Shown: positions 1 to 64,000 of the stretch, in pieces
Numbering within the stretch: position 1 is the first letter of the stretch
Layout of the letters: each line of letters starts with the position of its first letter
Assembly: GCA_016785955.1 (NCBI GenBank)
Contig: JAEUWH010000011.1
Coordinates: 62,001 to 126,000, forward strand
Direction of reading: 5' to 3'
From: Pseudobdellovibrionaceae bacterium
Lineage (GTDB): Bacteria; Bdellovibrionota; Bdellovibrionia; Bdellovibrionales; Bdellovibrionaceae
Length of the DNA stretch: 64,000 bases
Made by a program: the position numbers and the translations under genes
The notes under the pieces: model-generated
What the model saw: the letters and a program-made list of their open reading frames with translations, nothing else
What the model was told of the DNA's origin: nothing
Database searches by the model: none

Positions 1-381
1 GGCGGCATCAGCCTTCACGGATTTGAGATTCCTCCCGATGTGGAAATTCAAAAAATTAATGAGCAGAACTTCAGTCCCGAGGAAGAACGCGAACTTATCC
101 TGGCTTTGTTGCAAGCCGAAGAAGTGACTCTTCAGCAAGTCATCGCCAAATTTGAATCAGAATACCAAGCAGATCCCCGGATAAAACTGTCAAATTATAT
201 TTTTAGCTATGGCATTGCCGAATATTACGTTTTAAGCGATATCGCCTTATTTCATCCAAAATATGAATCCCATTTCGAAAACACCTTTGATTTGAATTTG
301 GGAACAAAACTGGGTGAATTCGTTTTATTACAGGTTCCGGACTTGAGTTACAGAAAGGTTGAAGACAATGGAAGCAACTAA
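1..381 (+). CDS. jetA: JetA-like kleisin subunit of a Wadjet system (3' end only)
   Basis: The frame is open from base 1, so the start lies outside the window; only about 126 C-terminal residues are seen. This piece has no motif diagnostic on its own. The call comes from position: it is directly upstream of, and overlaps, a DUF4194-type jetB, followed by jetC and jetD, which is the fixed order of Wadjet operons. In that family JetA is the kleisin (MukF-like) that bridges the JetC ATPase heads. The visible piece is acidic and mostly helical by eye, with a winged-helix-like tail around residues 60-126, as expected for a kleisin C-terminus. It overlaps jetB by 14 bases, which suggests coupled translation. 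Identity is inferred from synteny. Confidence 0.75.
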   Translation, partial: GGISLHGFEIPPDVEIQKINEQNFSPEEERELILALLQAEEVTLQQVIAKFESEYQADPRIKLSNYIFSYGIAEYYVLSDIALFHPKYESHFENTFDLNLGTKLGEFVLLQVPDLSYRKVEDNGSN

Positions 382-970
382 AAATCAACTCGTGATGGCG
401 GGGGCTTTACGCCGGCTGTTTAAAAATCGTTATATCATTCGCAGTAAAAATGAAAAATGGTTTCAGATGTTAGTTGACTTGAAAGAGGCCATCCAAAAAA
501 ATTTGGAGCCCTTTTTGATTCAACTAGAAATCAACGAATCTCTTGGCGTGGCGTACTTAAGATCGATGGACGAATCCATCGAAGACCAGCTTCAATATCA
601 AATAGGCAGAAATAAAATGCTGTCGCCGTTAGCGACCGCTTTACTGGCTAAACTACGTTATGAGCGATTGCAGTTCATGTTGAACCCCAACCCCGAGGGC
701 GTTCCCCTGATCACGTTAGAAGGAATCAAAGAGTATCTATCCGTTTTTGACAATTCAAAGATGGATAGTCAGTTCGAAAAAAATTACCGTAAAGCCATCG
801 AAGACCTGATGCTGCTGGAAATTTTATATGAGGTCCCGGGGTCCAATGACATGTACGAGATTTCTCCGCTCTGTGAGATTTTATTGAGCCTTGACAGTTT
901 GCAGACCATGAAGACTCAAATGGAGTCCTATTTCCAAAGCATCAAAAACAAATCACAGCAAGAGGTTTAA
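368..970 (+). CDS. jetB: JetB, KITE (MukE-like) subunit of Wadjet
   Basis: 200 residues, matching the DUF4194 family of Wadjet JetB proteins. The N-terminal part carries the typical pattern of a hydrophobic helix (GALRRLFKNRYIIR), then a W..L...K..I segment and a beta stretch ending in GVAYL. In Wadjet, JetB dimers bind the JetA kleisin and regulate the SMC-like motor. The ATG at 368 is preferred over an in-frame TTG at 359, because AGAAAGG at 352-358 stands at a good ribosome-binding distance only from the ATG. It overlaps the end of jetA and ends three bases before jetC, so the four genes form one transcript. Family call is good; no function beyond Wadjet is implied. Confidence 0.85.
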   Translation: MEATKNQLVMAGALRRLFKNRYIIRSKNEKWFQMLVDLKEAIQKNLEPFLIQLEINESLGVAYLRSMDESIEDQLQYQIGRNKMLSPLATALLAKLRYERLQFMLNPNPEGVPLITLEGIKEYLSVFDNSKMDSQFEKNYRKAIEDLMLLEILYEVPGSNDMYEISPLCEILLSLDSLQTMKTQMESYFQSIKNKSQQEV

Positions 971-973
971 TCC

Positions 974-3900
974 ATGTTAGACAGTGGTTACAGTTTATCC
1001 CGCGTCGAAGTTGTCAATTGGGGAAATTTTTACGGCTACCAAAAATTCCAACTGAAAGATATCCGTGGTGATGGTCTTTTATTCTCGCCGCCCGCATCCA
1101 GCGCCATTCTGGGGATTAACGGCTCGGGGAAATCCACCTTGATCGATGGTATCATGATCACGATGCTGCCTTTTGAGAATTCTCTGAAATTGGGGGTGAC
1201 GAACGACATGGAAGCCGGCTCGGGCGGTGGGCGCACCATCAAAGATTATGTTTTGGGTAAACACTCGTCCACCCATTCCAATATCGGCACGCACATTCAA
1301 TCGGGGTATGGTCGGAAAGAAGGATGTTCTGTTTTCATGCTTGTTTTCCAGCACAACAGGAACGTTAATAAATTTATCACCTTGGGCCGTATCTGGTGGT
1401 ATCAAAACTACCAAGTGAGCGACACCCATCTGGCTTTCATTGGCTACGATCCCCTCAGCGTGGATCAAATATTTTTTCAAAATGAAAGCCCTAAGAATCC
1501 GAAAGTGTTCAAAAGTCACATGAAAGAGCAGTTCCCTCACGTGCAAATATACGATGTGATGCAAAATTATTTTTCGGCGCTCAGTAGCAGTTTCGGTCAC
1601 ATTTCTAAAGAAGACCTAAAAATTTTAAACCGCGCATTCTATGTGAAGTCCATTTCGCAAATCGATCAATTTATCCGCGAGAATATGCTGCTCGAGCAAG
1701 ACAGTCCCCATTTGGATCGACTCCTAGAAAATGTCAGAAATGGAAAAGAGATCGCCCACGCCATTCAAACCTGCGAGAAAAAAATAGACCTTATCGAAAA
1801 AATTCTCAGGAACGTGACCAAACTAGAAAATCACGTGAGCAAAAGAAAAGATATGGATCAACAACTGCAACTGTGCAGTTACTATGAAAAATGGGACGCC
1901 ATTGAAGTCCAGAAAGCCAATCTCCAAGAGTTGCGTAAAGAAGTGGAAACCTTGGACAGCCAACTGCCATCGCTTCAGAGTCAAGTTTTGGACGCAGAGA
2001 AAAATCACAAATATTTGCAAACTCAACTGGCCCAGAACGATTTGGAATCCCGTCTGCAAAAAATTGAATTGGAAGCGCAATACCTGACCCAGGAATTGAG
2101 CCGCCTGGAAACCGAAATGGAATCCCGCTGGCGGGACGCCAAAAGCTTAGGACTGAATTTCCCTTCGGCGAAGAAGGAAAAAGATTTGGAGGCATTCCAT
2201 AAAAAATTACCGGAACTTCTGACGGCGATGGAAACCGACTCCGTGCAAATCGCTTCGGATTTGGAGGCGTTAAGGCGCCAGAAGTACGAACTCGAAATCA
2301 AGTCCGAGGACTTGAAACAAGAACTGCAACATCTTGCAGAAACAAAATCACTGATTCCTCAAGATTTGTATTCGATCAAAATGGCGGCCAGCGAGAAACT
2401 CAAAATCCCTAGGAATCACATTGTCTTTGTAGGGGAATTGATCCAAGTAAAAAAAGATTACCTAGGCAACCGGAAAGCCATAGAGTCCGTGCTTTTCCCC
2501 ATATCTAGAAATATCTTGATCCACCCGGACTATCTGAACGCGATGACTCAGTGGCTGGATCAAACAGGACTAAAATCCGATGTCGTGGTTAAACGAATCG
2601 CCCCTACAGAAATAAGCGATAAAAATTATGACGCTTCTATTTTTGAGGCTTCTATGCATGACGATTTTCAAAACGACTCGGATCAGATTTTACACATGAT
2701 CGACATTCTTCCGGATAAAGAGCACCCTTTTGGGCATTACTTAAAAACATGGCTCGCTGATGTTTTTGATTATCAATTGGTCGACTATAAGACTTTTAAA
2801 AACCATTCCGGCAAACTGGTGACGGCGGAGGGTTTGGTGAAGACGGATGCTCGCACCATGAGAAAGCTTAAAAGGAATTTCCCTCAATCCTTGGGTTGGG
2901 ACAATCAGGACGTGCTAGCGCAAAAGACCAAAGAAATGGTCACGCTGCACGAACACTATCTTCAAATGAAAAAAAACATCGAGGATTTAAGCTCGTCCCA
3001 TCAATTGTGTGAACAGAAAAAATATTTTTTGAAAGAAACAGCCAGCCGATTCCCCTTGTACCGCGAGTTCCCCGTGAAAACAGAAAAGCTTCAGTCGGTC
3101 ATCGGGCTGAAGCAACAGCTGCTGAAAGAAAATCCGGACTATGAGGATTTGAAAAAAGAAGAGGCGCGGCTTTATAAAAGCATCAAAGAATTGCAAAAAA
3201 AGGAAAGCCAAATCAGTTCGCAGATCGAAATAAAGAAAAGCCAGATTGATAAATGGATCTACCTGATTCCCGATGAGGAAAAAAAGCTCCAGTCCTCGTC
3301 ATTACATGCGAATCTGCTGGGTCTGCTTTCTACGGAAAAAGACCTGTTTGAAAAATTGAGGGAATTAAAATCACACCTATCCGATAAAAATATTTACTTG
3401 CTAAATTATGAAGACGACATCAAGACGAATTTGGCTCAGCTGGAAAATCAGATGGAGATGATTAAAAATCACGTGATCGAGTCGCTGAACACCTACCGCA
3501 ACCAATTCGAAGAGCCTAACTTGCCGTTCACGCTGCCCCCCAGCGCCCAGGTGAGCCTCTTTGCCGATGAATGGAAAAAAAATCTGCGGAAACTGGAAGA
3601 CACCGAATTGCCGAAGGCTCAGGACAACTGGAAGAAGTTTTTTGATCAAATTCTGATTGATTCGGTTAAAGACATGATTAACGAGATAAAATCCAAACTC
3701 TATGACGTCGAACAGAACATCAATTCCATTAACGATGTACTTAAGTTGACTAATTTTGAGGATCTGACGACAGAAAAAAGATATTTAAAAATCTATTTCC
3801 ATTTTTCGGTCGACGAGCGAATCAAACGCTTTCGTCGTAGCATCCAAGATATCGAAAAACTTCTGGGAGTGCAGGTCCGTCATCAAATTGAAAATCAATC

Positions 3901-4459
3901 GGAAAATGTGATGAAAGTGTTGCTACCTTTCGTCGAGGAATTTCAATCTGATTTGAACTTCCGGAACTTCGTTATCGATGTACGCAACCATTTTCATTTT
4001 GAAGTGCATTCACTGAGGCGCGCAGGCGCTGGCGATTCTGAGGATCAATTGGTCGAAGTTTTTTCTGGTGCTAAAAAAGATGCTAAAAGTTCGGCGCAGA
4101 CGACTCATTTAGCCTACACTTTGTTAGCATCCTGCTTGGCGTATCGATTTAAGTTCAATGATCCGCACGCAGGACAAGAGACCCCGCGGCTGTTGATTTT
4201 GGATGAATTCGGAGGGAAATTCGACAATGAAAAACCAAAAGACATCATCAAACTTTTGGACAAGATGGGATTTCAATCCATTTTAGTTAGTCCCATGTCC
4301 AAGGCGGATTTGCTGGCCGGCTCCATCAATCATTTGGTGTTTGTGCATAAGGTCTCCTCCACCCATTCGAAAGTGAGGTCGGTCGCCTGCACGACGAAGG
4401 AAGACTACGAAAATCTTCTACGCTCCCAGGGACGAGTGACCGGGCTGGACGCGCAATGA
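974..4459 (+). CDS. jetC: JetC, SMC/MukB-like ATPase motor of Wadjet
   Basis: 1161 residues with SMC-like architecture: an N-terminal ATPase half with Walker A GINGSGKST at about residues 45-54, long coiled-coil stretches rich in E, K, Q and L (about 260-450 and 650-780) around a hinge-like region, and a C-terminal half. That half holds a signature-type motif (EVFSGAKKDAKSSAQ, about 1030) and Walker B LLILDEF at about 1072-1079. In characterised Wadjet systems JetC extrudes DNA loops and delivers small circular DNA to the JetD nuclease. The upstream AAGAGGT gives a normal ribosome site. The last four bases (ATGA) overlap the jetD start. Both nucleotide-binding motifs look intact, so the protein should be active. 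Confidence 0.92.
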   Translation: MLDSGYSLSRVEVVNWGNFYGYQKFQLKDIRGDGLLFSPPASSAILGINGSGKSTLIDGIMITMLPFENSLKLGVTNDMEAGSGGGRTIKDYVLGKHSSTHSNIGTHIQSGYGRKEGCSVFMLVFQHNRNVNKFITLGRIWWYQNYQVSDTHLAFIGYDPLSVDQIFFQNESPKNPKVFKSHMKEQFPHVQIYDVMQNYFSALSSSFGHISKEDLKILNRAFYVKSISQIDQFIRENMLLEQDSPHLDRLLENVRNGKEIAHAIQTCEKKIDLIEKILRNVTKLENHVSKRKDMDQQLQLCSYYEKWDAIEVQKANLQELRKEVETLDSQLPSLQSQVLDAEKNHKYLQTQLAQNDLESRLQKIELEAQYLTQELSRLETEMESRWRDAKSLGLNFPSAKKEKDLEAFHKKLPELLTAMETDSVQIASDLEALRRQKYELEIKSEDLKQELQHLAETKSLIPQDLYSIKMAASEKLKIPRNHIVFVGELIQVKKDYLGNRKAIESVLFPISRNILIHPDYLNAMTQWLDQTGLKSDVVVKRIAPTEISDKNYDASIFEASMHDDFQNDSDQILHMIDILPDKEHPFGHYLKTWLADVFDYQLVDYKTFKNHSGKLVTAEGLVKTDARTMRKLKRNFPQSLGWDNQDVLAQKTKEMVTLHEHYLQMKKNIEDLSSSHQLCEQKKYFLKETASRFPLYREFPVKTEKLQSVIGLKQQLLKENPDYEDLKKEEARLYKSIKELQKKESQISSQIEIKKSQIDKWIYLIPDEEKKLQSSSLHANLLGLLSTEKDLFEKLRELKSHLSDKNIYLLNYEDDIKTNLAQLENQMEMIKNHVIESLNTYRNQFEEPNLPFTLPPSAQVSLFADEWKKNLRKLEDTELPKAQDNWKKFFDQILIDSVKDMINEIKSKLYDVEQNINSINDVLKLTNFEDLTTEKRYLKIYFHFSVDERIKRFRRSIQDIEKLLGVQVRHQIENQSENVMKVLLPFVEEFQSDLNFRNFVIDVRNHFHFEVHSLRRAGAGDSEDQLVEVFSGAKKDAKSSAQTTHLAYTLLASCLAYRFKFNDPHAGQETPRLLILDEFGGKFDNEKPKDIIKLLDKMGFQSILVSPMSKADLLAGSINHLVFVHKVSSTHSKVRSVACTTKEDYENLLRSQGRVTGLDAQ

Positions 4460-5568
4460 TGGACTCTTTGCTGAAAGTCGCGGAACTCATCGAAAAGGCG
4501 TCCGATCAGTATTTGTTTGATGACAAAAAGGAATTTTTCTTCGAGTTGCGAAAAAAAACGGGAGTGGATGATTTTTACCTTCAGTTAGATAAGGAATTGC
4601 AAAGCCAAAATCTTTTTCAAATCGTCGAGTACCGCCGTGTCAAGGAAGGGTATACCCATATTTCCCGCCCCGCAAAAATATCTCTTCCTTTAAATAGCCT
4701 GCTTAAGGAGCGGCCAGAGCTGACTTTACTGAAGGAGAAATTTGAATTTTGGCAGCGACAGTATCCGTTCCTGGATGTGAAAAGTTTTTTTCAAAAAAAC
4801 AAGCACGATGTGTTTAAAAGATTGGACGTGACAGAACAATGCTTGGATATTTTTCAGTTTTTACTCACTCACATGGAAAAAAACCAAGGACTTTTGGCTC
4901 GCCAGATTCCCCATGGACTTTCGACAAAGCTTATCGGTAAAGAAAAAATACTGCTTAAAATATTTCAGTTTTGGAATCCGGCAACTGACACTGCGGAAGG
5001 TTGGAAAGGTTTTTACACGTATTTTAAAATTTTGAAAACTCCGGCGGAGTTTCGTATCTATGCGCACGAACTGGTTTGTCAGAATCAAAAGCTAACACAT
5101 TTTCACGGCATTATAAGCTCTGACAATGCCGAAGGTTATCAGTGGTCGGGAATGCGCGGAACGATCATCGTCGAGAATTGGGAATTGTTTTACGCGTTGA
5201 GTTCCATGTCGTTGCCCTTTCTGGTGCTTTGGGGAAGTGGCTGGAAAGCCAGTTTGTTGAAGTCCATTTTACCTTGTTTGCCCGCCAATCTGTTCTATTG
5301 GGGAGACATGGACAAGGAAGGTTACGAAATTCTGGGCTTCTTACAAAATATAAGTGCTGTAAAAATTCACCCTCTTTTTATGGATAATTATTTTTTCAAG
5401 CACTATGAACACCTGGTCCAAAAGAAAGAGCCATACCCCGGCCCGTTCAAAAATTTACGCGAATTACAGGCGATCTATGAATACGTAAGCCGAATGGGCT
5501 ATCAAATCGAACAAGAGCAAATGGATATCACGAAATCCCAAATACTTGACCGACTGGCCATTATCTAG
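4456..5568 (+). CDS. jetD: JetD, Toprim-domain nuclease of Wadjet
   Basis: 370 residues with the two-part layout of JetD: an N-terminal DUF3322-like winged-helix region and a C-terminal DUF2220/Toprim region. The Toprim acidic motif is visible as FYWGDMDKEGYEIL at about residues 278-292, with the DxD of the metal site. In the family, JetD is the topoisomerase VI-like nuclease that cuts plasmid DNA after loop extrusion by JetABC. The ATG overlaps the jetC stop in an ATGA arrangement; a second ATG follows directly. The stop codon is the first part of a hairpin (5566-5589) that could end the operon. Motifs appear complete. Confidence 0.9.
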   Translation: MMDSLLKVAELIEKASDQYLFDDKKEFFFELRKKTGVDDFYLQLDKELQSQNLFQIVEYRRVKEGYTHISRPAKISLPLNSLLKERPELTLLKEKFEFWQRQYPFLDVKSFFQKNKHDVFKRLDVTEQCLDIFQFLLTHMEKNQGLLARQIPHGLSTKLIGKEKILLKIFQFWNPATDTAEGWKGFYTYFKILKTPAEFRIYAHELVCQNQKLTHFHGIISSDNAEGYQWSGMRGTIIVENWELFYALSSMSLPFLVLWGSGWKASLLKSILPCLPANLFYWGDMDKEGYEILGFLQNISAVKIHPLFMDNYFFKHYEHLVQKKEPYPGPFKNLRELQAIYEYVSRMGYQIEQEQMDITKSQILDRLAII

Positions 5569-5595
5569 GTTGGTGTCATTACCAACCTATCTAGG
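5566..5595. repeat. Hairpin at jetD stop carrying an inverted copy of an intergenic repeat
   Basis: TAGGTTGGT (5566-5574, starting at the jetD stop codon) pairs with ACCAACCTA (5581-5589) around a six-base loop. TACCAACCTATCTAGG (5580-5595) is the exact reverse complement of the core of the repeat seen at 33096-33111. There is no long T tract, so termination is possible but not shown. Confidence 0.6.
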
Positions 5596-5695
5596 CATCA
5601 TCTAGGGTGGAGCGACTTTTTTGCTGGAGTCATTTTCATTAGATGACATGGTTGCCATGGGGATGCTAGAAATCCTGGTCAGATAAACAAATGCA

Positions 5696-8242
5696 ATGAG
5701 TGACCACATGCTTCGCCCGACCGATCCTTCTTTAGTTCGCCTCTCGGGTATCGTCGAGAGAGTGACTTTTCATAACGCCGAGACCGGATGGTCTGTGCTC
5801 AAGGTTGCCCCATTCAACGAACCCCATAAAATGGCGACCGTTGTGATATATCAAGCCAAGGTTTTTGCCGGCAGCTCGATGGAGTTTTGGGGCGCATGGA
5901 CCCATCATCCTCAACATGGAGAGCAATTCAAAGCGACTCAGGCCATCGAAAAAAAGCCGGCCTCTACGGGAGCCATGGAAAAATACCTGGGTTCTGGGCT
6001 CATCAAAGGGGTCGGTCCCAAAACCGCCATCAAGATTGTTAAATTCTTCAAGGAACGAACACTTGAAATTTTTGAAACAAATATCGACGAACTTCTAAAT
6101 GTTCCCGGTATTGCTGAAAAAAAACTACTGGATATAAAAGTCTCATGGCAAGAACACAAAGCTATCCGGGACGTTATGATTTTTCTTCAAGGTTATGGAA
6201 TCAGCACTCTGTTTGCGGTTAAAATATTTAAAACCTACGGTAACGAATCCATTAGCATCGTTTCTAGAAACCCCTATCAATTGGCAAAAGATATTTATGG
6301 AATTGGTTTTTTTTCTTCGGATAAAATTGCGTTGAGCATGGGATTTGAACGCAATGGCATTCCCCGAATCGAAGCGGGCATCAAGCATGTTCTGGCCTCC
6401 TCTCGAGAAGACGGACATTGTTTTTTAACGGAAAATCAAATCATTGAAAATACAATATCGCTATTAGAAATTCAGGACGCTGAGAAAATTCAAACGTCTT
6501 TGGCGTCACTGCTGGGGACCAACGAAATTAAAAAACGATCCGTGATAGGCCCAGACGGCGATCCGGTTCTGGCATATTACTCTAAGACTTTATATTACGA
6601 TGAACAGTACACGGCGGATAGAATCTGTGAGTGGGCTTCGCGTTCGATACACGCAGATAGTGAGCGCATGGTTAAATGGGTGGATCAATATTGCGAAAAA
6701 TTTGGCACCACACTTTCCGAAGAACAACGAGCCTCGATTGTCGGGATTGCTGATCGCCCCTTTTCCATCCTCACGGGCGGTCCGGGGTGTGGCAAAACGA
6801 CGACCACCAAGGTCCTTGTTAAACTTCTTCAAGCCATGAAGAAACGTGTGGTTCTGGCCGCGCCGACCGGACGAGCCGCGCAAAGGATGACCGACGTGAT
6901 TGGCCAAGAAGCCAAAACAATTCATCGCTTGCTGGGCTGGTCTCCGGAAAAAAATGGATTTAACAGCTGCGAAGAAACGCCACTGGTCCTGGATTTTTTG
7001 ATTGTGGACGAGTGCTCCATGTTGGACATCAGTCTTGCAGCGTCTCTGTTAAAAGCCGTCCCCCGTTCTGCCCAAGTATTATTTATCGGCGATCCCGATC
7101 AATTGCCTTCGGTGGGAGCCGGAAATGTTTTGTTTGATTTGCTTCAAGCCCAAGCGGTTTCAAGTTTTCGTTTAACAAAAGTTTTTCGCCAAGCCGAAGA
7201 GTCCATGATTATTCGCTACGCCCATCAGATAAACAAAGGCCAGATTCCACAAATTGATTCCCCCTTTCACCGCCCTCAGCTTTGGAAGGAAAAATCAGGC
7301 TGTTTGTTTATCGATGCCGAAGAAGCCACTCAAGAACAAATTCAGTTTTTACATAAAGCTAAAATGGCTCTGCAAAAAACATCACGAACCGGGGAAGAAC
7401 AAATTATTCAATCCGAAGACAAAGTAACAGGTCGAATAATGAAAGACGACGAGGGGTTAAAAATTGAAAACCTCTTCGTTCAAGAATTTACAGATCCCGC
7501 CATGGCTCAATCGCCTATTTTTGTCATTCCCAAAAAATTTAGACACGTCGATCTTTTAAAACTCCATAAGGCGGAAGGCGATATCGAAGAACTGAAATCC
7601 ATCGTGAAGTCTGTGCATCCTTGGTCCGCCCTGCACTATAACATGACTGGCCTGGATGCGGTCCTGCGATTATACACAAAAACCATTCCTGAGTACTTTG
7701 GCAAAGACACGGAGATTCAAATTCTCACGCCTCAGGTGCGGGGAAGTCTGGGTACGCTCAGTTTAAACACTGCTGTTCAAGCCGCGGTCAACCCAGACCG
7801 TGCCGGCGCAAAACAAATCAAAGTGGGTGAGCGTATTTACCGCGAAGGTGATCGCGTCATTCAAACTCGAAACAACTATGACCTTGGGGTTTACAATGGC
7901 GACATAGGCCGTATTCTGTCGATCGATTTAGACGACTATTCGTGTTTGATCCAATTTGGAAAGCAGGATGTTTCCTACGCGCGCGAAGACCTGACGGAAA
8001 TCAACCTGGCCTATGCCATTACGATTCACAAATCACAAGGAAGCGAATTTTCAGCCATCATCATTCCCGTCACCACTCAGCATTTCAAAATGCTATTTCG
8101 CAACCTCATTTACACGGGCCTAACACGGGCCAAGCAGCTTTGTGTGTTTGTAGGAAGTCGAAAAGCTCTGTCCCTAGCTATTAAACAAATAGACAATCAC
8201 AAACGGCAAACAGCTTTGTCGCAACTGATTCAAACGCCATAA
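5696..8242 (+). CDS. recD2: RecD2-type 5'-3' DNA helicase
   Basis: 848 residues in the order of RecD2/TraA-class SF1B helicases: an N-terminal OB-like region (1-90), helix-hairpin-helix motifs (GVGPKTAIKIV at about 107; a second at about 140), Walker A GGPGCGKTTT at about 361, Walker B IVDECSMLD at about 440, and the C-terminal TIHKSQGSEF and IYTGLTRAKQ motifs at about 780-815. It lacks RecBC partners here, as expected for RecD2, which works alone in repair and recombination. It is longer than the usual 720-800 residues because of an extra stretch at about 540-650. The start has only a weak ribosome site; an in-frame ATG lies 12 bases further on. Confidence 0.9.
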   Translation: MSDHMLRPTDPSLVRLSGIVERVTFHNAETGWSVLKVAPFNEPHKMATVVIYQAKVFAGSSMEFWGAWTHHPQHGEQFKATQAIEKKPASTGAMEKYLGSGLIKGVGPKTAIKIVKFFKERTLEIFETNIDELLNVPGIAEKKLLDIKVSWQEHKAIRDVMIFLQGYGISTLFAVKIFKTYGNESISIVSRNPYQLAKDIYGIGFFSSDKIALSMGFERNGIPRIEAGIKHVLASSREDGHCFLTENQIIENTISLLEIQDAEKIQTSLASLLGTNEIKKRSVIGPDGDPVLAYYSKTLYYDEQYTADRICEWASRSIHADSERMVKWVDQYCEKFGTTLSEEQRASIVGIADRPFSILTGGPGCGKTTTTKVLVKLLQAMKKRVVLAAPTGRAAQRMTDVIGQEAKTIHRLLGWSPEKNGFNSCEETPLVLDFLIVDECSMLDISLAASLLKAVPRSAQVLFIGDPDQLPSVGAGNVLFDLLQAQAVSSFRLTKVFRQAEESMIIRYAHQINKGQIPQIDSPFHRPQLWKEKSGCLFIDAEEATQEQIQFLHKAKMALQKTSRTGEEQIIQSEDKVTGRIMKDDEGLKIENLFVQEFTDPAMAQSPIFVIPKKFRHVDLLKLHKAEGDIEELKSIVKSVHPWSALHYNMTGLDAVLRLYTKTIPEYFGKDTEIQILTPQVRGSLGTLSLNTAVQAAVNPDRAGAKQIKVGERIYREGDRVIQTRNNYDLGVYNGDIGRILSIDLDDYSCLIQFGKQDVSYAREDLTEINLAYAITIHKSQGSEFSAIIIPVTTQHFKMLFRNLIYTGLTRAKQLCVFVGSRKALSLAIKQIDNHKRQTALSQLIQTP

Positions 8243-8296
8243 ACAATTCGAAAATAGACAATGCGAAATAGTCATATCCACACAAAAATTCCAACC

Positions 8297-9181
8297 TTAT
8301 CCAAATCTAAAACTGCGCATCGAAATCGAACCGTTTTGCATCTCTTCATATTCAAACTTCAGTTCGTCCTTGCTGTCCGTAGCGCCCAGAATATAGTGCA
8401 ACGGCAAATAATGATCTAACGAGGGCACGCTTAACTGTCCGGCCCGTGTCTGATGAAAATCATTAAAGGCAGCACTAAAATCTCGATCAGAAATTTTCTG
8501 TTTAATCCATTCGTCAAATTCGACGGCCCAATCAAAAGGTTTGGCATTCGCTTCCCATTTTATTTGACGCAGATTATGAACTAAATTCCCACTCCCCAAA
8601 ATCAACACGCCTTGATCACGCAGTCTCATCAACTGGCGACCTATTTTCACATGATAATCTGGTGGTTGAGATAAATCTAAGCTCAATTGCAGAACCGGAA
8701 TACCAGCTTCGGGATACATATGACGTAGCACCGCCCATGTTCCATGATCTAATCCCCACTGATTGTGATCTCCTATTACTTTTGGTTCTTGAACTGCGTC
8801 CTTAACCAACCGAGCCGTTTCTGGACTGCCTGGTGCGGGATACTGGACATTGAATAATTCCTGTGGAAATCCGTAAAAATCATGAATTGTCTTTGGGTTT
8901 TGCATTTCTGTAACGAATGTACCCCGAGTCATCCAATGGGCTGATATGACCAAAATTGCTTTTGGCGTTGGCAATTTTTTTCCCAGCGTATTCAACATTT
9001 TGGTATACGGATTGGTCTCGATGGCATTCATCGGTGATCCATGCCCGATAAATAACACAGGCATTCGTTCCGCAGACGATGCATTTAATTTTTTTTCCAT
9101 CATTGAAAACCTCGTCAATTTATATATTGAAAATCCCAATGCTAAAGTTCCTACTGCGGTCAACACCGTTCGTCGTTTCAT
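8297..9181 (-). CDS. DODA/YgiD-type extradiol dioxygenase with an export-like leader
   Basis: 294 residues of the LigB/YgiD family (4,5-DOPA extradiol dioxygenase-like): FIGHGSPMNAI, ISAHWMTRG and LDHGTWAVLRHMYP carry the metal-binding His residues, and a conserved ILGSGNLVHNLR follows. Family members use Fe or Zn to open catechol rings; the substrate here is unknown. The start is the ATG at 9181, with GGAGAG six bases upstream; an in-frame GTG 12 bases earlier lies inside that ribosome site. The first 25 residues (MKRRTVLTAVGTLALGFSIY) look like a twin-arginine signal or membrane anchor, which E. coli YgiD lacks. The gene points away from the LysR gene together with the oxidoreductase behind it. 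Confidence 0.85.
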   Translation of the reverse strand: MKRRTVLTAVGTLALGFSIYKLTRFSMMEKKLNASSAERMPVLFIGHGSPMNAIETNPYTKMLNTLGKKLPTPKAILVISAHWMTRGTFVTEMQNPKTIHDFYGFPQELFNVQYPAPGSPETARLVKDAVQEPKVIGDHNQWGLDHGTWAVLRHMYPEAGIPVLQLSLDLSQPPDYHVKIGRQLMRLRDQGVLILGSGNLVHNLRQIKWEANAKPFDWAVEFDEWIKQKISDRDFSAAFNDFHQTRAGQLSVPSLDHYLPLHYILGATDSKDELKFEYEEMQNGSISMRSFRFG

Positions 9182-9276
9182 TTTACTCTCCACCCGCTAG
9201 ATATTTTTCCGCCATCGTCACAAAAGCAATACCTTCTGACATTACTGATAGGATACCATGTTCTGCAATATGTTTA

Positions 9277-9852
9277 CTAGCGAACGTATTTAAACCCAGT
9301 CATTGCACCATTGCCCAGCACGTATCCAAGCTGAATATTTAGATACCCCAAGGCTTCCAAATACCGAGCGTTCTGAAGTGGTCCTGCGTGGACGGCATCA
9401 AATCCCATCGAGCGCAAAATCTGTAGGACTTTATTGCGAGCCGCTTCATCATCGCTGGCCGCAAACGCGGTCAAGGTTTGACCGTTCAGCGTCCCACTAT
9501 CCATATGTTGTGCAAATACAGTGTTAAATGCTTTCACGACTTTTGCTTTGGGTATTTTCTTTTGTAGCTCTTCGGCCCCGCTGGTTGTATGACCAAGAGC
9601 CAGCTGCATGGTCTGCGTTAAGGCATTTGTGGCATCGATAACAATTTTGCCATTGATGGTGCTTCCAAGTTTTTTCACCACATCATCAATAGCCAAATAT
9701 GGAACAGCCAACACGATCACATCGGCACCATCTGCGATTTGCGAAACATTGTCTTCAGTGCTAACTCGAGACTCGAATCCCGCTTTTGTCAGTCCACGCT
9801 GAATCGCACTGCCTACATTGCCACTGCCAATAATTCCTATTTTTGTCGTCAT
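9277..9852 (-). CDS. NADPH-dependent F420 reductase-like Rossmann oxidoreductase
   Basis: 191 residues with an N-terminal Rossmann dinucleotide site (KIGIIGSGNVGSAI, residues 4-17) and the layout of the NADPH-dependent F420 reductase family: ADVIVLAVPY near 45-55, IVIDATNAL near 72-80 and KAFNTVFAQHM near 107. Family members without F420 are common in proteobacteria and probably reduce quinone-like or small carbonyl substrates; the true substrate cannot be read here. AAGGAGATATTT gives a strong ribosome site before the ATG. It is divergent from the LysR gene at 9968, a classic regulator-target pair, and is followed after about 95 bases by the dioxygenase, so both may share control. Confidence 0.85.
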   Translation of the reverse strand: MTTKIGIIGSGNVGSAIQRGLTKAGFESRVSTEDNVSQIADGADVIVLAVPYLAIDDVVKKLGSTINGKIVIDATNALTQTMQLALGHTTSGAEELQKKIPKAKVVKAFNTVFAQHMDSGTLNGQTLTAFAASDDEAARNKVLQILRSMGFDAVHAGPLQNARYLEALGYLNIQLGYVLGNGAMTGFKYVR

Positions 9853-9931
9853 AAATATCTCCTTATGATTGCTCTATATTTAGTATCGCCCATTTCTTAT
9901 TAGTTGATTAGATGCACTAAAGTGAATTTAC

Positions 9932-9949
9932 TGTTTCTATACAGAAACA
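9932..9949. promoter_or_regulatory. Palindromic operator candidate between LysR gene and its divergent target
   Basis: TGTTTCT-ATAC-AGAAACA is a perfect 7+7 inverted repeat in the 115-base divergent spacer, 18 bases before the LysR start. Size and place fit a LysR-type autoregulatory site. Function is inferred. Confidence 0.5.
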
Positions 9950-9967
9950 ATCTGATATCCTAGATGT

Positions 9968-10861
9968 ATGGAATTAGACTTGACTCGTATTTTTGTGAAG
10001 GTGGTTCAATTTAACAGTTTCTCGAAGGCAGCGGTGATGCTCAAGATGCCAAAATCGACGGTCAGTAAATCGATTTCTCGGTTGGAAAAAGAAACGGGAA
10101 CAAAACTTTTGGTGCGTTCCACACGAAGCTTGACCGTCACCGAAGCAGGTCGAACGTTTTATGAAGCTTGCCTTGGCCCGATTCACCTGATCGAGGATGC
10201 GCAAAAAGCGTTGTCTGGCCAGGACAATTTGCTTACGGGGCTTGTCCGTATTACGGCGCCGGAAGACCTGGGCACGTTTATCATCGCCCCTGCCATTGCA
10301 AAGCTGTCCGCGCAACATCCTATGCTACGTTTTGAGTTATTGTATACCGACAACCTCGTGGATCTGGTAAAGGACGGGTTTGATTTAGCCGTGCGTATCG
10401 GGCGCATGCGTGACAGCGGCCTGAAATTAAAACGCGCTGGTGAAGTCATTCTTGTACCCGTCGCTTCGCCTGCGTACCTAAAGCAAAAAGAAAAATTAAA
10501 GTCCCCACGAGATTTAGCACAGCACCAGTGCCTGACACTGAATCTGCGGCAAACTGTCGATCGCTGGACGCTACGTTCCGGCGACAAAGCTGTCCACGTC
10601 GGTATTCAATCAAAAATTCTGAGTAATCAAATGAGTAGCCTGCTGCGAATGGCCTTGGCCGATGCCGGAATTGCTTTGGTACCCACCTACATTTGTCAAT
10701 CCTACTTGGACAACGGAAAACTGGTTCGTGTTCTACCGGAATGGAGCAGTCCGGGGTGGCCGGTCTCGATGATTTCACCGCTGTCGCCGTCCTCTTCAGC
10801 CCGATTGAAAACGACGGTCGATCATATCGCCAACGAACTGAAACGAGCGGGCATTGTTTGA
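9968..10861 (+). CDS. LysR-family transcriptional regulator
   Basis: 297 residues. The N-terminal winged helix-turn-helix is clear (NSFSKAAVMLKMPKSTVSKS at about 17-36, then LEKETGTKLLVRSTRSLTVTEAG). An effector-binding domain follows from about 90, with the LVRITAPEDLG start typical of the CrgA/DUF24-like LysR branch. It probably senses a redox or aromatic signal and controls the divergent oxidoreductase and dioxygenase, judging only from gene order. The ribosome site is weak. A TATCCT at 9956-9961 could be a -10 box that would place the transcript start almost at the ATG. Confidence 0.9.
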   Translation: MELDLTRIFVKVVQFNSFSKAAVMLKMPKSTVSKSISRLEKETGTKLLVRSTRSLTVTEAGRTFYEACLGPIHLIEDAQKALSGQDNLLTGLVRITAPEDLGTFIIAPAIAKLSAQHPMLRFELLYTDNLVDLVKDGFDLAVRIGRMRDSGLKLKRAGEVILVPVASPAYLKQKEKLKSPRDLAQHQCLTLNLRQTVDRWTLRSGDKAVHVGIQSKILSNQMSSLLRMALADAGIALVPTYICQSYLDNGKLVRVLPEWSSPGWPVSMISPLSPSSSARLKTTVDHIANELKRAGIV

Positions 10862-10937
10862 ACCTGTTTGATGTTAATGACAACGAATAGAAGCTAAGTT
10901 TTCAAAACCAAATCACTTTGCCCTTTTGATTTAGAGT

Positions 10938-10966
10938 TTGTCCAGACGACTACAAAACTATATAGT
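10938..10966 (+). promoter_or_regulatory. Sigma70-like promoter for radD
   Basis: TTGTCC (10938-10943), a 17-base spacer and TATAGT (10961-10966). A start about seven bases downstream would fall at 10973, the GTG of radD. No Shine-Dalgarno sequence lies in between, so the mRNA may be leaderless. Confidence 0.5.
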
Positions 10967-10972
10967 GCCTGT

Positions 10973-12715
10973 GTGTACAAATTGCGAGACTATCAACAAC
11001 AAGCTGTTGCCAATGTGATCAAGTTCTTCCAAAAACGTCGTGAACCGGCCGTTATTGTTTTACCGACTGGTGCCGGGAAAAGCCTAGTGATCGCCGAGCT
11101 GGCTCGTATCGCTAACGGCCGTGTTCTAGTACTGGCACACGTCAAAGAATTAGTCGAACAGAACTACGAAAAATACAAAAGCTATGGTTTGCCGGCCGGT
11201 ATTTATTCAGCAAGCCTAGGGAAAAAAGAAGGAATCCAAAAGGTGATTTTCGGTGGTGTTCAATCCGTTGCCCGCGCTGCCGATGATTTTTTTAATAATT
11301 TTTCATTGTTGATCATTGACGAATGTCATCGCGTGGCTGAAGAAGGGGCGACCCAGTACCAAGAGGTCATCAAAAAACTGCAAGACCGAAATCCAAAATT
11401 ATTTATTCTGGGTTTGACCGCTACCCCATTTCGTATGGGCTTGGGATGGATCTACGAATACTCACAAACGGGAGAAATTAAAACGGAAAAGAAACGCTTC
11501 TTCAAACAATGCGTTTACGAACTTCCCTTGTCCTACATGATCAAAAATAAATTTCTGACCGTTCCAATAAAAGTCGACATTCCCGTGACATGCTACGATT
11601 TTTCCGCACTGACCGAAAAAGACGGCGCGTACACGATCTCTGAAGTGGAAGAAATTTTGAAAAGTCAAAAACGGCTGACCCCACTGATTATCAAAAATGT
11701 CATCGACATCACCGACCGCTATAATCGCCAAGGCGTCATGATTTTTAGCGCGACCGTGAAGCACGCTCAAGAGATTATGACCTACCTACCCAATGGGGAG
11801 GCACGACTGGTGGTGGGTGACACCGATATTAAGGAGCGAAACGAAATCGTAAATGACTTTAAAGAAAGAAAGTTTAAATACCTAGTGAATGTGTCCGTAC
11901 TCACAACCGGATTTGATGCGCCTCACGTGGATGTGATCGCTATTCTGCGACCGACGGAATCCAATAGCCTTTATCAGCAAATAATCGGCCGAGGACTGCG
12001 TCTGTCTTCCGAGAAAAAAGATTGTTACGTTTTGGATTACACGGGCATGGGTCACGATATTTTTGCACCCGAGATCACTGATAAACGTCCGAGAAAAGAC
12101 ACCGTCCCCGTGCGAGTTGAGTGCCCACAATGTAGTTTTGAAAATGACTTCTGGGGTTACGCCGATGATGAGGGAAACATCATCGAACACTTTGGACGAA
12201 AATGCCGAGGCGCCACTCAACACCCCCAGACCTTTGAAATTCAGCCGTGTGGATTTCGTTTTCGCTTCAAGCTGTGCCATGCATGTGGCAGTGAAAATGA
12301 CATCACCGCACGCGAATGCGAAAAGTGTAAAGCCGTCCTGATTGATGCGGACACCAAACTCAAACAAGCCAAATTGTCTAAAAATGCTCATGTACTGACT
12401 CCAGATCGAATCACATTTGAAGAACGTATAGATAAAAATTCGAATCCTTTTTTAGAGATTCGCTACTATGATTTCGACGGTCAATACATCAGTGAAGCAC
12501 ATTTTTTTAACCATCCATCCTCGATTAAAAAATTTAACATTAATTTTTTGCGTTCACATTTACGCCGCCCCGAACTTGCCGTCGACTTGCAAACGCCCAA
12601 AGATGTCATCAGGTTTAAACTGCTTTTTCGTCTGCCCGCTTTTGTAATTGCTCGCAAACAAGACAAATATTGGAAAATCACAGAAAAAGTATTTGCCGAA
12701 GAACTGGCACGATAA
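10973..12715 (+). CDS. radD: RadD (YejH)-like superfamily 2 DNA helicase
   Basis: 580 residues, the length of E. coli RadD (about 586). The SF2 motifs are in order: Q-type start LRDYQQQAV, Walker A LPTGAGKS (about 27-34), DEAH-like IIDECHR (about 113), LTATPFR (about 146), and the C-terminal helicase half with [10 protein letters not shown] and QIIGRGLR. Two zinc-type Cys clusters follow (CPQC...C and CHAC..C..C, about 385-455), as in RadD, then a C-terminal domain. RadD acts in double-strand break repair and interacts with SSB and RecA in E. coli. The start codon GTG is inferred from the protein alignment in memory and the promoter position. Confidence 0.9.
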
Positions 12716-12923
12716 TGTGATGGTACACATGTGATCGCCGCACGTACACACTGCATGTGCTTATTACCGGCGATCGCCGCATGCGATCATGCGCCCGTTG
12801 CCGACCTTTACCTTTCAAAGACCTTACGACATTTTCTATCGACTCAAGTTTAGAATTTCTAATATAAAAATGACAGTACCCCAAACCAGTGTCATGATGA
12901 TGTTCTCAGAGGAGAGCATCATC
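12716..12923. other. Spacer between radD and the lipoprotein methyltransferase
   Basis: About 208 bases with no gene. GATCGCCGCA occurs twice (12733-12742 and 12772-12781). The right end holds the leader hairpin of the next gene, listed separately. Confidence 0.5.
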
Positions 12924-12925
12924 AT
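12894..12925 (+). promoter_or_regulatory. Hairpin that buries the ribosome binding site of the next gene
   Basis: ATGATGATGTTCTC (12894-12907) pairs with GAGAGCATCATCAT (12912-12925) around AGAG: 14 pairs including one T-G wobble. The right arm contains most of the GGAGAG ribosome site (12911-12916) and the first two bases of the ATG at 12924. In RNA this would block initiation until opened by heat, a ligand, a protein or a trailing ribosome. The structure is seen directly; regulation is inferred. Confidence 0.7.
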
Positions 12926-13772
12926 GAAAATATTCCCCGTTATATTTGTATCCCTAGCTGCGGTTACACTTGTCGTCAGCTGCAGTTCATCGCCCGCAAA
13001 AATCGAAGCGCCCGCACCGACGCCTCTGCCAAACACATTGGAAGACGCGGTGAACAGCACGTTTCGCACGCCTAAAAATAAAGAACGTGATCAATATCGA
13101 CACCCCTTGGAAACGTTGAAGTTTTTCGGCATCCAACCTGAAATGACCGTAGTGGAAATTGCGCCCGGTGCCGGTTGGTACATGGAAATCTTGGCACCTT
13201 ACTTGACCGCCAAAGGTCAATACATCGCTGCCGGTTTTTCGCCGACAACAGAAGTGCCGTTTCAAAAAGACTTAAATGCCGGGATTTCGGCATGGCTGGC
13301 AAAGTATCCCGATGTCCTTGCAAAAACAAAACGTGTCACCTTTCAACCGCCAGCAGATATCGCTCCAGAAGGTACCGTGGATCTGGTTCTTACATTTCGC
13401 AATGTCCACAATTGGATGCCAAACGAAAAAGCGGCCTTCGCAACATTTTACAAGGCTCTTAAGCCGGGTGGGATTCTGGGCGTCGTCGAGCATCGGGCCA
13501 ATCCAAAGCTGAAACATGATCCAAAAGGTAAATCTGGGTATGTCACCGAAAAACACGTAATCAAAGTCGCACAAAGTGTGGGGTTCAAGTTACAAGAGAA
13601 ATCAGAAATCAATGCCAACCCCAAAGACACCAAAGATTATCCAGAAGGTGTTTGGACGCTGCCTCCTACCTATCGTCTAAAAGATCAAGATCGTGAAAAA
13701 TATGCAGCCATTGGAGAAAGCGATCGCATGACCTTGCGATTTGTGAAGCCCGCAAAGAAAACGAAAAAATAG
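12924..13772 (+). CDS. Lipoprotein with SAM-dependent methyltransferase fold
   Basis: 282 residues. The leader MKIFPVIFVSLAAVTLVVSC ends in a lipobox, so the protein should be exported and lipid-anchored. After a Pro-rich linker it has a class I methyltransferase core: motif I VVEIAPGAGWYMEIL (about 80-94), then LVLTFRNVHNW and LKPGGILGVVEHR. Such predicted extracytoplasmic methyltransferases are common in proteobacterial databases, but their substrate is unknown and SAM is not expected outside the cytoplasm, so the fold may serve another role. The ATG at 12924 is chosen for its signal peptide and GGAGAG site; a longer reading frame exists upstream but lacks both. A strong terminator follows at 13858. 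Confidence 0.85.
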   Translation: MKIFPVIFVSLAAVTLVVSCSSSPAKIEAPAPTPLPNTLEDAVNSTFRTPKNKERDQYRHPLETLKFFGIQPEMTVVEIAPGAGWYMEILAPYLTAKGQYIAAGFSPTTEVPFQKDLNAGISAWLAKYPDVLAKTKRVTFQPPADIAPEGTVDLVLTFRNVHNWMPNEKAAFATFYKALKPGGILGVVEHRANPKLKHDPKGKSGYVTEKHVIKVAQSVGFKLQEKSEINANPKDTKDYPEGVWTLPPTYRLKDQDREKYAAIGESDRMTLRFVKPAKKTKK

Positions 13773-13857
13773 CTCAACGGCATGTTTTTTTACAATCAGA
13801 TCTGTTACTGAGCTATTAGGACCGCAAACTGTGCGCTCGGGGTAACCTGAGCCGCAG

Positions 13858-13908
13858 AAAGAGGACATAAACAGATAGACAGCACGTTCCAAATGTCCTC
13901 TTTTTTTT
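13858..13908 (+). terminator. Rho-independent terminator
   Basis: AAAGAGGACAT (13858-13868) pairs with ATGTCCTCTTT (13893-13903), and the T run continues to 13908. The loop is 24 bases. It lies downstream of the methyltransferase lipoprotein gene. Confidence 0.75.
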
Positions 13909-13983
13909 CTATAACTTAGGATTCGGTTGACTCAAGTCATTGGGTTTAGATAGTCCGTTAGTGGTTAAACCAAGGAGCCTAAG

Positions 13984-14292
13984 ATGAAAAATTTCTTTTT
14001 AATTCTGACAACCATGCTGACGCTGAGTTTCGCCGCTCAAGCTCAATATTATTACCCTCGCCCCCCATTACCTCCACCCTACCCAGGGCCTTACGTACCA
14101 CCTGTGGTACCTTATTATCCTGTTCCGGTAGTTCCCGTTCCTCAGCCCTATGTATACACCTGTTATGCCCAAGGAACTTTCAATGGCCTGGTATTTTATG
14201 GAATTGGTTACGACACGTACACAGCGAATCAGCGCGCATTAATTGCATGCCAGCTTTCCGGCCAAGCCTGCATTCTGGCTGGTTGTCGCTAG
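13984..14292 (+). CDS. Small secreted Pro/Tyr-rich protein
   Basis: 102 residues. A signal peptide with cleavage after AAQA (about residue 20) is followed by a low-complexity Pro/Tyr/Val stretch (about 21-56, many PYP and VPV steps) and a compact C-terminal domain with four Cys residues (about 59-101: CYAQG, IACQL, CILAGC). The Cys residues probably form two disulfides in the periplasm or outside. Small secreted proteins with this C-terminal pattern are familiar from Bdellovibrio genomes, but I know no function. AGGAG stands before the ATG. It is alone between two terminators. Confidence 0.75.
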   Translation: MKNFFLILTTMLTLSFAAQAQYYYPRPPLPPPYPGPYVPPVVPYYPVPVVPVPQPYVYTCYAQGTFNGLVFYGIGYDTYTANQRALIACQLSGQACILAGCR

Positions 14293-14330
14293 CCGCTAGC
14301 ACCAGTATATCACCACTCAAGTTGTACTAT

Positions 14331-14405
14331 TGCCGGGTCACTTAAAAAACAACAATAGACACTGTTTTTTGTGACGGCATTTGGCCAAGTCTTTTAGACT
14401 TGGCC
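14331..14405 (+). terminator. Tandem hairpins ending in a terminator
   Basis: First, TGCC..GTCAC..AAAAAAC (14331-14350) pairs imperfectly with GTTTTTTGTGACGGCA (14364-14379). Second, GGCCAAGTC (14383-14391) pairs perfectly with GACTTGGCC (14397-14405) around TTTTA and is followed by TTTAAAAT. The second is a good terminator for the gene at 13984. Confidence 0.7.
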
Positions 14406-14535
14406 TTTAAAATCATTTCTACTTCACTAAATAAACAGCGCATACACACAAACATCGGTTCGCCATTCGAGCCATGCACTACCACTTGGTATTTGCTTTA
14501 GGTCCACTCAAAAGTGGGACAGTTCCTAGTAATTA

Positions 14536-14577
14536 AAATCCACCTAGTTAGATTGGTAAGAACAGTCGATAAGGACA
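14536..14577. repeat. Copy of the CCTAGATAGG / TAAGGAC intergenic repeat
   Basis: AAATCCACCTAGTTAGATTG and TGGTAAGAACAGTCGATAAG overlap here, followed by GACA. It aligns with the copies at 18733 and 33089, with a few changes, and lies 79 bases upstream of the HMA-domain gene. Confidence 0.55.
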
Positions 14578-14655
14578 AAATTTTGAAAAAGACGTGACTT
14601 GTTGATTGTGTCGACTATAAACTGAGCAGTGCAATAGACGCAAGAGGTACATAGT

Positions 14656-14961
14656 ATGAAATTTTTAATATTACTTTCATTTTTTGGTGTGACGGCATTG
14701 GCCGATACTTATGAATACACACTGACGGGCATGACGTGCAGTGGCTGTAAGAACATGGTTAAATCAGCCGTTTGCGCCGTACCCGGAATCAAGGACTGCC
14801 AAGTCGAAATTGGCTCAATGAAACTGACTTCTGAAGAGGGTAAAACACTAGATCAACACGCCATTACAGAGGCATTAGAAGCCCTTAATAAAAAAAATGA
14901 TTCTGAGTACAAGATTGCCAAAGCCACTGAATTAAAATCTAAAAAAGCTGATAAAAAATAA
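14656..14961 (+). CDS. Exported heavy-metal-associated (HMA) domain protein
   Basis: 101 residues: a signal peptide (MKFLILLSFFGVTALA), then one HMA domain with the metal motif GMTCSGC at about residues 25-31, and a Lys-rich tail. This is the layout of periplasmic MerP-like metallochaperones, which bind Cu(I) or Hg(II) through the two Cys residues. No metal ATPase or regulator is nearby, so the metal is unknown. AGAGGT provides the ribosome site. The stop shares one base with the start of orn, so the two genes are co-transcribed. Confidence 0.85.
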   Translation: MKFLILLSFFGVTALADTYEYTLTGMTCSGCKNMVKSAVCAVPGIKDCQVEIGSMKLTSEEGKTLDQHAITEALEALNKKNDSEYKIAKATELKSKKADKK

Positions 14962-15479
14962 TGTCAAATTTATTTTGGATTGATTTAGAAATGACTGGCC
15001 TTTCCGTTGACACCGAAGTGATTATCGAAACCGCGGCTATTGTCACTGATGCGCAATTTAAAGAATTAAGCACCTTCGAAGCCGTCGTTAAGCAGCCGCA
15101 AATTTATTTGGATCGCATGGATGACTGGAATAAAAAACATCACTCTGAATCTGGACTGGTAGCCAAAATCCCAAATGGAAGAGATCCACTGGATGTCCAA
15201 ACTGATTTATCTCAACTCGTCACAGAATTTTTTCCAAATAAAAAAGCTAAACCTATTTTAGCAGGAAATTCGATTGGTCAGGATCGACTTTTTATCAATA
15301 AATACTTTCCAGACTTCGCTCAGCAGCTGCATTACCGTATGCTGGACGTCACGTCTTGGAAAATCATTTTTAATTCCCGCAATATTGAGTTTAAGAAAAA
15401 AAACAAGCATCGTGCTCTTGATGATATTCGAGAAAGCATTGAGGAATTAAAGTTTTACATCAGTCATTTTAAAATCTAA
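14961..15479 (+). CDS. orn: Oligoribonuclease
   Basis: 172 residues, slightly shorter than E. coli Orn (181). The DEDDh exonuclease residues are visible: WIDLEMTGL (Asp8, Glu10), GNSIGQDRLF with the third acid, and HRALDDIRESI with His and Asp. The enzyme degrades 2-5-base RNA fragments, including pGpG from c-di-GMP breakdown, which fits a genome that also carries a c-di-GMP riboswitch in this window. It ends one base before the convergent lipoprotein gene, with no room for a normal terminator. Confidence 0.95.
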   Translation: MSNLFWIDLEMTGLSVDTEVIIETAAIVTDAQFKELSTFEAVVKQPQIYLDRMDDWNKKHHSESGLVAKIPNGRDPLDVQTDLSQLVTEFFPNKKAKPILAGNSIGQDRLFINKYFPDFAQQLHYRMLDVTSWKIIFNSRNIEFKKKNKHRALDDIRESIEELKFYISHFKI

Positions 15480-15480
15480 C

Positions 15481-17937
15481 TTAATATACGATGACAGGCA
15501 TGTAGTCATACATGAATGGATTAAATATTAATGTCCCTATATTAGGATTTAAAACTCCAAGATGTTGACCTCCGGTCATAACATCGAACACTCCTATTTT
15601 ATTCGCGCTGACAGCCCCAGCATTGAAATTTGCAAACACACCGCCGGCAACGACAGCCATACCTAGTACACTTAGTGTACGTACCTCGCCAGCAAAATTG
15701 GGGTTCATTGTCATTAGGCTGCCTCCGAATATGTCAAGAGCAGCAACCCTATTTCTTGTCGACCCCGCAACCGTCGTAAAACTTCCACCTATGATAAGGT
15801 TGGACCCACTTTGAACCATAGTGGCTACGGCACTATTAACATTCGGATTAAAACTTCCCATGACCGTGCCATCCATCACATTCAAGGCAGCTAATCTGTT
15901 TCGAGCCGTTCCCCCGACATATGTAAACCCACCGCCAATAAAAAGATTGTTGGTCATCGGATCCAGCAAAGATGTCATAATAACTGCATTCACCCCCGAA
16001 ACGGGATACCATGTTCTCAATGTCGAGTTAGAAATCTTTACAGAAGCAATATTCATTCGAGCCTCTCCAAGCACATTAGTAAAGAGACCTCCAATATATA
16101 AGGCATCATTGAAAAGATCAGCCGTGATCGTATTAACACTGGTACCGGTGATGGAAAAATTAGTAGCATCTAGAGTATTCGTCACAATATCAATTTTGGC
16201 CAATCTTGAATGAGAATTACCATTTATTGTTAAGAACGCACCTCCGACATACAAATAATTGCCAGCAAGTAAAAGTGACTGAACAGAGGCATCAACAGAA
16301 AAATTAAAGGCATCCACCATTGTACCATTTGATCTGAGCCTAATTAAATTACTGACGTTACTGCCATTGTACATACTAAAATTTCCACCCACGAAAATTC
16401 CGCCCGCACCATCTGAAATGATCGAATTTACCGTGCCCGCAATTCCCGACCCCATCTGAAAAGATGTATCGACGGATCCATCAATATTTAAACGAACAAT
16501 ACTGGATGCGGCCATACCACCATAGCTTGAAAAGCCACCACCTAAATAAAATTTGTTAATAGCGGGATCAAAAAAAATGGCATTGACGTATGCTCCAGAT
16601 ATACCGCCCACTGAATCAAGAGGTTTGGCAAAATTGAAACTCAAACTAGATTGAGAACTCGGCACGCTGGTTACCAAAGCACTGCATGAAATTTTAGTAT
16701 GCAAAAATGCACCACTAAAAAAATAAGGTTCATGACTGATTGCCGGAATCATCATTGCTGAATCTTCAAAAGCCAAAATCTGAGACGTTGTTGCGGATGC
16801 GCATGAATTAGCAACGACAATCGATGGGATATTATTAACAACTATTTTAGGTTTTAAAAATTCGATATGAGTGTGTGATGGCTGTGTAAAATCCACTTCG
16901 GTCGTATTTAAAACCGAAATCTCGCCTTGTAAATTGGTCGATGAAACACCAATCTCTGACAATGGCATGCGAACATAGTAAGACCCTGTCGCTGGCAGCT
17001 TGGATTGCCCAGGCGGTATTGAAAAGCTAGAAATTGGCGACGTGTGACTTTGACAATTTACGGAATTAGCAAAAAATTTCAAACGACCGCTAGCACTTAT
17101 ATTCAACTGCTCTTTTAAAATATATTCTGTGCAGGGACCACCGTTACAAGGACTAAAAACATTGAATGTGACAGGATAACACGATCCACGCACCATTCCA
17201 CGGGCCGAGCTAGGGTTCTCAGCTAAATTAAAAGAATGAAGACCTTCTAGTCGTAAATACGGTTTACTTGAACGACCAGGATTATCGTCTCCTGGATTAC
17301 TAGGGTCATTAGAGTCCGGATTTTTTGAACCGAAATCAGGCCCCGTGCAATCATTGAAATAAGCTTGTGGATCAATGCTGGCAACAACAGGAATCTCGAC
17401 CGTGACACTTGCATTAGGCAGCATTTCCGTAGGTTTTGACTCACCCAAAAAATAGGGCGGAGAAAAACCACTCAATAGAGCATCTGTGGCTGTTGTTGCA
17501 GTCAATGAAGGACAACTCTTTGCCTCTGCGGATTTCTTTAGGCCATACATACGGATATAACGGTCCGAGCCAGACGGAACATCCATCGTCAACGAACTTC
17601 CTTTATTGATGGTCCCCGCAAAAACACCAAATTGAAATCGTTGAGATTTATCAAGCGTTTTTCCGCACTGATTGGTGCGCATCGAGGCCTCAGGGCCGCC
17701 CACAAAGACTGCCAAACAATCAACATCGTCATATTTAGCCGGAATATTGTCATAGTTAAAATTAGGTTTCTGCGTCGTAATGGAATTCATTACTGGTGAA
17801 TTTACAGATTGATTTGCATCCCCCCCTGGAAATGTCAACGTCACCTTACTTGTCGGTTTGCCACCTTTTCGATTGCACGAACTAAAAAAAATCAGACTTA
17901 GACAAACAAGTAACGTACTCATAAATCTTAATTTCAT
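15481..17937 (-). CDS. Large delta-60-repeat lipoprotein
   Basis: 818 residues. The leader MKLRFMSTLLVCLSLIFFSSC carries a lipobox. The N-terminal half (about 30-420) is Cys- and Ser-rich with no motif I recognise. The C-terminal half (about 440-800) has about six or seven beta-propeller-like repeats of roughly 50 residues, with the marks YLGGGFS, IFVGGNFS, LYVGGAF, LYIGGLF, LFIGGGF and LIIGGSFT, each followed by an R.N..A.LN strand. This is the delta-60 repeat seen in surface proteins of delta-proteobacteria and Bdellovibrionota. A surface binding role is likely; the ligand is unknown. The start has a GAGGT site. Confidence 0.85.
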   Translation of the reverse strand: MKLRFMSTLLVCLSLIFFSSCNRKGGKPTSKVTLTFPGGDANQSVNSPVMNSITTQKPNFNYDNIPAKYDDVDCLAVFVGGPEASMRTNQCGKTLDKSQRFQFGVFAGTINKGSSLTMDVPSGSDRYIRMYGLKKSAEAKSCPSLTATTATDALLSGFSPPYFLGESKPTEMLPNASVTVEIPVVASIDPQAYFNDCTGPDFGSKNPDSNDPSNPGDDNPGRSSKPYLRLEGLHSFNLAENPSSARGMVRGSCYPVTFNVFSPCNGGPCTEYILKEQLNISASGRLKFFANSVNCQSHTSPISSFSIPPGQSKLPATGSYYVRMPLSEIGVSSTNLQGEISVLNTTEVDFTQPSHTHIEFLKPKIVVNNIPSIVVANSCASATTSQILAFEDSAMMIPAISHEPYFFSGAFLHTKISCSALVTSVPSSQSSLSFNFAKPLDSVGGISGAYVNAIFFDPAINKFYLGGGFSSYGGMAASSIVRLNIDGSVDTSFQMGSGIAGTVNSIISDGAGGIFVGGNFSMYNGSNVSNLIRLRSNGTMVDAFNFSVDASVQSLLLAGNYLYVGGAFLTINGNSHSRLAKIDIVTNTLDATNFSITGTSVNTITADLFNDALYIGGLFTNVLGEARMNIASVKISNSTLRTWYPVSGVNAVIMTSLLDPMTNNLFIGGGFTYVGGTARNRLAALNVMDGTVMGSFNPNVNSAVATMVQSGSNLIIGGSFTTVAGSTRNRVAALDIFGGSLMTMNPNFAGEVRTLSVLGMAVVAGGVFANFNAGAVSANKIGVFDVMTGGQHLGVLNPNIGTLIFNPFMYDYMPVIVY

Positions 17938-18226
17938 CTATTACCTCGACCCCTTATTTGTCGGTAGATTTCAGCAGGAACCTGAATTTTTTGCTCGTCT
18001 CAATTTGAGTTAATTTCTTCTAGATGTCTCGATTTTAACACTATGCAAGCCGTTTGAAATAAGTTCTAGGTTTTCTGCAAAGATCCCTTAACTTACCTGA
18101 TCGGTTCTTGGCGGTTTTTACCTAGCGATTTTTTTCAAAATTTTGTTTTAACTAATTCAATTTACTATTTTCACAAATGCGACTAGATCTTGGCCATCAA
18201 TGGCGAATTGCCCAAGGAGAGTTATT
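17938..18226. other. Intergenic region, 289 bases
   Basis: A+T-rich divergent spacer between the delta-60 lipoprotein and the Cys-repeat protein. It must carry promoters for both, but I see no convincing box pair. Confidence 0.4.
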
Positions 18227-18727
18227 ATGAAAATATTTTTATCTTTAGTCCTATTTTATGGAGCTTTAGCTTTTGGCCAAAACCAAGGCGGACATGGCTC
18301 GACACAGCTTTTTTGCTCTGGCGACGTTTTGAAAAATACTCGAGGTCAAGAGGTTCACAAATTCAACTACAGCTTTCAGTGTCAGGACGCTTTGAAATCT
18401 ATCTCGGGACGTCTGTTCTGTGCCGAAAATGTTTTAAAAAATACCAATGGTAAAGTGGTTGAAACCTTCAACTACGGCTTTCAGTGCCAAGATACTTTGA
18501 AAAACTTGAAAGGTAATTTGTTTTGCTCTGATACAAAATTGAAAAATACCAGTGGTGATGAAGTTCACAAATTCAACTACAGCTTTCAATGTCAGGATGC
18601 TTTGAAGTCTATCTCGGGACGTCTGTTCTGTGCCGAAAATATTTTAAAAAACACCAATGGTCAGGTTGTCGAGACGTTCAACTACGGCTTCCAGTGCCAA
18701 GACAAATTAAAACAAATTCGACCATAG
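18227..18727 (+). CDS. Secreted protein of four 35-residue Cys repeats
   Basis: 166 residues. A signal peptide (MKIFLSLVLFYGALAFG) precedes four tandem 35-residue units, each beginning LFC and containing KNT.G..V...FNY.FQCQD.LK. Units 1 and 3 match each other (EVHKFNYSFQCQDALKSISG), as do units 2 and 4 (VVETFNYGFQCQDTLK), so a two-unit block of 210 bases was duplicated. Each unit has two Cys residues, probably a disulfide. The ATG at 18227 has AAGGAGA upstream. I do not recognise the family; an extracellular or surface role is likely. Confidence 0.8.
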   Translation: MKIFLSLVLFYGALAFGQNQGGHGSTQLFCSGDVLKNTRGQEVHKFNYSFQCQDALKSISGRLFCAENVLKNTNGKVVETFNYGFQCQDTLKNLKGNLFCSDTKLKNTSGDEVHKFNYSFQCQDALKSISGRLFCAENILKNTNGQVVETFNYGFQCQDKLKQIRP

Positions 18728-18732
18728 TAATT

Positions 18733-18772
18733 AAATCGACCTAGATAGGTTGATAAGGACATGGTAAGGACA
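18733..18772. repeat. Copy of the CCTAGATAGG / TAAGGAC intergenic repeat
   Basis: AAATCGACCTAGATAGGTTG (18733-18752) is followed by ATAAGGACATGGTAAGGACA. The ACCTA-GA-TAGGT core is palindromic. It lies six bases after a stop codon, in a convergent intergenic space. Confidence 0.6.
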
Positions 18773-18837
18773 TTTCGTAATAAAATTGGAGAATATTTCT
18801 ATTTTTTATAGGCGCTGGCGGCGAGCGCCTTTGAAAA

Positions 18838-19209
18838 CTATAAGTCTTTGCGGGCACACTTCGATTGAGAACAATATACCGACGGCTCGATTGCCATATC
18901 GCACGTACTCACCAGCCCGCTAGACTCGGCCGCTCTGCGCTCTAATATTTCCAGTCGCTCAGTTAACCCCGATATTTCTTTAAAATTTTGATTGTTTTTA
19001 GAAACCACTAAATAATGGCGGGGGCCACCACAAGGTTTATGACCATATGGTAATGCGACACAGTTTTGATCTGTGACACAACCAAGATCCATATTCAATT
19101 TTTCAATTTTCTTTTCTATGACCACAATATTTTCTTTGAGATCGGCTTTCGCAAAAACAAAGACTGATAATCCAAAGATCAAAAACAAAGCTACGTTACG
19201 TTTACTCAT
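18838..19209 (-). CDS. Small secreted Cys-rich protein with CGGP motif
   Basis: 123 residues: a signal peptide (MSKRNVALFLIFGLSVFVFA), a short helical stretch (about 25-45), then a Cys-rich domain containing GCVTDQNC, YGHKPCGGPRHYLVVS (about 55-70) and C-terminal Cys residues (STCDMA, VYCSQSKC). The CD..C....YG.K.CGGP..Y pattern is one I have seen in small exported proteins of several proteobacteria, without a known function. Six Cys residues suggest three disulfides. It converges on the Cys-repeat gene. Confidence 0.7.
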   Translation of the reverse strand: MSKRNVALFLIFGLSVFVFAKADLKENIVVIEKKIEKLNMDLGCVTDQNCVALPYGHKPCGGPRHYLVVSKNNQNFKEISGLTERLEILERRAAESSGLVSTCDMAIEPSVYCSQSKCARKDL

Positions 19210-19336
19210 AAAACCTCCACGCCAATCAAACCGACATTTTCCACCACCATCGCTTCTATCTCCAACACTATGTATCCTCCCTTGATATATAAAACTCTAA
19301 TTCAAATTATTTGCAAGTCACGATATTAGTCAACTT

Positions 19337-19364
19337 CTGGTCGCATTGAACTGGTCGCATTGAA
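19337..19364. repeat. Tandem 14-base repeat
   Basis: CTGGTCGCATTGAA occurs twice head to tail (19337-19350, 19351-19364) in the spacer upstream of the S46 peptidase gene. A near-tandem AGACTAG pair follows. Confidence 0.8.
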
Positions 19365-19461
19365 CTTAAAGACTAGAAGACTAGTTCGCAGTATCACCGC
19401 CTTGCTTATCCCTTTTGTTTATGATTTCCTACATTCTCATTAACTAAATATAAGGATTGTT

Positions 19462-21510
19462 ATGAATTTTTTTGTTTTATTCTTTAGTTTTTTCATCGCC
19501 TTTTTGGCGGCGGCGGATGAAGGTATGTGGACGTTCAATCACTTTCCCTCTGAGCAAGTCAAAGCCAAATATAAATTCGATGTAACCAAAGAATGGCTCG
19601 ATCACGCACGCTTATCGTCAGCTCGCCTGGCCGACGGATGTTCAGGTAGCTTTGTATCTAGTCAAGGTTTGGTGATGACAAATCACCACTGCGCCCATTC
19701 ATGCATTGAGCAATTGTCTAAATCAGGAAAAGACTACGTCGCGGATGGTTTTTTCGCCACAAATTTGAAAGATGAACTCAAGTGCCCAGAACTTGAAATC
19801 AACAAACTGGTCGAAATTCTTGATGTCACCCAAAGAATTCGTACCAAAACTGTGAACCTAAAGGGTAAAGAGTTTAATACTCAACTAAAAGCCGTAATGT
19901 CTGAAATTGAAAAAGACTGCTCGGGAACATCAGAGACTATTCGCTGCGATGTTGTGACTCTGTATCATGGCGGTCAATACCATCTTTACAAGTACCAACG
20001 CTATCAAGATGTACGCATGGTGTTTGCGCCAGAACTGTCAATCGCATTCTTTGGCGGTGATCCCGACAATTTTAATTTCCCTCGTTATGCATTGGACACC
20101 ACGTTCCTACGCATCTATGAACAGGGAAAACCATTGCAAACTAGTGACTACTTCAAATGGTCGATGGAAGGCGCCATTGAAAACGAGCTTACGTTTGTGA
20201 CCGGGCATCCGGGTCGCACCTCGCGACTGCTGACGATTTCAGAGTTAGAGTTTGTTCGTGATGTACGCTTAGTTCATGAATTAATCTATCGCTCCGAGCT
20301 GCGCGGTATGCTGACGCAGTTCCAGCAACGTGGAAAAGAACAAAAACGCTATTCTACTTCGGAATTATTTTATACCGAAAATGGAATCAAAGCCATGAAA
20401 GGTCAGTTACTGGCCCTTCAAGACCAAAGTTTTTTCGCCTCGAAAATAAATGACGAAAAGCAACTTCGTCAAAAAATCAATGCCCATCCAAAATGGAAAA
20501 AGGAATACGGTTCCGCGTGGGATGACATGGCCAGTGCCTACAAAGATCTACGCAACATCTACGAGGCTTATCGCTATATGGAACGAGATCGTTATCGATC
20601 GACTTTGTTTACTATTGCTAAAAATCTGGTGCGGGCAGCAGGGGAACTTCCCAAACCGAATGAGCAGCGATATCGCGAGTTTGCGGAATCTGGATTGCCA
20701 CAGTTCAAACAAAATCTGCTTTCTTCGGCTCCCATCTATGACGACCTCGAAATCGAAAATCTGACATTTGGTCTAACCAAAATGCGTGAAACACTAGGAC
20801 CCGATCATGCCTATCCTAAAAAACTTCTGGGTAATAAATCTCCACGAGAGATGGCCGAGTATTTGATAAAAGGCACGAAACTGAAAGATGTCTCTGTTCG
20901 CCAAAAATTATTTGATGGTGGCCAAAAAGCAATCAATGAATCTAAAGACCCATTGATTCAACTGGCTCTTTTACTGGATCCCGATACACGCGCCGTTCGT
21001 ACAAAATACGAGGATGATATCGAAGGACGAGTTAAACAAGCCAGTGAAAAAATCGCTCAAGCCATGTTCGCAGTTTACGGATCAAAGCGATATCCCGATG
21101 CCACATTTACCTTACGCATGTCCTATGGCCAAGTGAAAGGCTATGAACAGAAGGGCGAGTTCATAAAACCCTTTACTAACATTGCAGGCGCTTTTAACCG
21201 TCACACGGGCAGCGAACCCTTCACCCTTCCAAAAACGTGGTTGAACGCCAAATCTAAGCTGGATCTAAATACAAAATTTAATTTTGTCTCCACAAACGAT
21301 ATTATTGGTGGGAACTCGGGCTCACCCGTCATAAACCAAAAATCTGAAATCGTCGGCTTGATTTTTGATGGCAACATTCAATCTCTGGGTGGAGATTTTG
21401 GTTTTGATGCTCGTGTAAATCGCGCCGTTTCGGTAGACAGCTCAGTTATTGTAGAAACACTAAATAAAATTTATGGCGCTGGACGCATCGTTAACGAGCT
21501 AGGAAAATAA
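19462..21510 (+). CDS. S46 family dipeptidyl-peptidase (DPP7-like)
   Basis: 682 residues, a usual length for S46. A signal peptide (about 1-18) precedes the chymotrypsin-like N-terminal half with the catalytic His in MTNHHC (His75/76), the Asp region FFGGDPDNFNFPRY at about 197, a helical cap in the middle, and the nucleophile in GGNSGSPV (Ser619). Family members remove dipeptides from the N-terminus of peptides in the periplasm. The residue 18 after the Ser is Gly637 (FDGN), as in DPP7, and not Arg as in DPP11, so hydrophobic P1 residues are predicted. A predator or proteolytic lifestyle would use it to finish digesting prey protein. Confidence 0.92.
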   Translation: MNFFVLFFSFFIAFLAAADEGMWTFNHFPSEQVKAKYKFDVTKEWLDHARLSSARLADGCSGSFVSSQGLVMTNHHCAHSCIEQLSKSGKDYVADGFFATNLKDELKCPELEINKLVEILDVTQRIRTKTVNLKGKEFNTQLKAVMSEIEKDCSGTSETIRCDVVTLYHGGQYHLYKYQRYQDVRMVFAPELSIAFFGGDPDNFNFPRYALDTTFLRIYEQGKPLQTSDYFKWSMEGAIENELTFVTGHPGRTSRLLTISELEFVRDVRLVHELIYRSELRGMLTQFQQRGKEQKRYSTSELFYTENGIKAMKGQLLALQDQSFFASKINDEKQLRQKINAHPKWKKEYGSAWDDMASAYKDLRNIYEAYRYMERDRYRSTLFTIAKNLVRAAGELPKPNEQRYREFAESGLPQFKQNLLSSAPIYDDLEIENLTFGLTKMRETLGPDHAYPKKLLGNKSPREMAEYLIKGTKLKDVSVRQKLFDGGQKAINESKDPLIQLALLLDPDTRAVRTKYEDDIEGRVKQASEKIAQAMFAVYGSKRYPDATFTLRMSYGQVKGYEQKGEFIKPFTNIAGAFNRHTGSEPFTLPKTWLNAKSKLDLNTKFNFVSTNDIIGGNSGSPVINQKSEIVGLIFDGNIQSLGGDFGFDARVNRAVSVDSSVIVETLNKIYGAGRIVNELGK

Positions 21511-21587
21511 AGGAATCAAACTGGGGCCCAATATTTTGGCTTAGTGATTGCCTTACTCCCTGACTCATCCTGCAAACTATAATTTTT

Positions 21588-22154
21588 TTACGATCGAATG
21601 GAAATACAGAGCACCAGACCCTGGCGCTCTGGTGTTTGCATCACAACATCACCCGGACCTTCAAATCGCAGGAAATCACCATCTCCAAGCTCAATTTCAT
21701 CGCACGCCACCACGCCTTTTAGGGATGTAATAAAATGGATCCCTTGATCCATTTCCCATCGCGCGCTCCTTGGCAATTCAACAATATCCATCCGACACTG
21801 ACAGCTATCACGCTTATAAATAATACCAAGATCCTCGACAACTTTTTTTACGAGCGAGCATTGAATCTGATCTTCACCTCGAAATGAATGCACATGAAAG
21901 GGTGGCAGATACAAATCATTTAAAATCAACCCATCCCCCGATAAAACTACCAACTTCCGATCATAACCCGTGAATTCAGAAAATTGATTGTCGGCTTCAA
22001 TTCGCGCACAGCTTAAACGCCACAAAAAATTACCTTTGGCAAAATCACTTCCTGGCGGATAAACTTCAAGCTCGGTCGTGATTCCTAAACCATTCTTCCA
22101 AGACATACGTGGACATTGACTAATACGAACTACTCTTTTTATAAAATCCTCCAC
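21588..22154 (-). CDS. HutD/Ves family cupin-like protein
   Basis: 188 residues of the HutD family: MSWKNGLGITTELEVYP (about 18-34), FLWRLSCARIEADNQFSEF (about 43-61), LVVLSGDGLIL and a second cupin-like half. HutD proteins lie next to histidine-use genes in many bacteria and may limit urocanate accumulation; no hut genes are near here, so this copy could act like E. coli Ves, of unclear role. The start is a GTG at 22154 directly after the stop of the phosphoesterase gene, without a good ribosome site of its own, which implies translational coupling. Confidence 0.85.
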   Translation of the reverse strand: MEDFIKRVVRISQCPRMSWKNGLGITTELEVYPPGSDFAKGNFLWRLSCARIEADNQFSEFTGYDRKLVVLSGDGLILNDLYLPPFHVHSFRGEDQIQCSLVKKVVEDLGIIYKRDSCQCRMDIVELPRSARWEMDQGIHFITSLKGVVACDEIELGDGDFLRFEGPGDVVMQTPERQGLVLCISIRS

Positions 22155-23267
22155 TTATACAAGCTTAGCTAAAGTGATTTCCGATGCAATCCCAAAACGG
22201 TTCGCCGGTCCCCAATATCCCGTACCGGGATTTACATAAATCCACAGTTTATCGTGCTGATATAAACCACGATAAAATTTATGCACAAATGGAATAAATA
22301 AACTGAACGGAAAAAACTGCCCAGCATGAGTATGCCCGGAAAACTGAAGATCAAAGCCATGTTCAGCTGCTGCCAGATATGGATCTGGCCGATGAGACAA
22401 CAGTATGTTAATTGAACCCGAATCAGAAGGCGACTTCGCATCGCTAATGTTCGGCCGATGACTCTTGATAAAATGCTCACCCACAGGATCATGAATGCCC
22501 GCGATCAATACAGACTGCTGACCGACGATGATTCTATGATGACTATTCATCAGAATTTGAATACCTAGCTTTTCCAATTCTGGTAATAAGGCCTGGATCC
22601 CCCAATAGTATTCATGATTTCCAGTCACATAAAAAATTCCGTATTTGGCTTTTAATTGACTCAATGGCTGCAAATGCCTTTTCACGGATTCCGTATGCGC
22701 ATCCACTAAATCACCAGTTAACACAATCAAATCTGGCTCAAGTCCATTTGTGCGTTTAACCACCTTACGAACATAACGTCCACGTATAGTGGGACCAATA
22801 TGCAAATCGCTAATCTGAGCAATTTTAAAATTCTTTAAGTCTGCAAGATCATTTGCCAGCGGGATATCTACTTTAACTATTCTTGGACCAAATACGGCAC
22901 TAACAAATCCAAGGAACACCATCATCAACGCAGCCCAAAAAAGCCCCAAATGAATATCATGGTTTAAAAAATTTTCCTGTCCCACGATCAACGAATAGAG
23001 ACCAAAGAGAATATCTACCGGTATCGTTAGCAAAGCAAATGTGGCCCAAAAACCGATAAATAGAAAACCGATCCAGGTAACAATGTTAAACCACAACCGA
23101 TCAAAAAGAGATGGACGCGATCGCCCAAATTGCATTGTCACAATAACCGTCAGAAAAAATAGCCCACAAATCCCCACCATCAGAAATGGTTGAGACGGAC
23201 GCAACTGAATCGCCTTATAACAACTGTAGAAAAAAAGGGCCAATAAAATAGAAATTACTCGTATCAT
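22155..23267 (-). CDS. Membrane-anchored metallophosphoesterase (YkuE-like)
   Basis: 370 residues. The N-terminal 130 residues hold four hydrophobic segments (about 1-15, 28-45, 60-80 and 107-125). The calcineurin-like phosphoesterase domain follows with all metal motifs: ISDLHIGP, LTGDLVD, VTGNHEYYWG, LLSHRPD and FSGHTHAGQ. This is the layout of membrane YkuE/YaeI-type enzymes, some of which attack UDP-2,3-diacylglucosamine or other membrane phosphoesters. The active site should face the cytoplasm or periplasm depending on topology, which I cannot decide. It is first in a two-gene unit with the HutD-like gene. Confidence 0.88.
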   Translation of the reverse strand: MIRVISILLALFFYSCYKAIQLRPSQPFLMVGICGLFFLTVIVTMQFGRSRPSLFDRLWFNIVTWIGFLFIGFWATFALLTIPVDILFGLYSLIVGQENFLNHDIHLGLFWAALMMVFLGFVSAVFGPRIVKVDIPLANDLADLKNFKIAQISDLHIGPTIRGRYVRKVVKRTNGLEPDLIVLTGDLVDAHTESVKRHLQPLSQLKAKYGIFYVTGNHEYYWGIQALLPELEKLGIQILMNSHHRIIVGQQSVLIAGIHDPVGEHFIKSHRPNISDAKSPSDSGSINILLSHRPDPYLAAAEHGFDLQFSGHTHAGQFFPFSLFIPFVHKFYRGLYQHDKLWIYVNPGTGYWGPANRFGIASEITLAKLV

Positions 23268-23385
23268 GGGTCCATACTAACACCAATTGCTTCCCACACA
23301 ATCTTAGATTCCAAATCTGTGTTCTTTCATGAACTGTAAGAAAAATTTAAAAATATACCGAATTTGCCCCAGAAAAACTAGACTC

Positions 23386-23414
23386 TTGCGTTTTCAAAAC
23401 ACCAGAGTTATCTC
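23386..23414 (+). promoter_or_regulatory. Promoter candidate for the hybrid kinase
   Basis: TTGCGT (23386-23391), a 17-base spacer and TATCTC (23409-23414). The transcript would begin only about five bases before the ATG at 23426, again close to leaderless. Confidence 0.35.
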
Positions 23415-23425
23415 ATTTTTCGGTT

Positions 23426-24634
23426 ATGTTGTACGAGGAAAAAATTGAACTTACTGAAGAACAAAAAAAACTGAACGAGCTGGCTAACCAGGCCAAGCAC
23501 GATTTTTTGACATCCATGAATCACGAGCTTCGCACGCCGCTAAATGCCGTCATGGGATTCTGCCAAATGCTGGATGGAACATCGCTGGACAAAGAACAAA
23601 TCAACTTGGTCCGCGGCATTCATCGTTCTGGAGAATTACTTTTGAATCTGATTGAAAACATCTTGGATATTTCTAAATTCGAAAAAGGCACTGACAACTT
23701 TGAAACTATCCCTTTTTCAATAAATGAACTCATGGCCGAAGTCATTGATCTATTCCGTCCCCAAGCCAATGCCAAAAACATTACGCTTTCGTATAACGTG
23801 TGCTCTGAGGCCTCTCGGAATGTCATTGGCTCTCCCACTCGCCTTCGACAAGTCCTAGTAAATTTGATTGGTAACGCAATTAAATTCACATCGTTTGGTC
23901 AAGTGTATGTCCGTGTAGAATCAGAACCAGCTAAAACCGAAGGCAGCACGATTTTTCGATTCTCGGTGGTGGACACAGGCATCGGGATTCGCGAAATAGA
24001 TCAACATAAAATATTTCAAAAATTTTCCCAGGCCGAAACTGGTTACACACGACGTTTTGGGGGACTTGGTTTGGGGCTAGCCCTGTCTAAACAACTCGTT
24101 CATATGATGAATGGAGAAATTGATTTCGAAAGTCAATATGGTGAAGGCTCTGTCTTTTGGATTCGCTTACCAATGAACTTCACTCGGCAGATATCACAGT
24201 GGCCAGGGCACACTCGTCGCCAGAACTGGCTTGCACGATCCGTTCAAAAGAAGAAATTAAATATCATGGTGGTTGATGACAGCAATGACAGTCTCATGGT
24301 CGCTGGACTTTTCTTGAAACGCCTGGGGCATTCATGCGAGCTTGTCACCAGCGGTGCCGACTCGCTAATGAAGCTAAAAATAAAACCATTTGATTTAATT
24401 TTAATGGATTTGCAAATGCCAGAAATGGATGGCTGTCAAGTAACTGAAAACATTCGCCAGTCAGGCAATAGGATTCCCATCATTGCATTAACCGCAAATG
24501 CGCTGGAAGACGATATCAAACGTTGTTACGCCTCTGGAATGAACGACTACCTCTCAAAGCCCATACTAGTCGATAAGTTAAACACCATGCTTGAAAAATG
24601 GAGCCCTCAAATCTCACTGCTGAAGACTCAATAA
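23426..24634 (+). CDS. Hybrid histidine kinase without a sensor domain
   Basis: 402 residues. HisKA comes almost at once (HDFLTSMNHELRTPLNAVMG, phospho-His33), then the ATPase with N box (LIGNAIKFT), G1 (DTGIGI) and G2 (GGLGLGLAL). A receiver follows with VVDDSND, phospho-Asp328 in LMDLQMPEMDG and the conserved Lys378. There is no membrane segment or PAS/GAF domain before HisKA, only a short helix. Either it is driven by a partner protein, or the true start lies further upstream; a stop about 30 codons upstream in frame argues against a large missing domain. The output is probably phosphotransfer to a separate partner, not seen nearby. Confidence 0.88.
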   Translation: MLYEEKIELTEEQKKLNELANQAKHDFLTSMNHELRTPLNAVMGFCQMLDGTSLDKEQINLVRGIHRSGELLLNLIENILDISKFEKGTDNFETIPFSINELMAEVIDLFRPQANAKNITLSYNVCSEASRNVIGSPTRLRQVLVNLIGNAIKFTSFGQVYVRVESEPAKTEGSTIFRFSVVDTGIGIREIDQHKIFQKFSQAETGYTRRFGGLGLGLALSKQLVHMMNGEIDFESQYGEGSVFWIRLPMNFTRQISQWPGHTRRQNWLARSVQKKKLNIMVVDDSNDSLMVAGLFLKRLGHSCELVTSGADSLMKLKIKPFDLILMDLQMPEMDGCQVTENIRQSGNRIPIIALTANALEDDIKRCYASGMNDYLSKPILVDKLNTMLEKWSPQISLLKTQ

Positions 24635-24787
24635 ATTCCAAAGTCTAGTTAACCAAAACGATCGCCATCTCTATAGCGGCATATAGGTTTACATTTCCAT
24701 ACCTAGACGTTTTTGAAAACAATTTACCGTATACTCGACGTGTACCCAGTGCTATCTTTATCCTATCTCCTCCGAAGAAGGTTTTTC

Positions 24788-26020
24788 ATGTCACACTCGT
24801 CTTTAGATTCCAATAAGTTTACAAGTTACCAAGTTTTTGTGATTGCGATTCTGGCATTTTTGCAATTTACCATCATATTAGATTTTATGATTATGTCCCC
24901 ACTGGGTGCGATCTTGATGCCAGCTCTGAATATTACACCCGCACAATTCGGAACTGTCGTATCTGCCTATGCCATCAGTGCCGGCTTTTCAGGTTTTTTG
25001 GCGGCGGGTTTCGCCGACCGATTTGACCGTAAAAAGCTTCTTCTGTTTTTCTATGCCGGTTTTGTAATTGGCACATTGTTTTGCGGTCTTGCCCCTAGCT
25101 ATTATTTTTTACTAGGCGCACGCATATTTACAGGAATCTTTGGCGGGGTGATCGGCTCGATTGTTATGGCCATCTCGACGGATCTTTTTCCATTTCAAAT
25201 GCGCGGACGAGTTATGGGTTATTTACAAACCGCATTTGCCGCCAGCCAAATTTTGGGAATTCCGGCTGGACTATTTTTCTCGAACCATTGGGGTTGGCAT
25301 TCACCTTTTATGATGATCGTTGGTGTTAGTACCGTTGTTGGTGTGGTCATTGTTGTATACTTAAAACCTGTCAATGCTCACTTGAATCAAAAAAATTCCG
25401 AGAATGCTTTTTCACATTTGGTTAACACCCTCAAAAACACAAAATATATTTTGCCGTTCATAACCACAGGTCTATTGAGTTTGGGTGGCTATATGCTTAT
25501 GCCATTTAGTAGCGCCTTCACCGTACATAATTTAGGAATTACGATTGATAAATTGCCCTTAATATATTTACTGACGGGTATCGCCTCGATGTTCATCGGT
25601 CCCCTGATTGGCAAAGCCGCCGACACGTTCGGCAAGTTTCAAGTATTTGTTTTTGGTTCCGTGGTTAGTATCGTTATGGTTCTTATCTATACAAATCTAG
25701 GAATCACTCCCCTACTGGCTGTTGTCTTGGTAAATGCCGTTATGTTTATCGGCATATTCTCACGCATGATTCCCTCACAAGCATTGATGTCCGCGATTCC
25801 TCGTCCCGAAAGTCGTGGTTCATTTATGGCAGTTAGTGCCTCTCTCCAGCAATTTGCAGGTGGCATCGCCTCGTTACTGGCTGGCCTTATCGTCGTTGAA
25901 GGTGCCGGCGGAGTTTTAGAACACTTTGACACTCTTGGTTACATCATCGTTGTTACAACATTAGTCACAATGGCAAACATGTACATCATCAACCGGCGGA
26001 TTAATCAACCCACCACTTAA
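24788..26020 (+). CDS. MFS transporter (AraJ-like exporter)
   Basis: 410 residues with about 12 hydrophobic segments and the MFS motif A after the second (GFADRFDRKKLLLFF, about 75-88). It resembles sugar or drug efflux proteins of the AraJ/Bcr type (FLQFTIILDFMIMSPLGAIL in helix 1). The substrate cannot be read. The ATG at 24788 is chosen because GAAGAAGG stands just upstream and the protein then starts like its relatives; an earlier in-frame start would add 25 unlikely residues. It converges on the dienoyl-CoA reductase gene. Confidence 0.88.
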   Translation: MSHSSLDSNKFTSYQVFVIAILAFLQFTIILDFMIMSPLGAILMPALNITPAQFGTVVSAYAISAGFSGFLAAGFADRFDRKKLLLFFYAGFVIGTLFCGLAPSYYFLLGARIFTGIFGGVIGSIVMAISTDLFPFQMRGRVMGYLQTAFAASQILGIPAGLFFSNHWGWHSPFMMIVGVSTVVGVVIVVYLKPVNAHLNQKNSENAFSHLVNTLKNTKYILPFITTGLLSLGGYMLMPFSSAFTVHNLGITIDKLPLIYLLTGIASMFIGPLIGKAADTFGKFQVFVFGSVVSIVMVLIYTNLGITPLLAVVLVNAVMFIGIFSRMIPSQALMSAIPRPESRGSFMAVSASLQQFAGGIASLLAGLIVVEGAGGVLEHFDTLGYIIVVTTLVTMANMYIINRRINQPTT

Positions 26021-26071
26021 ATGCTTGTGCATTTAAAAACGCGCCACCAAATGGCTCAGTTTCTTGCTTTC

Positions 26072-28156
<2,085 letters not shown>

Positions 28157-28208
28157 TTATTTTATACCGACTAGAGATACGCGCCGGAAAGATTCAAAAA
28201 AATAAAAA

Positions 28209-28814
28209 CTACGGACAGGTAACTTGCTGACCAGTCATATCACTGATCATTGTCTGCCCCGAGCAAAGACTACCAGAACAGTAAATTCTGACATAGGCAC
28301 CAGCACCATAAAATTTTGTATGCCAGCCTTGACATGTATTTGCATTGTAACCAGTCACGCCAGCACAGTACTGATAGCTTACCCACTGACCAGTGTATGT
28401 ATGCATACAATTATTACCAACAATTTGAAACATTCCGTTCATGCCCGTTGCTCCGGGCTGGCACAGCTGATTTCCAACAACATTGTTATTAACATCTAAG
28501 CATTGAGTTCCCGTCCAGCGGTAATTACTATTTCCGATTTGTGAGACGCCATTCATATTACAAAATGACTGGGACACCTGCGCACCATTGGCATCGATAC
28601 ACGTTACACCATTCCAACGATATCCGCCATTAATCACAACGTTGGAACACAAACTCGCGGCCACCGGTTGATTCGTAGTTAAATCATAGCATGTACTGCC
28701 ATTATATCCATACTGAGTTGCCACGGGAGCAGGCGCAGGATCGCTGCCTTTCTTATCACAGGCGATCATCGTTACAATCAGCATACCTAGTGCTAGTTGA
28801 GCTAGTTTTTTCAT
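28209..28814 (-). CDS. Small Cys-rich lipoprotein with internal repeats
   Basis: 201 residues. MKKLAQLALGMLIVTMIAC is a lipoprotein leader. The mature part repeats a short unit of about 35-45 residues: YGYNGSTCYDLTTNQPV, YRWNGVTCIDANGAQV and YRWTGTQCLDVNNNVV, each followed by a second Cys (LC, FC). The C-terminal third is more divergent and has six further Cys residues. This repeat type is frequent in Bdellovibrio small lipoproteins, with no known function. AGGAGA precedes the ATG. It is monocistronic. Confidence 0.75.
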   Translation of the reverse strand: MKKLAQLALGMLIVTMIACDKKGSDPAPAPVATQYGYNGSTCYDLTTNQPVAASLCSNVVINGGYRWNGVTCIDANGAQVSQSFCNMNGVSQIGNSNYRWTGTQCLDVNNNVVGNQLCQPGATGMNGMFQIVGNNCMHTYTGQWVSYQYCAGVTGYNANTCQGWHTKFYGAGAYVRIYCSGSLCSGQTMISDMTGQQVTCP

Positions 28815-28992
28815 ATAATCTCCTACTCCATTTAGTATTCAGAATAATATTCATACACACTTCGGGACCTTAACCGAAGTCGATCATAGCTCAATTCATT
28901 CAAAATTTAATGTGTAAAAATAGTGGACAGAAGTAATTACATCTTTAAGCAAATTCGCTGACTTTTTTTGGCTCTGTTATTCGCTCTATAGG

Positions 28993-29010
28993 TAAGGACA
29001 GTAAGGACAG
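28993..29010. repeat. Tandem TAAGGACAG pair
   Basis: TAAGGACAG at 28993-29001 and 29002-29010, just after CTATAGG. The unit also follows the CCTAGATAGG repeat at 18753 and, as TAAGGACA, at 14570. Confidence 0.6.
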
Positions 29011-29085
29011 CCCAACACTGGCCAGGGAGGATCCTGGCCGGAATAGTGACATCGCATCAGCTATTCATATTAAAAAATGTTGGGC
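29010..29085. ncRNA. Candidate three-way-junction RNA or structured 3' UTR
   Basis: Closing stem GCCCAACA (29010-29017) pairs with TGTTGGGC (29078-29085). Inside, CTGGCCAGG (29018-29026) pairs with CCTGGCCGG (29033-29041, one wobble) around GAGGAT. AATAG (29042-29046) pairs with CTATT (29061-29065). A purine-rich A tract joins back. It lies 3' of the hibernation factor gene and could be its 3' UTR on the minus strand. No homologous family is known to me. Confidence 0.4.
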
Positions 29086-29104
29086 CTATTTATTGAATTA
29101 AATG

Positions 29105-29467
29105 TTATGGCAAACGAGCCAAATTACGTGCCTCACGTCGTTGGTAACGGCGATGATCCGCGCGACGCGATGACAGCTCACTTAATCTTTGTTCTACGAC
29201 ATATAAAGAATCGCTAATCAGCATAAAGAGATCGCGTCCTTCACGAACAACTTTTTGAGACGATCCATTCATACCGGTTTTATAAATAAATTCACATGAA
29301 AATATAGGATGACGATTCGGAGTGCGCGCCCGAATACTCTCTATATAGATATCCGCACTAGGACTATGGGCTCTGAATTTCTGAAACATTGATTCCAACT
29401 CGCTTTTAACGAATGTGTTAATTGCCTCGGACATCGCTATGTTTTTATAGTGAACTTGAATTTTCAT
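29105..29467 (-). CDS. hpf: Ribosome hibernation promoting factor (HPF/RaiA, short form)
   Basis: 120 residues, a short S30AE-domain protein: MKIQVHYKNIAMSEAINTFV with the start typical of the family, a middle SADIYIESIRAR strand, and a C-terminal Arg-rich tail (SSRRADHRRYQRREARNL). HPF binds the 30S decoding area and inactivates 70S ribosomes in resting cells; non-growing attack-phase cells would need this. AGGAGG gives a strong ribosome site. It is divergent from the NhaR-like gene across an A+T-rich spacer. Confidence 0.85.
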   Translation of the reverse strand: MKIQVHYKNIAMSEAINTFVKSELESMFQKFRAHSPSADIYIESIRARTPNRHPIFSCEFIYKTGMNGSSQKVVREGRDLFMLISDSLYVVEQRLSELSSRRADHRRYQRREARNLARLP

Positions 29468-29591
29468 TTTGCCTCCTGTGAACCCAGTTTCGCAGTTTTT
29501 TACTCATATAAAAAATATATATTTTTTATTCTTATCATTTAAATTTTAAATGTATTTACTTCTATGTTACGTTGCGCTAGCTTAAAACCAA

Positions 29592-30440
29592 ATGATTAAC
29601 TATAATCACATATATTACTTTTACGAGGTCGCCCGATTCAACAGTATCACCAAAGCCGCACAGCATCTGCGACTATCACAGCCTTCACTCAGTATCCAAA
29701 TTAAGACTTTAGAACAGCAACTGGGTTTTAAACTGATCGAAAAAAAAGGTCGTAATATTGTGCTGACAGAATGGGGCCAGCGATTGTACGCCCAAACAGC
29801 ACGATTGTTTCAAGGCACCAGCGATTTAGTTTCACGATTCAAAGAAAAAGACCACGCCAAAAACTTACGCCTTGTCGTACCGATCAGCGTAGAACCGTCA
29901 TTCCTTTTGGAAATGGTTTACCTGACTGAAAAAAAACGCAATTCTAAACTGAAAATTGAATTGAATCGTTTGACCTCATGGAGTGAAAAAGATGACGAAA
30001 TCCTTTCTAACGCCGATCTGTTGATCAGTGATCAACGAGTATCGCAATTTCGAAATTGGTCTTTGTTTGAAGAAATCAGCATGCCCGTCAATTTGTTTCA
30101 ATCACAGGTTCACAAGGTGAACGAAAACAATATTATTCTACCTGGAAAAAAAACAATCCTTCGTGATGAAACAGAAGACTACTTAAGCAGTTTACCTAAA
30201 AACGGATATCGCCCGGCCGTCGAGTCCGACTTTATATCGTCGATAGTTCGCTCGGTCATAGAGGGCTACGGCGTCGCATTCCTGCCTGTACAGTATATGC
30301 AAGAACCCATGGAACAAGGATTAGTGACTCGTTCGGGACCAAAGCGCGGTTTCTGGCAACACTCTTTGTACATATATTGGAAAAACCAAGAAGAATGGTC
30401 TACGTGGCTGAACGCCTTCTCGAAAAACATTCAACAATAA
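29592..30440 (+). CDS. NhaR-like LysR-family regulator
   Basis: 282 residues. The N-terminus (MINYNHIYYFYEVARFNSITKAAQHLRLSQPSLSIQ, quoted here only in pieces: NHIYYFYEVAR, then SITKAAQHLRLSQPSLS) is the NhaR type of LysR helix-turn-helix. The effector domain is shorter and more divergent than usual. NhaR regulates a sodium/proton antiporter in E. coli; no such gene is here. A DUF808 membrane protein gene follows 57 bases later in the same direction and may be its target. Confidence 0.85.
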   Translation: MINYNHIYYFYEVARFNSITKAAQHLRLSQPSLSIQIKTLEQQLGFKLIEKKGRNIVLTEWGQRLYAQTARLFQGTSDLVSRFKEKDHAKNLRLVVPISVEPSFLLEMVYLTEKKRNSKLKIELNRLTSWSEKDDEILSNADLLISDQRVSQFRNWSLFEEISMPVNLFQSQVHKVNENNIILPGKKTILRDETEDYLSSLPKNGYRPAVESDFISSIVRSVIEGYGVAFLPVQYMQEPMEQGLVTRSGPKRGFWQHSLYIYWKNQEEWSTWLNAFSKNIQQ

Positions 30441-30497
30441 TTCGCTTGAAGCGTTTAGAAAACCTTTCTATGATCAACTCATATAAAAAGGAAGTCT

Positions 30498-31400
30498 ATG
30501 GCTGGTTCAAGCTTGTTAACATTGATCGATGATATTGCCACAATTTTAGATGATGTTGCGGTACTGACCAAGGTCGCCGCAAAAAAAACATCTGGTGTAT
30601 TGGGCGACGACTTGGCCCTGAATGCTCAACAGGTTATCGGAGTGACCGCCGACCGAGAACTTCCCATCGTGTGGGCAGTATGCAAAGGCTCGCTGGTTAA
30701 CAAAGTCATTCTTGTCCCACTGGCACTACTCATCGCCAGCTTTGCCCCCTGGTTAATCACGCCCCTGTTGATGGTCGGCGGAGCCTACCTTTGCTTCGAA
30801 GGGTTTGAAAAAATTTGGCATTTGATTTTTCCAACAAAAGAAACGGCCCAGCACGAGGCCGAGCATCGCCAGCATTTAACAATGACTCCTGAAAAAATGC
30901 TAGAATTTGAAAAAGAAAAAATTAAAGGCGCCGTCCGCACCGATTTTATTTTGTCGGCCGAAATAATCGCCATTACTCTGGGAACGGTTCAAACATCCAC
31001 ACTCAGTATCCAAGCCGCCGTACTGACAGGAATCGCCACAATCATGACGATTGGCGTGTATGGATTTGTTGCGGTGATTGTAAAAATCGACGATATGGGA
31101 CTACACCTAGTGACGACCGGAAAAAACTCAACATTTAAAACCGCTTTAGGTAACGGTTTACTGAAGCTGGCTCCCCTGCTGATGAAGTTCTTATCTGTCG
31201 CTGGCACAGCCGCTATGTTCTTGGTTGGTGGCGGCATATTCCATCATGGAATTCCATGGCTGCATCATTTGTCCGAATCTTTAGGAGCAAATGCTTTTAT
31301 GAGCATGATCTTCGATGGTGTCGCCGGAGTTATCGTGGGCTTACTTTGCTTTCTCGCTGTTTCAATGATTCATAAAGTAAAAAAAGCGAAAGTCGCTTAG
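30498..31400 (+). CDS. DUF808/YedI membrane protein
   Basis: 300 residues of the DUF808 (YedI) family: [21 protein letters not shown] at the N-terminus, [17 protein letters not shown], and about six membrane segments (about 75-105, 155-185, 190-215, 228-255 and 275-295). A charged loop with GFEKIWH lies between. The function of the family is unknown. AAAAGGAAG lies before the ATG. The gene is followed by the c-di-GMP RNA region. Confidence 0.88.
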
Positions 31401-31705
31401 GGATCGATTTCAAATAGTCGCCCCCCTCTGTCCTTAATTTCTTTCGCTTTAATCAGCTCTCCCTAAGCTCACTTCGAGACAGTTTTTTTTCAAAATAAAA
31501 CAAAAAAGAAATCACAGTGAAGTCTTTGTGTCGAACTTCTCAACAACTATCAACAGTTTTATCAGAATGATACAACTTATTGAAAAGATTGGATTTTTAC
31601 AAAAACATCTTCTAGACTAAGATCATATCCAGCATGGATGTTGGACGGATCGCAGACGGAAATTGTAGAACCATTAATTTTTTCAAAGGAGGTTTCCTTA
31701 AGGTA

Positions 31706-31929
31706 GATAAACGTTAGTTTATCCTTCCTTTGCCCAAAGGCAAACTTTACGAAAGTAACGGACGCAAAGCTAGAGGGACTACGGTGTAATAGCCTTGTCT
31801 GCCAGCTACCAAAGGTAAGAACCCGAGGGAAATTCGAGGTGTCAAATGGAAGGAAGATCATATATATTCATGGATTGGTTTCATTCCCCTTAGCCTGAAG
31901 AACATCATTGAGGATGACTTCAGGCTTTT
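31706..31929 (+). ncRNA. Stand-alone c-di-GMP-I (GEMM) riboswitch RNA
   Basis: The GEMM-I marks are exact: P1 CCTTTG (31727-31732) pairs with CAAAGG (31810-31815); GGCAAAC (31739-31745); a TTAC-GAAA-GTAA hairpin with a GNRA loop; GGACGCAAAGC (31760-31770); then a P3-type region ending GCCAGCTACC. A perfect GATAAAC/GTTTATC hairpin (31706-31723) stands immediately 5'. The transcript ends at a terminator (31892-31929). The next gene is on the other strand, so no gene is controlled in cis. This matches the organisation of the very abundant attack-phase riboswitch RNA reported in B. bacteriovorus (merRNA), which may store c-di-GMP. Class is certain; the trans role is inferred. Confidence 0.9.
31892..31929 (+). 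terminator. Terminator of the c-di-GMP RNA
   Basis: AGCCTGAAG (31892-31900) pairs with CTTCAGGCT (31918-31926), with an inner CATC/GATG pairing, followed by TTTTA. It may also end the opposing gene at 31948. Confidence 0.8.
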
Positions 31930-31947
31930 ACTTTTCTCTCAAAAATT

Positions 31948-32928
31948 TTAGTTATGAATATCGGAAGTCCGCAAAAATATATACTTAGGCGGAGTCTCGT
32001 GCTCGCCCACTTGTTTTAAAAATTTCAACACCGGCATCGACAAAGCCTCAGACGTTCGTTCTATCATGATGACACCGCGATTGGGAAGTGTGGGCGTGTG
32101 AATCTTGATTCCGGTCGCATGTTTTTTTAGCCATGTCTCTAGGGGCACAGAGGGCTTTTCTAAAGAGTCCTTCACCATAAAATTCATTCCATAAATATAC
32201 AGCCTGGCCCCAGGCTCGGCCCGGGACAGCGCCTTAAACAAAACGTCAGAAACTTTTTTCGTATAAGAAAACACTCCAAAAAATGAAGATGCCAGTTTGT
32301 ACCGCGGTATTTCTTCGTCCGGAATGTCCTCAAACAATCGATCCTTCATCAGTTTCATTTTATCTGTTTCCGGGATCACGCGTCTGACTTTGTAGGTGAT
32401 CCCAACAGAATTTGGCTTCAGTTGAAACGGCCGCTCGGCCAATCGATACATCATTTCAAGGTCACGGTCGCTGGCCCCCCTCAGGCGATCTTTCAATGCG
32501 TCCTCGGCATGCTCCAAACGTGTCCAGCCTTGCTGTTCGCGAAGGTTTAGACTGCTGAACATGATCTGAGCGCGCATTTTAAATTCTACATCCAGGTCAC
32601 GGCCAGAACCATAAATAGACTCCAGTGCGCCACCGTCTCCGGTTCCAAAATCGATGTAAAACTCCTCGGGCCGCAGCTGGAAAAGATCACGAATAAATGA
32701 TTTTTGGGAAAAGACATTTCGTACAACCAATCCCCCCGCATATTCTCCAAGTATTCGACTTGTCTCAAAAGCATTTTGAAAAACCACCGGGCTGGCCTTA
32801 GCACTGTTATAAAACTCATCGCATTGTGAACCACGCCCCCACGATTCATAAGCCAATCCGTTTAATCCCACAACAAGCCATAAAAGATAAATGTAAAATC
32901 GAGTCACAACAAAATAATCTGAATGCAA
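31948..32928 (-). CDS. Exported methyltransferase-like protein
   Basis: Up to 326 residues. A hydrophobic leader (FYIYLLWLVVGLNGLAYES, about 12-30) suggests export. The core has a SAM-type glycine motif, FYIDFGTGDGGALESIYG at about 90-107, and later strands LYIYGMNF and GVIMIER that fit a class I methyltransferase. No lipobox is seen. The start is uncertain: the longest frame begins with TTG at 32928, but a GTG at 32907 gives a cleaner signal peptide; neither has a good ribosome site. With the lipoprotein at 12924 this is the second predicted extracytoplasmic methyltransferase-like protein in the window. No neighbour hints at a substrate. Confidence 0.65.
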   Translation of the reverse strand: MHSDYFVVTRFYIYLLWLVVGLNGLAYESWGRGSQCDEFYNSAKASPVVFQNAFETSRILGEYAGGLVVRNVFSQKSFIRDLFQLRPEEFYIDFGTGDGGALESIYGSGRDLDVEFKMRAQIMFSSLNLREQQGWTRLEHAEDALKDRLRGASDRDLEMMYRLAERPFQLKPNSVGITYKVRRVIPETDKMKLMKDRLFEDIPDEEIPRYKLASSFFGVFSYTKKVSDVLFKALSRAEPGARLYIYGMNFMVKDSLEKPSVPLETWLKKHATGIKIHTPTLPNRGVIMIERTSEALSMPVLKFLKQVGEHETPPKYIFLRTSDIHN

Positions 32929-32993
32929 ACTTAATGCAAAAGCCCCCCCCCAGGCCAGTTGCCATTAATTAAGACGTGTTCTTACGTGTCGTT

Positions 32994-33026
32994 GTTAATA
33001 GCTCGTTAATAGCTCGTTAATAGATC
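32994..33026. repeat. Three tandem 11-base repeats
   Basis: GTTAATAGCTC at 32994-33004 and 33005-33015, then GTTAATAGATC at 33016-33026. Confidence 0.85.
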
Positions 33027-33088
33027 TCGTCAGTGCCCAATTCGGCACCAGAAAAGCCTAATTTCGCTAACTTGTCATCGATTTGGAC

Positions 33089-33126
33089 AAATCGACCTAG
33101 ATAGGTTGGTAGTGACACAAATCGAC
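33089..33126. repeat. Copy of the CCTAGATAGG intergenic repeat
   Basis: AAATCGACCTAGATAGGTTG (33089-33108) is identical to the 20 bases at 18733-18752. Here it is followed by GTAGTGACAC and a partial second AAATCGACTAG, not by TAAGGAC. Confidence 0.65.
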
Positions 33127-33279
33127 TAGAAAACTATAGATCCATTAATGATTCCCTCAACGAGCTGAATGCAGACGATGAAGGAAACAAGAAAATGGCG
33201 GCCGTTTTTCAGTTGTTCCCGCCTCTGAATTAGCACCGATCGTTGCAGCGATGGTGACTGCTCTTAAGTAAAAGCGGGA

Positions 33280-34983
33280 TTAGTTTTCGTTTGGGATCAG
33301 CAGACGCTGACCAACCAGAATACGAGACGAATTTCGAAGTTTATTTTTTGATTTAAAATCTTTCAAATCAACGGAATAATTCTTAGCAATTTTTTCTAAA
33401 TTCTCGCCCCGTCGAACAATATGATAAGACTTTTTCACCGTTTTACGTTTACTTCCAGCTACAGCGCGATTGTTTTTATGCATTTTTCGCTGAGTAGAAT
33501 CTTGCGAATTTTGATTCTTACTTTGACTATCTTTATTCTCATCACCTGGGGTTACACTTTCAGGCAAACGGATTTTCGCACCCACTTTCAGAACACGCCC
33601 ACGACGAATCGAGTTTAATTTCTTAAGGCTATCCACGGTCGTGTTGTATTTCATCGCGATACTGAACAATGAATCGCCAGACTGCACGATGTAAAACTTC
33701 GACAAGCCATCAACCGAAGCCATGGCCACATTCGCCGTTGCCGTAGACTCTTTTTCTTTGTAGCTGACTTTCGTCACGCGTGGTGTGCGATCTGGTACAG
33801 AAATACGCGAGCCCACACGCAAGCGCTTCTTTCTCGGGATATCATTCAGATCACGTAAGTAGGCCACGGTGGTTCGAAATTTGCGAGCAATTGTATACAA
33901 AGAATCTCCACGACGAATACGGTATTCTTGAGTATCTCCCGCATCAGCCACAAACTCCACCTTGTCTACCTTGCTATCATTCGCCGCCAGTTTTGCCGCC
34001 TCTAAAGTGCCTACAGGAATACGCAATGTTAATGCGTTATTAGACAACGTCGCGATCTCACCTTTAAATTTTGGATTTAAAGCCTTGAAGTCTTCATAGT
34101 TAAGATTCATTTTCTCGGACATGACTCTTAAGTTCAGCGGTTCCGCTAATTTCACCGTATCAAACTCGATCGGTGGTAAGTAATCAATTTCGCCAAAACC
34201 AAATTTTTCGGGATCTTTAGCAATCAATCGTGCGGCTAAGTACTTAGGAATATAATTGATGGTCTCACGGGGCAGACGCTTTTTCTTGGCGATTTCCCAA
34301 AAATCTCGTGTATCCAAACGATTCACTTCACGTTTCACTTTGCCTTCACCGACATTATACGAGGCCATGGACAAATACCAAGAACCAAACATTTGGTACA
34401 AAGCCCGAAAATAATCGGCCGCTGCTTGAGTCGCGATTTCAGGATCCCGACGTTCATCGACAAATTTGTTGATTTCCATTCCGTATCGCTTTCCTGTTCC
34501 CCGAATGAATTGCCAGTACCCAACGGCAGACGCATGGCTGGTGGCGCGGGCACTGAAGCCAGATTCAATCAACGCGATATAAAATAAATCCTCAGGCAGT
34601 TTATTGTCGCGCAATACTTTCTTCATCAATTTTTCATATCGAGCCGAACGCGCCAGATAGCGCTCCATGTGACCACGCCCCTTGCCTTGAAAATAATTAA
34701 TCCACTTTTCAACCAAGGGATTCACCTCGCTGGGAATTTCGTCGAACTCCGCCACGGTGTCTTTGGTCGGTTTATCGTCTTGTAAATGAAATGAATCAAT
34801 CGTCGGCGCCGGCGCATCCCCACCACCTGCAATATTTGTTGTCGCGGTCGTGGGACCCGCTGTGGGATCAGTCGGAATCACCGGTTTATCCAAAGATCCG
34901 GCAGTTTTGTGCGCACAACTAGTTAAAAATGCCGCACTTAAAAATAGAAGCCCGATGGCCGATAAAATGGTCCGTCCTTGCAT
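33280..34983 (-). CDS. mltD: MltD-like membrane-bound lytic transglycosylase with three LysM
   Basis: 567 residues. The lipoprotein leader ends LTSC (about residue 23). An SLT domain follows with the catalytic Glu in FYIALIESGFSARA (about 138-151), SAVGYWQFIRGTGKRYG and MASYNVGEGKV. Three LysM domains each start with an RRGD/QSGD/RRGE signature: YRIRRGDSLYTIARKF (about 350), FYIVQSGDSLFSIAMKY (about 430) and YHIVRRGENLEKIAKNY (about 520). A Lys/Gln/Asn-rich linker precedes the last. The enzyme cuts peptidoglycan glycan strands, giving 1,6-anhydro ends, anchored in the outer membrane. GAGGAAAT precedes the ATG. It lies 92 bases behind the Slt gene and the moxR-bat operon. Confidence 0.93.
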   Translation of the reverse strand: MQGRTILSAIGLLFLSAAFLTSCAHKTAGSLDKPVIPTDPTAGPTTATTNIAGGGDAPAPTIDSFHLQDDKPTKDTVAEFDEIPSEVNPLVEKWINYFQGKGRGHMERYLARSARYEKLMKKVLRDNKLPEDLFYIALIESGFSARATSHASAVGYWQFIRGTGKRYGMEINKFVDERRDPEIATQAAADYFRALYQMFGSWYLSMASYNVGEGKVKREVNRLDTRDFWEIAKKKRLPRETINYIPKYLAARLIAKDPEKFGFGEIDYLPPIEFDTVKLAEPLNLRVMSEKMNLNYEDFKALNPKFKGEIATLSNNALTLRIPVGTLEAAKLAANDSKVDKVEFVADAGDTQEYRIRRGDSLYTIARKFRTTVAYLRDLNDIPRKKRLRVGSRISVPDRTPRVTKVSYKEKESTATANVAMASVDGLSKFYIVQSGDSLFSIAMKYNTTVDSLKKLNSIRRGRVLKVGAKIRLPESVTPGDENKDSQSKNQNSQDSTQRKMHKNNRAVAGSKRKTVKKSYHIVRRGENLEKIAKNYSVDLKDFKSKNKLRNSSRILVGQRLLIPNEN

Positions 34984-35074
34984 GATATTTCCTCTTTACT
35001 GACTGTTTTACTGACTTTAGATTAACAAATCTCGGAGTCATTACAATGCGCGAATTATCCTAATTGATAGAGTA

Positions 35075-37108
35075 TTATTTTAAAAGAAAATCTCGCCAAA
35101 AGTCAGGTCTATATTGAATTTCGCCCTTATCTATTAGTTCATACATTAGCGCGTTACGTAAAATCGACTTCACATAAGCCGTGGTCTCGGCCCAAGGCAG
35201 CTCGTCTATCCACAAATCCTCGATACCGGGAAATTCTTTATCCTCAACTATTTCAGGGATTTTTTTTGTTACATCACGCTGATTCATGAACGTCTTAATT
35301 TTATGCGGTCCCGCGTTGTACCCCGCCAAAGCCAACGGAACATGCTGGTTCAGTTCTTTGATCACTTGATGAATATAAAATACACCCATAGGTATATTCA
35401 CTTCCGGTCGATATAAATCATCAGGAAACTCGATTTTCAATTTCAAGCGTTCGGCAACTTCCATGGCCGTGGGCTGAATCATTTGCATCAATCCCGCCGC
35501 ATTCGAAGTCGACAAAGCCTTTAATCCAAACGAACTTTCCTGACGAATCAAACTTAAAATCAAATGCTCGTGCAAAGGATAGCGTTCTTTTTCTTTCAAG
35601 ATCAGTTTCACATACGACTTAGGGTAAATGTCTTTGATTGCATCGATCGAACGCACCTCACTGTAGGTTTCCAGCAGCGGCGTCACGTTCTTGACCGTCA
35701 GAGGATGCAAATCAGCCTTGGCTAACACCATCGCGATATAAAATACTTTCAATGGATTTTGTGGCCAAGAGAATCCTTGCATTTCCTGTTGAGCTTCCAA
35801 AATCCAACCCAGTTCACTGAGTTTAATAAATCGCTGCCACACCTGAGCATTCTTTCCCGTCAATGACCACGAGATTTTCGCCATCTCAATGCCCTTTGCA
35901 GGTTTTATTTTTCCTTCGTTCAACTCGGCCTTGATACGCAGCCCGTAATAGGAAAATGGAAAATCATTCGCAAACTTTTCTTTCTCTTCTTTTTCGCGAG
36001 CGTCTTTGTTGTACTGCAACGTCTTTAGCCACCAATAACGACCCGTGATATCATATTTATCTCGATCCAATTGAACCAAACGCTGAAAATATTTTTGCGC
36101 CTCGGGCATTTCCCCCATGCGCATTTGCACCATACCAGAGCGAAAAATGGCCTCTTCAAAATCGGCCGACGTGGGATAATAATTCACTACGATCTTGAAA
36201 TATTCCATCGCTTTACGATAATCGCCAATGAACTCATAGCAACGTCCCAACATCATCGAAAAATCTTTGTACAATTCAGAACTTCGAAAATGAGGCTCCA
36301 GATTTGGCGCAAGATCCGCGATTTTACGATATTCCATTTTACGGTAGAGCTGCTTAAGCGAATCCAAGATCGGCTCAATCTGCACAATCGCGCGCGCCGA
36401 ATCGGAATTTATAACTTCGTCTAAATTTAAAAGTCTTTTGTACTCGCCCGAGTTTTCTTCAGCTTTTCCGTCAATAATAATTTTACTTTTTAAACTGACA
36501 CTCAACGAAGGTTGCTGAGCATCCAGTTGCGTCTGAAACCAACGACGAACATCCGCGTTTTGATAGACTTCGTCAGTTTCCAAAAACTGCATCAAATTCT
36601 TTTTTAATTTTTCATTTTTTTTAGGATTTTTCTCAATTTCGTTGATCAGCAGCATCGAAACTTTCTGAACATTCGCCACGATCGAATTTCTCCACGGTCC
36701 TTGTTGCACATTCGCCGTGTGCTGACGAACATTATCCAACAGATTCAAGGCTATTTTTTGATCGAATTTTTCATTCATTTGTTTGTATACACAACTGGAC
36801 CAAACAGAAATAATCCACCCGGAAATTAATTTATTTTTAGCAATCAACGTCGGGCCCTTGCCCGTGCAATCTTTGTACTTCTTATCAATCTCCAGCCGTC
36901 GCCACGCCGAAAGCTGATTTTTCAATTTAGGATTTTCATAAATATTCTCGAACGTGTAGTGATGCAACGCCTTGGGGAAGCTTAACTCCACGACTTCTGC
37001 ACGCACAACAAAGCCTGATACAAGCCCCAAAACCACATAAGACACCCAATAGGTCATAAGACGGGCATCCCGAAACGCAGCGCCCGGAGGCAGTTTGCTG
37101 TTTAACAT
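35075..37108 (-). CDS. Slt70-like soluble lytic transglycosylase
   Basis: 677 residues: a signal segment (MTYWVSYVVLGLVSGFVVRA, from about residue 18), a long alpha-superhelical part with TPR-like repeats (KYYPT-type units at about 250-400), and a C-terminal SLT domain. The catalytic Glu is in LSLIRQESSFGLKAL (about 525), followed by SNAAGLMQMIQPTA and LALAGYNAGPHKI. It degrades murein from chain ends in the periplasm. The ATG at 37108 comes one base after the batD stop. A start at 37057 would give a cleaner signal peptide; I keep the coupled start but am not sure. It is the last gene of the moxR-bat transcript. Confidence 0.88.
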   Translation of the reverse strand: MLNSKLPPGAAFRDARLMTYWVSYVVLGLVSGFVVRAEVVELSFPKALHHYTFENIYENPKLKNQLSAWRRLEIDKKYKDCTGKGPTLIAKNKLISGWIISVWSSCVYKQMNEKFDQKIALNLLDNVRQHTANVQQGPWRNSIVANVQKVSMLLINEIEKNPKKNEKLKKNLMQFLETDEVYQNADVRRWFQTQLDAQQPSLSVSLKSKIIIDGKAEENSGEYKRLLNLDEVINSDSARAIVQIEPILDSLKQLYRKMEYRKIADLAPNLEPHFRSSELYKDFSMMLGRCYEFIGDYRKAMEYFKIVVNYYPTSADFEEAIFRSGMVQMRMGEMPEAQKYFQRLVQLDRDKYDITGRYWWLKTLQYNKDAREKEEKEKFANDFPFSYYGLRIKAELNEGKIKPAKGIEMAKISWSLTGKNAQVWQRFIKLSELGWILEAQQEMQGFSWPQNPLKVFYIAMVLAKADLHPLTVKNVTPLLETYSEVRSIDAIKDIYPKSYVKLILKEKERYPLHEHLILSLIRQESSFGLKALSTSNAAGLMQMIQPTAMEVAERLKLKIEFPDDLYRPEVNIPMGVFYIHQVIKELNQHVPLALAGYNAGPHKIKTFMNQRDVTKKIPEIVEDKEFPGIEDLWIDELPWAETTAYVKSILRNALMYELIDKGEIQYRPDFWRDFLLK

Positions 37109-37109
37109 T

Positions 37110-39062
37110 TTATTTTTCCAAACACTTGTTAAGAACCACTTTCATTTTTTCGAAATTTTCTTTGATGTCTTTGGGGTTTTTCAAATTTGCCACCAATTCG
37201 TCGGGGGCGAAACTCAACGTCTGAAAGAATTCAAATAAATTGAGGATGTCTTTCTCGTAATTTCGACGAATATCGGTGGGCATCTTGTCCAACAATTTAC
37301 GAATTTCCATCGAGCCGCCACCTTCCCCCGCCAGCTCTCCCAATACAAAATAAAAAATATTTGTCACCTCGATGAAGGTTTCTTTTTCCATTTTTTGCTG
37401 CAAACGTTTTTCAGCTTTGGCGATTTTATGATTGAGTTCTTTTTTGATATCACGCCCACCGTGTCGCCAACCGAATGATACGACCGCATACCCCACCATC
37501 ACCGCCAAGATAGCTCCGAAAATAACGAACCAAAGAATCATCTTGTTTTGAAATGGCGATCGCTGATAAGACTCGACATCCGTGATCACCGACGGCAAGG
37601 TCACTGGCGATTCTTTAACGATCGGCTTGTTTTCATTTGTTTTAAATGATTCCGTGGACTTGGTTTTATCACCCGGTAAAACGTCAATGGGAATCTCGAT
37701 TGATCGCTCTGTTTCGTATTTTTTTGTTTCGGGATTAAAGTAACTCATCTCGACCGCGGGCAAAACCATTTTCCCTTCATTTCGAGGAATCAAGATAATT
37801 TCAAATTCTTTAAAACTCTGACCATTTTTAAAGAACTTGGTTTCATTACGAACTTCAAATACTTCGATTCCTTCGGGCCATGAAATGCTGGGAAGCTCAA
37901 TACCTTTGGCATTCCCAAACCCTTCAATTTTCAGTTTAAACTTCATCGGCTGATGCGCCATGGGTTGACTGCCTTCCAGCTGGGACGTCACTTTGAATTT
38001 ACCGACGGCGCCACTGAACGAGGCCGGACGACCTTCCAGCGGCAACGGATTGACTTTGATTTTCACACGCTGCGAAGATTTGGTGTATTCGTACACCTTT
38101 CCCAAATTAAAACCGAAATTTTGGTTTGGCAGACGAACTTTTGATTTGATTTTGAATTCATCGATTACGGTATTACCCGCTTTTAATGGAAATAAAGCAT
38201 GCCGAGCCAGCAAGGCTTTCTTGTAGCCCACACCATTAATGACCTCTTGATAAAATTGAATAGCTGGAACCTCTTCAATTATTTCTTTCCAAAATCCTTT
38301 CAGATCGGGAAACTTGGTGCGGTCTAAACTTTCTAATTGACCACGAGTCAACAAGTACCAACTGACTAAAATCTGCTCGCCCTCGTAGACTTCTGTTTTA
38401 TCGACTTCGACCTGGATAAAAAAAGCCTCATTTGGATTTGTTGGCTCCGAACGATAGGCAGGCTCTTTAAACAAGGCTGGATTCTGCATGTCTTCGGCTG
38501 GTTGCGAATTGCCCCCCGGAGCCGACGGTGCCCCGCCCCCTCGACGCCGCAGCATCTGATTGAACAGTTCTTCTTCCATACGATTCATTTGTGCAAACGG
38601 ATCATCGTCATCATTGAACAGACGCTCCATCGGATCTTCATGAGGCTGCGCCACTGCCTTGGTCGAAACATCCAACGAAAGACTTTCCGTTTTATAGTCT
38701 TTGCCATTCACGACAACATGAAAGGGCTTGATCACCTTCTTACCCGCAGTGACGGCCTTCAAGCGATAGGTAAAAGTCGTCGTCTTTTGAGTGTTGTACT
38801 CCATTCCGTTTTCACCGGGTTGCATGCGCGTGGAAATTTGCGTACTTTGACTGCTATTCAGAACCGCCATGCCCTCTACTTGTGGTGCGCCCGGAGGATC
38901 AATGCTGACATCACCTTGGGAACTAATTTTCAGCTCTAAATTGACAGTTTGACCGACACCGATTTTATCAGAAAGTAATTCCGCCTGAACCGCGACTTGG
39001 GCATTCGCCCACGGAACAATAAACAACAAAAGTAAGAAAATAAATTTACCAATCTTTCTCAC
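37110..39062 (-). CDS. batD: BatD-like oxygen-tolerance family protein
   Basis: 650 residues. A signal peptide (VRKIGKFIFLLLLFIVPWANA) is followed by large beta-rich domains of the BatD family (VAVQAELLSDKIGVGQTVNL, then VYEGEQILVSWYLLTRG), one C-terminal membrane helix (about 500-525: MILWFVIFGAILAVMVGYAV) and a cytoplasmic helical tail. I choose the GTG at 39062, with AAGGAAG upstream, because it starts the signal peptide; a longer frame would overlap batC by over 100 bases. In Bat operons this protein works with the VWA proteins at the inner membrane, with a role in envelope or oxidative stress that is not well defined. Confidence 0.82.
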   Translation of the reverse strand: MRKIGKFIFLLLLFIVPWANAQVAVQAELLSDKIGVGQTVNLELKISSQGDVSIDPPGAPQVEGMAVLNSSQSTQISTRMQPGENGMEYNTQKTTTFTYRLKAVTAGKKVIKPFHVVVNGKDYKTESLSLDVSTKAVAQPHEDPMERLFNDDDDPFAQMNRMEEELFNQMLRRRGGGAPSAPGGNSQPAEDMQNPALFKEPAYRSEPTNPNEAFFIQVEVDKTEVYEGEQILVSWYLLTRGQLESLDRTKFPDLKGFWKEIIEEVPAIQFYQEVINGVGYKKALLARHALFPLKAGNTVIDEFKIKSKVRLPNQNFGFNLGKVYEYTKSSQRVKIKVNPLPLEGRPASFSGAVGKFKVTSQLEGSQPMAHQPMKFKLKIEGFGNAKGIELPSISWPEGIEVFEVRNETKFFKNGQSFKEFEIILIPRNEGKMVLPAVEMSYFNPETKKYETERSIEIPIDVLPGDKTKSTESFKTNENKPIVKESPVTLPSVITDVESYQRSPFQNKMILWFVIFGAILAVMVGYAVVSFGWRHGGRDIKKELNHKIAKAEKRLQQKMEKETFIEVTNIFYFVLGELAGEGGGSMEIRKLLDKMPTDIRRNYEKDILNLFEFFQTLSFAPDELVANLKNPKDIKENFEKMKVVLNKCLEK

Positions 39063-39846
39063 GGGGGGCTTCCTTCGTTTGATTCTGTTTTGAAAACTGA
39101 GTGCGCATTTTTTTCTCTTGCTGCGAAATCTCGCCAAAAATCTTTTGTACATTTTCCTTGGTCAACTCGCCCTTGAATTCGCGCGGTTTATATTTAGGGC
39201 TAGACTCTTTCTTGCGAGGGCGATTGTCCTCTTTGTCTTGATCACCCTGTTGATCATCTTTGTTATCTTTAGGGTCTTTACCCTCTTTTCCATCTTTGCC
39301 GTCTTGCGATTGATCTTTGTTCTTGTCCTGATTCTCCGAGTCGCCCTTGCCTCCGCCTTGCTTTTGCTGGAACAGTAGTTCGATGTTGGTTTTCACTTCG
39401 ATCGAATCAGGATTCAAACCCAAGGCCGCTTGGTATTTCTGAAGTGCTTCATCCACTTTATTTTCCCGCGCTAACAACTGCCCCTGATTGTACAATGACG
39501 CATATAATGTGGTCAGCAACGCTGATTTTTCCCACTTTGAAATCAACGGATTTTTTTCCGCCAGGTCCAGTTCTGCTCGAGAAAATTCTTCGGCATTTTT
39601 GTATAACTTCAGTGCGCGCTCGGGATCTTTTAAAGTATCGTACGTCGCCCCTAAATTTGAATGCACCGCCGGTAACAGCGGCTCGACTTCTAAGGCCTTC
39701 AAATAGTCCGCTTGGCTCTCGTCCACGGACCGTTCTTTGATTTGCTTGGACGCTTTATTATTCAGAAACACCGCCCGAATATCGGTAAATTGACACTGAG
39801 TCAGCCACAATGCCATGAACACTAAACTATGGCGAAGAATCGACAT
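39046..39846 (-). CDS. batC: BatC-like TPR protein
   Basis: 266 residues. A short hydrophobic leader (MSILRHSLVFMALWLTQC) may be a lipoprotein signal. TPR units follow at about 40-150 (AVHSNLGATYDTLKDPERAL; EALQKYQAALGLNPDS), then a charged low-complexity stretch of D, K, Q, E and G (about 165-215) and a helical end (LTKENVQKIFGEISQQEKKM). The ATG at 39846 has GGAGGGG upstream; the reading frame before it has no ribosome site. It overlaps batB by 20 bases and batD by 17. The protein is expected in the periplasm, bound to BatA/BatB. Confidence 0.82.
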   Translation of the reverse strand: MSILRHSLVFMALWLTQCQFTDIRAVFLNNKASKQIKERSVDESQADYLKALEVEPLLPAVHSNLGATYDTLKDPERALKLYKNAEEFSRAELDLAEKNPLISKWEKSALLTTLYASLYNQGQLLARENKVDEALQKYQAALGLNPDSIEVKTNIELLFQQKQGGGKGDSENQDKNKDQSQDGKDGKEGKDPKDNKDDQQGDQDKEDNRPRKKESSPKYKPREFKGELTKENVQKIFGEISQQEKKMRTQFSKQNQTKEAPREKDW

Positions 39847-40891
39847 AACGTCCCCTCCATTTGGGCGAGCTTCGTTTTCTTTCCCCCAAGATGAGTTCAA
39901 TCAGTCCCAAAACAAATGCGATGACTAACACAATTTGAAATCGCTCCTCGTAGTCGGTGACGACCGTGGATTCAAATTGTGATTTTTCAAAATCTTTAAA
40001 ATCATCGACCAAGCTTTGAATATGGTTGCCCCCAAAAACAGAAAAATAAAAAGACCCTTTGCCTTTCTGCGCAACTTGTTTCAGGAAATCACCTTTTACC
40101 TGAGTGATAATGGTTTGGCCTTTGTTATCGGTTTTATACCCTTTCAAATAGCCAAAGTTATCTCGTTTGGGAATCGTGCCGCCTTTTTCTGTTCCATAGG
40201 CGATCGAAAACACGCGGATGTTTTTTTGCACGGCGGCCTCGACCGCTTTCAAGGCATTTTCTTCGTGATCTTCTCCATCAGAGGCCACCAAAATCACGCG
40301 CGTGACTTTCGATCCGCTATCCGTGGTGACGCCACCGCGTTCAAACACATCCATAGAGTGCTGTATCGCAGATTCAATATTAGTTCCCTGATTGGAAATC
40401 AAACTGGGTGTTAACGAGTCTAAATACATTTTGATCGCGCCCATATCGTTAGTCAGTGGCGACATCAAAACCGATGAGCCTGCAAACGCGATCAAGCCCA
40501 CTTTATTTCCGGGCATCAAATCCACCAGCTTAGCAAGTTCCAATTTGGCTTGATCCAAACGGGATGGCCTTAAGTCTTCGGCCATCATACTTTCAGAAAC
40601 GTCCACCGCAAAAATAATCTCGAATCCTTCCGAGCGCACGACGGCCTGATTCTGACCCAATTGGGGGCGAGCCAAAGCCACGGCCATCAATGACAAAACT
40701 AGGAATTGCAAAAACCATTTCCATTTGCGCTTTTGATAATCAAACGTCATTAAAATCTGACTCAACATCGAGGCATTAAACACATGCTTGAGTTTCCGCA
40801 TCGTTGATTTATGCATGAATACGGCAACCAGCCACAGAATTCCTGCTAAAACAATCCAGTAAAAAGCGCCCGGAGATTCGAATCGAAACAT
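39827..40891 (-). CDS. batB: BatB, membrane VWA-domain protein
   Basis: 354 residues. Two N-terminal membrane segments (about 8-27 and 50-68) precede a VWA domain with a complete MIDAS site (FAVDVSESMMAE at about 85-96, then a conserved T and D in LTNDMG and VASDGEDHEEN). A last membrane helix lies near the C-terminus (VLVIAFVLGLIELIL). The ATG at 40891 is preferred because GGAGAG precedes it and it overlaps the batA stop as TGATG. With BatA it forms the membrane core of the Bat complex, probably assembled by the MoxR ATPase. Confidence 0.88.
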   Translation of the reverse strand: MFRFESPGAFYWIVLAGILWLVAVFMHKSTMRKLKHVFNASMLSQILMTFDYQKRKWKWFLQFLVLSLMAVALARPQLGQNQAVVRSEGFEIIFAVDVSESMMAEDLRPSRLDQAKLELAKLVDLMPGNKVGLIAFAGSSVLMSPLTNDMGAIKMYLDSLTPSLISNQGTNIESAIQHSMDVFERGGVTTDSGSKVTRVILVASDGEDHEENALKAVEAAVQKNIRVFSIAYGTEKGGTIPKRDNFGYLKGYKTDNKGQTIITQVKGDFLKQVAQKGKGSFYFSVFGGNHIQSLVDDFKDFEKSQFESTVVTDYEERFQIVLVIAFVLGLIELILGERKRSSPKWRGRYVDSSP

Positions 40892-41904
40892 CACGGCACT
40901 CTCCTTAACCATGTTGATTGCAGCAACCAAGCCAGTATGTAGAACACCATCGCTATTACTAAATAGGACGGGAATATCTCGGTGTACTTGGTGTATTTAT
41001 TTATGTCCGTTTTTGTTTTTTCCAGTTTGTTGATCTCGTCAAATACCCCTTTTAGAGAGTCTTCTTTAGTGGCGCGAAAATATTTACCGCCCGTCTCGGA
41101 GGCCATCTTAGAAAGCAGCTCTTCATTCACCGTCGATTCAAATGGTTGGTATGTTTTGACTTTGTTGCCCATGAAATCTCTTACATAAATGGGAATACGC
41201 GTGGGGCCGTCTTTTCCCAAGCCGATCGAATAAATCTTAATTCCATAGCCTTTGGCCAGTTCCAAGCCCGTCTCGGGGTCAATCGTTCCGCTGTTGTTTT
41301 CCCCGTCCGTCATGAAAATCACCACTCGCGTTTTAGCCTGCGAGTCCTTCAACCGACTGACAGCATTGGCAAGACCAACACCCAAAGCCGTTCCTTCCTT
41401 GATACGGGCATCTTGAGCCGTCGTGATTTCCCCGATGCGCGCCAAGATCAATTCGTAATCCAGGGTGGGTGGCACCAACGTAAAGGCTTCACCCGCAAAA
41501 ATAACGATACCGATCTTATCGGTCGTTCGGTTCTTGACGAATTCTTGGATACGTTCTTTGGCGGCCTCTAGCCGATTCAAAGGCTTCATATCCTCGATCA
41601 ACATACTGTCCGAAATATCAAACGCAATGACAATATCGATACCTTCGACATTCGTTTTGATCTTCGTGTCGGCGGTTTGTGGACGACATAATGCAATGAT
41701 GACAAACACTAAACTCAACGCCTTTAAAACCAACGGCAACTGAACCAGCCACACCTTCAAACTGCGCGTTCCTGTTTTCAATAAATTCACGGTGGAAAAT
41801 CGAAACGAACTGTGTTTTTGCTTTTGTTTTAAATAACTCCACGCCAAGACCGCGATCAAGGGCAGCAGCAACCACAGATACATCGGATCTTTCCACTGCA
41901 TCAT
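40891..41904 (-). CDS. batA: BatA, membrane VWA-domain protein
   Basis: 337 residues: a membrane helix at about 8-23, a second at about 57-72, a VWA domain with MIDAS motif IAFDISDSMLIED (about 88-100) and FMTDGENNSGTIDP (about 195-208), and a C-terminal membrane helix (about 312-330). It overlaps the upstream gene in an ATGA. It is the paralogue of BatB behind it. MIDAS residues are intact, so metal-dependent protein binding is expected. Confidence 0.88.
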   Translation of the reverse strand: MMQWKDPMYLWLLLPLIAVLAWSYLKQKQKHSSFRFSTVNLLKTGTRSLKVWLVQLPLVLKALSLVFVIIALCRPQTADTKIKTNVEGIDIVIAFDISDSMLIEDMKPLNRLEAAKERIQEFVKNRTTDKIGIVIFAGEAFTLVPPTLDYELILARIGEITTAQDARIKEGTALGVGLANAVSRLKDSQAKTRVVIFMTDGENNSGTIDPETGLELAKGYGIKIYSIGLGKDGPTRIPIYVRDFMGNKVKTYQPFESTVNEELLSKMASETGGKYFRATKEDSLKGVFDEINKLEKTKTDINKYTKYTEIFPSYLVIAMVFYILAWLLQSTWLRRVP

Positions 41905-42917
41905 TTGCCGCCCCTTAGTTTTTTAATCAATGCCGAGTCCTTAGCCAAAACCGCACTTTGCAATTGATCAGCCTTCTCAACCCAGCGGCGAGATTTTTCC
42001 GCAATCAGAATAACATCTTTGCCTTCTAGGGTGCCGCGACTGACGTTCACTTTCTGGAACTCACGACTGATTTCAGCTAAATCGTTCCCCATCACCAAGT
42101 AAACCACCTCATGAAAGTTCTGGAGTTCTTTAGAAATCGCGCTCCAGCCGTACTCAAATCGTGTAATCTGAAATCGTCGAGCTACAAAAGTTTTAAATGT
42201 TTTTTCAATTTGATGAATGATCGTGACCAGCTCTTCCGCCGTTTGCGTTGGCTCGATGGTGACCAGCGTATCCACGGTGGAGCGAATATTGAAGATCGGG
42301 TTTTCACGTTGCAATTTGCGAAAGACCGCAAAAAACTGTTGAATGGGCAATGAACCGTCTTCTAATTCGGCCAGTTTAGCCAGCCGCTTTTTGCGTTTCC
42401 AACGACGACGCACCATCACCATCGCCGATGATGCCAGCACCAACAAAATCGAGCCCAGCAAAATCCAATACACCATCGGAATCACGACCGTCAGCCCCGC
42501 GGCCGGCCCAAACATTTCAGGTTTTTCATTGGGTTTTAAAATCGATTGCACTTCGAACTGCACACGTGACGTGATCGTGAATTCATTCGTGCCATCGGTC
42601 ACAATGAACGATGGAATATCTTTCGGGCCGACGATATAGGACGTCAATGCCAGCCCTAAATTTTCGTCGTTCTTGGCCACCTTCACAATCACAAGCTCGT
42701 ACGCAGACACGCCACCGGCCGGCAAAGATCCTTCGGTTTTTCCAGTGCTTTGCGGTCCACCCGTCGTATTTTCCGGTGGCGGCGTCATTTTCACTTTTAA
42801 TTTATTCACATCCACAGCAATGGGTCCCGCCAAAGGACAATGAGCCTCAAAAACCTCACCCACGGTGATGGTCGTATTTTTTTCTTTAGAAAAGTGAAAC
42901 GTACAATTTAAATCCAT
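41901..42917 (-). CDS. Membrane-anchored Bat-operon linker protein (DUF4381-like position)
   Basis: 338 residues. There is an extracytoplasmic-looking beta-rich N-terminal half (1-185) that includes TVGEVFEAHCPLAGP and a Gly/Pro/Thr linker at about 48-70, one strong membrane helix (about 190-212: MVYWILLGSILLVLASSAMV), a basic stretch (RRRWKRKKR) and a helical cytoplasmic part. It sits between DUF58 and batA, where many operons carry a DUF4381 or BatD-like protein. I see no signal peptide at the N-terminus, so the topology of the first half is puzzling. It overlaps its neighbours by one and four bases. Confidence 0.7.
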   Translation of the reverse strand: MDLNCTFHFSKEKNTTITVGEVFEAHCPLAGPIAVDVNKLKVKMTPPPENTTGGPQSTGKTEGSLPAGGVSAYELVIVKVAKNDENLGLALTSYIVGPKDIPSFIVTDGTNEFTITSRVQFEVQSILKPNEKPEMFGPAAGLTVVIPMVYWILLGSILLVLASSAMVMVRRRWKRKKRLAKLAELEDGSLPIQQFFAVFRKLQRENPIFNIRSTVDTLVTIEPTQTAEELVTIIHQIEKTFKTFVARRFQITRFEYGWSAISKELQNFHEVVYLVMGNDLAEISREFQKVNVSRGTLEGKDVILIAEKSRRWVEKADQLQSAVLAKDSALIKKLRGGK

Positions 42918-43783
42918 TATTTCTTTCTTTTAAAATAAGCGATCAGCGGCTGAACGAAATCGCCCTGAGTCGAAATTACGATTTTATCCACTTGCGATTT
43001 TTTTAACATTTTATCCCGCGCCTCATTTTGAAAATAAAAATTCTGTTTTACTTTTTGCTTGGTGTACGCTGCGGCCGTGTCCAACAACACGCGTTCGCCG
43101 GTCTCGGAATCTTCAAATTCGATTAACCCCAGATCGGGAAAGTTTTCTTCGATGGGATCATTGATCACGCACGCGATAACTTCATGCTTCTTCGCCAAGA
43201 ACCGCAAGCTTTGTTCATAATTTTGATCAAAAAAATCACTCATAAAAAACACCGTCGCCCGCTTTTTTAAAAAGCCTTGCAAAAAGGCGGCACACGATGA
43301 CAGATTCGTTTTGCGCCCCACGGGCTTGAAATACAATAAATCGCGAAGCAATCGTTGCAAATGTCCGCGACCTTTTTTCGGCGGCACAAAATGCTCTACA
43401 CGATCAGAAAATAAAATTAAACCAATTTTGTCTTTGTTTTTTTCCGTCGCGTACGCCAGCAATGCCGACAGATAGACAATCACTTCACCTTTGACGTACT
43501 TACCCGAGCCAAAATCCGTAGATCCACTGATGTCGACAGCCAGGATCACGGACAGTTCACGCTCTTCTTCGTAGGTCTTGACGTATGTCTTTCCCGTGCG
43601 CGCCGTCAGCGGCCACGAGATCGAGCGCACATCATCGCCCGGTACATATTCACGAAAATCTGAAAACGTCATCCCCTGACCTTTGAAATGCGTATGATAC
43701 TCTCCCGAAAAAATGTTGTTCACCATTTTCTTAGTTTGGATTTCAATCAGTTTTACTTTCTTGAGTATCTCTTTTGGGATCAT
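42917..43783 (-). CDS. DUF58 domain protein of the MoxR-Bat system
   Basis: 288 residues with the DUF58 signature at about 34-62 (GMTFSDFREYVPGDDVRSIS, then W.LTARTG) and a VWA-like fold behind it (VILAVDISGSTDFGSG at about 83-98; FMSDFFDQNYEQSL). DUF58 proteins always pair with MoxR ATPases and VWA proteins. It overlaps moxR as ATGA. No membrane segment is seen, so it is cytoplasmic, probably an adaptor between MoxR and BatA/B. Confidence 0.9.
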   Translation of the reverse strand: MIPKEILKKVKLIEIQTKKMVNNIFSGEYHTHFKGQGMTFSDFREYVPGDDVRSISWPLTARTGKTYVKTYEEERELSVILAVDISGSTDFGSGKYVKGEVIVYLSALLAYATEKNKDKIGLILFSDRVEHFVPPKKGRGHLQRLLRDLLYFKPVGRKTNLSSCAAFLQGFLKKRATVFFMSDFFDQNYEQSLRFLAKKHEVIACVINDPIEENFPDLGLIEFEDSETGERVLLDTAAAYTKQKVKQNFYFQNEARDKMLKKSQVDKIVISTQGDFVQPLIAYFKRKK

Positions 43784-44772
43784 GCAGGGACTTCGATTTG
43801 GGCAAAAATATCTTTGATGATGTCATCTGTTCGGATGTTTTCCGCCTCGGCTTCGTAACTTAAGATCAAACGATGACGAAGAACATGGTAACCGATAGCT
43901 TTCATATCTTCAGCCGTGACGTACCCCCGCCCCTTTAGAAAGGCATTGGCTTTGGCAGCGCGAAGCAAACTGATGGTCGCTCGTGGCGAGGCACCGACTT
44001 GAATTAAATTTGCAATTTTTCCTAGGCCGTACTTGGCCGGTTCACGCGAGGCCATCACGATGTCCACGATGTAGTTTTTAATTTTTTGATCCACATAGAT
44101 CTGATCGGCTTTTTCACTGGCACGAAGTAAATCTTCTTTCGTAATGACCGCATTGATTTTGGGTTTTTCATTTTTTCCCATGCGATTCAAAATTTCCAAC
44201 TCGTCCCCTTTGGTTGGGTACTTGACGTTGATCTTAAACATAAAACGATCCATTTGGGCTTCCGGCAGTGGGTATGTTCCTTCTTGTTCCAATGGGTTTT
44301 GTGTGGCTAAAACCAAAAATGGATTTTCTAATTTGTAGGACTGTTCGCCGATGGTGACTTGTTTTTCCGCCATGGCTTCCAGCAAAGCACTTTGCACTTT
44401 CGCGGGCGCACGATTGATCTCGTCGGCCAGTACGATGTTGGTGAACACGGGGCCTTTTTTGGGGGCGAACTCGCCCGATTTTGGATTAAAAATCATCGTC
44501 CCAATTAAATCCGTCGGCAACAAATCAGGAGTGAACTGAATCCGCTGAAAACCCAGCGAGATCGACTGCGCCACCGAAGAAATCGTCAATGTCTTGGCTA
44601 AACCCGGCACCCCTTCGAGAAGAATGTGACCACCCGTTAACAATCCCATCAAAATACCGTCGACCATTTCACTTTGTCCGACGATCACTTTGTTGATTTC
44701 TATTTTCATGCGTTCAATGAATTGACTCTCTTGTTTGATCGCCGCATTCAGCGCCAGAATATCTACTTCCAT
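43780..44772 (-). CDS. moxR: MoxR-family AAA+ ATPase
   Basis: 330 residues: Walker A GVPGLAKT (residues 54-61), Walker B IVLADEINRAP (about 112-122), sensor 1 LATQNPLEQEGTYPLPEAQMDRF, and an arginine-finger-type MDRFMFKI segment. MoxR ATPases act as chaperones that insert or mature VWA proteins, here BatA and BatB. It is the first gene of the eight-gene minus-strand operon. GAGGA lies eight bases before the ATG. The spacer to the divergent M48-like gene (44773-44923) is A+T-rich and must hold the promoter. Confidence 0.93.
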   Translation of the reverse strand: MEVDILALNAAIKQESQFIERMKIEINKVIVGQSEMVDGILMGLLTGGHILLEGVPGLAKTLTISSVAQSISLGFQRIQFTPDLLPTDLIGTMIFNPKSGEFAPKKGPVFTNIVLADEINRAPAKVQSALLEAMAEKQVTIGEQSYKLENPFLVLATQNPLEQEGTYPLPEAQMDRFMFKINVKYPTKGDELEILNRMGKNEKPKINAVITKEDLLRASEKADQIYVDQKIKNYIVDIVMASREPAKYGLGKIANLIQVGASPRATISLLRAAKANAFLKGRGYVTAEDMKAIGYHVLRHRLILSYEAEAENIRTDDIIKDIFAQIEVPA

Positions 44773-44923
44773 TATTCATCCTCGAATGTGTATGATTTTT
44801 AAAATCTAAAATTAATTATGCTTTAAAATCCTGAAATAGATAAATAAAATCCTCACATGATCCCGATGACGCTTTAGGAAATTTTGTTGCCTAAACCTGA
44901 GATATTCAGAATAATAAAAATCA

Positions 44924-45757
44924 ATGATGACCCTTTCGAGTTCGACAAAAGTCTGGCTATTTATTTTAATCTCAAGCATTTCCTTGCTATTTTATGGTTA
45001 CTCAATGCACAGTCGATTGGGTTTGATTTTGGGTTTTTTTGTCTCGTTGTTCTTTAATGTGCTTATTTTCATTTACGGCGATTTTAAATTGTACAATTTT
45101 TTTAAATCCATAGAGCTAAAGGGCCAAGACCCTTACGGCGCACTTCGGATGCGTGATGATTTATGCGAAAAATTGAAAATGGAAAAACCAAAGATCCGTA
45201 TTTACGAGTCACAATCGATCAATTCATTCACGTTGGGTCTGTTTTGGAACTCCTCCACGATCTTTGTTTCCCGGGGTTCGATCCAACATTTGAATTCCAC
45301 CGAATTGGAGCAAGTTATTTTACTTGGCCTGTGCCAAATTAAAAAGATGGACTCGTTTGCGTTCGGCGTCGTCAGCGTGCTGGCGAATACATTGGCCGGT
45401 TTTGCTTATTTATTAGATCAAATTATATTTTTGAAATTTATTTTTAAATCTGAATTGATGTTTTTTTCTTGGCTGATCAAGCCCGTCATCTGGGTCTTGG
45501 TAAAATCAGTGGCTAGTTTTGAATCATTCTACCGAAATGACCGACTCTGCTGTGACGTTTTAAAAGATAAACGTCAATTTTGCGAACTTTTGTGGAAACT
45601 GGATGGCTATGCGAAGACCATTCCCGACACGATCCCCGAGGGCACGGCGCATTTATTTTTAGTTCACCCCTCAATTCAATTGCAAAGTTTTTTCGAACGT
45701 ATACACCCGAGTGTGCAACGACGAATTGTCCACTTAATCGGACATAGTCCGTTGTAA
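44924..45757 (+). CDS. HtpX-like M48 membrane protein lacking HExxH (pseudoprotease)
   Basis: 277 residues with the fold marks of HtpX: two N-terminal membrane helices (about 10-25 and 32-50), the PKIRIYESQSINSFTLGLFWN strand, IFVSRGSI, then the metal helix ELEQVILLGLCQIKK. At the place of HExxH (residues 134-138) stands LGLCQ: both zinc His residues and the catalytic Glu are gone. Two more membrane segments follow (about 143-160 and 170-195). It is therefore probably inactive as a protease and may bind membrane substrates or regulate another M48 enzyme. The frame is intact, so it is not a fresh pseudogene. Confidence 0.75.
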   Translation: MMTLSSSTKVWLFILISSISLLFYGYSMHSRLGLILGFFVSLFFNVLIFIYGDFKLYNFFKSIELKGQDPYGALRMRDDLCEKLKMEKPKIRIYESQSINSFTLGLFWNSSTIFVSRGSIQHLNSTELEQVILLGLCQIKKMDSFAFGVVSVLANTLAGFAYLLDQIIFLKFIFKSELMFFSWLIKPVIWVLVKSVASFESFYRNDRLCCDVLKDKRQFCELLWKLDGYAKTIPDTIPEGTAHLFLVHPSIQLQSFFERIHPSVQRRIVHLIGHSPL

Positions 45758-45772
45758 AAAAAAGGAGACTTC

Positions 45773-46021
45773 ATGAACGATCCAATCAAAGCTGACTTTT
45801 CTTCGTTAGTTTTATCTATTGCCTCTTCAGCAGCGATGTCTCTAGGGCTTGCTCCTGATCAAGAAACGGGAAAGACTCACGTCGACAAACATATGGCTAA
45901 ATTCAATATCGACCTACTCATGATGTTAAAAGAAAAGACGAAAAACAACCTGACAGCGGATGAAAATCAACTGATGGCCAGTCTTGTTTCCGATTTACAA
46001 AATCATTACGTAAAACTATAG
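45773..46021 (+). CDS. DUF1844 family small protein
   Basis: 82 residues with the DUF1844 pattern: FSSLVLSIASSAAMSLGLAPD near the N-terminus, then AKFNIDLLMMLKEKTKNNLT and a C-terminal helix LMASLVSDLQNHYV. The family is small, cytoplasmic, of unknown role, and common in delta-proteobacteria and Bdellovibrionota. AAAAGGAGA provides a strong ribosome site. It lies 15 bases after the M48-like gene and should be co-transcribed with it. Confidence 0.88.
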   Translation: MNDPIKADFSSLVLSIASSAAMSLGLAPDQETGKTHVDKHMAKFNIDLLMMLKEKTKNNLTADENQLMASLVSDLQNHYVKL

Positions 46022-46422
46022 CCGACGGCGCACAGTGGTTCTCCCTGCCGTTTGCGGCCGTTTGCAATCGAATCCTATTTATTACCCCCACTCTGTTCCG
46101 ATCAAAAGTGACGTTATTAAAAAATGTTACCAAAAGACCTTTATCAAATGACGTTTATCAAAAAAAAGTTCGCATAAAAAAAGCGTTCGTACCAAAAAAG
46201 TACCCCCCCTCAAAACAAACCATAGACCCAAATTGGGTGGCTTCAAAACGGAACCAAAGCGGGCCGATCCCGAGACCATGGTCGCAATCACTAACGCCCA
46301 AAGCTAATTAATTGCTTCCGTTGTCATTTTTCCAAAATTTTATTACTGCATAACCTTGCGCCTCGAATTTGCATTACTAATTTAGCGAAGTGAAGAGGCA
46401 CTTTTGATCTGGAGGAAATAAA
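46022..46422. other. 401-base intergenic region
   Basis: I see no gene with a ribosome site. GCCGTTTGC is repeated in tandem at 46047-46066. A-rich stretches with two TGACGTT copies (about 46109 and 46149) precede a C-rich part. The degP promoter should be in the right 100 bases, but no clear boxes are visible. Confidence 0.5.
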
Positions 46423-47865
46423 ATGAAAAAGTTGTCTGTGTCCTTGGTTGTTTTTGCAGTCTGTTTTTACAGTTTGTTTTCTTTTAATACGGAAGCGCAA
46501 TTTACTTCGAAACCGCCCCCTCCCTTAAAGTTATCGGACCCCCTTCCGGCTAACTTGTTCATAGAGTTGGCGAAAAACGTGAACCCGACGGTGGTCAATA
46601 TCTCGACGAGTGCCATCGCTCGGGGCACACGTTTGCGTGATCCCATGATGGAGCTATTCGAACAATTCTACGGTGTGCGTCCGCAGCAGCCGCGCTCGAA
46701 CAAACCTCAGAAACTGTCACTGGGTACAGGCTTCATTATTCGCGAAGATGGTTTGATTCTGACGAATAATCATGTTGTTCAAGGTGCAGACTTGATTCAA
46801 GTGCAGCTAACTGAAAAATCAGACAAACTCTATGATGCGAAACTGATTGGTTCAGATGCGCGCCTCGATGTGGCGCTGATCAAGATTGATGCGGGCTCAA
46901 AAATGCCAGCCGCTTCTCTGGGAAGCAGCAAAGATTTGCAGGTCGGTGAATGGGTCGCGGCATTTGGTAATCCTTTTGGTCATGGACATTCTATGACCAA
47001 AGGTATCGTTTCCTCGTTGGGACGCGATATTGGCGAAATTAACAAAGTTCCTTTAGTGCAAACGGACGCCAGCATTAATCCAGGAAATTCGGGTGGCCCA
47101 CTGGTGAACTCAAAAGGGTACGTGATTGGGATGAACCAAGCGATCGATGCGCGCGCGCAGGGAATCGGCTTTGCCATTCCGATTGATGATATCAAAAAGA
47201 TTCTCCCCGATTTAGAATCTCGAGGAAGCATCCGCAAGGGTTACATCGGCGTATCGCTGGGAGACCTGGATCCTGAAGCTGCGACTCATGTGGGACTCAC
47301 AGAAGATTCAGGCGGTGCGGTCATCGTCAGCATCGAGCGCGACGGTCCCGCGGCTCGTGCGGGATTAAAACCATATGATATCGTGCTCGAGTTCGGCGCC
47401 GAGAAAATCAAAAGCTCAACGGGATTGATGGATGCCGTGGCCGATAGCAGCATTGGCGAAAAAACTAAGGTCGTTGTTTTAAGAGACCGCAAAAAAGTAA
47501 ATCTAACGATCGAGGTGATGGAGCGACCATCAGATCAAAAACTAGCTCAAAAATTAAACAAACGCGCCAACCCACAACCGGGTCAAAAAGCGCCAAATAA
47601 TTTTGGTTTTACGCTATCGGACCTGGATGACAGCCTAAAAGATCAATGGGATATTCCTCAAGACGTGAAAAAGCCGATTATATTGACGGTCGAACAAGGA
47701 ACGATGGCCTCATTGGCAGGATTAAAACCCGGAGACCTGATCTTGGACGTCAACAAAGAGGAAGTCTCAAGCGCCAAGGACGTCTTCGCCAAGCTCGGAA
47801 AAAAGGCAAACACCTTCCGAATTGCCCGCGGAAACCGCATTATTGTAGTGACGATTTCGGACTAA
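46423..47865 (+). CDS. degP: DegP/HtrA-type periplasmic serine protease
   Basis: 480 residues: a signal peptide (about 1-26), a trypsin-like domain with the triad His117 (TNNHVV), Asp149 (ARLDVALIKID) and Ser223 (NPGNSGGPL), then two PDZ domains (about 275-365 with GYIGVSLGDLD, and about 390-478). HtrA proteins degrade or refold damaged envelope proteins. TGGAGGAAAT precedes the ATG. It is the last chromosomal protein gene before tRNA-Gln and the integrated element. Confidence 0.95.
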   Translation: MKKLSVSLVVFAVCFYSLFSFNTEAQFTSKPPPPLKLSDPLPANLFIELAKNVNPTVVNISTSAIARGTRLRDPMMELFEQFYGVRPQQPRSNKPQKLSLGTGFIIREDGLILTNNHVVQGADLIQVQLTEKSDKLYDAKLIGSDARLDVALIKIDAGSKMPAASLGSSKDLQVGEWVAAFGNPFGHGHSMTKGIVSSLGRDIGEINKVPLVQTDASINPGNSGGPLVNSKGYVIGMNQAIDARAQGIGFAIPIDDIKKILPDLESRGSIRKGYIGVSLGDLDPEAATHVGLTEDSGGAVIVSIERDGPAARAGLKPYDIVLEFGAEKIKSSTGLMDAVADSSIGEKTKVVVLRDRKKVNLTIEVMERPSDQKLAQKLNKRANPQPGQKAPNNFGFTLSDLDDSLKDQWDIPQDVKKPIILTVEQGTMASLAGLKPGDLILDVNKEEVSSAKDVFAKLGKKANTFRIARGNRIIVVTISD

Positions 47866-47930
47866 ACACCAAAACCAGAGTTCCATTGTACTAAAGACTC
47901 TCCATAATGAAACTCTGGCAAAAAAAATCC

Positions 47931-47959
47931 TTGAATTTTAAACCCAATTTCAATACTAC
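47931..47959 (+). promoter_or_regulatory. Promoter of tRNA-Gln
   Basis: TTGAAT (47931-47936), a 17-base spacer and TACTAC (47954-47959). The mature tRNA starts at 47982, about 15 bases after the expected transcript start. Confidence 0.5.
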
Positions 47960-47981
47960 TACATAGGTCATTTCTGAATAT

Positions 47982-48057
47982 TGGGGTATCGCCAAGTTGG
48001 TAAGGCAATAGATTTTGATTCTATCATTCGGAGGTTCAAGTCCTCCTACCCCATCCA
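47982..48057 (+). tRNA. tRNA-Gln (anticodon UUG) with encoded CCA
   Basis: The acceptor TGGGGTA (47982-47988) pairs with TACCCCA (48047-48053), discriminator T, then CCA (48055-48057). The anticodon stem ATAGA/TCTAT encloses TTTTGAT with TTG at 48015-48017. The T arm is GGAGG-TTCAAGT-CCTCC. It is complete and matches bacterial tRNA-Gln. It is the integration target of the element that follows. Confidence 0.97.
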
Positions 48058-48060
48058 ATT
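48036..48060. other. Putative attachment site at the tRNA-Gln 3' end
   Basis: The recombinase gene ends inside the tRNA T arm and acceptor stem; the junction between tRNA and element sequence must lie here or a few bases to the right. Serine recombinases need only a very short shared core, so the exact crossover cannot be read without the other end. Confidence 0.5.
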
Positions 48061-49751
48061 GTCAATCTATTCGAACCATTGAATGAAAAAAAAGCCGAAG
48101 CGGAATTATCCGCCTCAGCTCTTTTATTTTGTTCTTTCGTAACTTCTTGAAATCGCTTTAAATTTTCGTGACCTTTATCAACGTTTTCCTGTCCAACAAA
48201 GTAGTGAATTTTGAAAGACTGCGGCAGGACTTCTACTTTTTTTACCAACCTCCGAATGACCTGATTTCTTAAATCCGAGTTCTGCTCTTTCGAAAGTATA
48301 CCCTTTAGTGTCTTACAGAAAGACTCGTAACTTTGAAAAGTGACCGGAAGGTCGTTCACTATCCCCCTTGCACGGACTTCCGCCAAGTTTGCTTCCGCCT
48401 CGTTTTTTAATCCTTCCAGCTTCTGCATTTGAGCATAAATTGGATCAGGAGAAACACCCTTAGGTAACTTAGACAAGTGCTCAGCAAGAGCCTCCATTTG
48501 TTTTGAAATTGCCTTAGCATGTTTCGACAAAGACTCTTCCTCCTTCAAAGAAGGATTCGCTACGTGAAGCTCATTAGCTCTTTCTACAATCTTCCTAATT
48601 GCTTCCGGCCTAGTTAACATCCCCATGACCTTTTCAAGAACTATTGGCTCAACTCGATTTGCTAGAATTCTATGAGGTTGGCAGGTGAATATTTTTTTGT
48701 TTAGGAATCCTTGCTTTTTTGTAGCCCAACTATGTTCGTAATAAGGTACTTTTCCCGAGTTTCCATGGGCAGACTTTCCAACAAGACTTTGATTACAAGT
48801 TCCACAGACACAAAGACCTGAAAGCAAAAATGGAAATCTTTCGTCCAATCGTGACCTAGCTTTGAATCGATTACTCTTAAGCATCCCTTGGACTTTTTCG
48901 AAATCACTTTCACTTATAATTGCAGGCCAAACAGCTTTGAAAAACTCTTCTTCACCGTCAGAATTGCGAACAGTCTTCAGACCTATATAGGCTCTATTGG
49001 TCAGCATTCTATATAATATCTCGATTGTGAATTTTCCGTTTCTCTGAGGTACGCCATTTTTCCTAAAAGTGCGATTTAGCTGATAGCCTTTACTAGCAAG
49101 AATTTTCCCAGCCGCATTGAGGGTTTGTTCTCTAATAAACGTGGCATACGCTTCCCTGACTATTTCGGCCTCGTCTTCGGCGATTTCTAAATGGCCTCTT
49201 TTTTCTTCGGACTTTTTGTATCCCCAAGGTATAGATCCACCATTAAACAGGCCTCTCTCTGCCCTCGCTCTAAAGTTATACCGAACTCGTTCCGAAACTT
49301 GTTTTCGCTCAAATTGAGCTATGTTTGCCAAGGTCATCAGGACCATTTCCCCAGCAGCACTTGTTGTATCGAATTGTTCGCGCAAGCTCTGAAACTCGCA
49401 ATCATGCTCCCTCATTAAATCCCAAATTTCGCAAAAATCTTTTATATTACGAGAAAGTCGAGAGAGTTCAGTAACCATCACTAAGGAAATATCGCCTTTA
49501 ACGATAGACTTTAGAAGTCTTTGCAACTGAGGCCGGTTGGTGTCCTTCCCTGATTTAGCGCGATCAATGTAAACATCAACAACTTCTCCCCAATGCTCTT
49601 CAAAATTTCGAAATTGAACATGATGTCTAAGACGCTGCTCCTGACTTTTAATGGAGCCTTCAGGGTTACTTGCCTGCTCCTCTGTCGAAACACGAATGTA
49701 AAGAGCGATTTTGTGAGCGGATTTTTTTTGCTTTAAACTTTTTTTGGTCAA
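48036..49751 (-). CDS. Large serine recombinase (integrase of the element)
   Basis: 571 residues. The N-terminal resolvase domain has the catalytic Ser in LYIRVSTEEQ (about residue 22) and the DRAKSGKDTNRPQLQRLL and LSRLSRN motifs. A recombinase domain follows (NGGSIPWGYKKS at about 165; ILYRMLTNRAYIG at about 250), then a zinc ribbon (CVCGTCNQSL, with C.PH further on) and a coiled coil at about 400-460. Start: TTG at 49751, five bases after GGAGG, overlapping the upstream stop as TTGA. The last seven codons (IGWGRRT) and stop are the antisense of the tRNA-Gln 3' end, so the C-terminus depends on the integration site. Confidence 0.92.
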   Translation of the reverse strand: MTKKSLKQKKSAHKIALYIRVSTEEQASNPEGSIKSQEQRLRHHVQFRNFEEHWGEVVDVYIDRAKSGKDTNRPQLQRLLKSIVKGDISLVMVTELSRLSRNIKDFCEIWDLMREHDCEFQSLREQFDTTSAAGEMVLMTLANIAQFERKQVSERVRYNFRARAERGLFNGGSIPWGYKKSEEKRGHLEIAEDEAEIVREAYATFIREQTLNAAGKILASKGYQLNRTFRKNGVPQRNGKFTIEILYRMLTNRAYIGLKTVRNSDGEEEFFKAVWPAIISESDFEKVQGMLKSNRFKARSRLDERFPFLLSGLCVCGTCNQSLVGKSAHGNSGKVPYYEHSWATKKQGFLNKKIFTCQPHRILANRVEPIVLEKVMGMLTRPEAIRKIVERANELHVANPSLKEEESLSKHAKAISKQMEALAEHLSKLPKGVSPDPIYAQMQKLEGLKNEAEANLAEVRARGIVNDLPVTFQSYESFCKTLKGILSKEQNSDLRNQVIRRLVKKVEVLPQSFKIHYFVGQENVDKGHENLKRFQEVTKEQNKRAEADNSASAFFSFNGSNRLTIGWGRRT

Positions 49752-49972
49752 GCAGTCCTCCAATGATTTTTATCTGCGTCATTGCAATTTGCAAAGACAC
49801 TTCGGTTAAGTTCACCGTTCATTGAGTACTGTTGAATTGGGCCAAGCCATTGACCTTGATTACTGCAAAAATGAAAATATAAAACTTCGGCGATTTCATC
49901 AAGCAGTTTATCGTAATGCTCGACGGCAACTTCAATCATCTCCGGAGGCGTCGTAACTTCCCATTTCGCCAC
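49748..49972 (-). CDS. Hypothetical 74-residue protein
   Basis: The sequence starts MAKWEVTTPPEMIEVAVEHYDK with an amphipathic helix and ends with a more polar part. No motif is recognised. It shares one base with the stop of the 142-residue gene upstream and overlaps the recombinase start as TTGA, so it is translated with the recombinase and could modulate it, for example as a directionality factor. That role is a guess from position alone. Confidence 0.7.
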   Translation of the reverse strand: MAKWEVTTPPEMIEVAVEHYDKLLDEIAEVLYFHFCSNQGQWLGPIQQYSMNGELNRSVFANCNDADKNHWRTA

Positions 49973-50400
49973 TAAGCCTCCTCTCCATTTTCTAAGTTTC
50001 CAATAAATTGTTCATTTGGATTTAAAGGCACATCAGCTTTTCGAGTTTTTTTTGTCTTTGCGACGGAATCTTTCTTGTCGTCCTTCGTTTTATTCCTTTC
50101 TTCAACTATTTTAATATTTATACTTTCGCCTCGAGCTTTAGCTAAAGTCGCAGTTTTCAAAACCCATTTAGCGTGTTCTACGCTATCGTAGAATTTATCC
50201 TGAAGAGATTTTAGATCTGCTTCAGATAACAAATCAGGAGCAGAATCCAGGAGCCAATGAACTATATCTGCGCGACTAGCCTTCACTCCTGGTTTGCTTT
50301 CATTTAATTGTTCTTTCCAGCGCGACACTTTCTCAAGCATCGCAGGAATGAGCGTAATCCTATCTGGATGCTTCTGTTTCTTTTTACCTACTGTATCCAT
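49972..50400 (-). CDS. Ribbon-helix-helix-like accessory protein
   Basis: 142 residues. The part at about 13-55 (DRITLIPAMLEKVSRWKEQL then SRADIVHWLLDSAPDLL) has the strand-helix-helix pattern of a ribbon-helix-helix DNA-binding domain. The C-terminal half is highly charged (Lys/Asp/Glu), with a predicted helix and a disordered tail. Relaxosome accessory proteins and element regulators often look like this. It overlaps the upstream lipoprotein gene by 13 bases. Confidence 0.65.
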   Translation of the reverse strand: MDTVGKKKQKHPDRITLIPAMLEKVSRWKEQLNESKPGVKASRADIVHWLLDSAPDLLSEADLKSLQDKFYDSVEHAKWVLKTATLAKARGESINIKIVEERNKTKDDKKDSVAKTKKTRKADVPLNPNEQFIGNLENGEEA

Positions 50401-50651
50401 ACTGATTGCTCCTCTATTTCATAGACCCAATGACCTTTGATAAAACGTTTGCCTTCAACTTTATCTTGCTGCCAATATTTCTTAACTTTTGGAGACTTTA
50501 GAAATGGAGATTCAGAATCTTCAATTTCGATTCGTTCTGGTTGGGTGGTTGCTGACGTTCTTTTACTACTATTTGCACAACCTATTTGGAAAAAGGCTAT
50601 ATTAATAAAAATAAGAATAATGAAATACAAAAAAAAAGCTTTCTTTATCAT
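50388..50651 (-). CDS. Small lipoprotein (VirB7-like candidate)
   Basis: 87 residues. The leader MIKKAFFLYFIILIFINIAF ends in FQIGC, a lipobox. The mature part of about 62 residues is polar with a GHWVYEIEEQSVWIQ end. In conjugative type IV systems a small lipoprotein (VirB7/TraV class) anchors the outer-membrane ring; size and location make this a candidate, though it lies at the far end of the operon. It could also be an entry exclusion protein. Confidence 0.65.
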   Translation of the reverse strand: MIKKAFFLYFIILIFINIAFFQIGCANSSKRTSATTQPERIEIEDSESPFLKSPKVKKYWQQDKVEGKRFIKGHWVYEIEEQSVWIQ

Positions 50652-50680
50652 GGAAATACCTTTGTGAGTTTGTTGATGAA

Positions 50681-51580
50681 CTAGGAAATTTTGATAAGAT
50701 TTGAAAATGGAGTAGATTTTAAATAGGTAGCTAGATCGGGATTCGCGGAATCGAACAAATTTTTCGATGAGATTGATTTATAAGGCGTTTTAGAAATATC
50801 CAAATGGCACCACCTCCGTCCCGGTACCGACAAAGTTCCCTGAGTTATTTCCAACAATTCGCCAAGTGATTTGCGATTCACTTGCTCAAGCAATGGATAA
50901 GAGTTCAATCCATAAGTAATCAAATTAGGTATGGAAAAGAAAACATGCTTAGAAGTTGTAGTCCCCAATCTAGTTTTTATACTACTTAGTATTTTCTCCG
51001 CCATTGAAAGCGATGGCACAAACCAAACGACTCTAGTAATGTTTTCCGAGTCCTGATATTGGGTAGCAATAGATTCATATTTTGCGATGGCTTTTAGATT
51101 AATCTCTACTTCAATAGCGAATAGTTTTTCAGTGTTAGCATTTCTCCAAATTCCATCTGGTCGTCTAATTAGCTCGAAAGGGAACCATTCAGGTAAGTTT
51201 TCAAGATTATGCCTTTTGATTTCCTCATCTGTCAAAATTGACAAGCCACTATAAAGATTCGGCCAACTATCAACGTAACTTGCCGATAAAACGATTAGGT
51301 CGTGCAACGGAGACTCAGACCCATAGCCCGGTATTTTCAATTGAGGCATTTGATCTTTCAAAACATTGTATCCATTTACTGATAGTGTCCATGCATAGCC
51401 TGAATCCCCAACTCTGACACTTTTAATATGATTCGAACTCTCAAGTTTCAGAAGACGCTGATAGCAAGTTTTTAAACTTGCAGACTCGAATTCCGAAAGC
51501 CAGATAGCTCTAGTAGTTAATAATTTATGCTTCCACAGGGTTCTAAAGAGGTTCGCATCTCGGGGAAACATTATTTTCAT
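50681..51580 (-). CDS. Replication-relaxation family protein (relaxase candidate)
   Basis: 299 residues. A winged-helix N-terminal domain (about 10-75, NLFRTLWKHKLLTTRAIW) is followed by a nuclease-like domain with RRPDGIWRNANTEKLFAIEVE (in pieces: RRPDGIW, then FAIEVEINLKAIAKY at about 160-185), which has the D..E.E..K arrangement of restriction-like folds. This is the pattern of the replication-relaxation family found beside FtsK-like ATPases in conjugative elements. No classical HUH relaxase is visible in the window, so this may start DNA processing. It overlaps the ATPase stop by four bases. Confidence 0.7.
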   Translation of the reverse strand: MKIMFPRDANLFRTLWKHKLLTTRAIWLSEFESASLKTCYQRLLKLESSNHIKSVRVGDSGYAWTLSVNGYNVLKDQMPQLKIPGYGSESPLHDLIVLSASYVDSWPNLYSGLSILTDEEIKRHNLENLPEWFPFELIRRPDGIWRNANTEKLFAIEVEINLKAIAKYESIATQYQDSENITRVVWFVPSLSMAEKILSSIKTRLGTTTSKHVFFSIPNLITYGLNSYPLLEQVNRKSLGELLEITQGTLSVPGRRWCHLDISKTPYKSISSKNLFDSANPDLATYLKSTPFSNLIKIS

Positions 51581-52977
51581 TTGCTACTCATTTCCATTGC
51601 TGAGCTATTTGACACCTTGAACTTCTCGATTAAAGCTTCTGCCTCCTGCGTACTCAAGAGCGGGGTTTGAATCTCTGTCATTTTCGGCCCCTCTTTCCAG
51701 ATCGCTCTTCCTGGAATAGATGGCAAGTCAGTTGCTCTACCGTTTCCAAGTACGCTAATGCTCGAACTATCATTTTGCATTTGGAAGCAAATGACTCCAA
51801 CCAAGTTCGCTTTAACTTGAGGATCAAGTGACTTTGAATCCGGACGTTGGGTTGCCACGATCAAATTAATCCCAACGGCCCGTCCTTGTCGTGCGATCAA
51901 ACTCAATATCCTTCGGGCCTGAATGATTTTTGAGGAATCTGCGCCTCCACCTGCTAAAAACAACTCCGCTATCTCATCTACTACAACAAGTCGTCGACTT
52001 CTAAGAAAAGTTCCTTCAGAAGAATTCTCTTTAATATTGGCGATGTCTTTTACTTTGTTCTTTTTTAAAATTTCCATTCTTCGAATTAGTTCTTTCTGCA
52101 AGGAGTTTAACTCTTCAATTGCTCTCTCAATGTTTGGGATGACAGAAACTCTCGGTAGCTCTTCAAACAACTGAAATTCCAATCCTCCTTTTAGGTCAAT
52201 GAGTGTAAACTTAGTGTTTTTTGAGTTTAAATAAAACGTCGTGATTAGATTTCGTAAGAAGGTAGACTTCCCTCCGCCTGTTTGTCCCGCAACTAACAAA
52301 TGAGGAGTAGAATCCAGATCTCCGGTAACTTCCTTCGATCGTGTAGCTCCGACAAAAAAAGATTTGCTATCTAGAAGTTCCGGATCTCGAAAAGAAACCT
52401 TAGTTGGAAGCGTAAGTGATGAATATATAATTTCGACAGTACCTTTAAGTCTGCTCTCCCTGATATCATCAATATATGAGTTTAAACCACTTTCGATACG
52501 GTCTCTTGCCTTCACAAAATCTCCCACTGCATAGGATGACCTATTGAGGACAAGCTTATTTGTTTCTTTATCTACAGGATAAATACCAGCTATTGTGGGC
52601 ACCTTTCCAAAAACATTTCTGAGACCAGCAATTGCTAACGACTCTTCAATTCTCTTTTTTAGCCGCTGAATCTTTGCCCCTTCATACAGCCCCCAAACAA
52701 TAAATGGAAAAACTAGATATCCGGAAATTTTAATAAATTTTCCGAAACCCGACATGGGATTCAAAATTTCTCCAAACAGCTTTCCCAGTATCAACAGATC
52801 CAATTTAGTTGCATGGAATAGGAAAAGTGTCGATGAAGAAAGCAAGATTGATTCGAACGGAATTGTGTTAAATTTAATGGAATGAATTAAACCCCGGACT
52901 GGGAGTGACATTGCTTCATAGAACTGAACGAAATTCATTTCACTCAACATTCGTGAATACGAATTCTCCTTTCCCAT
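51577..52977 (-). CDS. FtsK/TcpA-like coupling ATPase
   Basis: 466 residues. Two membrane segments (about 40-65 and 80-98) precede an FtsK-type motor: Walker A AGQTGGGKST (about 231-240), Walker B RLVVVDEIAEL, then IARQGRAVGINLIVATQRPD (quoted as ARQGRAVGINLIVATQRPD). Such proteins replace VirD4 as coupling ATPase in some conjugative elements and bring DNA to the secretion channel. The ATG at 52977 is chosen because GGGGATAA precedes it and it directly follows the virB10 stop; a longer frame would overlap that gene by 47 bases. Confidence 0.85.
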   Translation of the reverse strand: MGKENSYSRMLSEMNFVQFYEAMSLPVRGLIHSIKFNTIPFESILLSSSTLFLFHATKLDLLILGKLFGEILNPMSGFGKFIKISGYLVFPFIVWGLYEGAKIQRLKKRIEESLAIAGLRNVFGKVPTIAGIYPVDKETNKLVLNRSSYAVGDFVKARDRIESGLNSYIDDIRESRLKGTVEIIYSSLTLPTKVSFRDPELLDSKSFFVGATRSKEVTGDLDSTPHLLVAGQTGGGKSTFLRNLITTFYLNSKNTKFTLIDLKGGLEFQLFEELPRVSVIPNIERAIEELNSLQKELIRRMEILKKNKVKDIANIKENSSEGTFLRSRRLVVVDEIAELFLAGGGADSSKIIQARRILSLIARQGRAVGINLIVATQRPDSKSLDPQVKANLVGVICFQMQNDSSSISVLGNGRATDLPSIPGRAIWKEGPKMTEIQTPLLSTQEAEALIEKFKVSNSSAMEMSSK

Positions 52978-52978
52978 A

Positions 52979-53824
52979 TTACTTATCCCCACTGAAAAAA
53001 ATAAATATTGGAGTCCCCGATTCAACTCGTAATGAAACCTTCTGATTTTTTAGATCTTCCATCATATATTTTGCATGATCTAACGACGCATGTGCTGTTC
53101 CGTTTAATAGTGCGTTCGACAAAGAGTTATTCTCCACGCTAGCGCCGTTTTGACCCGTTCTTTCTTTTAACCCCTCCGCTACACCTCCAACAAAATTTAG
53201 GCCGATTGACGCTCCTAACTTAATCGAATCTGAATTTAGCTTTGATGCCTGCAATCCTACGAGTTCGTCTACGGAATCAATTGCGACAGCACTGGTTTCA
53301 AACACTTCTCTTTCATTTACTACTCCTTTGAAAAATTGAATCGAAACTCGGGATTCCAAACTGGTACCCACGCCAACTAAAACTGATCCAGCAGGAATTC
53401 TTACGTCTCCATCGACTAAAACATCTTCTATAAGTTTCGCCTTTACGGGACCGTCTGTTGCTGCAGTAACCAACACTGCACGGACCGTAGTCCCTGGAAG
53501 AACTTTGTTTCCTCCCGGTCTCGAAATTAAACTTGGCCCAGGGTACACAGTATGACCGCTCGTTGTTCGCCTTTTTTCAACTCTTACTGCCACAGCCTTA
53601 TACTCTGGAATTGCAATTTGATTTGACTGTGAAGTCGATCCAGACTTCCAAAGCGAAGTTTTTTTTCGTTGTGGTCGATCTGGCTCACCCAAACAAATCG
53701 CTAATAGGCCGATAGTCCCGAAAATCAGTGTAACTGTTTTAACTAGTTTTCGATTTAGCACCTTTTTTTTACCGTCTTCTTCAAACAGAACTTTATTAAG
53801 TCTTTCTTGGATAGCGTTCATCAT
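52979..53824 (-). CDS. virB10: VirB10/TrbI-like type IV secretion protein
   Basis: 281 residues, short for the family. One N-terminal membrane helix (about 27-45, VKTVTLIFGTIGLLAICL), a linker, and the VirB10 C-terminal beta barrel (VLPGTTVRAVLVTA, then VRIPAGSVLVGVGTS and RVSIQF). The last part has SLRVESGTPIFIFFSGDK. VirB10 spans both membranes and gates the channel. It overlaps virB9 as ATGA. The Pro-rich linker is much shorter than in Agrobacterium VirB10. Confidence 0.85.
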   Translation of the reverse strand: MMNAIQERLNKVLFEEDGKKKVLNRKLVKTVTLIFGTIGLLAICLGEPDRPQRKKTSLWKSGSTSQSNQIAIPEYKAVAVRVEKRRTTSGHTVYPGPSLISRPGGNKVLPGTTVRAVLVTAATDGPVKAKLIEDVLVDGDVRIPAGSVLVGVGTSLESRVSIQFFKGVVNEREVFETSAVAIDSVDELVGLQASKLNSDSIKLGASIGLNFVGGVAEGLKERTGQNGASVENNSLSNALLNGTAHASLDHAKYMMEDLKNQKVSLRVESGTPIFIFFSGDK

Positions 53825-54201
53825 TTCACCTTAATGCTCAAAGTGCGTTCAAAACTGTCACGTATAAGTACTATTTCATCTCCCGCAGCATCCGAAGTAG
53901 ATAACTTGAACGTATAACGGCGGCCTTCCAAGTAGACTGTTAGATTCGACTGGGCAGTTGAATAAAGGGGCGATACGGCTACATCGTTTTCGATATATTC
54001 AAGTCCGAAACTGTTCTTCTTTCCCAATATTACTTTCTGTGGTTTTCCAGGGAAGCTCAAAATAGTTCCTTTTGTTGAAACTTTAATGTTTGAGATACTT
54101 TCAGAATTGAGTCTCAGTCTCTTTACCTGCGCCCCAAAGGAAAAATTGAATCCAATCAGGACTGACAATAAAACTACGCTTCTATTTATTCTCAGTGACA
54201 T
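53821..54201 (-). CDS. virB9: Minimal VirB9-like protein
   Basis: 126 residues: a signal peptide (about 1-24, VVLLSVLIGFNFSFGA), then a single beta-sandwich with KVSTKGTILSFPGKPQKVIL and YTFKLSTSDAAGDEIVLIRD, which resembles the N-terminal domain of VirB9/TrbG. The usual C-terminal outer-membrane domain is missing, so the protein is about half the normal size. Position between virB8 and virB10 supports the call. It overlaps virB8 by 20 bases. Confidence 0.65.
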   Translation of the reverse strand: MSLRINRSVVLLSVLIGFNFSFGAQVKRLRLNSESISNIKVSTKGTILSFPGKPQKVILGKKNSFGLEYIENDVAVSPLYSTAQSNLTVYLEGRRYTFKLSTSDAAGDEIVLIRDSFERTLSIKVK

Positions 54202-54733
54202 TTGTACCTTCTTTTTTTAACTCTATTCTCTCAATTATAAGTCCGTAAGGATTTGAATCACTTCTAGATACCGTGGCCACACGAACTTGAATAGTCGTAG
54301 GAAAAACGGATTTCAGCTTGTCCACTGACAACACTCGATCAATTTCGACCGACACGTTCTGATCGTTAAATTTAATCTCATTAATTAAAATGCTTTGCCG
54401 AACCTTTTTAGCAACTAGCTCTTTGAATTCTGAGATCTTCGCTAAATCCTCTTCTGGCGACAGCCAAATATAGGCTGAGGTCATAGAATCTGTCGAAAAC
54501 CTAATAGGCAAAGCAAACCGTAAGAACGACTCGATTTCATCATTAGTTCGCTTGTTATCACCCAAGCTCGCCGGAGAGGAATAGCAGCCCCTTTCGATAA
54601 CCAACGGATTCTTAAAAACCAAATAGGATGTGGTTAGAATTAGTACAAGGCTAAGAATTGATGAAAATAGTAATGAATATTTTAATACTGAATTTTGCTG
54701 AGCAGTCTCGGCCCAAGCTAATGGATATCGCAT
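54182..54733 (-). CDS. virB8: VirB8/TraE-like inner-membrane protein
   Basis: 183 residues: a short cytoplasmic start, one membrane helix (about 19-41, LKYSLLFSSILSLVLILTTS), and a periplasmic NTF2-like domain with IESFLRFALPIRFSTD and VFPTTIQVRVATVSRSDSN. This is the layout of VirB8/TraE proteins, which nucleate the secretion complex. AAGGAG precedes the ATG. It lies 12 bases behind virB6. Confidence 0.8.
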   Translation of the reverse strand: MRYPLAWAETAQQNSVLKYSLLFSSILSLVLILTTSYLVFKNPLVIERGCYSSPASLGDNKRTNDEIESFLRFALPIRFSTDSMTSAYIWLSPEEDLAKISEFKELVAKKVRQSILINEIKFNDQNVSVEIDRVLSVDKLKSVFPTTIQVRVATVSRSDSNPYGLIIERIELKKEGTNVTENK

Positions 54734-54745
54734 AAAACTCCTTAG

Positions 54746-55627
54746 TTACTTATTTTTTGTTGAGTCATCTTCTGGACTCATAAATTTGGAAACCGCGCCG
54801 CCTACTTTGGAAACGCCCTGATAGGTACTTTTAGATTTGCTGTACGCTGACTTTACAAACGATACTGGGGCCGACATTGTTGCTCCTGCGACTAGTCCGC
54901 CAGCAGTACTCGCTAAGGATGCCATGCCGCCGCCCGCAAGGGCACTTACCACAAGCGGTGTAAACAAAAGCGAACCCGCTAAAATCAAATTTAAGAATAT
55001 TGAAGTTAAAAAATTCACTTCCGCTCCCTGATTAATATCTGAGAGGGCAAAACTCCATAAAAGTGTGGAAAGAACTGTCCAAGTTATTTTCCATAAACCA
55101 ACTTCAACCAGCGATTTGAAAAGCGCGGATGTGGCACCTGCCGTACTCGGGAAAACGAAAAAAGCGATTAACACTGGTGAAAATACGAACAGAATCGTCC
55201 ATGAAAAGATCATGAATGCCTGGATCGCATAGACTGAAATGTATAGAATGAAAAATGAAAGATACGATAGAATTCCAATAATCGAATCCTTAAAGCTAAC
55301 CCACGACCACGTGAGCGTTTCTAACTTGTCGCCCATTTTAGCCAAAACAAGTTTGAAATTGTTTAAGTCCCCCAATTGTGAGCAAGCAGCGTCTACCAAA
55401 TCAGCGAATAGATTTGAAATTTCAGGATAAGCATACAATAAAACACAAGCAATCAATGTACGCCCAATCAAAGTAGCAAAACTAGGTGTGCCGCCCAAAG
55501 GAAACTTAAAATACTCGACGAGTACTGCGGTAAGAAGGAAAAAAGAAACAAGAGGAAAAAACCAGGAAAAGAATATTGAATGAATTGTTCTGGCTTGCTC
55601 TGAAAGCCACGCTATATCTGTAAACAT
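54746..55627 (-). CDS. virB6: VirB6/TrbL-like polytopic membrane protein
   Basis: 293 residues with about six hydrophobic segments (about 18-40, 50-62, 115-135, 140-160, 175-195 and 205-230), including a Trp-rich core KITWTVLSTLLWSFAL, and a Gly/Ala-rich C-terminal part (ALAGGGMASLASTAGGLVAG) before a polar tail. This matches VirB6/TrbL channel proteins of conjugation systems. It lies between virB5 and virB8. Confidence 0.8.
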   Translation of the reverse strand: MFTDIAWLSEQARTIHSIFFSWFFPLVSFFLLTAVLVEYFKFPLGGTPSFATLIGRTLIACVLLYAYPEISNLFADLVDAACSQLGDLNNFKLVLAKMGDKLETLTWSWVSFKDSIIGILSYLSFFILYISVYAIQAFMIFSWTILFVFSPVLIAFFVFPSTAGATSALFKSLVEVGLWKITWTVLSTLLWSFALSDINQGAEVNFLTSIFLNLILAGSLLFTPLVVSALAGGGMASLASTAGGLVAGATMSAPVSFVKSAYSKSKSTYQGVSKVGGAVSKFMSPEDDSTKNK

Positions 55628-55639
55628 TCAGACCACCTT

Positions 55640-56326
55640 TCAAAATCTTGGAATCGAAAATTGAGGCTGTTGATTTTCCATCGAACTCTTTAGATCTTTC
55701 GTCAGCTTCAAAGTATTTCTAGTAAACTCTTTGTCCTTTTTGTTCTGAATAGATATGGTCATCGCCTGCATTTTTAGCGCAGTTGCCTGAGCCCGCAATG
55801 ATTCGTTCATTACGTGTAAAAGCACTCCTAAACTCTGTGCGGTTAACTTCTGCGCACCTCCAGGCGAGACTCTATGAGAAAAACTCTTGATATCCTCTCC
55901 AATTTGATCGATTTGCTTCGTATATTGGAAAATACTGTTGTTCATTGCAATAGCCTCTGCAACCTGAACATCAGCGTCTTTCTGCATTTTCTGATCTGGC
56001 GAATTTGAAACTATTCCGTAAATTCTCTCCAATTGTCTGAGCGCTTCCGCAGAATTTTGCAAGTCTCTATATAGACCGGGATCGATATTCGGCTTGATGG
56101 TCTTAAGTAGAAACATCGAGTCGTTAATTCCCCGATTGATGTCTCTCAACAATCCGAGAGTATCATTTCCAGATTGAACAATTTTGCGCATTTCGGTGTA
56201 CTGCCGAATTGATTGCTCCAGAATTTTAAAGAGTACGGCATTTTCTTCGCCGAACATGCTTGCCGAAACTTTCTGTGAAACTGAAAATAGTATAAGAATT
56301 ACTATCGCAAATCTTTTAATTTCCAT
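55640..56326 (-). CDS. virB5: VirB5/TrbJ-like periplasmic protein
   Basis: 228 residues. A signal peptide (MEIKRFAIVILILFSVSQKV, cleaved after SAS) precedes an all-helical protein with long heptad stretches (FKILEQSIRQYTEMRKIVQS; ALRQLERIYGIV) and a conserved middle around SVSH..GGAQKLTAQSLGVLL. VirB5/TrbJ proteins are minor pilus parts with this helical make-up. It lies between virB4 and virB6. Confidence 0.75.
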   Translation of the reverse strand: MEIKRFAIVILILFSVSQKVSASMFGEENAVLFKILEQSIRQYTEMRKIVQSGNDTLGLLRDINRGINDSMFLLKTIKPNIDPGLYRDLQNSAEALRQLERIYGIVSNSPDQKMQKDADVQVAEAIAMNNSIFQYTKQIDQIGEDIKSFSHRVSPGGAQKLTAQSLGVLLHVMNESLRAQATALKMQAMTISIQNKKDKEFTRNTLKLTKDLKSSMENQQPQFSIPRF

Positions 56327-56334
56327 CGCCCTAC

Positions 56335-58758
56335 CTATTTTTCTTTTTTAGAAATCGAATTTAGGACGCCAAAAGGCATCTCTACCGAAAGTGACTCAAC
56401 GATTTTCGACAACGAATTATCAGGACTCTCAGATTGAAGTTTTTCAAAGTGAGCTACATCCCTCGGGTCAGTTGTTGATATCCAATATTCAGCCGGTGTA
56501 GGCTCGAAAGCTATTACGCTTCGATTTCCCCCTGAAATTAGAAATGCTTCAGAAAACTTACCTCTGTCCTGATAAAGCGTGGATACTAGTTGCGCTTCTG
56601 TTTCGTTCAGTTGCAGCACCTCAGCCAACCGTTTCTGATTCGCACCCTTTTGCATTAACACGATTTTGGTTCCAGAATTTGGCAAAATTGCATTGGCAAC
56701 TTTACTTCGGGCGAAATCGTCAATGTCCTGGGAAATCGCGATTACACCGGCGTAATATTTTCGAAAGGTTCTAAACACGTTTCCGATGAAATGGCTACCA
56801 GCTTCATTCTCAAGTATTTGCCAGCATTCATCGAACAGGAGCATTTTTTTTCGTCCCCGATCTTTCTGAACCTCTCGCCAAACTAAATCAGTAATAAGGA
56901 ATAGAGAAACGGCCTGTAAATCGGGGACGCTGTCTAATCCTTTCAAATCAAAAGAAATTAAATCGCTTTTTAGTTCGATATTAGTTTTCCTATCGATAAA
57001 CTTTCCGTAACTAGAATTTCCGGTCCACGAGTTTAAAATTCGACTTAGACGTCTAATATTGCTTTCCGAGTGTTCGCCCAATAATGTTTTCAAGTCTGAA
57101 AGAATTGGATTCGCGTTTTGCTCGTAACATTTCAAAATACATTCCTCAAGTAACGCTTTATCCAGCTTGCTTAGGCCACTAGTTTCATTTTCTTTCGTCA
57201 TAAGTTCTATTAAGTTGACTAAGTATTTAACTTTTTCACCAGTTGGGGCAGTTTCGCTTTCAGAAAGATCAAATGGATTGATACTTAGGTTCATATCTAA
57301 TCCAAGTTGAACTGATTCACCGCCCATTAATTTGCAAAGTCTTCCGTAAGAATTACCAATGTCTACGATGTAAATCCTCGGAGATTCTTTCAACAATTGA
57401 AGAAGAACTAAGTTCGCACAAAAGGATTTTCCACTACCGCTACCACCGCTAATTAACACATTATGATTGGTTAGCTCTGTCGAAAAGGGGTCGAAACTTA
57501 CAACAGAACCTAACCTAGAGCGCAAAAGTACGCTGGGAGACGAATGTCCTCTCCATGGGCCGTACACAGGCAGAAAATCGGATAAGTTAGTGGTTTTGAT
57601 TTTCTTTTTGCGTTCATTGGCTTTTGCATTTGGAACAGCAATCTCATTAAAAATATCAAAGGCAGCTAAAGTTTCCTGCATAGCCTCGCCGCCAGCAAGC
57701 TGACGCACCTTCGAAAGTGTTTTTGCCACCTGGGAATCCAGGTCGGTCTCACTTTCGCTTGTCAATAAAACCTGCAAGCTGAAGTTAAAAACTTTCTCCC
57801 CTTGAGAAATTAGATCTGCTAGCAGACTTTCAATTTCCTGAAGCTTGGCCTCACTTTCAAGATCGGCGACTCCATTTCTTTTTCCTCTCGCAAGTGAGTA
57901 TGCAATTCTTCTGTCTGACTGGAGGGATTCAAATTCCTTCTGTTGATCGGGCACATGAATTGATAAGAACAGCTTAGAATTAAAAGGAAGTTCTCGTAAC
58001 ACTTGAGCCATAGCCGCGAACGTCACGTCAGGGAATGACTTTAAGCTTACTACTCGATAGAAATTGCTTCCCATGCAAAACCCTTTTTCAGTTGTCTGAA
58101 CATCCGAGAAAATGAGGTTAGGCACAATAAACTCAGGATCGTAATAACCCATTGGCAGCTGCTTAGATCTTTCAGGATTCCACTGAGTATAAATCTGCTC
58201 TAAAATCTGCGCCTGGCTCAAAACGTTTGCTCGGAATCCCATTTGAATTAGATTTCGGGTGATACTTTCTCTTAACTGTCTTGTTTGATTTACCTCGGCC
58301 TCAAACTCATTTTCTGCAAGTGCAGGAAAAAGTTCCGGTTTCTTTAGCAGACTAGGCCCGTTCTCAAGCAAATGTTTAGACGGTCTTCTAACAAACAATT
58401 TCAGTCCATGAAAAGGTACAAATCCATTTAGGTCGTGGTTGCGCCATCGGCGCAGTCGAGATCCTAAAAGCACTTTAACTTCCTCATTGATGCATGAATT
58501 AGCTAGCTTCTCGTGTTCAGAGAATATCGATTCATTTCCAGGTTTGATCTCTTGTATGAATTGAAGATCCAAATGGGGAGGTAAACTATTTAAGAACTGA
58601 TCTAAACTGTAGGCCAATTCGTTAATCTGATCAGCGGTCCATGTGCTAACGTCAATATAGTTAACGTCCAAACCAAAACCAATTGATCCATCTTTAAATA
58701 CAACAAAGTCATCTTCAAAGCCCCATAACTGTATTTTTTCAGCAAGATTTCCACTCAT
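56335..58758 (-). CDS. virB4: VirB4/TraC-type ATPase
   Basis: 807 residues. The N-terminal half has the VirB4/TraC domain (WGFEDDFVVFKDGSIGFGLD at the start). The C-terminal motor has Walker A SGGSGSGKSF at about 437-446, Walker B KKMLLFDECWQIL near 635, and IAISQDIDDFA and NSGTKIVLMQKG motifs behind it. VirB4 is the essential ATPase of type IV secretion and the best marker that this is a conjugation system. It overlaps virB3 by four bases. Confidence 0.93.
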   Translation of the reverse strand: MSGNLAEKIQLWGFEDDFVVFKDGSIGFGLDVNYIDVSTWTADQINELAYSLDQFLNSLPPHLDLQFIQEIKPGNESIFSEHEKLANSCINEEVKVLLGSRLRRWRNHDLNGFVPFHGLKLFVRRPSKHLLENGPSLLKKPELFPALAENEFEAEVNQTRQLRESITRNLIQMGFRANVLSQAQILEQIYTQWNPERSKQLPMGYYDPEFIVPNLIFSDVQTTEKGFCMGSNFYRVVSLKSFPDVTFAAMAQVLRELPFNSKLFLSIHVPDQQKEFESLQSDRRIAYSLARGKRNGVADLESEAKLQEIESLLADLISQGEKVFNFSLQVLLTSESETDLDSQVAKTLSKVRQLAGGEAMQETLAAFDIFNEIAVPNAKANERKKKIKTTNLSDFLPVYGPWRGHSSPSVLLRSRLGSVVSFDPFSTELTNHNVLISGGSGSGKSFCANLVLLQLLKESPRIYIVDIGNSYGRLCKLMGGESVQLGLDMNLSINPFDLSESETAPTGEKVKYLVNLIELMTKENETSGLSKLDKALLEECILKCYEQNANPILSDLKTLLGEHSESNIRRLSRILNSWTGNSSYGKFIDRKTNIELKSDLISFDLKGLDSVPDLQAVSLFLITDLVWREVQKDRGRKKMLLFDECWQILENEAGSHFIGNVFRTFRKYYAGVIAISQDIDDFARSKVANAILPNSGTKIVLMQKGANQKRLAEVLQLNETEAQLVSTLYQDRGKFSEAFLISGGNRSVIAFEPTPAEYWISTTDPRDVAHFEKLQSESPDNSLSKIVESLSVEMPFGVLNSISKKEK

Positions 58759-59081
58759 ATTTTATTTTCCTTTTTTCTAATTTTTGGCGGAGCTTTCCAG
58801 ACTTTCGGATCTTGAAATGCACTGAAGCTCGACGGAGAAAATTGATAGCGAATCCAATGAACTAAATAATTGTCTGGCTTTCCTCTCTTCCCGTAATAAA
58901 GGATCAATGCCAATGAAGCAGATGGAATCCAAACCAATGGAACTTTCATGCTTGTCGAACCAAAAATGAAATTTAGGACTGAAATTGAAAGGAAGACGGC
59001 AAAGAGATCGAACACCTCAAATCCTAAAACCTTTAACTTTTTATCTAAGCATTTGCTAATTGGCGAAACGCGTACACTCAC
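58755..59081 (-). CDS. virB3: VirB3-like protein
   Basis: 108 residues: MSVRVSPISKCLDKKLKVLG, then one or two membrane helices (about 22-42 FDLFAVFLSISVLNFIFG and 48-62), then a charged tail with HWIRYQF. The short RVSP..K start and double hydrophobic stretch fit VirB3/TrbD. The start is GTG at 59081, with GGAG seven bases upstream. It lies before virB4, the normal order. Confidence 0.8.
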   Translation of the reverse strand: MSVRVSPISKCLDKKLKVLGFEVFDLFAVFLSISVLNFIFGSTSMKVPLVWIPSASLALILYYGKRGKPDNYLVHWIRYQFSPSSFSAFQDPKVWKAPPKIRKKENKI

Positions 59082-59096
59082 AACAACTCCATAAGT

Positions 59097-59116
59097 GAGG
59101 TAGGTAAACCTACCTC
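59097..59116. promoter_or_regulatory. Perfect hairpin between virB2 and virB3
   Basis: GAGGTAGGT (59097-59105) and ACCTACCTC (59108-59116) form nine pairs around two bases. It lies right after the pilin gene. It may stabilise pilin mRNA or reduce read-through into virB3; there is no T run after it. Confidence 0.6.
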
Positions 59117-59121
59117 CAAAA

Positions 59122-59406
59122 CTAATTTACTAATCCACGAATAAAATTAACGATACTTTGGCTACCAAAGCCTACAAATGCTCCAATGATAGCTAAAATT
59201 AAATGTGACCGAGCGGATGGAGATCCCATCACGAATGAAAAACCCGCGAATACGAGCCCCAAAATCGCTACCAAGGGCAAGATGGTCGATACTAATTTAT
59301 CCTGCACGTTTGAAAGAGTAGACTCGACACTTGCCAACGCAAGTTCGGGAAAAAAGTAAAATAACCCAATGCTAAGAAGAAAGACCAATTTTTTATTAAA
59401 TTTCAT
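59122..59406 (-). CDS. virB2: VirB2-like pilin
   Basis: 94 residues. A signal peptide (MKFNKKLVFLLSIGLFYFFP, cleaved after ALA) and two membrane helices (about 42-62 LVSTILPLVAILGLVFAGFS and 72-90) separated by a short loop with SPSARSH, the layout of VirB2/TrbC pilins. The ATG at 59406 has GGAGG five bases upstream; an in-frame GTG at 59418 lies before that site. It is followed by a hairpin. Confidence 0.85.
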   Translation of the reverse strand: MKFNKKLVFLLSIGLFYFFPELALASVESTLSNVQDKLVSTILPLVAILGLVFAGFSFVMGSPSARSHLILAIIGAFVGFGSQSIVNFIRGLVN

Positions 59407-59417
59407 GTAAACCTCCA

Positions 59418-59774
59418 CTAGACCGGAAACAAATTCATTCGGATTGGAGACCCAAGAATTGGAATGAAGATTTCGATATTTGCACTGTTGTTAGAAGGTA
59501 GCTCAGCCCAACCGACTGGATTTCTAAATGTGCCATTTTCTGAGCCTTTGGTGCTAAATACTGTGTAATTGTTATTTGAGTTTCTGTTTTTTACTAAAAA
59601 GAAATACTTTTCAAACAAGAACAGCTTAAGAAGATAGTAGTCATTCCCATCGATAAGAAGTGAATACCCTACTGTAGAACCTGGCTTCAGATCTTGTTTA
59701 GATTCATTTCCACAATATAACTTGAACTTAAGCGCATCATGATTTTGCAAATTGTTTACTCCACTAGGCTTCAT
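59418..59774 (-). CDS. Hypothetical 118-residue protein
   Basis: No signal peptide or membrane segment. The protein is rich in aromatic residues and strands (GYSLLIDGNDYYLLKLFLFEK, quoted as DGNDYYLLKLFLFEK; NNNYTVFSTKG). I recognise no family. It overlaps the small gene before it by 11 bases and touches the pilin gene, so it belongs to the transfer operon. Confidence 0.65.
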   Translation of the reverse strand: MKPSGVNNLQNHDALKFKLYCGNESKQDLKPGSTVGYSLLIDGNDYYLLKLFLFEKYFFLVKNRNSNNNYTVFSTKGSENGTFRNPVGWAELPSNNSANIEIFIPILGSPIRMNLFPV

Positions 59775-59982
59775 AAATTGTCTCTCCAGTATCTGTTCTA
59801 ATTTCTACTAGTTGCCCCTCATCGAAAATTAGCGAAACGACTTCGCATTCAAGTTCTCTGTTTGTTTCTGTCCTAAATAGATCACCAATACGTTCTGATG
59901 CCTCATCAAATATTTCTGAGTGGTTATAGTCGTAGAATTCAATTGAGTTATTTCTTTTTCGATTTCCATTTAGTGAAGCCAT
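59764..59982 (-). CDS. Hypothetical 72-residue acidic protein
   Basis: The protein is acidic and soluble: a helical middle (EIFDEASERIGDLFRTETNR) and a beta end (EVVSLIFDEGQLVEIRTD). No family is recognised. GAGGA precedes the ATG by five bases. It overlaps the 47-residue gene upstream by 13 bases and the next gene by 11. Confidence 0.65.
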   Translation of the reverse strand: MASLNGNRKRNNSIEFYDYNHSEIFDEASERIGDLFRTETNRELECEVVSLIFDEGQLVEIRTDTGETIYEA

Positions 59983-60113
59983 TTCATCCTCATTGTTTTT
60001 TCATATGCCATTCTTAGCTCTCGTCCATCAGTTGGATTTTCCAAAATGGCGGCTTTGGTCGACGGTTCGTATTTCAAAATTTTAGTTAGTTGTGCTATCA
60101 GTTGCTTGAGCAT
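59970..60113 (-). CDS. Small 47-residue protein
   Basis: A short gene with a good ribosome site (GGAGGAATT, eight bases before the ATG at 60113). The product is basic and helical (MLKQLIAQLTKILKYEPS, then ENPTDGRELRMAYEKTMR). It overlaps the zinc-ribbon gene before it by 32 bases and the 72-residue gene after it by 13, so three small genes are chained. No family is known to me. Confidence 0.6.
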   Translation of the reverse strand: MLKQLIAQLTKILKYEPSTKAAILENPTDGRELRMAYEKTMRMKWLH

Positions 60114-60291
60114 GCAAAATTCCTCCAACTAATTTCAATCTATTGATTAGTTTAATCGCCTCGACATTTTTGGATTTATTTTTGATAGGTTGAATACTAA
60201 CATCTGTTTCAACAGAATAATTACAGTGAACACAATATGAACTCAGTGCTGTCGTCATTGTGTAGCTTTCGCATCTTGGACAAATCTCCAT
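60082..60291 (-). CDS. Small zinc-ribbon protein
   Basis: 69 residues with two Cys pairs, CPRC (residues 4-7) and CVHC (about 20-23), forming a zinc ribbon, followed by a basic helical part (NVEAIKLINRLKLVGGIL). It may bind nucleic acid or the transfer machinery. It is the first gene of the transfer operon after the palindrome-rich region. The GGGGAG before its ATG is a good ribosome site. Confidence 0.7.
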   Translation of the reverse strand: MEICPRCESYTMTTALSSYCVHCNYSVETDVSIQPIKNKSKNVEAIKLINRLKLVGGILHAQATDSTTN

Positions 60292-60311
60292 AAAACTCCC
60301 CTTTTGTTTAG

Positions 60312-60331
60312 AGAGGGAATCACCTCCCTCT
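60312..60331. promoter_or_regulatory. Inverted repeat in the operon leader
   Basis: AGAGGGA (60312-60318) and TCCCTCT (60325-60331) around ATCACC, 21 bases upstream of the zinc-ribbon gene start. It could be an operator, an attenuator or part of an origin of transfer. Confidence 0.5.
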
Positions 60332-60397
60332 TACCAATTTAAATTGCAAGGGATTGACCAAGTGTCTGAGAAAACTTAACTTACTGATTTCGTTCAG

Positions 60398-60525
60398 GGA
60401 TATTTAGAACGGAATATTTTTTCGATAAAAACTAAAACGAAGGTCCGTTTATTTTTAAGCTAATTTGGAAACTAGTAAACGCCATTCCGTTTATCGAATA
60501 AACGCAACTTCGTTAACGGATATTT
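60398..60525. promoter_or_regulatory. Cluster of palindromes and iteron-like repeats
   Basis: CGTTTAT-CGA-ATAAACG (60488-60504) is a perfect palindrome. TCCGTT (60486) and AACGGA (60515-60520) flank it, and CGTTAACG (60511) overlaps the stop of the GNAT-like gene. GGATATTTA recurs at 60398 and 60518, ACGGAATATTT at 60409 and TCCGTTTAT at 60444. The cluster sits between the transfer and cargo operons, where a master operator or oriT is expected. Confidence 0.5.
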
Positions 60526-61007
60526 ATGATTTTTTGAAAGGCAAATGCGGGTTTTCCGCTAGAAGCATCGACAATTTTATTACCAGTGTTCCCAAAAATT
60601 TTATTGGCTACAACGATTGAATAATAGTTAGTCTCCTCGACTACAGCTTCAATATAGAATTCTTTTAAATTGTTTCGTTTGAGCCCCACTTCAAGTTCAC
60701 TGATGCCAATGGAAACCGCTTCTACACCCAAATTTTGTCCACGGGAAGACCGTGAGACTGCATATCCAATGTTAAAGCAGACTAGACCGCTAATTGGCTG
60801 TGCCATTGCAAATATAGAAAGAGCTAGCACTTTATTTGAAATGATTTTCGCGTAGCTATATCTTGATTGTCCCGCTGGTGTATCGAATATTAACTTATAA
60901 TTTTTCGCAAGTGCACAATTCTGAGAACTGAGCTGATTAAACCGACCTTGATCAATTTCATTTTGTAAACTCGACAATGCATCCATGGGATTAGGCATTG
61001 ATTGCAT
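60513..61007 (-). CDS. GNAT-like acetyltransferase
   Basis: 164 residues. The middle has the acetyl-CoA loop pattern SRSSRGQNLGVEAVSIGISE (about 85-104, R..G..G.EA), followed by FYIEAVVEETNYYSIVVANK, which matches the GNAT strand with the conserved N and S before a K.FG. The protein is short and the N-terminal strands are divergent, so the call is moderate. It lies 20 bases after the kinase gene, with AGAGGT before its ATG. Family members acetylate amines of proteins, peptides or drugs. Confidence 0.65.
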   Translation of the reverse strand: MQSMPNPMDALSSLQNEIDQGRFNQLSSQNCALAKNYKLIFDTPAGQSRYSYAKIISNKVLALSIFAMAQPISGLVCFNIGYAVSRSSRGQNLGVEAVSIGISELEVGLKRNNLKEFYIEAVVEETNYYSIVVANKIFGNTGNKIVDASSGKPAFAFQKIINIR

Positions 61008-61027
61008 TAGATACCTCTCATTGCTGT

Positions 61028-62629
61028 TTAGATGAGGACCTTAGGAAAAACCTTGAAACCTCCAGAAGTTGCTGAAGTAATAATATCTTTATCAAGAAAT
61101 GATGATGTAGCAATTGTAGACTCACGCTCTAGACCATATTTTTTTATGACAGCGGCACCAGTATTTGTTCCGTCCAAATGGTAATCAAAAACGAACTCTA
61201 GTTCGTCTTCATATTGCCCACCACTTTCAAACCAGTTCTCAAATTCGGCCGCTGCTTTAAAACTCAGACAATTTTCGCTTCTCAACTGATATTTGGAAAT
61301 CCAACGATCCAACATTGCGGTGTCATCGTCCAGGAAGACAATTTTTTTGCTTTCGCTAAAGTTAATACGTGAGGTGAACCAAATTGGAGTTTCGCATTTA
61401 GGAAGCCTGATAGAGATAGATGTACCTTTTCCAACTTCCGACTCAATACTGAAACTACCATTCCAATGCTTTATCGACTCTAGAGCGAAATGCAAGCCGA
61501 GCCCCCTCCCTCCAGATTTTCCGTTAGAGAAACCCTTTCTTCCTATATTTGGTAACAGGCTTTCCTCTATGCCTTTTCCTGAGTCAGATACTTTCACTAT
61601 GATCGAATGATCATCATTGAAAATTTCCATTTTTAAAGTTTTAGTCAGATTACCGTCCATAGACTCTATGGAGTTTTTAAAAATATTTGAGATATGCCTT
61701 TTAAAATCCGCGGGATTGATTTCGACGAAACAATCTAACACATCTTCTAGCCCAGATATCTCAAACGTAAGACCTTCCCTAGATGAGAATTCTGACCTTT
61801 TTTGATAATACAAATCCTTTAGAAATGGAGCAACTGGAACTTTCTCAAAATCTCTATCAATTGCCGACTCATTTGAATACGCAGTAGCAGTATCAGCATT
61901 CTCCTCTAGGATTCTTTTGTCTAGTTTATCGGTCTGTGCAAATAACTGTCTAATACTCTCAATAGACTTTTCAATTCTTAAATATAAATCTGCATCGTAT
62001 CTCTTTGTTTGCAAAGATATTCCAGACAATGCCAAAAGCGGTGAATTCACGTCGTGAGAAAGTCTCTTTAACAGATCAGACCTTAAAACTTCTCTTTTCT
62101 TTCTTTCAATTGCATTCACTTTAGCTGTCAAAGACATTAGATAGGTTACAAACAAAATACCGAATGCTAACGTAATTAAAAAAGACCAAATTAGAAAATC
62201 CGATGATATCTCGTAGAAAATAAAAAGACCATTCTTGCCAGGTAATTTTGCAAATACTAGATTAGAAAGAAATCCGTTTCTGACAGAAACGATTGAGTCG
62301 CCGACGTGGTATTGCTCTGATACGAATTCTTTTGATAGTGGCTTTTGTTGAACACCTATTGAAAATAGGTGCCTGCTTGGATTTGCCTGGTCTACAAGGA
62401 CTACAGATTTAATATAAGGTGATTGGTTCAAAAGTCCTTGGTTTTTGAAAATTGCGGAATGTACCTGCCCTTCCTGTAAGTTTACAATCTCGCCATAGTA
62501 CCAAGCTTTGACAATTTCTTCTCCTGTAATCAATAGGAATCGATCAAAGAGCAGATATAGAAACGGTGCGAGTGAAAAAATCGCGGTCACAAATACTATT
62601 AATGTTCGATTCTTCAAGTTTAAAGACAT
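61028..62629 (-). CDS. Membrane hybrid histidine kinase of the element
   Basis: 533 residues. Two membrane helices (about 9-30 and 147-168) enclose a periplasmic sensor domain of about 115 residues. HisKA follows with His192 in RLSHDVNSPLLALSG, then the ATPase domain with IFKNSIES (N box), VSDSGKGIEE (G1) and GGRGLGLHFAL (G2), and a C-terminal receiver with FLDDDTAML, phospho-Asp in FDYHLDGT and Lys in VFPKVLI. It overlaps the YcaO gene by 10 bases. The substrate-binding-like protein two genes upstream may be its periplasmic partner. Confidence 0.9.
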   Translation of the reverse strand: MSLNLKNRTLIVFVTAIFSLAPFLYLLFDRFLLITGEEIVKAWYYGEIVNLQEGQVHSAIFKNQGLLNQSPYIKSVVLVDQANPSRHLFSIGVQQKPLSKEFVSEQYHVGDSIVSVRNGFLSNLVFAKLPGKNGLFIFYEISSDFLIWSFLITLAFGILFVTYLMSLTAKVNAIERKKREVLRSDLLKRLSHDVNSPLLALSGISLQTKRYDADLYLRIEKSIESIRQLFAQTDKLDKRILEENADTATAYSNESAIDRDFEKVPVAPFLKDLYYQKRSEFSSREGLTFEISGLEDVLDCFVEINPADFKRHISNIFKNSIESMDGNLTKTLKMEIFNDDHSIIVKVSDSGKGIEESLLPNIGRKGFSNGKSGGRGLGLHFALESIKHWNGSFSIESEVGKGTSISIRLPKCETPIWFTSRINFSESKKIVFLDDDTAMLDRWISKYQLRSENCLSFKAAAEFENWFESGGQYEDELEFVFDYHLDGTNTGAAVIKKYGLERESTIATSSFLDKDIITSATSGGFKVFPKVLI

Positions 62630-63534
62630 AAACGCTCCAACTCACCGTCAACAAATGGTGGCTGATTCTCGAAAAGACATCGGTGTACGTAAATAAGCTT
62701 ATTAAACTCGCGAGAAGGAATTTCTTGATCAATTTGAAGATTCGGCAAGTCTACTTTGTTTGTTCCCGACTTACCAAGTCTTTCAAGTACTAAATCATTT
62801 CCATGGCCCAATCCAAAATACATTAGTCGCTTTTCATAGAAGGTGCTGGCAGGAAAATTTTGGGCAATACCTCTTTTTAAAGCTATTCCATGCCTAATCA
62901 ATTCCGAAAGTCCACGACCGAAAGTCTTTGATTCTTCGCCCTTCCACCCTGCCGCTCCACCAGACACAAAACCGAAGTTGCTTATTTTAGCAATTAATAC
63001 CTGTACGTTAAGGGTCAAATCTTTAACGAAAGGCTCAATAACAAAAAACTCTTCCACGTCACAAAAACTCGTAAACTCTTTTAACGAATTACCATTTGAA
63101 GCAAGATAACCTGTAGCCAAATCTTCAATTTGATGTGCCTTGTGTCCAATATCACTATCGTCCCACCAGTGAGCCCAAACATATCTTTCTACTGCCTCAA
63201 GATAAGCATTGTCTCTTGCTTGCGCTAATGCATTTTCGATATGTATAGGAAAAGCCGCGATACCATCCGAATGTAGTCTGTCACAGGCGGGGTGACGATT
63301 TAAAATTCCTTCTTGAAAAACCGCCCTCTCATAAAACTCTACTAGTGCTTTTGTTATAGCAAGTTCTGGGTCAACATCCACGCCAGCACAAGCGTCATTG
63401 CACATTAGTCCTTTAGGTCTTTGTTTAAAAGTAGAAACGAAGTTTAATTCTCCAAAATGCGAAATCTCAAGCGCAGGCTTCAACAAAGCTAGTCTATCGA
63501 TTTTTTCTAATAACGCATTTGAGATTTGCTTCAT
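62620..63534 (-). CDS. YcaO-domain protein
   Basis: 304 residues with the YcaO helix motifs: GVDVDPELAITKALVEFYER (51-70), NAYLEAVERYVWAHWW (109-124) and SGGAAGWKGEES..GLSELIRHG (about 191-215). YcaO enzymes use ATP to activate backbone amides, making azolines, thioamides or amidines in peptides and proteins. There is no obvious precursor peptide, dehydrogenase or E1-like partner in view. The ATG at 63534 follows the upstream stop by two bases; a longer frame would overlap that gene. The protein is shorter than E. coli YcaO, so it is a stand-alone catalytic domain. Confidence 0.8.
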   Translation of the reverse strand: MKQISNALLEKIDRLALLKPALEISHFGELNFVSTFKQRPKGLMCNDACAGVDVDPELAITKALVEFYERAVFQEGILNRHPACDRLHSDGIAAFPIHIENALAQARDNAYLEAVERYVWAHWWDDSDIGHKAHQIEDLATGYLASNGNSLKEFTSFCDVEEFFVIEPFVKDLTLNVQVLIAKISNFGFVSGGAAGWKGEESKTFGRGLSELIRHGIALKRGIAQNFPASTFYEKRLMYFGLGHGNDLVLERLGKSGTNKVDLPNLQIDQEIPSREFNKLIYVHRCLFENQPPFVDGELERLCL

Positions 63535-63536
63535 TT

Positions 63537-64000
63537 CTATTCCATATCCCCAAACAAATGCCAAGGAGACGGACTCGTAATTCCCTGTGGTCTTTTCAGA
63601 ACCAAATCTTTGTTTTTTGAAGCATAAAAACGTCGTATGTGAGAGTAGACGCTTAGTTTCGAGTCGGCGAAAAGATAATTATTTACGCTATCAACTATCT
63701 GGTCGTTCACTTTTCCCTCACTGACAATCTTCTGAAGTTGGGACTGTAACTTCAGATCGTTCCAAAAATGCTTTAGGCCCTTGTGCAAGTTTGGTGTAAA
63801 CAACATTTGGATGTCCCCGGTTGGGTCCATGGCCCAGAAGCCGGTGCGCGCATAGGCAAATGTAGTTTGATTCGACAAGAAAGCTTCAACTTCCTCTTTC
63901 TTATTACTAAATTTTTTCGGTCCATCTATTGTAAGACCTAAATCTTTAGCGGTTTTTAATATTGTTTCCACAAAGATATTTGGGGTCGAGCCTTCAAAAC
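63537..64000 (-). CDS. Substrate-binding-like protein, family 5 type (C-terminal part)
   Basis: The frame is open to the window edge; about 154 residues are visible. The pattern STPNIFVETILKTAKDLGL, ARTGFWAMDPTGDIQMLFTP and a helical end with LFADSKLSVYSHIRRFYASK resembles the C-terminal lobe of family 5 peptide-binding proteins, where a D-P near the hinge and a Y..I.P..H region are typical. The call is tentative. The N-terminus, which would show a signal peptide, is outside. It is the first visible gene of the YcaO-kinase-GNAT operon. Confidence 0.45.
   Translation of the reverse strand, partial: FEGSTPNIFVETILKTAKDLGLTIDGPKKFSNKKEEVEAFLSNQTTFAYARTGFWAMDPTGDIQMLFTPNLHKGLKHFWNDLKLQSQLQKIVSEGKVNDQIVDSVNNYLFADSKLSVYSHIRRFYASKNKDLVLKRPQGITSPSPWHLFGDME

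Follow-up and report, generated by a model that had tools for sequence, protein, structure and literature searches.

The window, that is, the whole 64,000-nt stretch of DNA analysed here, carries a stand-alone c-di-GMP-I RNA that is almost certainly, to judge from its sequence, the ortholog of merRNA from Bdellovibrio bacteriovorus and so a further member of an already known RNA. Very few riboswitch aptamers are known to work outside gene control; merRNA, whose role has been a proposal since 2013, is one of these, and it is far more widely spread than published: what was a Bdellovibrio curiosity becomes a widespread RNA, present in one copy per positive genome in several classes, whose non-aptamer parts are conserved like the aptamer. 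The best explanation, and in our opinion probably the right one, is that the RNA stores c-di-GMP and that binding remodels its conserved flanks for a partner. The features of the locus are the following:

31560..31572 (+): inverted repeat TATCA-N3-TGATA, located before the candidate promoter; each of the six genus members has it, with differing centres, and it occurs once in the 64-kb window
31589..31618 (+): candidate promoter TTGGAT, 18 nt, TAGACT, its aligned place kept in genus members as judged by eye
31625..31930 (+): merRNA ortholog at its probable full length, about 305 nt, with the start estimated from the promoter position and the end from the terminator
31685..31692 (+): conserved AAAGGAGG element, without a start codon at usable distance, recognised by AGGAGG counts in relatives
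31706..31723 (+): 7-bp hairpin GATAAAC-GTTA-GTTTATC, folding alone at -6.5 kcal/mol; a hairpin with other letters in many relatives
31723..31728 (+): P0 5' strand CCUUCC (closing helix), pairing with 31848-31853, with compensating changes
31727..31732 (+): P1 5' strand CCUUUG, with GGCAAA (31739-31744) and CAAA (31843-31846) as alternative partners
31729..31813 (+): c-di-GMP-I (GEMM-I) aptamer with canonical pocket bases, RF01051, A47 and not the G47 of RF03167
31810..31815 (+): P1 3' strand CAAAGG, changed in relatives
31821..31840 (+): small hairpin (ACCCGAG...UUCGAGGU) lying between P1 and P0; other hairpins stand in for it among relatives
31848..31853 (+): P0 3' strand GGAAGG, with compensating changes
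31872..31893 (+): conserved C-rich element GGAUUGGUUUCAUUCCCCUUAG directly before the terminator, from conservation and a genome scan
31892..31937 (+): intrinsic terminator with a 9-bp stem, an inner 4-bp stem and a T-rich tail, present in every fold tried

A covariance search with the Rfam c-di-GMP-I model (RF01051, GEMM-I) gave the match at 31729-31813 a score of 61.6 bits (gathering score 35; E for the 64-kb window 1.3e-9), and this copy was the sole c-di-GMP-I match across the whole 4.34 Mb genome. The Rfam scan of 31395-31960 returned no family at E<=1 besides c-di-GMP-I. The preliminary description, made from the letters, had credited the aptamer with all GEMM-I marks, and the search bore it out, with GGCAAAC, the GAAA tetraloop, GGACGCAAAGC and P1 all in place. 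The binding pocket has the canonical bases G20, A47 and C92, the numbering of A47 and C92 in the window aptamer being the one that we take to apply. Position 20, the first G of GGC, is a G both in the window copy and in those family copies that were listed; it has been described as a selectivity factor, and an A there marks cGAMP-binding GEMM-I relatives. Because G20 and A47 are canonical in the window copy, c-di-GMP rather than cGAMP is the predicted ligand, and we regard binding of c-di-GMP by the window RNA as very probable. Tested against the c-di-GMP-I-GGC family (RF03167), for which G47 is diagnostic, the window copy scored 49.5 bits, under the cut-off of 59. A copy from another class (L162:538-632) scored best with c-di-GMP-I-GGC, yet has an A where G would be diagnostic; going by this copy, the Rfam division between the two families may not follow ligand specificity.

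The aptamer was described as being followed by a strong terminator, with the next gene on the opposite strand and no target gene behind the RNA, and all three statements hold. The terminator hairpin at 31892-31926 pairs AGCCTGAAG with CTTCAGGCT (31892-31900/31918-31926), encloses a CATC/GATG stem and runs into a broken T tract; a simple terminator scan with a loop limit of 8 missed it and all folds recover it. None of the predicted states lacks the terminator, so termination seems not to depend on the ligand. Upstream, a DUF808 gene (30498-31400, plus strand) ends 329 nt before the aptamer, and downstream lies a convergent ORF (31948-32928, minus strand) with no Pfam or NCBIfam match. The downstream ORFs of six genus members are all unlike one another. 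Rfam classes RF01051 as cis-regulatory, and one could accordingly read the window RNA as an ordinary cis riboswitch, or else as an antisense regulator of the convergent neighbour. This reading is scarcely credible, given that the RNA has its own terminator in every fold and stops about 18 nt short of the convergent gene, that the neighbours vary even within the genus and that an opposite-strand gene stands behind 44/59 family copies, so that no co-transcribed, conserved gene is there to be controlled.

The RNA is longer than originally drawn, probably covering about 31625-31930. The boundaries first given, 31706-31929, leave out the conserved element that begins at 31685, and the RNA likely starts near 31625, downstream of a -10-like hexamer (31613-31618) that aligns as TAGACT, TATTAT or TATGAT in different genus members. 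The inverted repeat at 31560-31572 may be an operator for whatever switches the RNA on. The 5' part of the RNA varies between genera. The 7-bp hairpin abutting P1, suspected earlier to be part of the RNA, is real and lies inside the probable extended RNA; its pairing is retained with different letters in two genus-mates (G062 and G063), the family-wide signal is weak (mean z -0.76), and the hairpin is one among several replaceable hairpins at that place.

The genome G003, which we take to be that of B. bacteriovorus HD100, has its only c-di-GMP-I match at 1,073,868-1,073,951 on the minus strand. The published merRNA of HD100 is a 445-nt RNA at 1,073,741-1,074,185, minus strand (PMC3627812); it encloses this match, and its 3' end falls immediately after the T tract of the matching terminator. 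AAGGAGG, CCUUCC, the aptamer, GGAAGG and GGAUUGGUUUCAUUCCCCUUAG follow one another in this order in both the window RNA and the HD100 RNA. The likeness to merRNA that the preliminary description had pointed out is thus one of both genomic position and non-aptamer sequence. The assignment of the window RNA to merRNA follows from the position of the HD100-like match inside the published RNA, together with the single copy per genome, the order of elements and an aptamer in an RNA without a downstream gene. In a later study, met in a search of open PubMed Central papers, merRNA figures only as a predicted riboswitch that is lowered in stator mutants growing without prey.

The 2013 paper saw no conservation of merRNA beyond the Bdellovibrio lineage (PMC3627812). 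With the covariance model we found one copy per genome in 59/66 genomes of the family, covering 20/20 genera, and, more widely, a c-di-GMP-I RNA in 91/144 genomes from the class and in 137/369 from the phylum, every positive genome having exactly one copy. Because some of the assemblies without a copy are fragmented or incomplete, and the searches of the large sets used stricter filters, these three counts are lower bounds. The comparison took in 122 relatives, and the copies read were 59 from the family, 32 from other families of the class and 32 from other classes. Those of the same class mostly follow one plan, in which an AGGAGG-like element, a pyrimidine-rich strand, the aptamer, a purine-rich strand and a terminator lie within about 100-200 nt. 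Families f22-f26, from other classes, have a plan of their own, with an outer GAAGAGG/CCUCUUC helix, a CAAAGGGGGG hairpin and a hairpin with a T tract. At two loci of this type (L164:1847-2521 and L174:2211-2948) a plus-strand gene resembling QueE, the 7-carboxy-7-deazaguanine synthase, follows the RNA's own hairpin and T tract; in these two translated cases the best NCBIfam match was under its cut-off, and next to many other copies of the f22-f26 type there is a plus-strand ORF of comparable length. Four weak matches in family f12 differ in look and may be ordinary riboswitches. An exact aptamer-core pattern searched in the named genomes gave no match.

We then come to the parts outside the aptamer. 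AGGAGG (31687-31692) was found in 56/59 family copies, compared with 2.8 expected by shuffling, and in 17/32 copies from other families of the class, compared with 1.3 expected. We rejected a genuine ribosome-binding site as an account of AAGGAGG, since a start codon at usable distance is absent and there is no common ORF. The C-rich element (22 nt) has a mean major-base frequency of 0.90, versus 0.79 for the aptamer and 0.57 for the terminator stem. Its 16-nt core occurs with at most one mismatch in 45/66 family genomes, in all places but one inside a merRNA-type RNA or at apparently duplicate contig ends, and a scan of the named genomes matched only Bdellovibrio and Bdellovibrionaceae/Bdellovibrionales records; the element is essentially unique to merRNA-type RNA.

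The preliminary description had suggested a trans-acting or a c-di-GMP-storing RNA. The conservation outside the aptamer bears on the 2013 proposal that merRNA is a reservoir which binds and later releases c-di-GMP (PMC3627812). Free-swimming attack-phase cells of HD100 contain the RNA in huge amounts, about 2x tmRNA, and the Kd of the c-di-GMP-I class is roughly nanomolar (PMC3627812); these values and the lack of a linked gene would suit an RNA that does nothing else, its flanks just stabilising it. However, a sponge would require just an aptamer and stability, whereas the C-rich element is on average more conserved than the aptamer and AGGAGG is kept almost throughout the family. We therefore hold a pure reservoir to be rather unlikely, and argue from the conserved flanks that storage would not be the whole story. 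Storage combined with a conformational change is favoured because storage alone leaves these flanks unexplained, and we lean towards a second function besides storage.

One such function could be antisense regulation, in which UUCCCCUU of the C-rich element pairs with the ribosome-binding sites of target mRNAs. The stretch lies immediately 5' of the terminator, has little or no pairing in several of the predicted folds and is strongly conserved. Yet near-complementary sites in eight genomes were not clearly in excess of a reversed-pattern control, and the matches fell mostly within genes and not at their starts (in the readable part of the matches, those on the minus strand being poorly handled). 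In addition, an Hfq gene was found in 0/4 genomes of the family (G000, G003, G045 and G062), with the control positive elsewhere. We consider this model unlikely, short seeds being a conceivable exception. A titration of CsrA by repeated GGA motifs under c-di-GMP gating is more doubtful still: a CsrA gene is present (checked in the window's genome only) and GGA outside the aptamer is seen 412 times in the family versus 322 expected, but the excess has a mean z of 0.99 and comes in part from AGGAGG and the base-paired GGAAGG, which makes a CsrA sponge very improbable. Both the Hfq-type antisense and the CsrA-sponge models therefore find little support.

In the favoured reading, storage with remodelling of the flanks, the 5' strand of P1 would change partners. 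Two-sided changes among relatives support P1 (e.g. UCUCUA/UAGAGA and CUUUUUG/CAAAAAG) and P0, further examples for the two helices being ACUUCC/GGAAGU, AAUCCUUUC/GAGAGGAUU, CCUCUCU/AGAGAGG, UUCUUCC/GGAAGAA and others. On 27 distinct family pairs the P0 pairing was equalled by 1/1000 shuffles of the 3' strands, a test that ignores relatedness and in which most columns are invariant. The corresponding sub-test in other families (n=18) used a register shifted by one position for the GGGAGG type; there the helices of the individual sequences are the better evidence. For P1, the shuffle test among family copies (n=19) worked on columns with hardly any variation. Covariation is limited because most P1/P0 columns are invariant.

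The 5' strand of P1 can pair with GGCAAA of the pocket through at least 4 bp in 57/59 family copies and at least 6 bp in 51/59. Its other possible partner is the CAA that often stands before GGAAG: CA[AG] was seen there in 33/57 copies, compared with 8.0 expected. In the Bdellovibrio genus, with CAUAU in place of CAAAU, this alternative to P1 is weaker. When the alternative helices of the P1 strand were enforced, the folds stayed no more than about 5 kcal/mol from the free fold, all with the terminator. Such competing states are what one would expect of a ligand-driven rearrangement, although energies alone are no proof. The cost of enforcing P1 and P0 together, about 11 kcal/mol in the ligand-free prediction, counts against the favoured reading, as do the weaker alternative in the Bdellovibrio genus and the limited covariation. 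That AAGGAGG pairs with the C-rich element had seemed likely because other classes carry the outer GAAGAGG/CCUCUUC helix at the same place. We rejected it: the two elements do not visibly covary, an A-C mismatch falls in mid-helix in the family, and the sides change independently, as in G037, G039 and G040, where the 5' element is altered and the 3' C-rich element intact.

Taken as a mechanism, the RNA, if it is as plentiful in the window species as in HD100, would take up a sizeable share of the cell's c-di-GMP and buffer it in the attack phase; proteins would also compete for the ligand, because the genome has 18 PilZ domain matches. Binding of c-di-GMP would then fix P1 (CCUUUG/CAAAGG) over the rival pairings UUUGCC/GGCAAA or CCUUCCUUUG/CAAAuGGAAGG, and the fixed P1 would alter how AAGGAGG and the C-rich flanks are presented to a protein or RNA partner, whose existence we infer. 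A more specific version, which we put forward tentatively and do not expect to hold in full, is that of a phylum-wide, single-copy, gene-free RNA that is refolded by c-di-GMP and acts in trans through its C-rich motif, its AAGGAGG or both, with something other than Hfq or a linked gene as its partner. The conserved parts indicate which bases to mutate for separating the storage of c-di-GMP from an action on something else.

Among known systems the closest is merRNA of HD100 (PMC3627812), which like the window RNA combines a c-di-GMP-I aptamer with its own terminator and has no target gene behind it. The two differ ahead of the aptamer, where HD100 has about 234 nt and the window RNA probably about 105 nt of unrelated sequence, and in their promoter regions. 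The HD100-like 5' domain (L067) is conserved inside the genus Bdellovibrio, is missing from the genus of the window and had no match in Rfam. The 3',3'-cGAMP riboswitches of Geobacter, which are GEMM-I RNAs with A at position 20, are alike in architecture, whereas the window and the listed family copies have G20. The c-di-GMP-I-GGC aptamer (RF03167) is related to the window copy and has G where the latter has A47. With the c-di-GMP-I riboswitches (RF01051) the window RNA has in common the aptamer sequence, the fold and G20/A47/C92; unlike them, it is not placed before a gene, and it adds the closing helix P0 and the conserved flanks.
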